DNA from: Gammaproteobacteria bacterium
GTDB taxonomy: Bacteria; Pseudomonadota; Gammaproteobacteria; Natronospirales; REEB76
Length of the DNA: 33,564 nt
Direction of reading: 5' to 3'
Assembly: GCA_018971365.1 (NCBI GenBank)
Contig: JAGXAZ010000007.1
Location: forward strand, 1-33,564
Shown: in pieces, positions 1 to 33,564 of the stretch
How positions within the stretch are numbered: position 1 is the stretch's first letter
Layout of the letters: each line of letters begins with the position of its first letter
Notes under the pieces: model-generated
Told to the model about the DNA's origin: nothing
The model's database searches: none
The model's input: the letters and a program-made list of their open reading frames with translations, nothing else
Position numbers and translations under genes: made by a program

Positions 1-2608
1 GAAAATCGTGCAGTTCGCCCCGGATATTGCCGCTCAGCGCGTAGCTCGGCGCATGCGCGATGCGCGAGTGCATATTCAGATAGCCGCCGTCCGCCAATGA
101 CCAGTTGAGTTCCCCCGTGGTCTGTTCATCGTTGGACTGCAGCTTGACAGTGCCGGAGGTGAACGCCAGCAGCGTCACCTCGCGGCGATTGATGACGTTG
201 CGGATCGCGCCCGGCGACAAACTGGCGTCAAGTGCCAGCGTGCGCTGGCCGGCGATGTCCTGAATATGCAGGTGGCCGCCGAAACTGCCCTGGTAAGCGA
301 GCCCTTGCGGCAGCAAAGCCTGCAGATCCGCCAGCGGCACCGCAGTGATGAGCGCGTCCGCCTGCCAGTGCCCGGGCTGCCACTCGGCCTGCAGGCAGGT
401 GGCGGCACCGCTCTGCGCCACACAGGCTTGCGGCAGGCTGAACTGCGCCGCGGCGATGCGCGGCCGCCAGGGCTTCGGGTTCATCCATTCTCCGGCGCCG
501 CGCGGTGACAACGTAACCTCGGTGAGATCACCCTGCCAGATGCGCCGGGCGTAAGCACCGGCGCCGGCGATGCGGATATTGCCGATGGGCGAAGTGACTG
601 TGAGTTTCAGCTTGTGACTGCCGGGCGCGCCCGTGACTTCGCCGTCGGCGGAATCAACCCTGAGCTTCCCAATCCGCGCCCCCGCAAGCTGAAGGCTTGC
701 GCTGCTCGTCGGCGCCGCTCCCGCCAGATTCGCCTGCATCTGCAGTGCCTCGATGCTGTCGTCCGCGTACTGCAGGTTCCTGCCCCGGAGGCTGAAACTC
801 AACTGTGGTACAGCGCCGGAAAAATCCGCCTGGCCGCTGCTGTGCAAATCCCCGTGAATGCCCGGCCAGAGCGCGGCGAGGTCCGGGGCGTCGAGCGTCC
901 AGGCAAGTTGCGCACGCCGGCCGTATTCACCGTCGAGTTGCAAGCGGTTTTTGCCGGACTGCACTTGCAGACGCTGGAACTGCCATTGGCCCACGCGGTG
1001 ACTCATGCGACCGGAGGCCAGCACCGGCACGCCGCGCAACTCGCCGTCCAGACGCGTCACCTGCACATTCCAGTTCGCGCGCGGTCCGAGCCGCCCCGAG
1101 AGCCGCGCATTGAAGTCGAGCGCGCCCGGAAAATCCGGATACAAGGCCGCAGGATTGAGCTGCTGTGCGGCAACCGTAAACTGCCAGTTCCGGCCGGATG
1201 CATGCGGCACCCGGCCTTGCACCTGTACCCGGCCGCCGAGCCAGACGGCATTGAAGCGGTCCACGACCGTGAGCGCCGCATCGCCGTGGCCGCGGAACTG
1301 CAGATCCATGGGCGGTAGCGGCTGGCCCTGATTGAAGTGCGTCAAGGCAAGCTGGAATTTGCGCGCGCTCGCCGTCAGTTGCCAGGCATGCGGTGTTGCC
1401 AAATGAACGCCGCCTTCGGCCTTGAATTGGCCACCGTTGTCGAGCGCGCCGTCGAGACCGAGCAATACTTGATGCGCCCTGGTAGTCAGTGTGAGTTTGC
1501 CGCGCGGGGATGTGAACCACGGCTTGCCCGTCAAGGGCAGCGGCAGTGCCTGCCATTCGCCGTGCAGGGCCGGCTGCCATCGGCCCTCCGCGTAGCGCAT
1601 CCGGCCGGCGAGTGCGAAGCGCGTGCGGGTCTGCGCGCGTGCCAGATTCAGGCTGCGGATGTCGAGCACGCGGTCCGCCCAGCTCAAATCCACATGGCTT
1701 TGCCACAGGCCGTAAATCGGCTCGCGCGCGCTGATGTCGCCGGTGAGCAACGTGACCTGCGGATCGCCTTGCAATCGCAAGTTTCCATGTGCCACGAGTT
1801 GCGGCCACCCGCTGCGTAGCTGCCGTGGATCGAGATCACTGAATTCCAGCGTGCCGTTCCACGATGGCGCCGTGAACAACTCCTGGATTTTCGCGGCCAG
1901 TTGCAGTTCGAACGGAGCCGTCAACGATCCGCTGAGGTGCAACCGGTGCGCATCGCCCGCCAGGCTCGCTTGTCCCGCGAATGCGGGCCACTGCGGCAGA
2001 TGCAATTGCCACTGCAATTGAGCATTGATGTGCTCGCCGGGCTGGAACTGCCAGTCACCCTGACCGCTCACGTGCAACTGAGCACCGCTGGCCCGCAAGC
2101 CGCTCACCGACCAGGCATGGTTGTCGAGCCGGATCGCGAGCTGGGCCCGAGCCACGCTCAGCGGTTGGGTCAGGGCGGGCGCCTGAATCCGCAGGTCCTG
2201 CAGCGTGAGCTGCTGCACACTGACGGCCACCGGCAGGTGCGGCGGCTGCGGGCGCAGCATACGCAAACGCGTCGCGCTGCTGCCGGACTTGAGCGTAACT
2301 TGCACCGTGTTTAAATCCAGGCGAGTGATATTCAGGCGCCGTGCCAGCAAGGCCTTAATCCGCCAATCCATGGTCAGGCTGCGGATCCTGGCGTCAAAGG
2401 ACGGCGCGCGTATCTGCACATCACCAAGGGTAATCGGCCCGGAGAGCGAGCCCTGCACCGTCCCGACGCTGAGTTGGCCGGGGTAACGCGCAACCAACTG
2501 CGCCACGCTCCAGCGCAGCACGGTTTCACTGTGCAACGCGAACAGCACCGTGCCCGCGATCAGCAGGATGATTGCGGCGGCGGCAATGGCCACGATGCGC
2601 TTGATCAC
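1..2608 (-). CDS. tamB: Translocation and assembly module subunit TamB (partial, runs off the window start)
   Basis: Frame open from a GTG start at 2608 (VIKRIVAIAAAAIILLIAGTVLFALHSETVLRWSVAQLVARYPGQLSVGTVQGSLSGPITLGDVQIRAP...) to base 1 in the stretches translated. Start overlaps the tamA stop by 4 bp (GTGA). N-terminal TM helix followed by repetitive beta-rich AsmA/TamB-like sequence. Absent from the ORF track because its stop lies outside the window. Confidence 0.88.
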   Translation of the reverse strand, partial: MIKRIVAIAAAAIILLIAGTVLFALHSETVLRWSVAQLVARYPGQLSVGTVQGSLSGPITLGDVQIRAPSFDARIRSLTMDWRIKALLARRLNITRLDLNTVQVTLKSGSSATRLRMLRPQPPHLPVAVSVQQLTLQDLRIQAPALTQPLSVARAQLAIRLDNHAWSVSGLRASGAQLHVSGQGDWQFQPGEHINAQLQWQLHLPQWPAFAGQASLAGDAHRLHLSGSLTAPFELQLAAKIQELFTAPSWNGTLEFSDLDPRQLRSGWPQLVAHGNLRLQGDPQVTLLTGDISAREPIYGLWQSHVDLSWADRVLDIRSLNLARAQTRTRFALAGRMRYAEGRWQPALHGEWQALPLPLTGKPWFTSPRGKLTLTTRAHQVLLGLDGALDNGGQFKAEGGVHLATPHAWQLTASARKFQLALTHFNQGQPLPPMDLQFRGHGDAALTVVDRFNAVWLGGRVQVQGRVPHASGRNWQFTVAAQQLNPAALYPDFPGALDFNARLSGRLGPRANWNVQVTRLDGELRGVPVLASGRMSHRVGQWQFQRLQVQSGKNRLQLDGEYGRRAQLAWTLDAPDLAALWPGIHGDLHSSGQADFSGAVPQLSFSLRGRNLQYADDSIEALQMQANLAGAAPTSSASLQLAGARIGKLRVDSADGEVTGAPGSHKLKLTVTSPIGNIRIAGAGAYARRIWQGDLTEVTLSPRGAGEWMNPKPWRPRIAAAQFSLPQACVAQSGAATCLQAEWQPGHWQADALITAVPLADLQALLPQGLAYQGSFGGHLHIQDIAGQRTLALDASLSPGAIRNVINRREVTLLAFTSGTVKLQSNDEQTTGELNWSLADGGYLNMHSRIAHAPSYALSGNIRGELHDF

Positions 2609-4359
2609 AGGTCCGTCCCGATGCTGATGTGGATGCGGTACCAGCCGAGGTCGGGGCGCTTCACCGGATGGGCGATATCGAAGCGCACCATGCCCACGGG
2701 CGTGCGCCAGCGCAGCCCCACACCCACGCCTTTCTCCAGCGAAGCGCTGAAGGAATTGAACACATTGCCCGCATCCACGAAGACCGCCACGCCGAATACC
2801 GGTCCCAGCATGTGATCCATCTCCACGCTCCCGATCAGCATATCCTTGCCGCCGATCACGTTGCCGTATTGGTCGGTCGGGCCGATGGAATTGTAGGCGA
2901 AGCCGCGCACCGTCATGTCGCCGCCGGTGAAGAAGCGCTGCGACAGCGGCAACGCGGCAAAGTTGTCGGTGGCGGTGGCGCCCACTTCGCCGCGCAGCAG
3001 CAGGCGCGTACGCGGCGCGACCGTGAAGATCAGCTTGGCACTCAGATCGGCACGCAGAAAGCTGGTGCTGGAGCCGAATGCCTGGCTCGCGCCGCGCAGG
3101 TCCAGTGACATCCGGTAGCCGTGGGTCGGAAATATCGGATCATCGGTCACCACGCGCGAGAATGTGCTGCCCGGCAGCAACAGAGTGCTGATGCTGCTGG
3201 GGCTGGCCGCGTAATCACTGCGGTTGTGCGACAGTTGCACATACTGGTTCCAGGACCACTCATTCAGGGTGGTGAGGCGGTTTACGCCAAGCGCCGTGGT
3301 GTAGGCCACGCCGCTGCCCAGTATCTGGCGCACGTTGGCCAGGCTGTACACCAAAGTCGGGCCGTTGGGCGTAGGCACGGTGTAATTCACCTGGGTGCTG
3401 GCCAACACATGCGAATACTGGCCGAGCACCGAAAACTTGTGGCCCTCGCCATTGAGTCGGCGGTTCTCCCAGCCGAGCGTCATGCGCGGCCCGGTGTCGG
3501 TACCGTAACCCAGCCCCAATACGTACTTGTTGCGCTTGTGTGGGCTGAGCGTGATCACCACCGGGATGTGCCGCGCGGGGCCGGCAGCGCTGCGCTGTGG
3601 CTGCACCTGCACGATGTCGAAGTAGCCGGAATCGTTGAGCGCGTACTCCAGCGCGAGCAGCTTGCCGCCGTCGTACGGATCGCCGGGTTTGAAAGTCACG
3701 TATTGCGCGAGGAACTTCGGGTCCATGAAGTCCTGCTCGAACTTGACCGTGCCGAAGTAGTACTGCTCGCCGGTGTCGAGGTGCAGGGCGACGTCGGCCC
3801 AGTGTTCCGCGGGATCCACGCGCAGCACGCTGGTCTCGTACCTGGCATCGAGATATCCGTGGTGCGTGGCGATGTCCAGCAGCCGCTGCTTCGCCTGAGC
3901 GTAGAGCGGCTGGTTCAGCTGGGCGCCGGATTTGAGCGGCAGAGCCGCCACATACCTGGTGAATATCGCATCGTCCTTGCCCGGGCCGCTCACCGTCACA
4001 TCCACGTGCCGCAATTCCACCGGGGCGCCGGGAGTGACTGTATAGATGACGCTCCAGCCGTTATCCGTCTGCTTGAGTTCACTGCTCACCTGCGCCTGGT
4101 AATAGCCGAAGGGCTGCAACGCGGTTTTGATCTCGGCCGGCGCGCGTGCGTTCATCTGTTCCACCAGCGCATCGTTCAGGTTGGGTGCGTCCTTGTAAGC
4201 ATTGATGCTGAGATAGGCGAGCACGTTCTTGAGCAGCTTGCCGCTCACGCCCTGCACCTGGATCTGCACCTGCGGCGCGGCCGCGTGCGCACCCACGCTC
4301 ACCGCCAGCAGCACCAGCCAGGCGGCGCAGTGAATCGGGAGCCAACGCCCGCGTTGCAT
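2605..4359 (-). CDS. tamA: Translocation and assembly module TamA, BamA/Omp85 family with POTRA domains
   Basis: Signal peptide MQRGRWLPIHCAAWLVLLAVSVGAHA, POTRA-like repeats, C-terminal barrel ending GLRWRTPVGMVRFDIAHPVKRPDLGWYRIHISIGTDL. Adjacent to tamB. Start moved from 4488 to the ATG at 4359. Confidence 0.93.
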   Translation of the reverse strand: MQRGRWLPIHCAAWLVLLAVSVGAHAAAPQVQIQVQGVSGKLLKNVLAYLSINAYKDAPNLNDALVEQMNARAPAEIKTALQPFGYYQAQVSSELKQTDNGWSVIYTVTPGAPVELRHVDVTVSGPGKDDAIFTRYVAALPLKSGAQLNQPLYAQAKQRLLDIATHHGYLDARYETSVLRVDPAEHWADVALHLDTGEQYYFGTVKFEQDFMDPKFLAQYVTFKPGDPYDGGKLLALEYALNDSGYFDIVQVQPQRSAAGPARHIPVVITLSPHKRNKYVLGLGYGTDTGPRMTLGWENRRLNGEGHKFSVLGQYSHVLASTQVNYTVPTPNGPTLVYSLANVRQILGSGVAYTTALGVNRLTTLNEWSWNQYVQLSHNRSDYAASPSSISTLLLPGSTFSRVVTDDPIFPTHGYRMSLDLRGASQAFGSSTSFLRADLSAKLIFTVAPRTRLLLRGEVGATATDNFAALPLSQRFFTGGDMTVRGFAYNSIGPTDQYGNVIGGKDMLIGSVEMDHMLGPVFGVAVFVDAGNVFNSFSASLEKGVGVGLRWRTPVGMVRFDIAHPVKRPDLGWYRIHISIGTDL

Positions 4360-4364
4360 GACGC

Positions 4365-6263
4365 TCAGGCGCCTGCCGCGGGCGTGAAACCGAACACCCG
4401 GCCGTAGAACGCGAGTTCCGCCTCGAGCGTGCGTTGCAGCGTCTCGCGGCGGCGGAAGCCGTGTCCTTCCTCGGGAAACTCCAGGCATTCAACCGGCACC
4501 TGGTTGGCGCGCAAGGCCTGCACCATGCGTTGCGTCTGATCGGGCGGCACGACCTTGTCCTTGAGACCCTGGAAAAATATCACCGGACAGCGGATGCGCC
4601 CGGCCGCGTACAGGGGCGAACGTACCCGATAGGTTTCGCGCGCGGCGGGCCACGGACCCAGCAGATCGTCGCCGTAATGCGCCTCGAATTTGTGGGTGTC
4701 GCGCATGGCGCTTTCGAGTTCGCTGATGCCGTAATACACCGCGCCGGCGTGGAAGCAATCGTGGAACGCCAGAGCGCAGAGCGCGGTGAAGCCGCCGGCG
4801 CTGCTGCCGCTGATGGCAAGGCGCTGGGGATCCGCCAAACCGCGCTCGACGAGCGCGCGCGCGGCGGCAATACAATCCTCGGCATCCTTGATGCCCCACT
4901 GGCCGCGCAGGCTTGCGCGGTACGCGCGGCCGAAACCGCTGCTGCCCCGATAGTTCACGTCTGCGACCGCGAAGCCGCGACTGGTCCAGAACTGCACGCG
5001 CAGATCCAGGCCGCTGCCGCTCATGGCGGTTGGACCGCCGTGACATTTCACCAGCAATGGCGGTTTTTCGCCCGGCGGCGCGCGGAATTCCGGGTTGTGC
5101 GGCGGGTAATACCAGCCATACGCAGTCTCACCATTGCCAGTCGGAAAACTCAGGAACTCGCCTGTGCTCAGACCGCTCACGGGAATCTGCTGCGCATTCT
5201 GCGCGAGGCGCAGCTCACGCTGGCTGTCATGCCAGATCACCGCCGGCAGGTGCGAGCTGTCGGCGGCCAACAACGCCAACTGATTGCCCTGCGCGTGCAC
5301 ATGCTCAATCTGGCTGAATGCACGCTCCACCGTTTGTACGGCGCCGTCTACGCCAATATGTGCCAGTTCGGAACGGCCCTGATTGAAGCGCGCTGCGTAC
5401 AGGCTGCCGTCGTCCAGAAACCCGTAACTCGACATGCCGAAGTTCCATTGCGAGAAACCATAATCCTTGGAATCACGTGTCACGGCGCGGAATTTTCTCT
5501 CTGCATATCTATATATGTTCCAGAAGCCATTGCGATCGGAAATGAAATGCAGCGCGCCATCGGGCGCGAATTGCGGCTGGAAAATGGATTCGTCGTTACC
5601 TCCGGCCACACGCCGCGCTTCGAACGGCAGGCCGTCGGCATCAAGGCCGGCAAGCCACAGTTCGCAGCCCTCCCAGGGCATGAGCGGTGCGTTCCAGCAC
5701 AGCCAGGCCAACTGCTGGCCATCCGGGCGCAAGGCCGGCGAGCTGTAAAAGCCGTAATCCTGCGCCAACACGGCGAGACGCCCATCGGCCAGCTTGATGG
5801 ATTGCAGCGAATTTTTCGGTACGCGCGTGTCTTGGCGATGATCCTCGCAAACCGCAATCAAACGCCGGCGCAGTGGATCCACTTGCAGATCGGCGAACCG
5901 GCAACCCGGCGCCGCGGTCAGAGCTTGCGGGCTTGCGCCTTCCAGGCGCTGGCCGTAAACCTGCTGGTCTGCGTCATTGACAAAATACGCCGTGTCCATG
6001 GTTACTGCGAATGCACCGCCGCCATACTCGTGCACGCGGCTGCGTACGCTGAACGGCGCGGGCGTGAGATCGCGCGGGAGTTCGCCCGGCTGCGCGCTCA
6101 CCAGCACCGAGCGGCCGTTTTCCGCCGGCCGGCTTTCCAGCCAATAGACGAGTTCGCCCACGATGCGCGGCTGGGCGAGACGCACAGAGCCGGTGGCAAT
6201 TTGCGCGGCGCTCAGCGGCGAGCGCCAGCTGCCGCAGGCTGCGATCTGCGGCGGGCGCGTCAT
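4365..6263 (-). CDS. S9 family peptidase (prolyl oligopeptidase / acylaminoacyl-peptidase type)
   Basis: Beta-propeller-like N-terminus and alpha/beta hydrolase C-terminus with nucleophile motif ISGSSAGGFTALCAL and late His in EEGHGFRRRE. Confidence 0.92.
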   Translation of the reverse strand: MTRPPQIAACGSWRSPLSAAQIATGSVRLAQPRIVGELVYWLESRPAENGRSVLVSAQPGELPRDLTPAPFSVRSRVHEYGGGAFAVTMDTAYFVNDADQQVYGQRLEGASPQALTAAPGCRFADLQVDPLRRRLIAVCEDHRQDTRVPKNSLQSIKLADGRLAVLAQDYGFYSSPALRPDGQQLAWLCWNAPLMPWEGCELWLAGLDADGLPFEARRVAGGNDESIFQPQFAPDGALHFISDRNGFWNIYRYAERKFRAVTRDSKDYGFSQWNFGMSSYGFLDDGSLYAARFNQGRSELAHIGVDGAVQTVERAFSQIEHVHAQGNQLALLAADSSHLPAVIWHDSQRELRLAQNAQQIPVSGLSTGEFLSFPTGNGETAYGWYYPPHNPEFRAPPGEKPPLLVKCHGGPTAMSGSGLDLRVQFWTSRGFAVADVNYRGSSGFGRAYRASLRGQWGIKDAEDCIAAARALVERGLADPQRLAISGSSAGGFTALCALAFHDCFHAGAVYYGISELESAMRDTHKFEAHYGDDLLGPWPAARETYRVRSPLYAAGRIRCPVIFFQGLKDKVVPPDQTQRMVQALRANQVPVECLEFPEEGHGFRRRETLQRTLEAELAFYGRVFGFTPAAGA

Positions 6264-7033
6264 GCGCCGTCGCCTGCGAGCTGGAAGTCTCGGGTTTCGA
6301 GGCGCCGGCCGGCCGCATCAAAACGCCGCTCGGCGAAATGCAGCTCGCCATTGCGGGCGCGCAGGATCACGTTCGAGCAGCGCGTGCCGTACTCTGCATT
6401 GACCACGAACACCGGCGAGATCTGCCGCTCGCGTTCCGCGCCAATACCGGTGTCAGGCAACTCATTTGCGGACGCGGGCGTGCGGTCGGCCAGCAGCTCA
6501 AGCAATTCCTCCGCCGTGGGTGTAGCGCGTTTCAGCAGCGCCTCCAGCCGCCGCATGCTGAGGCTGACTTTCGGCCACGGTGTATCCAGCAAGTGATTGC
6601 TCAGCCCGTGGATGCCCGGTGTGATGGCAAACGGCGCACGAGCATCGCGGTTGGAAAAATACCAGAGGGCCTCGGCCTCGCCGACGATCAGACTGAACGG
6701 CGCATAGTCATGGGCATGGCGCTGAACCTGCTCCAGGTAATCCCGTGGTGGCGTCGCGCCGCGCAGAAAATCGGCGGTGAGTTCTCCGCGGGATCGTGGA
6801 CCTTTTTCAGGCACCGGGCCTTCGCGGTAATTGGTGACCAGCGCGAAGCGCCCGTTTGCGGTCACGCCGAGCCAGGTGCCGCCGGCCGTGAGATCGCGGC
6901 CCGCCAATACCTGCGGTGCATCCTCCCAGAAGCCCGCTGCTGATGAGGGACGCACGTGCAGCTCATCGCGGTTGCCGGCAAACACCAGCGGAAAGTCGGG
7001 GTGAATCTTCCAGGCAAAGACGGCGACACACAT
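6260..7033 (-). CDS. NRDE family protein (TANGO2-like)
   Basis: N-terminal MCVAVFAWKIHPDFPLVFAGNRDELHVRP with the NRDE motif. 4-bp ATGA overlap with the downstream S9 peptidase. Confidence 0.92.
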   Translation of the reverse strand: MCVAVFAWKIHPDFPLVFAGNRDELHVRPSSAAGFWEDAPQVLAGRDLTAGGTWLGVTANGRFALVTNYREGPVPEKGPRSRGELTADFLRGATPPRDYLEQVQRHAHDYAPFSLIVGEAEALWYFSNRDARAPFAITPGIHGLSNHLLDTPWPKVSLSMRRLEALLKRATPTAEELLELLADRTPASANELPDTGIGAERERQISPVFVVNAEYGTRCSNVILRARNGELHFAERRFDAAGRRLETRDFQLAGDGA

Positions 7034-7081
7034 TTGGCCATTATAGCCAGCACCTTCTGCCCGAGTTCCCGCGACGCGGTC

Positions 7082-8014
7082 TCAGCGCGTGCTGGAAATC
7101 GCATCCAGCATGAATCCGGGCGCTTCTTCGAACCATTCGCGGATCAAGGCGTGCGAGCTGGACCCCGGCAGAGACAAGGCGAGGTTGCCGGCCTGCAGGC
7201 CGGCGGCAATATCCGCGCGGGAAAACCAGCGGGCCTCCGCCAGTTCGCAGTCGGTGCAGCGGATTTCTGTGCTTTCGGCCTCCGCTCGAAAACCCAGCAT
7301 CAGCGAGGCCGGATACGGCCAGGGTTGCGAGCGCAGGTAGCGCACCCGTCCCACGCGTATACCGGTTTCCTCGTGGATTTCACGGCGCAACGCGCCTTCC
7401 AGATTTTCGCCCGGCTCCACGAAACCGGCGAGCGTGGAAAACCGGTTCGCCGCCCACTCCGGCTGGCGCCCGAGCAGGCAGCGCTCGCCGTGTGTCACCA
7501 GCATGATGACCGCCGGATTGACCCGCGGATAAATAATGTGGCCGCAGCGCGTGCAGTACAGTTCGTGTCCTGCGCGGCGGCTTCGGGTTTGCGCGCCGCA
7601 TTTTCCGCAGTAACGATTGTGCGCATGCCAGTAGACCATGGCGCGCGCGTAGCCGAGTAGCGCCAGCGCGTCATCTTCAAGCACAGGGAACTGCGGCCGC
7701 AGATTGCTGCGCACCGCGCCGGCCGGCAGGCTTGCGTCCCGGTTCAGGCCCAATGCAAAGCACACATGATCGCGGTACTTGCCGAGCAGCACCGTGCACT
7801 GAGTAATGGCCTGGAGCGATTGAGCTGCTTGGGCGTCGAGCAGCAAGGGTGCGCCGCCGGCATCCAGCAAATTATCCTCGCCCGCCATTGGCACGAAACG
7901 CGTGGCCGGATCCGACACGGATGCCGTGAGCCAGGATTCATCCGTACGCCGCAGCGCCAGCCGGTCCAGACCGTCGCCGTTAAACACCAACGGGTAATTG
8001 CTGTGAGTGTGCAT
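7082..8014 (-). CDS. nudC: NAD(+) diphosphatase NudC
   Basis: Zinc ribbon CGKCG...CTRCG, Nudix box GFVEPGENLEGALRREIHEETGI, and SQPWPYPASLMLGF following it. Confidence 0.93.
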   Translation of the reverse strand: MHTHSNYPLVFNGDGLDRLALRRTDESWLTASVSDPATRFVPMAGEDNLLDAGGAPLLLDAQAAQSLQAITQCTVLLGKYRDHVCFALGLNRDASLPAGAVRSNLRPQFPVLEDDALALLGYARAMVYWHAHNRYCGKCGAQTRSRRAGHELYCTRCGHIIYPRVNPAVIMLVTHGERCLLGRQPEWAANRFSTLAGFVEPGENLEGALRREIHEETGIRVGRVRYLRSQPWPYPASLMLGFRAEAESTEIRCTDCELAEARWFSRADIAAGLQAGNLALSLPGSSSHALIREWFEEAPGFMLDAISSTR

Positions 8015-8059
8015 GAAATAGTTGCGCGGCCAATCGGCATTATCCCATAGCCATACCAG

Positions 8060-8227
8060 AACCTATCTCAAAATCTTCTGCCCGTTCGTGTTGAGCGTAG
8101 CGGAAGCTCCGCGAAGTCGAAACTGGGAAAATCAGGGGTAACAACCCTTCGACTCCGCACCTGCGGCGCTACGCTCAGAGCCTGCCCCGGACTTGATCCG
8201 GGGGCGAAGAATATTTTGAGACAGCTC
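8060..8227. repeat. Palindromic element copy 1, with terminal inverted repeats (AACCTATCTCAAAAT / ATTTTGAGACAGCT)
   Basis: Imperfect TIRs read directly. Left arm, reverse-complemented, matches the right arm of a second element at 17764-17912 (TTCGCGGAGC...CAACACGAACGG...ATTTTGAGAT.GGTT). Confidence 0.8.
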
Positions 8228-8231
8228 CCCG

Positions 8232-8651
8232 TCACTCCGGGTGAAAATCTGCGCCCAACTTTGGCAAAAGCGTGGTTTTCAATTTAACGATCTCGGCGCT
8301 GTAGTACGGCCGCGGCGGAACTTTGCCCCAAACCGGCTGCGGCCAGGCGGCGTCGTGCGTGTAGCGCACGATGTGATGAATATGCAGTTGCGGAACCTGG
8401 TTGCCGAGCGCCGCGATATTGAGCTTGTCGGGCCTGAAACATTCGGTGAGCGCGCGCGACAGTTGCGCGGATTCTTCCCACAACTGTCGGCGGTCGGCGT
8501 CGTTGAGTTCGTGAATCTCGCGGACGTTTTCGCGTTCCGGCACCAGGATGAACCATGGATAATTTGCGTCATTCATGAGCATCAGCTGGCACAGCTCGAA
8601 GCGGCCGAACAGTAGCGTGTCTTTTTGGAGCTGTGAATGAAGCTGAAACAT
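8232..8651 (-). CDS. HIT family protein
   Basis: Histidine-triad motif QLHIHHIVRY; N-terminal region with FILVPERENVREIHEL. Confidence 0.9.
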   Translation of the reverse strand: MFQLHSQLQKDTLLFGRFELCQLMLMNDANYPWFILVPERENVREIHELNDADRRQLWEESAQLSRALTECFRPDKLNIAALGNQVPQLHIHHIVRYTHDAAWPQPVWGKVPPRPYYSAEIVKLKTTLLPKLGADFHPE

Positions 8652-8710
8652 CGGCTACCTTTCAATTACAGGGAGTGGCTCGCAGATTACAGGAAGTTTA
8701 TACTACCTTC

Positions 8711-8938
8711 ATGAATACCCGGCTGCTTGAAGAAGCGCGTCAATTAAATGTGGAAGACCAGCTTGCACTGGTAGAGGCGTTGTGGGACGAAATTGCGAAA
8801 CGCAATGCGGCCCCACCGCTAACCGCTGCCCAGAAAACCGAACTTGATCGGCGCGTGACTGATCATGAAGCACATCCGGACGATGTGGTTTCGTGGAACG
8901 AGGTGAAAGAGTCCGCGCGTGACCGTATCCGGCGATGA
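8711..8938 (+). CDS. Type II antitoxin, addiction module component family
   Basis: MNTRLLEEARQLNVEDQLALVEALWDEIAKRN...LDRRVTDHEAHPDDVVSWNEVKESARDRIRR is typical of this antitoxin family. ATGA overlap with a RelE/ParE-type toxin ORF. Start moved from 8633 to the internal ATG. Confidence 0.85.
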   Translation: MNTRLLEEARQLNVEDQLALVEALWDEIAKRNAAPPLTAAQKTELDRRVTDHEAHPDDVVSWNEVKESARDRIRR

Positions 8939-9231
8939 CTCTGCCGGTCAGGTTTCATCGCTCCGCTCGTGCAGAGTTCATTGACGCGGCAGCCTGGTAT
9001 GAGAGTAAACGCCAAGGTCTGGGGGATGAATTCATCGCTGAAATCGAACGCTGCGTCACCTTGATTGCCGCTCAGCCACAGCTATATGCCGAGGTTCATA
9101 ATCGCATACGCCGCCTTACTACTCGTCGGTTCCCATACAGCATCTACTTTCGCCCGGAAACACAGCGCATTGTCGTGCTGGCCGTCTTTCACGGCAGCCG
9201 GGATCCGATGATTTGGCAGAGACGGGGCTAG
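8935..9231 (+). CDS. Type II toxin, RelE/ParE superfamily
   Basis: VRFHRSARAEFIDAAAWYESKRQGLGDEFIAEIERCVTLIAAQPQLY...RRFPYSIYFRPETQRIVVLAVFHGSRDP. Confidence 0.9.
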   Translation: MTLPVRFHRSARAEFIDAAAWYESKRQGLGDEFIAEIERCVTLIAAQPQLYAEVHNRIRRLTTRRFPYSIYFRPETQRIVVLAVFHGSRDPMIWQRRG

Positions 9232-9338
9232 CATGCACGTAGTGCAATGGCGCACGGTATTCCGCTGATTAAAGAAAAGTTGTTTGTTCAGTGGGCTAAC
9301 CTGGAGGCAGGCCATCAACGCTGCGTGCAACCGGCCCG

Positions 9339-9365
9339 TAGCGAGCGGGCGAAGCCCGCTTGCTA
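9339..9365. repeat. Hairpin TAGCGAGCGGGC-GAA-GCCCGCTTGCTA
   Basis: 12-bp stem with one mismatch and a 3-nt loop; 22 bp beyond the 3' end of the 9388-9945 ORF. Confidence 0.65.
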
Positions 9366-9387
9366 GGCGTCCGCGCTCATGCGCGAG

Positions 9388-9945
9388 TTAAATCGAACGT
9401 TCGTCGAGATCCCCACCAGACTCGAGCGTCTTAACGTAGCACTCGAGGTTGTCGGCAATTTTCTCAAAGACGCGCGGTAAGAGCGGAACAAGGTCAGCGA
9501 AGATCGGGGTTTCGCTAGAAGGACCACCATGGTAATAGCGTAGGTGCCGAATGATGTCTTCGCGCTCGGATGCGTCGAGTGCGAGAAATCCGTCGCGAGA
9601 TCGGTGATCGTGCAGCTTGGATAGGTGAATGATGTCACAGCCGAATTTGTACACCGACTCGGTCCACCCGTGAAGGTTCTGAGCTAAGTTCACCATCTCG
9701 CGATCGGTAATAAGCCCCTTCCCATCTCTCTTTTTCCAACGCTCGCCGTTCACCGAGGCAGCTACCAGCTGTTGACGGTAGTTCCGATCCGATTGCGCGA
9801 GCAGGTAGATCACCCGAACCATCGAGTCGAGTTCCTGCCTTAGGATTGACAGGAGCTGACTCGGCGCATCGGCGTGGTTCAGGGACGCGATTGCTTCTTC
9901 GATGCTCCGCAAAACGCTGGCGTACCTAGCGGCAGAAGACCTCAA
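9388..9945 (-). CDS. Hypothetical protein, possible accessory gene
   Basis: 185-aa ORF with protein-like composition (LNHADAPSQLLSILRQELDSMVRVIYLLAQSDRNYRQQL...WTESVYKFGCDIIHLSKLHDHRSRDGF...HLRYYHGG). Start appears to be TTG; no confident family assignment. Confidence 0.6.
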   Translation of the reverse strand: MRSSAARYASVLRSIEEAIASLNHADAPSQLLSILRQELDSMVRVIYLLAQSDRNYRQQLVAASVNGERWKKRDGKGLITDREMVNLAQNLHGWTESVYKFGCDIIHLSKLHDHRSRDGFLALDASEREDIIRHLRYYHGGPSSETPIFADLVPLLPRVFEKIADNLECYVKTLESGGDLDERSI

Positions 9946-10189
9946 GGTTGCTCATCTGTGCAGCCTCACAGTAAACAGACTGCGCGCCATGATATTCCAA
10001 TGACAACGCGATTCATTACTACTACATTCCCGGTTACTCGAAAATTCGTTCTCATGGGATCGCAACGAAGCTGATGGATCAAATTATTGGTTAGCCTGTG
10101 CGATGGCAGGGTTGAAAAGACCATCATCGTGCAACAGCCTGTGCTGCGCAAAGTGCCCGTCTATAACAACAATGCCGAAGACGTTCTTA

Positions 10190-10420
10190 AACTCCCCGTT
10201 GAAGCGTGCCGAGTACCGCTGCGAGCAAGGTTGGCCCGAAGGGGCGCGGACAGGAGGTTCGCGCTCGCGCGACCGAGGCATGGATGCCTCGTGAGCGCGA
10301 CCCCGTAGCGCAGCAAGGCACGAGGGCAGTCGCGTAGCGGCCACGCGACCGGGGTGTGTTTCTTTGGTGACTTTCTTTGAACGACCAAAGAAAGTCACCC
10401 GGCTGCGGGACGGAATCCCG
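10190..10420. repeat. Highly structured intergenic region containing a 14-bp perfect hairpin (GGTGACTTTCTTTG-AACGAC-CAAAGAAAGTCACC, 10366-10399)
   Basis: Perfect inverted repeat at 10366-10399; upstream GAGGCAT.GGATGCCTC stem near 10274; GCGGG...CCCGC downstream. All ORFs here are short and mutually inconsistent. Confidence 0.7.
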
Positions 10421-10505
10421 CAATAAATCATTGCGGCTGCAGGCCGCTCGATCAAAAACTGGATTCAGGTTTTCACCGAAATGACAAAAACGTCATGCGC
10501 GGCCG

Positions 10506-11624
10506 TCACCGCGGCGCGACGTACCCGCCCGGCACGCCGCGCGGCGAGAACACGATCTGCCAGAGTTGATTCTTGCGGGCGCGGAACGATGCCATGCTGA
10601 CGCTCAGGTAGTAGTACCACATGCGCCGGAAGGTTTCGTTGTACTGCGTCTTGAGTTCATCCCAGGCGTTCACGAAATTGCGCCGCCAGGCCTGCAGGGT
10701 TTTGTCGTAGTGCACGCTGAAATTGTGCCAGTCTTCCATCACGAACAGGCCCTCGGTGGCGGCGGCGATCTGTTTGATGGACGGCAGCATACTGTTCGGG
10801 AAAATGTATTTGGCGATCCAGGCGTCGGTGTCGTGCACCGACACGTTGCCGCCGATGCAATGCAGCAGGAACAAGCCGTCGTCCTTGAGGCAGCGGCGCG
10901 CGGTCTGCATGTAAGCGGGGTAATTCTTTACGCCTACGTGCTCGAACATGCCGATGGAGAAGATGCGGTCGAATTTCTCGTCCAGCAGGCGGTAATCCTG
11001 CAAACGCACTTCGATGGGCAAACCCTTGCCGAGTTCGCGCGCGTATTGCGCCTGCTGCTCGGACACGGTGATGCCGACGCCTGAGATGCCATAACGCTCG
11101 GCGGCAAGCTTGAGCGCCTCGCCCCAGCCGCAACCGATGTCGAGCACGCGCATGCCGGATTTCAGTCCGAGCTTGCGGAATACCAATTCAAGCTTGGCTT
11201 CCTGGGCATCGTCCAGGTTGTCGGCGTTCTTCCAGTAGCCGCAGCTATACACCAAATGCTTGCCCAGCATGTGCTTGTAGAGATCGTTGCCCATATCGTA
11301 ATGGCGCCGGCCGACCTCGAACGCGCGGTCGGGTTTCTGCAGATTGAAGAAACGCGCCTGCAGATAGGCCAGCACGTTGTCCAGGTTCACGGCTTTTTCT
11401 TCCAGATTGGCCATGAGCACGCGGTAGATGAGGCCGTCGAGGTCCGCCGCGTCCCACCAGCCTTGCATGTAGGACTCGCCCAGCCCCACCGAGCCGTGGG
11501 CGATGGCACGCCGGTAGAAATGCTCGTTGTGCACCTGGAGGTCCCAGGGATTCGGTCCGTTAACGGCAATGCCGGTGCCTGCCAGCAGGTGTTCCACTTT
11601 GCGTTTGAATACGGATTGCGACAT
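10506..11624 (-). CDS. cfa: Cyclopropane-fatty-acyl-phospholipid synthase
   Basis: AFEVGRRHYDMGNDLYKHMLGKHLVYSCGYWKNADNLDDAQEAKLELVFRKLGLKSGMRVLDIGCGWGEALK, plus conserved C-terminus. Start moved to MSQSVFKRK at 11624. Confidence 0.95.
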   Translation of the reverse strand: MSQSVFKRKVEHLLAGTGIAVNGPNPWDLQVHNEHFYRRAIAHGSVGLGESYMQGWWDAADLDGLIYRVLMANLEEKAVNLDNVLAYLQARFFNLQKPDRAFEVGRRHYDMGNDLYKHMLGKHLVYSCGYWKNADNLDDAQEAKLELVFRKLGLKSGMRVLDIGCGWGEALKLAAERYGISGVGITVSEQQAQYARELGKGLPIEVRLQDYRLLDEKFDRIFSIGMFEHVGVKNYPAYMQTARRCLKDDGLFLLHCIGGNVSVHDTDAWIAKYIFPNSMLPSIKQIAAATEGLFVMEDWHNFSVHYDKTLQAWRRNFVNAWDELKTQYNETFRRMWYYYLSVSMASFRARKNQLWQIVFSPRGVPGGYVAPR

Positions 11625-11652
11625 GTCCGGCCCTTTTATTGTGTGAACAGAT

Positions 11653-11814
11653 TCAGTCGAGATACGCGCGACCGATGCGCCAACCAAGATACACGCCGAC
11701 GATGGCCCCGAGGCTGGAGAGCAACCAGGCGCTCACCGTGCCGGCGCGCTCACCCAGCGTCCAGCCGATTCCACTCAGGATAATCACGCACAGCAGCAGA
11801 ATGAGTTTTTTCAT
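11653..11814 (-). CDS. Small membrane protein (53 aa), hypothetical
   Basis: Manual translation MKKLILLLCVIILSGIGWTLGERAGTVSAWLLSSLGAIVGVYLGWRIGRAYLD*. Below the length cut-off of the supplied ORF track. Same strand and 28 bp upstream of cfa. Confidence 0.7.
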   Translation of the reverse strand: MKKLILLLCVIILSGIGWTLGERAGTVSAWLLSSLGAIVGVYLGWRIGRAYLD

Positions 11815-11894
11815 GATGCCGCCAAGTGGAATTCCAAGAATGTTCGCAATTGCATTGAATTGTTGCTACCCCTCGCATGGCAGCCCTCACCCTT

Positions 11895-11922
11895 TCCTCT
11901 TCCCTTTAAAAAGGGGAGAGGA
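11895..11922. repeat. Hairpin TCCTCTTCCCTTT...AAGGGGAGAGGA, possible terminator for the M15 peptidase gene
   Basis: Near-perfect inverted repeat ending about 9 bp beyond the TAG stop at 11932-11934. Confidence 0.6.
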
Positions 11923-11931
11923 GATCAAGGA

Positions 11932-12486
11932 CTAAGAATCCTTTATATACGCCCAGTGCCAGGGTTCGTAGGCGATGCCATGCGGGTTGTCGCGCGGATA
12001 TGAAAGCCGGAAGCCGAAACCGTTCGCGTGGCGCTTCAGCCAGGCGAAGGCCTGGGTGGAATCGAATTCGGTTTCCAGCGGCGCGTACCCGGCCGCGGTC
12101 AAATCCACGGCGCAGCCGGTGTGATGCTCGCTGTAGCCGGGCGCGGCGTTCACCTTGAGAATGTCCGCGAGCTGCTGGCCGGATGCGAGCTTGCGTGCAA
12201 TCAGATCGCGCTGGTAATCCAGGCCGCGGAATGCAGACACCACCAGCAGCACGATGTCATCCTGCAGTGCCCGGGTGCGCATCGCCTGCCAGGGCCCGGC
12301 CGCATGCGGCGCGAGTTGCTGCTCGCGGCCGAAAATGTCCGGGCCGATGGCTGCGAGTTCTCCGGCTTCCGGGAGCAGTGGCAAACGGTGGCGTGCGGCG
12401 TAATCCGCCGGAATTCCGAGTTCACGGTGTATGGCGGCGACGCGTGCGGCGTAATCCGCCGGTGGGGTTGCGACCTGCACATTCAA
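11932..12486 (-). CDS. M15 family D-alanyl-D-alanine carboxypeptidase (VanY-like)
   Basis: Zn-ligand motifs SEHHTGCAVDLT and EPWHWAY. Start is TTG at 12486 or GTG at 12480. Confidence 0.88.
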   Translation of the reverse strand: MNVQVATPPADYAARVAAIHRELGIPADYAARHRLPLLPEAGELAAIGPDIFGREQQLAPHAAGPWQAMRTRALQDDIVLLVVSAFRGLDYQRDLIARKLASGQQLADILKVNAAPGYSEHHTGCAVDLTAAGYAPLETEFDSTQAFAWLKRHANGFGFRLSYPRDNPHGIAYEPWHWAYIKDS

Positions 12487-12498
12487 CGCGCAATGCCC

Positions 12499-13059
12499 TC
12501 AGCGCGGGTGCTGGTAAGTGCCGATGATCTGCGTTTCGGCGAGCACGTGGCCACGCATTGCCGCGAGCAGCGCGTCCTTGGAGGGGCGATGCAGATCCGG
12601 CAACACGGTGTCCAGGGCATAGAGCTTCTGGAAATACCGGTGCCGCCCGATGGGCGGACAGGGACCGCCGTAGCCGGTGCGTTTCCAGCCGTTCGTGCCT
12701 TCGCGCGTGCCGGCCGGCAGGTGCAGAGAGCCGCCTTCCGGCACTCCGTGCAGGTCCACGGGGATGTCATACAGCACCCAGTGTACCCAGGTCATTTTGG
12801 GCGCCGCCGGATCCGGTGCGTCCGGATCATCCATGATGAACGCAAAACTTTTGGTGCCCGCGGGCGCACCCGACCAGACCAGCGGCGGCGAGAGGTCGGC
12901 GCCGTCACACGTGTAGCGTGTGGGGATCGCACCATTGTCGGCGTAGGCCGAGGAGCTGAGCTGGAATTTCTGCGTCATGGGAGCGCCCTCCGATATCACG
13001 GGCAAGGCCGCGCCCGCAAGCAGCGCGCCTGCCAACAGGCATTGCCAGCCGCGCGTCAT
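12499..13059 (-). CDS. YbhB/YbcL family Raf kinase inhibitor-like protein (PEBP), exported
   Basis: FQLSSSAYADNGAIPTRYTCDGADLSPPLVWSGAPAGTKSFAFIMDDPDAP...GYGGPCPPIGRHRYFQKLYALD. Start at 13059 gives a stop/start overlap with the 72-aa ORF. Confidence 0.92.
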   Translation of the reverse strand: MTRGWQCLLAGALLAGAALPVISEGAPMTQKFQLSSSAYADNGAIPTRYTCDGADLSPPLVWSGAPAGTKSFAFIMDDPDAPDPAAPKMTWVHWVLYDIPVDLHGVPEGGSLHLPAGTREGTNGWKRTGYGGPCPPIGRHRYFQKLYALDTVLPDLHRPSKDALLAAMRGHVLAETQIIGTYQHPR

Positions 13060-13274
13060 GCCCACGGCTCGGCGCTCGCCAGACGCGCGCGCAACTCGTC
13101 GTCGCTGAACGCGGCGACTTCGTGCTCGGCCGAGAGATGATTGCCCGCCTCCAAGGGACTCTTATATACATCGAAACTGCCGAGCCGCCAGAACACCATC
13201 AGCATGTTGCCGTAGGAGGCATCCATCACGTCCGCCTCCCACACCTGACCGTGACCGTCGTTGAAACTGCGCAT
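13056..13274 (-). CDS. Small hypothetical protein (72 aa)
   Basis: MRSFNDGHGQVWEADVMDASYGNMLMVFWRLGSFDVYKSPLEAGNHLSAEHEVAAFSDDELRARLASAEPWA; TGA overlaps the ATG of the PEBP gene. Confidence 0.7.
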   Translation of the reverse strand: MRSFNDGHGQVWEADVMDASYGNMLMVFWRLGSFDVYKSPLEAGNHLSAEHEVAAFSDDELRARLASAEPWA

Positions 13275-13313
13275 GCCGCCAGTATAAACCCGCGACCCGC
13301 GCCGGGCCGGCGC

Positions 13314-13880
13314 TTATTTGCTGCGGCCGTACAAGCCGACCAGGTGCGCTTCGGCGAGGGTGTTGAAGTGCAGGTAGAAGCCCGCCATTGCGCCGGAAGC
13401 GGCGGCGTCGAGCGGCAGCTTGGCCACCTTGAGCGCGTACACCGTCACGTGATAGTGATGCGGCGCATCGCCAACCGGCGGACAGGGGCCGCCGTAATTC
13501 GAGAAACCGAAATCGCTGCGCGCCTGAACGGCGCCCGCGGGCAGCGTGTGCGCATGTGCATCGCCCGCGCCGGCCGGCAGACCGGTGACGTTCGCGGGAA
13601 TGTTGAACACCACCCAGTGCCACCAGCCGCTGCCGGTGGGCGCGTCCGGATCGTAAATGGTCACGGCGAAACTTTGGGTGCCGGCGGGCGCACCGGACCA
13701 GTGCAGGGCCGGAGAAATATCCTGACCTTTGCAGCTGAAACCGTTGAACACCTGCGCCATGGAAATGGTGCCGCCGTCCCTGATATCCGGGCTGGTCAGC
13801 GTAAATCCGCCCGCGGCCAGCGCGGCGACCGGCAAAGCCAGCAACAGGAATGCCGGGAATGTGTGCACGAGCATACGCAT
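13314..13880 (-). CDS. Second YbhB/YbcL family PEBP-like protein, exported
   Basis: FTLTSPDIRDGGTISMAQVFNGFSCKGQDISPALHWSGAPAGTQSFAVTIYDPDAPTGSGWWHWVVFNIP...NYGGPCPPVGDAPHHYHVTVYALK, with signal peptide. Confidence 0.92.
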   Translation of the reverse strand: MRMLVHTFPAFLLLALPVAALAAGGFTLTSPDIRDGGTISMAQVFNGFSCKGQDISPALHWSGAPAGTQSFAVTIYDPDAPTGSGWWHWVVFNIPANVTGLPAGAGDAHAHTLPAGAVQARSDFGFSNYGGPCPPVGDAPHHYHVTVYALKVAKLPLDAAASGAMAGFYLHFNTLAEAHLVGLYGRSK

Positions 13881-13904
13881 GGTGTTCTCCTCAATCCGGT
13901 TCAA

Positions 13905-14372
13905 TCAGGAATCTGCTTGACGATTGCGCTCCAGCACTTTCATGCCGCGCAACACGATGAGCGCCAGAATGGTCACGCCGACGGCGGCGATCAACTCGCC
14001 GAGTGCCACCGCCAGGCCCACCGCCGCCGCGGTCCAGATGGTGGCCGCCGTGGTCAGTCCGCCGACTTTGCTGTGCTCGCCGCCGCTGCGGAAAATCGTG
14101 CCGGCGCCCAGAAAGCTCACGCCGGTGACAATGGCCGCGGCCACGCGCAGCGGATCAATGGCGACGGTGCTGCCGAGCACAAGATAATGCTCTGCCGCGG
14201 CCGCCACCGCCATAAACAGACAGGCGGCGCCCGCCACCAGCGTGTGCGTGCGAAAGCCGGCCGGTTTGTTGGCCAGTTCGCGCTCAAAGCCGATCACGCC
14301 ACCCAGGATCATGGCTACGATCACCTGGCCGATGATCACGAGCTGGGTAGGCCAGTTGTAATTCATGAACAT
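13905..14372 (-). CDS. MgtC/SapB family protein
   Basis: AMILGGVIGFERELANKPAGFRTHTLVAGAACLFM...VSFLGAGTIFRSGGEHSKVGGLTTAATIWTAAAVGLA. Confidence 0.93.
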   Translation of the reverse strand: MFMNYNWPTQLVIIGQVIVAMILGGVIGFERELANKPAGFRTHTLVAGAACLFMAVAAAAEHYLVLGSTVAIDPLRVAAAIVTGVSFLGAGTIFRSGGEHSKVGGLTTAATIWTAAAVGLAVALGELIAAVGVTILALIVLRGMKVLERNRQADS

Positions 14373-14375
14373 GCG

Positions 14376-14585
14376 TCACGCGCTCCGGGGTCCGCGCAGC
14401 AGGCGCGCGGGTAAACGCAGGATAGCACCCAGCAACTCGAACACCGCGTCCACGCTGATGCCCACGAGCCGGAACGGCAGCAGCACCAACCACACCAGCG
14501 GATAGAGAATCAACGCGAGCAGCGCCAGCGGCCAGCACACCACCAGCAGAATCAACCACAGAATCAGGCCCGGAAACGCATTCAT
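14376..14585 (-). CDS. Small hydrophobic membrane protein
   Basis: MNAFPGLILWLILLVVCWPLALLALILYPLVWLVLLPFRLVGISVDAVFELLGAILRLPARLLRGPRSA; 3 bp from MgtC start, same strand. Confidence 0.72.
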   Translation of the reverse strand: MNAFPGLILWLILLVVCWPLALLALILYPLVWLVLLPFRLVGISVDAVFELLGAILRLPARLLRGPRSA

Positions 14586-14719
14586 GGCAGATCCCCAGCC
14601 GACACCCAAGCTGTGGGAAAGCCTATCATTATTCCGCCGGTCCCGGTCGCGGCCGGGTTTTCAGTCGGCCCGCGGTTTTGGCATTCCATGGTGACGGGAC
14701 TATCATCGCGGCTTTTCGG

Positions 14720-15922
14720 ATGGCGAGGTGCAGCGTGGATGCCAAACAAGTCGCGCGTGATCGCCTGAGCGCGACACGCAAATCGCTGCTCGAGCTGAGC
14801 CGCCGCATCCACGCGCATCCGGAACTCGGCTTCGAGGAAGAAAAAGCCTGCGGCTGGCTGGCGGAGGTGCTCGACCAGGCCGGGTTTGCCGTGAAAACCG
14901 GCGTCTGCGATTTGCCCACCGCATTTTCCGCCACCGCCGGCCACGGGCCGCTCAATATCGGCATCATGGCCGAGTACGACAGTCTGCCGGGTGTCGGCCA
15001 CGCCTGCGGGCACAACCTGATCGCCGCCATGACCGTGGGCGCGGCGCTCGCCGCCGCCAAAGTAGCGGATGACGCCGGGCTGACGATCACGGTACTCGGC
15101 ACACCGGCGGAGGAAATCGGCAATGCCGGCGGCAAAGTACTGATGCTGGAGCGCGGCGCCTTCAAGGGCCTGCACGCCGCCATGATGGTGCATCCCGCGC
15201 CCATGGACATGCTGCAGCCGAAGATCATCGCCGCCTCCATGTTCGACGTGCACTACACCGGCAAGGAAGCGCACGCCTCCGCTTTTCCGGAATTGGGCAT
15301 CAACGCCGCGGATGCGCTTACGATTGCGCAGACTTCAATAGGACTATTGCGCCAGCACATCCGCCAGACCGACCGCATCCACGGCATCTGCACCCACGGC
15401 GGCGATGCCCCCAACATCGTGCCCGCATACACCTCCGCGCGTTACATCATCCGCGGCGAAACCGTGCAGGCCATGGAAGAACTGCGCGTGAAAGTCCGAC
15501 GCTGCTTCGAGGCCGGAGCGCTCGCCACCGGCTCAAAACTGGAAATCAAGGGCGGCGACAAGCCCTACGCCGAAATGCGCCACGATGCGGATATGGCGGA
15601 AATCTACCGCCGCAACGCCGAAGCGCTGGGACGGAGCTTCGACATTCCCGCCAAGGCGCGGGCGTTTGTCACGCCGGAAACCGCGGCACGCTTCAGCGCG
15701 TCCACCGACATGGGCAACGTGTCACTGTTGCTGCCCGCGATCCATCCCATGATCGGCATCGATTCGTTTCCGGCCGTGAACCACCAGCCGGAATTCACCG
15801 CCCACTGCGTGAGCCCGGCGGCGGACCAGGCGCTCTGGGATGGCGCGCTCGCCATGGCCTGGACCATGATGGACATGGCGACGGAACCGGGCCTGCGCCA
15901 ACGCCTGTTGGCACGGCACTAA
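14720..15922 (+). CDS. M20 family metallopeptidase / amidohydrolase
   Basis: RRIHAHPELGFEEEKA, GIMAEYDSLPGVGHACGHNLIAA, GTPAEEIGNAGGK, MVHPAPMDM; a GTG start at 14735 is also possible. Confidence 0.92.
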   Translation: MARCSVDAKQVARDRLSATRKSLLELSRRIHAHPELGFEEEKACGWLAEVLDQAGFAVKTGVCDLPTAFSATAGHGPLNIGIMAEYDSLPGVGHACGHNLIAAMTVGAALAAAKVADDAGLTITVLGTPAEEIGNAGGKVLMLERGAFKGLHAAMMVHPAPMDMLQPKIIAASMFDVHYTGKEAHASAFPELGINAADALTIAQTSIGLLRQHIRQTDRIHGICTHGGDAPNIVPAYTSARYIIRGETVQAMEELRVKVRRCFEAGALATGSKLEIKGGDKPYAEMRHDADMAEIYRRNAEALGRSFDIPAKARAFVTPETAARFSASTDMGNVSLLLPAIHPMIGIDSFPAVNHQPEFTAHCVSPAADQALWDGALAMAWTMMDMATEPGLRQRLLARH

Positions 15923-16024
15923 GTGTTGCTCGGCGTTGAACCTCGGCACGCCTTTCTTGTCCACCATGCGTCCCTGCAATAACAACGATTCCACCCCCCG
16001 GCTTTGCACAAACAGGTGATAACC

Positions 16025-17575
16025 ATGAAAAAGTATCTCAGCCCCGCATTGCTGCTGTTGCTGGCGGTTTACGCCGGCGCCGCCATCGCGGCCGATGCGC
16101 CTCCGGCCAAAGGCCCGGCGGCCGCCACCGCCACCCCGCCCAAGGAGGAAAAATCCGTCACCCAGGGAAGCGTCACGGTCGAGGGCCAGCGCGTGGATTA
16201 CGACGCCACCGCCGGGACCATCATCCTCAAGAACAGCGACGGCAAACCCACCGGCAGCATGTTCTATATCGCCTATACCAAGCGCGGCGCGAATCCCGCC
16301 AACCGGCCCGTGACTTTCTTCTACAACGGCGGTCCGGGTTCCTCGACCGTGTGGCTGCACATGGGCGCTTTCGGCCCGCAGCGCGTGGTCACCGCGGACC
16401 ACACCCATACGCCGGCCGCGCCCTATGGATTGGTGAACAACGATTACAGCCTGCTGGACGCCACTGATGAAGTCTTCATTGACGCCATGGGCACCGGTTA
16501 CAGCCGCATCATCGGCAAGGATGAGGGCGGCGCAGGCGAGCCCAAGGATTTCTACGGCGTGGATGCCGACGTGGCGTCGTTCGCACAGTTCATCCGCCGC
16601 TACCTGAGCGACAACGGCCGCTGGAATTCGCCCAAATACCTGTTCGGCGAGTCCTACGGCACGCCGCGTTCCGCGGCGCTCTCGAACTACCTCGAACAAC
16701 ACGACGATATTGATCTCAACGGCGTGATCCTGCTGTCCTCAATCCTGGATTTCCGTACTGCGAGCTTCAACGCCGGCAACGACCTGCCGTTCGAACTGTT
16801 CCTGCCAAGCTACACCGCGGTCGCCTGGTATCACCACAAGCTCCCCAACCAGCCGGCGGAGCTGCAGCCGCTGCTGCAGCAGGTGCAGCAGTTCGCGCTC
16901 GGCGACTACGCGCGCGCGCTGGACGCGGGCAACACGCTGAGCGCCAGCCAGTTCGACGCCATCGCGGAAAAGCTGCACACCTACACCGGCCTGAGCACCG
17001 CCTACATCGAGAAGGCCAATTTGCGGGTGAGCGCCAGCCAGTTCGAGCACGAGCTGCTGAACGATGATGACACCACCGTCGGCCGGCTGGATGCCCGTTT
17101 CACCGGTCCGACCATGGACCCACTGAGCGAGGTGGCCTATTACGATCCGCAGTCCGCGGCCATCAGTTCCGCCTACGTGTCGGCCTTCAACGATTACGTG
17201 CACAAGACACTCAAGTTCGGCCGCGACCGGCGTTACATCCCCGAGACCTACCACAAGTGGGACTGGACGCACAAAAACCGCACCACCGGCCAGACCTGGC
17301 CAGGCACGCTGAACGTGGCGGTGGACCTGGCGGACGCCATGAAGTACAACCCGGATCTGCAGGTGCTGGTGAACAGCGGCTATTTCGATCTGGCCACGCC
17401 CTACTTTGCCACCGATTACACCATGGACCACCTGCCGATTCCCAAGGACCTGCAGAACCACATACACATGAAATACTACAATTCCGGCCACATGGTGTAC
17501 GTGCATGTGCCGGCGCTCAAGCAACTGCACGACAACGCCGCGGCGTTCATCAAGAGCACCGATAACCTGCAATAA
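16025..17575 (+). CDS. S10 family serine carboxypeptidase-like protein, secreted
   Basis: Signal peptide MKKYLSPALLLLLAVYAGAAIA; FFYNGGPGSSTVWLHMGAFGP, YLFGESYGTPRSA, and C-terminal NSGHMVYVH. Confidence 0.93.
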   Translation: MKKYLSPALLLLLAVYAGAAIAADAPPAKGPAAATATPPKEEKSVTQGSVTVEGQRVDYDATAGTIILKNSDGKPTGSMFYIAYTKRGANPANRPVTFFYNGGPGSSTVWLHMGAFGPQRVVTADHTHTPAAPYGLVNNDYSLLDATDEVFIDAMGTGYSRIIGKDEGGAGEPKDFYGVDADVASFAQFIRRYLSDNGRWNSPKYLFGESYGTPRSAALSNYLEQHDDIDLNGVILLSSILDFRTASFNAGNDLPFELFLPSYTAVAWYHHKLPNQPAELQPLLQQVQQFALGDYARALDAGNTLSASQFDAIAEKLHTYTGLSTAYIEKANLRVSASQFEHELLNDDDTTVGRLDARFTGPTMDPLSEVAYYDPQSAAISSAYVSAFNDYVHKTLKFGRDRRYIPETYHKWDWTHKNRTTGQTWPGTLNVAVDLADAMKYNPDLQVLVNSGYFDLATPYFATDYTMDHLPIPKDLQNHIHMKYYNSGHMVYVHVPALKQLHDNAAAFIKSTDNLQ

Positions 17576-17600
17576 CCGGATATGCCGCGGATGAAATACA

Positions 17601-17626
17601 ACAGGGCTCTGAGGAGCCCTGTTTTT
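17601..17626 (+). terminator. Rho-independent terminator of the S10 peptidase gene
   Basis: ACAGGGCTC-TGA-GGAGCCCTGT stem followed by TTTTTT. Confidence 0.88.
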
Positions 17627-17664
17627 TGTAACTTACGGCATCCAGCCAGACAAACATCCGAGAG

Positions 17665-17716
17665 AAATCCCCTCGCGCGCAAAGCGCCCCCCTTTGCAAC
17701 GGGGGTTGGGGGATTT
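17665..17716. repeat. C-rich/G-rich palindromic element, AAATCCCC...GCCCCCCTTTGCAACGGGGG...GGGGATTT
   Basis: Outer inverted repeat AAATCCCC/GGGGATTT. Core resembles GCCCCCCTTTTTCCAAAGGGGG in the ubiJ-ubiB gap. Confidence 0.65.
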
Positions 17717-17763
17717 CAAGAGCGCCGCGCAGTTACCGTCGTACATTTTGTTGGACGTTCTTG

Positions 17764-17912
17764 AAACCTGTCTCAAAATCCCTTTGCCCCGAGCGCAATG
17801 CGGCAAGCGCGAAGTCCAAGAGTATCAGAAAACGGGATTTCCGCTGTCGCAACTTCGCGGAGCAGCGCTCCACTACGTCCAACACGAACGGTTCGAAATT
17901 TTGAGATTGGTT
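17764..17912. repeat. Palindromic element copy 2, with terminal inverted repeats (AACCTGTCTCAAAAT / ATTTTGAGATTGGTT)
   Basis: TIRs read directly; homologous in inverted orientation to 8060-8227. Confidence 0.8.
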
Positions 17913-17916
17913 GCAG

Positions 17917-19587
17917 TCAATCCTTGGTGTCGGCCGCGAGCGTACGGCTGCGCCAGTGGCCCCAGATCAGGATCAGGAATCCGATACCCGCCACCACGCC
18001 GGCGGCCCACAAGGGCACACCCGGCCGGCCGAGCAGCAGCGCGCCGCTTATAATCAGGGCGCCGCCCGCCACCGCGTGATACACGTGACGCACGCGGTGA
18101 CGCACCGATTCACGCAGGCTCTTCAGCTCGGCGCTGTCCATGCCGACCCGCAGCTTGCCCTCGGACAATTGCTCCAGAATCGCGTTGACTCGGCCCGGGG
18201 TTTCCAGCACCAACTCGCGCAGCGCCGGCAGGTTGGCGCGCAGACGCCGCAGCGTGGCCTTGAGGCCCATCTGCTCCCGCACCCAGTCTTCCAGAAACGG
18301 CTTGGCGGTTTTCCACAAATCCAGATCCGGATACAGCTCACGGCCCACGCCCTCGATGTACAGCAGGGTTTTCTGCAGCAGCACCAGTTGCGGCTGCAGC
18401 GGCATGTTGAAACGCCGTGCGGTCTGAAACAACCGCAACAGCAGGTTGCCGAAGGAGATGTCCTTGAGCGGGCGGTTGAAGATCGGCTCGCACACCGTGC
18501 GAATGGCGCTTTCGAACTCGCTGACGCGTGTACCGGCCGGCACCCAACCGGAATCCACGTGCAGCTCGGCCACGCGCCGGTAGTCGTGGCGGAAGAATGC
18601 CAGGAAATTCTCCGCCAGATAGCGTTGATCACTCTCCGTGAGTGCGCCGACGATGCCGAAATCCACCGCCATGTAGCGCGGATGCTTCGGGTCGTGCACG
18701 TCCACGAAGATGTTGCCGGGGTGCATGTCGGCGTGAAAGAAATTGTGCTTGAACACCTGGGTGAAAAAGATTTCCACGCCGTTCTCGGCCAGCCGCAGCA
18801 TGTCGGTGCCGCGCGCCTTGAGCGTGGCCACGTCGCTCACCGGCACACCGTGAATGCGTTCCATCACCATGACGTTGCGCCGGATGAGTGGCCAGTAAAC
18901 CTCGGGGACATACAGCAGCTGCGAGCCCTCGAAATTGCGCTTGAGCTGCGCGGCATTCGCCGCTTCGCGCATCAGGTCGAGTTCGTCGAGGATGGTCTTC
19001 TCGTACTCGGCCACCACTTCGCGCGGCCGCAGCCGGCGCGATTCGTGCCAGTAGCGTTCCGCCAGCCCGGCCATCAAATACAGCAGTTCCAGGTCCGCGC
19101 GGATCACGCGTTCCACGTCCGGGCGCAGCACCTTGACGACGACGGCACGCTCGTCTTTGAGGCGTGCGGCATGCACCTGCGCGATGGACGCCGAGGCGAG
19201 CGGTGTTTCGCTGAATTCCTCGAACACTGCCGTGACCGGCTGGTCGAGCGCCTTTTCCACGATCAGGCGCGCTTCGCGGCCGGGGAACGGCGGCACCCGA
19301 TCCTGGAGCTTGGCGAGTTCGTCAGCGACATCGTGCGGCAGGAGGTCGCGGCGCGTGGACAGCATCTGGCCGAACTTCACAAACACCGGCCCGAGATCCT
19401 CGAGTGCGCGGCGAATGCGTATGCCGCGCGCGACATTACGGCGTCGCAGCCAGTAAAACGGAGAAACATAGATGAGGAAGCGGACCGGACGGAAGATATG
19501 CGCCGAGAGGATGATTTCATCCAGGCCGTGACGCGCCAGCACGAAGCTGATGCGCATAAGCCGCAGCGTCTGGCGCGGCGTGATCAT
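17917..19587 (-). CDS. ubiB: Ubiquinone biosynthesis regulatory protein kinase UbiB (ABC1/ADCK family)
   Basis: LGPVFVKFGQMLSTRRDLLP, ASASIAQVHAA, HNFFHADMHPGNIFV, AVDFGIVGAL; two C-terminal TM helices. Start moved to MITPRQTLRLMRI at 19587. Confidence 0.95.
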   Translation of the reverse strand: MITPRQTLRLMRISFVLARHGLDEIILSAHIFRPVRFLIYVSPFYWLRRRNVARGIRIRRALEDLGPVFVKFGQMLSTRRDLLPHDVADELAKLQDRVPPFPGREARLIVEKALDQPVTAVFEEFSETPLASASIAQVHAARLKDERAVVVKVLRPDVERVIRADLELLYLMAGLAERYWHESRRLRPREVVAEYEKTILDELDLMREAANAAQLKRNFEGSQLLYVPEVYWPLIRRNVMVMERIHGVPVSDVATLKARGTDMLRLAENGVEIFFTQVFKHNFFHADMHPGNIFVDVHDPKHPRYMAVDFGIVGALTESDQRYLAENFLAFFRHDYRRVAELHVDSGWVPAGTRVSEFESAIRTVCEPIFNRPLKDISFGNLLLRLFQTARRFNMPLQPQLVLLQKTLLYIEGVGRELYPDLDLWKTAKPFLEDWVREQMGLKATLRRLRANLPALRELVLETPGRVNAILEQLSEGKLRVGMDSAELKSLRESVRHRVRHVYHAVAGGALIISGALLLGRPGVPLWAAGVVAGIGFLILIWGHWRSRTLAADTKD

Positions 19588-19639
19588 GCGCGCACGCTCC
19601 GGTACGCGCTGTGCGCAATGTGTCGCGCCCCCGCCTTTG

Positions 19640-19755
19640 CAAAATCCCCCTCTTTCGCACTTCGCAATCCTGCTGCGTGTGAAAGTCCGGGGCAGCCATC
19701 CATGGCTGCCCGCTCGGCACTCCGTGCTTCGCCCCCCTTTTTCCAAAGGGGGAAG
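19640..19755. repeat. Palindrome-rich insertion in the ubiJ-ubiB gap
   Basis: GGGCAGCCAT-CC-ATGGCTGCCC (19690-19711) and CCCCCTTT-TTCC-AAAGGGGG hairpins; bounded by AAAATCCCCC. Confidence 0.65.
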
Positions 19756-19797
19756 CGTGGATATTGATGGGCACAGGCGTTCGCGGATTGCATTGCG

Positions 19798-20415
19798 TCA
19801 GCTCTTGCGGTGTTGTCCCGCCAGCCGTTGCACGCGCGCCGCCAGGCGTTCGGCATCGTTCCTCAAGCGGTCCACAGAGTCGAGGAAATCCTCGACCTCG
19901 TGTCGCGGCGGCAGCGCGCCGCTTTCGTATTGCAGGTATTCGGCGAGGTCCTGTGCCAGTCGCGCGCCTGCGTCCCGGCCCCAGCGCAGCAGGCCGCGCG
20001 CCAGGTTGCCGATCTGGTGCGCGGCCACATCGCCCACGTAACGCGACAGGAGTTCTTCCCAGTCAAGGTCCGCCTGCTTCAGCAGGCGGGAAAATATCTG
20101 GCCGGTTTCAGCATCGCCGTTCAACTCGATGCCGCGCGGCGGCGTATCGCCGCGTTTCAGGGCGGCTTCCAGCAGCGCAAAACTCGGCGCGCGCACCGTC
20201 AAGTCAATCCTGCCCTCATGTTCGGCGCGCACCGCGAGCTGTTCCGCCTGCGGCAGAAAATACAGCTTGAATGGCAGCTCCTTGAGTTCCAGGGCGATGA
20301 CTTTACCGTCGAGCTGCTTGAGGTCGCGGACTGCGGCGCTCGAGCCGGCGAGGGCCTGCCGCAACGCCAGTTCCACGGCGGGCGCGAGCAGCGCGGCGAG
20401 CGCCGGCGCGCTCAC
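19798..20415 (-). CDS. ubiJ: Ubiquinone biosynthesis accessory factor UbiJ (SCP2 domain)
   Basis: SCP2-like sequence between ubiE and ubiB; GTG start overlapping the ubiE stop by 4 bp. Confidence 0.87.
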
Positions 20416-21167
20416 AAGCGGTAACCGCGATGCAGAGCCACGATGCCGCCGCTCAGATTGAGATAGTCGCAGCGCTCAAAGCCCGCCGTCTGCATCATCT
20501 GTTTGAGCGCTTCCTGATCCGGATGTACGCGGATGGATTCGGCGAGATAGCGATAACTGGCTTTGTCGCGGGCGATCACTCGGCCGAGTTGCGGCAACAC
20601 CGCGAATGAGTACAGATCGTAGAGCGGCTTCAGGCCGGGCACGATGGGTTTGGAAAATTCCAGCACCAGCAACCGGCCGCCGGGCTTGAGCACGCGGTAC
20701 ATGCCGGTGAGCGCCGCCTCCTTGCGTGCGACGTTGCGCAGGCCGAAGGCGATGGTAATGCAGTCAAAGTGCTGGTCGGGATACGGCAGATGCTCGGCGT
20801 CCGCCTGCACATAGTCCATGTTGCCGGCGACACCCGCGTCCACGAGCCGCTCGCGGCCGCGCTCCAGCATCACTTTGTTGATGTCGGCCAGCACCACGCG
20901 GCCCTTGGCGCCCACCTGTTTCACCAGGCCGCGCGTCAGATCGCCGGTGCCGCCGGCCAAGTCCAGCGCTGTCTGGCCGGGCTTCAGGCCCGTCTGGCTG
21001 AGCGCAAAGCGTTTCCACAGGCGATGGATGCCGAACGACATCAGGTCGTTCATCAGATCGTAACGGCCGGCCACGGAGCTGAATACCTCGCCCACGCGCC
21101 GCGCCTTGTCGGCCAGCGGGATTTGTTGGTAACCGAAGTGCGTGGTTTGCTCGCTATCCTGGCTCAT
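20412..21167 (-). CDS. ubiE: Ubiquinone/menaquinone biosynthesis C-methyltransferase UbiE
   Basis: [45 protein letters not shown]...[14 protein letters not shown]...[13 protein letters not shown]. Confidence 0.96.
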
Positions 21168-21240
21168 GGCGTGAATCTGCGTTTTACAGCATTCTAGCAG
21201 TCATTGCCCGGAATCAAGGAGCCAGACACATCCCTTTATA

Positions 21241-21310
21241 GTCATTCCGGCGGAAGCCGGAATCCAGTCGTTTTTAATAATCTGGACACCGGCTTTCGCC
21301 GGTGTTACGA
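21241..21310. repeat. REP/BIME-like inverted pair (GTCATTCCGGCGGAAGCCGGAATCCAG ... CTGGACACCGGCTTTCGCCGGTGTTAC)
   Basis: Two related palindromes in opposite orientation, separated by an AT-rich spacer. Confidence 0.8.
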
Positions 21311-21326
21311 ATCAATCAGAGTTCCT

Positions 21327-21695
21327 CTAAGCGTTTTTGCGTTGATACCCCGCGTCTTTGAGACGCTTGAGATAACGCGTCCAGTTCTGTTCGTGGTTCT
21401 TGCCGAGATCGTAGAGCACCGGCCAGGAATACAGGCCGGTGTCGTGGCCGTCGTCGAAGATCAGGCGCACGGCGTAACTGCCGACCGGTTCGATGCCGGT
21501 GATTTTCACATTCTCCTTGCCAATTTGCAGAATCTCCTGCCCCGGACCGTGACCACTCACCTCAGCGGACGGCGAGAATACCCGCAGATATTCAAACGGC
21601 AGCGCGAATTTCTCCCCGCTATCGAAGCTCACCGTCAGCACGCCGGCGGATTTGCGCAGCCGGATCTCGATGGGATGCCGGACCGCGGTACTCAC
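21327..21695 (-). CDS. DUF971 domain-containing protein
   Basis: [39 protein letters not shown]...[31 protein letters not shown] start overlaps the hslU stop by 4 bp. Confidence 0.92.
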
Positions 21696-23023
21696 AGTAT
21701 GTACCGGCTCAGATCCTCGTTCTTGACCAGCTCGCCCACCTGTTTGTCGACGTAGGCGGCATCAATCGTGACGTGCTTGCCATCCTTGTCGGCGGCCTGG
21801 AAGGACAGGTTCTCGAACAGGCGCTCCATGACGGTATGCAGGCGGCGTGCGCCGATATTCTCGGTGCCCTCGTTGACCTCGAAGGCGACCTCCGCGATGC
21901 GGCGCACGCCGTCCGCGCTGAACGCCAGCTTGACGCCCTCGGTAGCCATGAGCGCCTTATACTGGGTGGTGAGCGCCGCATCCGGCTCGGTGAGAATGCG
22001 CACGAAGTCCTCGGTGGTCAGCGCCGAAAGTTCCACGCGGATCGGCAGCCGGCCCTGAAGTTCCGGAATCAGGTCGGACGGCTTGGACATCTGGAAGGCG
22101 CCCGAGGCGATGAACAGCACATGGTCGGTTTTCACCGTGCCGTACTTGGTGGTCACGGTGGTGCCTTCGACCAGTGGCAGCAGGTCGCGCTGCACGCCCT
22201 CGCGCGACACGTCCGCGCCGTGCAGGTCGCCGCGACGCGCCACCTTGTCGATCTCGTCAATGAACACGATGCCGTTCTGCTCCATGTTTTCGAGTGCCGC
22301 AAGCTTGATCTCGTCCTCGTTGATCAATTTCCCGGCTTCCTCGTCTTCCAGCAGTTTGCGCGCTTCGCGCACCTTGAGCTTGCGCGTGCGCTTGCGACTC
22401 CCGCCCATGTTCTGGAACAGTCCCTGCAGCTGCTGGGTCATTTCTTCCATGCCGGGCGGCGCCATGATTTCCACGCCCACGTTGACCACCAGCTCCACCT
22501 CGATTTCGCGGTCTTCCAGCCCGCCCTCGCGCAGCAGCTTGCGGAACTTCTGCCGGGTGTCCGACTCGTCGGGCGGCAGAGGCTCGTTGGCAAAGCCGAT
22601 GTGCTGTTTGCGCGGCAGCAACGCATCCAGGATGCGTTCCTCGGCGGCTTCCTCGGCGCGCGCCTGCACGTGGTGTTTGGCCTGTTCGCGCTCCATCTTG
22701 ACCGCGGCCTCCGCGAGGTCGCGTACGATGCTGTCCACATCCTTGCCGACGTAACCCACCTCGGTGAATTTGGTGGCCTCCACCTTGACAAACGGTGCGT
22801 TCGCAAGCCGCGCCAGACGGCGCGCGATCTCGGTCTTGCCGACGCCGGTCGGGCCGATCATCAGGATGTTCTTGGGCGTGATTTCGTTGCGCAGTTGCGG
22901 CTCGACCTGCATGCGACGCCAGCGGTTACGCAGCGCAATGGCGACGGCGCGTTTCGCGGCCGTCTGGCCGACGATGTGCTTGTCGAGTTCCTGGACGATT
23001 TCTCTGGGTGTCATTTCAGACAT
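21692..23023 (-). CDS. hslU: ATP-dependent protease ATPase subunit HslU
   Basis: [39 protein letters not shown]...[17 protein letters not shown]...FIDEIDKV; C-terminal LSRYIL. Confidence 0.97.
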
Positions 23024-23035
23024 GCGCACAATCCA

Positions 23036-23130
23036 GTGAGGGGTTAGGGGTGAGGAGCGAGGAGTTAAGAGACAAGGCGCAGTTATTCCCTATGCTTCCC
23101 GCCTCACCCCTCATCTCCTCACTCCTCACC
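23036..23130. repeat. Inverted arrays of a degenerate heptad GTGAGGN in the hslV-hslU gap
   Basis: GTGAGGGGTTAGGGGTGAGGAGCGAGGAG ... CCTCACCCCTCATCTCCTCACTCCTCACC. Confidence 0.75.
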
Positions 23131-23162
23131 GGTATCGGGGTTAAGCAATGATGCGGCATTTG

Positions 23163-23699
23163 TTACGTCAAAACCTCGATAGTGAGATTGCGATTCGTGT
23201 AAATGCAGATGTCCGCCGCGATGTTGAGCGCGCGTTCGACAATGGCGCGTGCGTCGAGTTCGGTGTTTTCGAGCAGGGCGCGCGCAGCGGCCTGCGCATA
23301 CATGCCGCCCGAACCGATGGCCATGAGTCCCTGCTCCGGCTCGATGACGTCGCCGTTGCCGGACACGATCAGCGAGGCGCTCCTGTCGGCCACACACAGC
23401 AGCGCTTCCAGGCGCCGCAGCATGCGTTCGGTGCGCCAGTCCTTGGCGAGTTCCACCGCGGCACGCATCAGATTGCCGCTGTGCTTGCTGAGCTTTTCCT
23501 CGAAACGCTCGAAGAGCGTGAAGGCGTCGGCGGTGCCGCCCGCGAAACCCGCGAGCACCTGATCGTTGTACAGACGGCGCACCTTGCGGGCGTTGGGTTT
23601 CATCACGGTGTTGCCAAGCGTCACCTGGCCGTCGCCGCCCATGGCGACGCTGTTGTTGCGGCGCACGGAAAGAATGGTGGTGCCGTGGAGTTTGGCCAT
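23163..23699 (-). CDS. hslV: ATP-dependent protease peptidase subunit HslV
   Basis: [67 protein letters not shown]. Confidence 0.97.
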
Positions 23700-23762
23700 G
23701 TAATGGGTTCCGGGAAAGCTGACTGAATTCAAACGTTCGTTTATCGGTTTAGCGCCGTGACT

Positions 23763-23842
23763 GGTGAGAAGTGAGGGGTGAGGCGAAAATCAGACTTTTG
23801 CATTTTACCCCTAACACCTTACTCCTCACGCCTCACTTCTTC
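23763..23842. repeat. Second GTGAGGN-type inverted array, in the xerC-hslV gap and touching the xerC stop codon
   Basis: GGTGAGAAGTGAGGGGTGAGGCG ... CCCCTAACACCTTACTCCTCACGCCTCACTTCT. Confidence 0.72.
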
Positions 23843-24735
23843 TTGCGCGCACGCGGATGGGCCCGGTCATATGTGCGGGCAAGGTGCTGGAAATCAAGGT
23901 GCGTGTAAACCTGCGTGGTGCTGACATTGGCGTGTCCCAGCAGTTCCTGCACGGCACGCAGGTCGCCGCTCGATTCCAGCAGATGACTGGCAAAGGAATG
24001 CCGGAACAGGTGCGGATGTATTCCCTGGGCCACGCCTTGGGCGCGACCCCAGCGCCGCAATCGCGACTGCAGGGTGCGCGGGCTCAGGGGACCGCCGCGC
24101 GGCCCGACGAACAGCGCCTGGTCTTCGGGCTTGGCCAACTGGCTGCGGACCTTGAGCCAGTCCTGCAGCGCGCCAAGGGCCTTGCGCCCGACCGGAACAA
24201 TGCGGGTTTTCGCGCCCTTGCCGGTCACGCGCACTTCGGCGGCACCGGGATCAATCGCGTGCCGCTCCAGCGACAGCAGTTCCGCGAGCCGCAATCCCGA
24301 GGAGTACAGCAGCTCCATGATGGCGCGGTCGCGCAGCGCCTGCGGATCGTCGCCCTGGATGGTTAGCAGCTGCGCCATCTGGTCGGCGTCGAGCGTGGCC
24401 GGCAGGCGCCTTTGCGCCTTGGGCGCAGACACACCATTGGCCGGATTGTTGCGCACCGCCCGTTCGCGCAGCAGGTAATTGTAGAAACTGCGGATCGCGG
24501 CCAGCTGGCGTTGCAGGCTGCGCGGCGCCAGGCCCTGACGATGGCGTGCACTCACGAACGCACGCACATGGTGGATGTCCACCGCGCCCCAGTCGTTCAC
24601 CTGCTGCTGTTCACAGTAGCGCCGGAAGCTGTCGAGGTCGCGCGTATAGGCCGCCGCCGTGTGGACGGAGAGGCGACGCTCGTGGGCAAGATGTCCAATG
24701 AAATTCCGGATTGCGGCGTCGAGCGGCGCGCTCAT
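23833..24735 (-). CDS. xerC: Tyrosine recombinase XerC
   Basis: SSGLRLAELLSL, HPHLFRHSFASHLLESSGDLRAVQELLGHANVSTTQVYTHLD. Confidence 0.95.
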   Translation of the reverse strand: MSAPLDAAIRNFIGHLAHERRLSVHTAAAYTRDLDSFRRYCEQQQVNDWGAVDIHHVRAFVSARHRQGLAPRSLQRQLAAIRSFYNYLLRERAVRNNPANGVSAPKAQRRLPATLDADQMAQLLTIQGDDPQALRDRAIMELLYSSGLRLAELLSLERHAIDPGAAEVRVTGKGAKTRIVPVGRKALGALQDWLKVRSQLAKPEDQALFVGPRGGPLSPRTLQSRLRRWGRAQGVAQGIHPHLFRHSFASHLLESSGDLRAVQELLGHANVSTTQVYTHLDFQHLARTYDRAHPRARKKK

Positions 24736-25436
24736 CCCGGCCAAAGCGGCTGGATGGCCGCCGTCACCAGCTCGCCGATGCGGGCGAGGAATGCGGTGCC
24801 GAGCGTCGGGCCGAAACGGTCGGCTTCATGGCTGCCGACCGCGAGCAGGCCGAGCTTGCCCTGCGCGCCGAGCGGCATGAGCGCGAGCGAGGTGATGCGC
24901 TCGGCCTGCGTGCCGAACAGGAATTCGAGCTGTGGGGTGCGCAGCCGACCGACGTAAGGTTTGCCGGCCTTGAGGAATTCGTGAAGTTGCCCGAGACCCG
25001 CATCTCCGGGTTGCAGCCAGCGTGCCGGACCGGCATCCGGATTGTCCTTGCGCTCGCTGATCAGGAACAGGCTGACTTCGTCGGCGCCGAAGCGGTTATG
25101 CAATTCCTCCTGCACCGCATACAGGCGGTCGGCAAAAGTCTGGAATTCGAGCAGCGCCAGCGCCAGCCGGTGGATGCGCTCGATGAGCGCGTCGTTGCCG
25201 CGCGCCACCTCGATCAGATCCACGAGCTTGCGTTCCATCTGGCGGTGCTGCTGGCGCAGCACCTCGACCTGGCGTTCGATCAGCGAAACTGCATGGCCGG
25301 CCGGGTGCGGCACCTTGAGCTTGGCGAGCACGTCCACATGGCTTTCGAAAAATTCCGGATGCTGGACCAGATAATCGGTGACGGAATCTTCCTGTTCGGT
25401 GTGATCCCGCAGGCCGGACTTGTGCTCGATGCTCAT
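24732..25436 (-). CDS. DUF484 family protein
   Basis: VTDYLVQHPEFFESHVDVLAKLKVPHPAGHAVSLIERQVEVLRQQHRQMERKL; sits between dapF and xerC with 4-bp overlaps on both sides. Confidence 0.93.
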   Translation of the reverse strand: MSIEHKSGLRDHTEQEDSVTDYLVQHPEFFESHVDVLAKLKVPHPAGHAVSLIERQVEVLRQQHRQMERKLVDLIEVARGNDALIERIHRLALALLEFQTFADRLYAVQEELHNRFGADEVSLFLISERKDNPDAGPARWLQPGDAGLGQLHEFLKAGKPYVGRLRTPQLEFLFGTQAERITSLALMPLGAQGKLGLLAVGSHEADRFGPTLGTAFLARIGELVTAAIQPLWPG

Positions 25437-26263
25437 AATTCGATGGTTCCGTCGTACACCCGATTGGCAGGACCGCGCATCCACATGGGCTGACCCTCGC
25501 CGGGCCAGCTTATCACGAGCCGTCCGCCGCGCAGTGCGACTTCCACGCTCTCGTCCAGCCAGCCGGCGAGCCTGCCCCAGGCGGTGGTGGCGCACGCGCC
25601 CGAGCCGCACGCCAAAGTTTCACCGGTGCCGCGTTCGAACACCCGCAGCTTCACATGCGTGCGGTCCAGCCATTGCGCGAAGTTGACGTTGACGCGTTGC
25701 GGAAAGCGCAGATGGCGTTCGATCCTCGGGCCGAGTTCCGCGACCGGCGCGATGTCCACGTCCGGAAGGTCGAGAATCGCATGCGGATTGCCCATGGAGA
25801 CTACGCCGATCTCGTAATTGCGGCCGTCCACATCCAGCTCGTAGGTGAGCGCGCGCTCGCGCGCCTCGAAAGGAATGCGTGTCGGCTCGAATTCCGGCAC
25901 GCCCATGTTGACGCGCACGCTGTCGAGGTCGCTCACGTCCGCGACGAGCACGCGGCCGGAGGATTCCAGGCTGAGCTGCGGACCGCGCGCCCGACCGTTT
26001 TCTACCAGCAATCGGCTTACGCAACGCGCACCGTTGCCGCACTGTTCCACTTCGCCGCCGTCGGCGTTGAAGATGCGGTAGTGCGCGGTGTGCGACTTGT
26101 CGCGCGGCGCTTCGAGCAGCAGCAACTGGTCAAACCCCACGCCGGTGCGCCGGTCGGCAAGCTGTTGCACGCGCTGCGTATCAAGGCGCAGCGGCCGGTC
26201 CAGGGCATCAATCACCATGAAGTCGTTGCCCAGACCTTCCATCTTGCTGAAAGGGATTTTCAT
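25433..26263 (-). CDS. dapF: Diaminopimelate epimerase
   Basis: FSKMEGLGNDFMVIDAL, FNADGGEVEQCGNGARCV, ERGTGETLACGSGACA. Confidence 0.96.
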   Translation of the reverse strand: MKIPFSKMEGLGNDFMVIDALDRPLRLDTQRVQQLADRRTGVGFDQLLLLEAPRDKSHTAHYRIFNADGGEVEQCGNGARCVSRLLVENGRARGPQLSLESSGRVLVADVSDLDSVRVNMGVPEFEPTRIPFEARERALTYELDVDGRNYEIGVVSMGNPHAILDLPDVDIAPVAELGPRIERHLRFPQRVNVNFAQWLDRTHVKLRVFERGTGETLACGSGACATTAWGRLAGWLDESVEVALRGGRLVISWPGEGQPMWMRGPANRVYDGTIEL

Positions 26264-26688
26264 GCGTGTGTTCCGCTCATCAGGGAGCGGTAGTCTTTGT
26301 ATATACAACGGTCCATGACCACCATGATACCGGCCTGGCGGGCGCGCTCCGCAGCCGGCTCGTTGACCACGCCTTCCTGCAGCCACAGCGCCGGCGCGCG
26401 TATGGCGATGCAATCGTCCACGATTTTGTCCACATACTCGGGCGCCCGGAATACGTCCACCAGGTCCACCGGACCGGGCAGCGAGCGCAGGTCCGGCCAG
26501 GCCTTCTCCCCCAGCACCTCATCCACCGCCGGCCGCACCGGGACGATCTGATAGCCGAAATGCTGCAAGGCCCGCGCCACGCCGTGGCTCGGCCGTGCCG
26601 GATTGGGCGACAGGCCGACCATCGCGATGCGCCGGATGCGTTGCAGCAGTGCCCGGATTTCCTCGGCCGGCGGGTTGCGGAAGCTCAT
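26260..26688 (-). CDS. CoA-binding protein (YccU-like)
   Basis: IAMVGLSPNPARPSHGVARALQHFGYQIVPVRPAVDEVLGEKAWPDLRSLPGPVDLVDVFR...ALWLQEGVVNEPAAERARQAGIMVVMDRCIYKDY. Confidence 0.92.
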   Translation of the reverse strand: MSFRNPPAEEIRALLQRIRRIAMVGLSPNPARPSHGVARALQHFGYQIVPVRPAVDEVLGEKAWPDLRSLPGPVDLVDVFRAPEYVDKIVDDCIAIRAPALWLQEGVVNEPAAERARQAGIMVVMDRCIYKDYRSLMSGTHA

Positions 26689-26866
26689 GCGTGTACCGGA
26701 ATCAGGGTGCGCGATGCCTCCATTATAGGCATGACCCTCTGCGGTCCTGCTGGCGGCAAGCCCGGCCGGCGGGCGGGCGTACCGCACGCGCCATCGGCGT
26801 CTATACTGAATCCGGTCAAAGGGGGCAAAAAACGACTAAACAGGGACACGTCTTGAGGAGGCCCAC

Positions 26867-27514
26867 ATGCGCACGATCATGGTGATAAACGCCAAGGGCG
26901 GCTGCGGCAAATCCACGCTTGCTACCAACATTGCCGGCTATTTCGCCAGCAATTGGGACGCGGTCACGAGCTTGGCGGACTACGATCCGCAGGCCTCCAG
27001 TCTGGATTGGCTGGCGCGCCGCCCGCCGGAGCGTGACAGGATCCACGGCGTGGACGCGCACAAATACGGCCTCACGCATCTCGACCGCTACACCGATTTC
27101 CTCATCATTGATGCGCCGGCCCGTTCCCACGGCTCGGAACTCACACAGATGGTGCGGCATGCGGAAACCATCGTGGTACCGGTGCTGCCTTCGCCCATAG
27201 ACATCGGCGCGGCCGCCAAATTCGTCACGGAACTGCTGGATGTGGGCAAGGTGGAACGCCGCGAAGTGAAAGTTGCGGTGGTCGCGAATCGCGTGCGTGA
27301 GAATCTGCTGATTTACGAGGAGCTGGAAAAATTCCTCAACACGCTCAAGGTACCGGTGATCGCGCGCCTGCGCGATACCCAGAATTACATCCGCGCCTAC
27401 ACCCGCGGACTCGGCATCCACGAACTGCCGGAATATCTTTCCTGGCCCGATCAGGAACAGTGGGAGCCGCTGGTTGAATGGCTGGAAAGCCGGCGCAGCC
27501 GGCCGGCAGTCTGA
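26867..27514 (+). CDS. ParA-family ATPase (orphan)
   Basis: Deviant Walker A VINAKGGCGKSTLATNIAGYF, ADYDPQASSLDWL, FLIIDAPARSHGSEL; no ParB-like gene adjacent. Confidence 0.9.
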   Translation: MRTIMVINAKGGCGKSTLATNIAGYFASNWDAVTSLADYDPQASSLDWLARRPPERDRIHGVDAHKYGLTHLDRYTDFLIIDAPARSHGSELTQMVRHAETIVVPVLPSPIDIGAAAKFVTELLDVGKVERREVKVAVVANRVRENLLIYEELEKFLNTLKVPVIARLRDTQNYIRAYTRGLGIHELPEYLSWPDQEQWEPLVEWLESRRSRPAV

Positions 27515-27543
27515 ACGGAAATACTGAAGCGTCACGGGATTAT

Positions 27544-28068
27544 TTATGGGTTTCTTAGTTCGTGCCCCCTCGCCATCACCGTCCAGTGAATCTTGTCTGT
27601 TGAATACTCCCGTCGGTATTCGATGGTCTTGGGTGTCGTGAAGACATTGACCACGCGGAAATAAACCGTTTTGCCTTTGTTGTTATATTCCCAGGGGAAA
27701 ATCCAGACATTGCCCTTGATAATGAGCTGGCCGGCGGGTCCGGGATCATCGCCATTCACGGGAACTGAAGACACGCGATAAACGCCGGCTTTGCTGTCGT
27801 AGGTGTACACACTCAGCACCGGTGCGGGTTTGCCGTTCACGGTCTGGTGAACGACGTAGAAATCTCCGCTGCGCCAGCAGTCATTGTGAATGGTGTCGGT
27901 TTCGTGGCCGGCTGTACTGTAAGAAGTATTGAACTTTTCGGTCTCGCCTTTCCAGGTGCCGGCGTAGGCGGCGATCTTGTCCAATCCCGCCGGTGCGGAT
28001 GCGGCCATGGCGAATGTGGAAGTGAAGAACAACGCGATAAACAAGGACATCCGGAATAATTTGTTCAC
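27544..28068 (-). CDS. Secreted hypothetical protein
   Basis: Signal peptide MNKLFRMSLFIALFFTSTFAMA followed by an AGTWKGETEKFNTSYS...-type beta-rich sequence; GTG start overlaps the upstream CLC gene stop by 4 bp. Confidence 0.78.
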   Translation of the reverse strand: MNKLFRMSLFIALFFTSTFAMAASAPAGLDKIAAYAGTWKGETEKFNTSYSTAGHETDTIHNDCWRSGDFYVVHQTVNGKPAPVLSVYTYDSKAGVYRVSSVPVNGDDPGPAGQLIIKGNVWIFPWEYNNKGKTVYFRVVNVFTTPKTIEYRREYSTDKIHWTVMARGHELRNP

Positions 28069-29405
28069 GACTGGCTCCCGTCAGTATTGGCGGCGGCTGC
28101 GTCGGTTGTGGTTCCGCTTTCCGGCTTGTCCTCCGGCGACGTGTCGAGAAATTCCTCCGCCAAGGCCCAATAGACCGGCCGGCGGCACACAAGTTTCGAG
28201 GCGCCCAACGCGATCAACGCCGCCGCCAGGATCGGGAAAATCATCGCCTGATCGTTGACCATTTCCATCACGATCACCGCAGCGGTAAGCGGCGTCTGCA
28301 CCACACCGGTGAAATAACTCACCATGCCGAGCAGCACTACCGTGGCCACCGGCGCGAACGGCATCAGCGGGGCCAAGTCCGCGCCCAGGCCCGCGCCGGC
28401 CGCGAGTGCGGGCGAGAACAGGCCGCCGGGAATGCCACTGTAATACGACACCAGATTGGCAAGAATTTTGTAGAAGGGGAAACCGAAACTCATGGCGGCA
28501 TCGCCGGTCAACACGTGGCGCGCCTGGACGTAGCCGGTGCCATAGGTGGCGCCGTGCGATATCAAACCGATCACCGCGATCAATAAACCGCAACCAAGCG
28601 CAATCAGCAGCCAGTATTTACCGAACAGCGGACGCAGCTTGCGCATGCCGCTAATCAGCACCTGACTGTAGAGACCGCCGAGCAGACCGCCGATGGCGCC
28701 GCAAATTGGCACGGCAATCCAGTCCTTTGCGTGCGTGAAGCTCGCACTGGTGACGCCGAAATAGGTGTAATTTCCAAGGATGCCGAGCGCCACCACACCG
28801 GAGATGATCACCGCCACCAGCAACATGCCGGTGGCTTTCTCCTCGTAGAAGCGCGCCATTTCCTCTATGGCGAAAATGATGCCGGCGATCGGTGTATTGA
28901 ACGCGGCAGCGATGCCGGCAGCGCCGCCCGCCGTAATCAGGCCGTGACGCAGGTAGTTCGGCGGAAATTTAGTGAAACGCCCCAGCGAATACATCACCGA
29001 GGCGCCGATGTGCACCGTTGGTCCCTCGCGGCCGATGGAAGCACCGCCGACGAAGCCCAGCAACGTCAGCAGGATTTTGCCGAAAGCGATGCGCAGCGAC
29101 AGCACGTTGCGGCGCATGCGGTCGTTGCGGCTGCGTAGCGCGGCAATGGCCTGTGGAATACCGCTGCCCTGGGTGCTGGGAAACACGTAGCGGGTGAGAA
29201 ACAGCACCAGCACCAAGACCAGCGGCGACAGTAGAAAAGTCCACCAGCGCGAATGGTCCAGGATGCGCTCGTGCAATCCCATCACCCAGTTGCTGGCAAG
29301 CGTGAAGCCCGCGGCCACGCCGCCGACCACGAATGCGCCCGACCAGAAGATCAGCCGCGTTTTCCAGTCGCGGACCGAGAGATAACCCAAGAGTCTGTGA
29401 GGCAT
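28065..29405 (-). CDS. CLC-type Cl-/H+ antiporter (ClcA-like)
   Basis: STQGSGIPQAIAAL, GGASIGREGPTVHIGAS, FNTPIAGIIFAIEEMARF, GIPGGLFSPALAAGAGLG. Start moved to MPHRLLGYLSVRDWKTR at 29405. Confidence 0.93.
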   Translation of the reverse strand: MPHRLLGYLSVRDWKTRLIFWSGAFVVGGVAAGFTLASNWVMGLHERILDHSRWWTFLLSPLVLVLVLFLTRYVFPSTQGSGIPQAIAALRSRNDRMRRNVLSLRIAFGKILLTLLGFVGGASIGREGPTVHIGASVMYSLGRFTKFPPNYLRHGLITAGGAAGIAAAFNTPIAGIIFAIEEMARFYEEKATGMLLVAVIISGVVALGILGNYTYFGVTSASFTHAKDWIAVPICGAIGGLLGGLYSQVLISGMRKLRPLFGKYWLLIALGCGLLIAVIGLISHGATYGTGYVQARHVLTGDAAMSFGFPFYKILANLVSYYSGIPGGLFSPALAAGAGLGADLAPLMPFAPVATVVLLGMVSYFTGVVQTPLTAAVIVMEMVNDQAMIFPILAAALIALGASKLVCRRPVYWALAEEFLDTSPEDKPESGTTTDAAAANTDGSQS

Positions 29406-29631
29406 TCGGTTTTCTTCTGAGACAAACGCCGAAGCGGCGTCGGTGGCTGCAGATTGTAACCCTGGGTCGTCGCACGCAGCCGTCACGCAGCGGAGTTTCC
29501 GCGCAAACCCGATGGATGCGGCCGCTGTACCCCCTTGCCACTCACAACGCACCGACGCGAGCGGGCGGCGATAAACTGCGCGCATCTTGTATAATATCCT
29601 GCTCGCAATCCCAAAAAGCTTCACTTTTCCG

Positions 29632-31350
29632 ATGCGTTGGCTACTTCGGCTCGATAGAACGGCGCGCCTGGTAATTCTCAGCCTTGTCCTGGGTGTCGTG
29701 GGTGGAGCGGGAGCACAACTCTTTCTCTGGTTGTTGCATCTCGGCGAGGCGCTGATTTACACGCCGATTACCGGTGCGCACTTTCTATCGGTCAAGTCGG
29801 CGCTCGCCCTTGAGCAGGCCCCGGCGTATCACTTGAATTGGCGCATCCCGCTGGCCACTACGGCCGGCGGGTTATTGGCCGGTTTTCTGGTATATACGTT
29901 TGCTCCCGAGGCCGAAGGCCACGGCACGGATGCGGCAGTCAAGGCCTTTCATCAGACCAAAGGGCTGATCCGGGCGCGGGTTCCGCTGGTCAAGACCATT
30001 GCCAGCGCAATTACCATCGGTTCCGGTGGTTCGGCAGGACGAGAAGGCCCAACGGCGCAGATCGCGGCCGGAGTCGGATCCATTCTTGGGAAATTGCTGC
30101 GCCTGCCGGAGGACGAGCGCCGTTACATGGTGCTCATGGGCATGGCGGCAGGCCTCTCGGCGATCTTCAAAAGCCCGCTCGGGACGGCGATTTTTTCCGT
30201 GGAAATTCTCTACTCCGGCATGGCGTTCGAGGGTGCTGCGCTGCTGTATTGTGTGATCGCGGCAGCCGTGGCGTACGCCATCACCGGCGCCATCGAGGGC
30301 TGGTCGCCGCTGTTCATTCTGCCTACCGAAGGGTTTGGCGCCGCCGGTGATCTTGCCTGGTATGGCGTTTTGGGCGTGATTTCCGGACTGGTGGCGGCGT
30401 TGCTCCCCACGGTGTTTTACGGAATACGCGACCAGTTCCACAAGTTGCATATCCCCAACCACTTCAAGCCGGCCCTCGGCGGCCTGGTCGTCGGAATCAT
30501 CGGCATTTTCCTCCCGGAAGTCCTTGGCGGCGGTTACGGATACATGCAACTCGCGTTGCAAGGCGGCACAGCGATCGCGCTGTGGCTGCTGTTGCTGCTG
30601 GCGCTGTTCAAGATTGTCACGCTGTCCCTCACCATCGGATCCGGGGGTTCCGGTGGGGTGTTCGCACCGAGCCTTTATATAGGCGCAATGCTGGGCGCGG
30701 CGCTGGCCATGCTGTTGCACATGTTTGGAATTACCAGCATCAGCTCCACGGGCATGGCGGTAGTCGGCATGGCCGCGGTATTTGCCGGTGCCGCACGCGT
30801 ACCCATCGCCACCCTGGTGATGGTGGCGGAAATGACCGGAGGTTATCACCTCATCATGCCAACGATGCTGGCGGTGGCGCTGAGTTATCTGGTGCAGTTC
30901 GGTCTCACGCGCCATGCAAAATATCCAACGCTTTACGAAGCCCAGGTCGTCGCGCCAATCGACAGCCCCGCGCACCTTGAGCTATATACCCAGGTGGCAG
31001 GAGATTTGCTGCGTCACCGTGACGTACGTTTGGATGAGGACATTCTGGCGTCGCAACTTGCCAATCAGGCCGGAAGCGTGGCGGGAATCCGGCTGGGCGG
31101 CACTCACGAACGCTTGTACCGCATGCGCCTCGAAGCCGGTTCGCCGCTGGCAGGGGTGCAAATTCGCAGTCTCGGCATTAACGATCTGTTGATCCTTGCG
31201 ATACTGCGCAGCGACCGCCAGATTGTTCCCGGCGGCGGCACGGTGTTGCAGGTCGGCGACGAGCTGGTAATCGCGGCTGTTCCTCATGCCATGACGGTGT
31301 TCCGCGAAAAGGCGGCGCCCAGCTCAAAGCCAAACGCCACCCCCCCCTGA
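29632..31350 (+). CDS. CLC-type chloride channel/transporter with C-terminal TrkA-C (RCK_C)-like domain
   Basis: TIGSGGSAGREGPTAQIAAGVGSILG, SGGSGGVFAPSLYIGAMLGA; C-terminal LYRMRLEAGSPLAGVQIRSLGINDLLILAILRSDRQIVPGGGTVLQVGDELVIAAVP resembles RCK_C. Confidence 0.92.
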   Translation: MRWLLRLDRTARLVILSLVLGVVGGAGAQLFLWLLHLGEALIYTPITGAHFLSVKSALALEQAPAYHLNWRIPLATTAGGLLAGFLVYTFAPEAEGHGTDAAVKAFHQTKGLIRARVPLVKTIASAITIGSGGSAGREGPTAQIAAGVGSILGKLLRLPEDERRYMVLMGMAAGLSAIFKSPLGTAIFSVEILYSGMAFEGAALLYCVIAAAVAYAITGAIEGWSPLFILPTEGFGAAGDLAWYGVLGVISGLVAALLPTVFYGIRDQFHKLHIPNHFKPALGGLVVGIIGIFLPEVLGGGYGYMQLALQGGTAIALWLLLLLALFKIVTLSLTIGSGGSGGVFAPSLYIGAMLGAALAMLLHMFGITSISSTGMAVVGMAAVFAGAARVPIATLVMVAEMTGGYHLIMPTMLAVALSYLVQFGLTRHAKYPTLYEAQVVAPIDSPAHLELYTQVAGDLLRHRDVRLDEDILASQLANQAGSVAGIRLGGTHERLYRMRLEAGSPLAGVQIRSLGINDLLILAILRSDRQIVPGGGTVLQVGDELVIAAVPHAMTVFREKAAPSSKPNATPP

Positions 31351-31507
31351 AGTACCGCACTATCGGAGTTCGGCAACATTGCAGGGGCAGGAGACGCGAG
31401 AATGGCCGCATTTGCTTCGCGATGCCTAGTCAGGCCGTGCCGCTGGCTGGTGCAGGCCATACCTCATTACTAGCCTGCGTATCGTCCTGTGCACTTGAGA
31501 GAATGCC

Positions 31508-32347
31508 GTGACAGATAAGCAATACGAAGCTGAAGTGCTCGCTTGGCGAGCGCGGCGCTTGAAAAAACTGACCGACGACGACGGCTGGACCACGCTCGTG
31601 GGCCTGTTCTGGCTGGAGCCAGGTGAAAACAGCTTCGGCCGCGCGGCCGACAATCGCATCGTAATGGAATATCCCGGCCTGCCGGAACAGGTAGGCACGT
31701 TTCAGGTGGCGGGCCGCGAGGTACGTTTCGTGGCGGCGCCCGGGGTCAACGTTCTGCACAACGGCCGGCCGGTACACGCCATGGGTCCACTGGAAGACGA
31801 CGCCACAGGCGTGCCGACTGTGCTGAGCTGTGGCAGCGTGAGCATTTACCTCGTGGAGCGCAGCGGCCGGCTGGGCATCCGCGTCAAAGACAGCCGCGCC
31901 GAGACACGCATGCATTTCCGCGGCCTGGAGTATTTCCCGGTTGATCCCAAATGGCGGATCGCGGCACGCTTCGAGCCATATTCGCCTCCGAAGAAAATAC
32001 CCATCACCACGGTGCTGGGTATGGAAGAGAACATGCCGTCGCCCGGTGCGCTGGTGTTTGAAGTGGAGCGCGCAACCTGCCGCCTCGATGCAGTATTGGA
32101 ATCCGGGGAGCGAGACTGGTTTGTGATGTTTGCCGACCGCACCAACGGCAAGCAGTCCTATGGCGCCGGCCGGTTTCTGTACGTTGCGCCGGCGGCGGAC
32201 GGCTGGACCGTGATTGACTTCAACAAGAGCTATTCACCGCCCTGCGCCTTCAGCGCCTTCGCCACCTGCCCGCTGCCACCACCGCAGAACCGTCTGCCCA
32301 TCGCGGTCACCGCGGGCGAATTGAAGTACGCCGGCGTTGATCACTGA
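31508..32347 (+). CDS. DUF1684 domain-containing protein
   Basis: DDDGWTTLVGLFWLEPGENSFGRAADNRIVM...GIRVKDSRAETRMHFRGLEYFPVDPKWRIAARFEPY...FADRTNGKQSYGAGRFLY...IDFNKSYSPPCAFSAFATCPLPPPQNRLPIAVTAGE. Confidence 0.93.
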   Translation: MTDKQYEAEVLAWRARRLKKLTDDDGWTTLVGLFWLEPGENSFGRAADNRIVMEYPGLPEQVGTFQVAGREVRFVAAPGVNVLHNGRPVHAMGPLEDDATGVPTVLSCGSVSIYLVERSGRLGIRVKDSRAETRMHFRGLEYFPVDPKWRIAARFEPYSPPKKIPITTVLGMEENMPSPGALVFEVERATCRLDAVLESGERDWFVMFADRTNGKQSYGAGRFLYVAPAADGWTVIDFNKSYSPPCAFSAFATCPLPPPQNRLPIAVTAGELKYAGVDH

Positions 32348-32382
32348 GGGAAAACAGCACCTTGTTCCGGTGATGCTTTACA

Positions 32383-33564
32383 TCACATCTGAAACGCGGC
32401 GCTCAACTCGATGAAGCGCGCCGGCAGAATGTAGGACTGGCTGTTGCCCAGCTCACTGTTGGAAATCGGGGGCCGCTGATTGTTGAGATTACGGCCGTCG
32501 AGCCTCAGGGTCCATTTCTCAAAGCGATAGCCGATGCCCACGTCGTAGGTGACGAAAGCGGGGGTGGAAACGGTATTCTCCGGATCGAAGTAACGTTGGC
32601 CGGTATAGCGCACCAGGAGCGAACCGATCCAGCCGTGCTCCGGCATGTAGAACAGACCGGTGGAGAACAGATCGAGCGGTGACATCTCCAGCCGATGGCC
32701 GGCATCTTGTACCAAACCGGTGGGCGTCTGGTTGATGAAATTGCGGTAAGTGGCATCGTGGTAGCTGTAAGCCAGCTGCCAACGCCAATCCTGGTTCAAG
32801 CGCCAATCTGCGGCCAATTCGATCCCCTTGAAGCGGTTCTGGCCGCCGTTGGCGATGCCGGGCAGGCCGTTCACATCCGTCGAGATCACCGTGTTGTTCA
32901 TATTGGTCAGGAACGCGTTTGCCTCCCAGTCGAGGCGGCCTTGCCACAGCTTGCCCTTGAGTCCGGCTTCAAAGGATTGAGCAGTCTCGGGTTCCAGGAT
33001 ATTCGGCGTGTACTCCGGCCCGAAATCGGTGGCTGCGGGCTTGAAGGTGTTGCGGTAATTACCGTAAACGACCAGGTCATCCGCGCCGCTCTGCCAGGCG
33101 GTGTAGCCCAGCGCCACGATTCCGGAAAAACGCGTATCGCTGCGGTGATCGCCGCCGGACTGCGGTGTCTGGGCCGGGTCGGTGGGAAACAGCGTGGCGC
33201 TCCGGGATTCGAGGTCATGATTAAGTTGCAGGCCGAGGTTGAAGTCCCAGCGCGGCGCAAACGCCCAATCGGCCTGCGAATACAGCCCGAAGAAGCGGCG
33301 CGTGTCCTGCATGCCGGTGGACTCGTCCACCGGTACCGAGGTGCTGGCGGGCGGATTGGCGCCGTCCGGCGCGATGAAATACTCGAAATTGGCGCTCTGT
33401 TCCTGCCCCGAGCCGTACAGATAGCTGAAACCCGCGACCAGCTCGAAATCATCCCGGAGCGAGAAAGTCAGGTGGCTGTCGAAATAGATATCCGTGTGGT
33501 CCTGGCTCTGATTGAAGCCGTCCGCATTGGGCAGGCCGTTGTTGGTCAACTGGTCCGAGCGCAG
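32383..33564 (-). CDS. TonB-dependent receptor, C-terminal part (runs off the window end)
   Basis: Barrel-like sequence with NILEPETAQSFEAGLKGKLWQGRLDWEANAFLTNMNNTVIS, ending RFIELSAAFQM. Frame stays open to the last base (…LRSDQLTNNGLPN), so the M in the ORF track is not the true start. Confidence 0.92.
   Translation of the reverse strand: MRSDQLTNNGLPNADGFNQSQDHTDIYFDSHLTFSLRDDFELVAGFSYLYGSGQEQSANFEYFIAPDGANPPASTSVPVDESTGMQDTRRFFGLYSQADWAFAPRWDFNLGLQLNHDLESRSATLFPTDPAQTPQSGGDHRSDTRFSGIVALGYTAWQSGADDLVVYGNYRNTFKPAATDFGPEYTPNILEPETAQSFEAGLKGKLWQGRLDWEANAFLTNMNNTVISTDVNGLPGIANGGQNRFKGIELAADWRLNQDWRWQLAYSYHDATYRNFINQTPTGLVQDAGHRLEMSPLDLFSTGLFYMPEHGWIGSLLVRYTGQRYFDPENTVSTPAFVTYDVGIGYRFEKWTLRLDGRNLNNQRPPISNSELGNSQSYILPARFIELSAAFQM

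Follow-up and report, generated by a model that had tools for sequence, protein, structure and literature searches.

Two copies of a palindromic element lie in the window, by which we mean the whole stretch of 33,564 nucleotides that was analyzed, and each copy ends a few base pairs from the stop codon of a neighboring gene; the question is what kind of repeat this is and why it is found at the 3′ ends of genes. A sequence-only reading had described the pair as a non-autonomous, MITE-like or REP-like family and had taken its position to reflect either a targeting preference or a retained 3′-end function, such as a terminator or RNA stabilizer. The window is one entire contig of a 1.97-Mb draft genome in 193 contigs (80.7% complete), and the comparisons below were extended from this genome to the other species of its genus.

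Copy borders were set by alignment to the intact family end, GAACC...GGTTC, which shifted the borders read earlier (8060–8227 and 17764–17912) by 1 bp at one end of each copy. Copy 1 (169 bp; 8059–8227, forward strand) was aligned to intact sister-species members. Its left terminal inverted repeat (8059–8074, forward strand) is intact, reads GAACCTATCTCAAAAT and equals the end of an IS5-family element in sister genome G008; the right repeat (8213–8227, reverse strand) is decayed to GAGCTGTCTCAAAAT. Copy 2 (150 bp; 17764–17913, reverse strand) is inverted with respect to copy 1 and has the terminal inverted repeats AAACCTGTCTCAAAAT distal to the ubiB-like gene (17764–17779, forward strand) and CAACCAATCTCAAAAT adjoining it (17898–17913, reverse strand). 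The TGA stop of a HIT-domain gene (8232–8651, reverse strand; PF01230, E=4e-19) is 4 bp from copy 1, and that of the ubiB-like (ABC1 kinase) gene (17917–19587, reverse strand; PF03109, E=2e-79) is 3 bp from copy 2. The distance of 4 bp first given for both copies thus stands for copy 1 and becomes 3 bp for copy 2 when the ends are aligned consistently. In copy 1 the stop lies next to the right end; in copy 2, which is inverted, it lies next to the opposite one. HIT orthologues with and without the element terminate at nearly the same point.

The other neighbors of the window copies are genes for a NudC-like NUDIX hydrolase and an S10 peptidase. Copy 1 sits directly upstream of a block at 8040–8056 (GCATTATCCCATAGC; reverse, GCTATGGGATAATGC), which lies upstream of the NudC-like gene, is kept in all sister species and may be a promoter −10 region. 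The peptidase gene is followed, at 17600–17623, by a bidirectional terminator-like stem, AACAGGGCTC..GAGCCCTGTT, which is kept in G002, G003, G007 and G010.

Apart from the self-match, a search of the own genome with copy 1 returned copy 2 in reverse (75% over 73 bp, E=2.9e-7) plus one 37-bp internal fragment, and the 12-mer CTNTCTCAAAAT was present in the 1.97 Mb only in copies 1 and 2. The pair as first read, with terminal inverted repeats, shared internal blocks and opposite orientation, is real. The window copies have no coding capacity and, at 150–169 bp, fall within the size of MITEs (<~300 bp); as the sequence-only reading had it, there is no transposase within the elements or elsewhere in the window. 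The lack of further copies in the genome had been named as telling against a family. No full copies beyond these two were found in the own draft genome, which is incomplete, and many were found in sister species, where their placement relative to stop codons is not random.

In the sister species about 30 copies were recognizable, and the genus contains 24 independent sites. The two window copies belong, as decayed members, to a MITE family of this one genus, which was placed in the Natronospirales (Gammaproteobacteria) because of sister genome G008, whose contig with the left end of the insertion sequence belongs to Natronospirales bacterium MAG YP5.bin20. The copies are dispersed over the 24 sites, with empty orthologous sites in relatives. 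At HIT, the window species and G002 carry the element in one orientation and G003 carries it reversed; G001 and G008 have the empty site, and in G004 and G007 a different element is present. G002 also has the element at the ubiB site, and the element that G003 has there is decayed and expanded, with tandem expansion of a unit of ~23 bp, CCTGTCCTGAGCTTGTCGAAGGG (L272, 1847–1980; G003:C40). The HIT, ubiB and ispF sites are each filled in more than one species, and the window copies are old, having been inserted before the divergence from one sister species or more. Target duplications are retained in part: the HIT site of G002 keeps TG|GAACC...GGTTC|TG (gene strand), and matching TA/TA or TG/TG duplications flank 9 of 28 two-ended copies, mostly well-preserved ones. 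At many copies, both window copies included, the duplications are eroded.

A candidate source of transposase was found in the same genus. Four contigs of G008 break inside an element that starts with GAACCTATCTCAAAATCG, the same end as that of the MITE, and whose reverse frame ends in FAWLQWQRRLLVRWEYYSANFLGFVQLAAILILLKRF before a stop, the C-terminus of an IS5-family transposase (NF033580, E=4e-7); another G008 contig end carries the matching left end and a transposase N-terminus. A scan of the genome collection with this N-terminus returned 66 relatives, ~40 of which lie in complete elements of ~830 bp that have these ends and are flanked by TA; the hosts include Nitrospira, Bradyrhizobium and Gammaproteobacteria. 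A full transposase matches NF033580 with E=2e-64 and also matches PF13340 and PF01609. The terminal repeat GAACCTATCTCAAAAT is thus common to the MITE and to ~830-bp IS5-family elements, one of them in the same genus, and a 2-bp, TA-like target duplication is shared by both. Judged by length, 2-bp duplication and the NF033580 match, the partner would be an IS427-like member of the IS5 family. Since the window elements have the ends of an IS5-family insertion sequence and no transposase of their own, they are MITEs, which supports the non-autonomous class first assigned to them, and we infer that the family was mobilized in trans by an IS5-family transposase. The partner transposase was not detected in the own, incomplete genome; relatives of the partner are present elsewhere in the genus.

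For analysis of insertion sites, 30 copies were delimited, 16 of them automatically from end matches and the others by eye, with borders that were not blind to the genes; genes were called using our own codon-usage script. After orthologous sites were merged and one without usable neighbors was dropped, 24 independent sites remained, all from one genus and few genomes. At 9/24 sites the element lies exactly inside a stop codon, with the target TA and the first G of the element forming TAG. At 7/24, HIT and ubiB among them, it starts 2–7 bp (within 8 bp) after the stop, and the remaining 8/24 lie elsewhere. The null comprised non-coding YTAR sites outside elements, of which 23 were in stops, 7 were ≤8 bp after a stop and 244 were elsewhere, giving expectations of 8.4% and 2.6% for the first two classes; the observed 9 and 7 of 24 correspond to P=8e-5 and P=2e-6. 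When elements were reshuffled within their own spacers, 6.9 sites in the two classes were expected vs 16 observed (P=5e-6). The preference for stop codons suggested from the two window copies is thus supported by the family. The equal distance of the two copies, which had been given meaning of its own, is partly coincidence: spacings in the family range from within the stop to 7 bp, and a third of the sites lie farther away.

Genes truncated by the insertion could give the appearance of in-stop sites. The last 180 bp of 14 genes were therefore searched across all genomes of the genus and their ends compared. Element-free orthologues share the end position of eight of the nine in-stop genes, their own stop being TAG, TAA or TGA; the exception, ispF, has lost about three codons. 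Judged by these ends, truncation does not account for eight of the nine in-stop sites, and the element-free orthologues add to the support for a stop-codon preference.

One account of such sites is tolerance: elements would insert at random over CTAG-like sites and survive where they do no harm, gene 3′ ends being least harmful. An in-stop insertion that re-forms TAG is neutral by construction, and no copy begins in the 8 bp before a start codon. A second MITE family of this genus, with the ends AGCGTCTAACAAAATG and unrelated to the present one, also occupies TAA/TAG stops, at about 5 of ~24 loci, and one PilZ-domain TTAG stop holds the second family in the own genome (L294, G000:C150) and the present family in G003 (L087, G003:C33). 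The excess persists, however, although the comparison consisted of non-coding sites only, and positions 9–30 bp after a stop, about equally harmless, hold 3 sites vs 7 at 2–8 bp. Tolerance by itself is a plausible account, if one that we hold to be less than probable. The ends alone do not give the bias, since elements of G032, from another family, have the same ends with another interior and lie mostly outside stops (2 of ~19 loci inside).

The second family occurs several times in the own genome, and its ends are also those of another IS5-family insertion sequence, present in G001 and G008. A remnant of it, with ends near AGCGTCTAACAAAATG and an uncertain left border, lies directly beside copy 2 at ~17637–17759 of the window.

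The interior of the element consists of two inverted hairpins, each with a variable outer stem, GAGCGTA, a variable inner stem, GAAGTCGA and the other side of the outer stem. Copy 1 contains module 1 at 8085–8128 (forward strand; covariance model R1, 51 bits) and the inverted module 2 at 8141–8184 (reverse strand; 57.9 bits), both of which were among the 23 sequences used for the model. The module of copy 2 at 17783–17826 (forward strand) was outside the model set and scored 28.4 bits (E=9e-7); the second, decayed module at 17841–17888 (reverse strand) scored weakly (11.5 bits, E=0.18) and was assigned by position and by matches to intact copies. Among the 23 aligned modules, 88.9% of cells pair vs 76% in shuffles, and stems contain 32 double changes vs 8.4 in shuffles, a comparison inflated by relatedness and made on modules picked by their loop motif. 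Slid controls, which preserve relatedness, all collapse, and the loop motif leaves the stems unfixed. Hairpins without MITE ends are also found elsewhere in the genus. The model had no match in 359 kb around copies of the insertion sequence in other genera and G032 elements, and Rfam returned nothing at gathering threshold across the window and nothing up to E=1 around either copy. The palindrome GCCTGCCCCGGACTTGATCCGGGGGCG, at 8179–8207 inside copy 1, occurs apart from the element in G001 (L111, L112) and on another contig of the own genome (L113), and therefore looks like a separate repeat module.

A rival account is retention for function: the family would land in many non-coding places, and 3′-end copies would be kept because the transcribed pair of hairpins shields or adjusts the end of the mRNA or slows ribosomes at the stop. 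The stems covary around a fixed internal loop while slid controls collapse, copy 1 folds strongly (z=-5.4), the HIT, ubiB and ispF sites are filled in several species, and REPs near stops are reported to stall ribosomes (PMC12306157); the 2–8 bp post-stop excess is also hard to derive from target choice alone. Against these points, some of the best-preserved copies (L096, L102 and L103) already lie in stops, as target choice predicts, the fold of copy 2 is only moderate (z=-2.2), members of the family differ freely in length and content, and the interior is inverted or rearranged in G003 at both shared sites, HIT and ubiB. Template-switch correction of imperfect palindromes could mimic part of the covariation. 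Copies near stops and copies farther away showed no difference in the decay of their ends (P=0.42). Retention for function as the source of the pattern is thus possible but rather doubtful.

A strong hairpin directly after a stop codon could also be a mobile intrinsic transcription terminator, one of the 3′-end functions first proposed. No T-tract follows the hairpins, a scan of both copies gave no terminator-like site, and the terminator-like stem at 17600–17623 is not part of copy 2, in whose absence it is also conserved. The HIT and NudC-like genes are co-directional with a short spacer, and termination between them would therefore be costly. The terminator candidate was rejected, as neither copy has a GC-rich hairpin with a T-tract, and we regard a terminator family as very unlikely.

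The other class first proposed, a REP-like repeat, would here be a REPIN moved by a RAYT (IS200/IS605-like) transposase. Each element does contain two inverted hairpins, hairpins are also found alone, and RAYT-like genes are present in the genus. The module was in the flanks of 0/21 RAYT-like loci in the genus, however, a search of the own genome gave no RAYT-like gene, and in its ends and 2-bp duplications the repeat is of the DDE-element type. A RAYT link was abandoned for the element as a whole, for which it is extremely improbable; the interior may have a REPIN/RAYT origin.

We therefore favor, as the probable explanation, a MITE family moved in trans by IS427-like IS5 transposases and placed in or just after stop codons beyond chance. 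IS5-family, IS427-like transposases would recognize the MITE ends in trans and insert the element at CTAG-like sites, duplicating 2 bp (TA-like) of the target. TAG and TAA stop codons contain such sites, and, because the outermost base of the element is G, insertion there re-forms TAG and leaves the host protein unchanged, so that stop codons would be a harmless target with a junction that restores TAG. The stop-codon excess would then reflect target choice together with harmlessness. The excess 2–8 bp downstream of stops goes beyond the stop-codon rule alone and needs another targeting cue or 3′-end retention. A more far-reaching version, in which the element is a mobile, ready-made 3′ UTR that seeks out the 3′ ends of genes and, through a selected module of two hairpins, confers common post-transcriptional control on many genes with proteins unchanged, appears unlikely.

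The family provides a specific case, open to checking, of a stop codon acting as a safe harbor for an element moved by a DDE transposase, with the target motif within TAG/TAA and the codon restored by the first base of the element, which would explain the spread of such repeats in a gene-dense genome. Covarying hairpins with a fixed internal loop raise the question of whether a DNA parasite has turned into a shared 3′-end regulatory part.

Among known systems, the partner elements resemble the IS427 group in length (~830 bp), short inverted repeats, TA duplication and IS5-family DDE transposase; IS1248 and ISPpa2 of this group are 832 bp with 2-bp duplications (PMC3281130). Several members of the group have two overlapping frames and a frameshift, whereas the partners examined mostly have one open frame, and the window element is free of genes. 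In Pseudomonas syringae, MITEPsy1 is likewise a short, IS5-related MITE and inserts after CTAG or YTAA, but it is 100 bp, has another end sequence and makes a 4-bp duplication; in the parts of that report consulted, no stop-codon association was found (PMC3189936). No IS5-type MITE with a comparable stop-codon bias was found in the literature searched, which does not prove its absence, and the exact palindrome strings had no match there. ERIC and YPAL of enterobacteria (127–168 bp) have long hairpins, are co-transcribed with neighboring genes and are thought to affect mRNA stability, but differ in ends and sequence, and YPAL lacks TA termini and has duplications of 3–26 bp (PMC2229807). The termini of GTAG-tagged REPs, also hairpin repeats, often supply the TAG stop of the flanking gene, but these are 20–40 bp and RAYT-associated, whereas the window family has no RAYT link (PMC3733652). 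For E. coli REPs lying up to 15 nt from a stop, stalling or slowing of ribosomes has been reported (PMC12306157). In principle, therefore, repeats that supply a stop codon or lie next to one have precedents.
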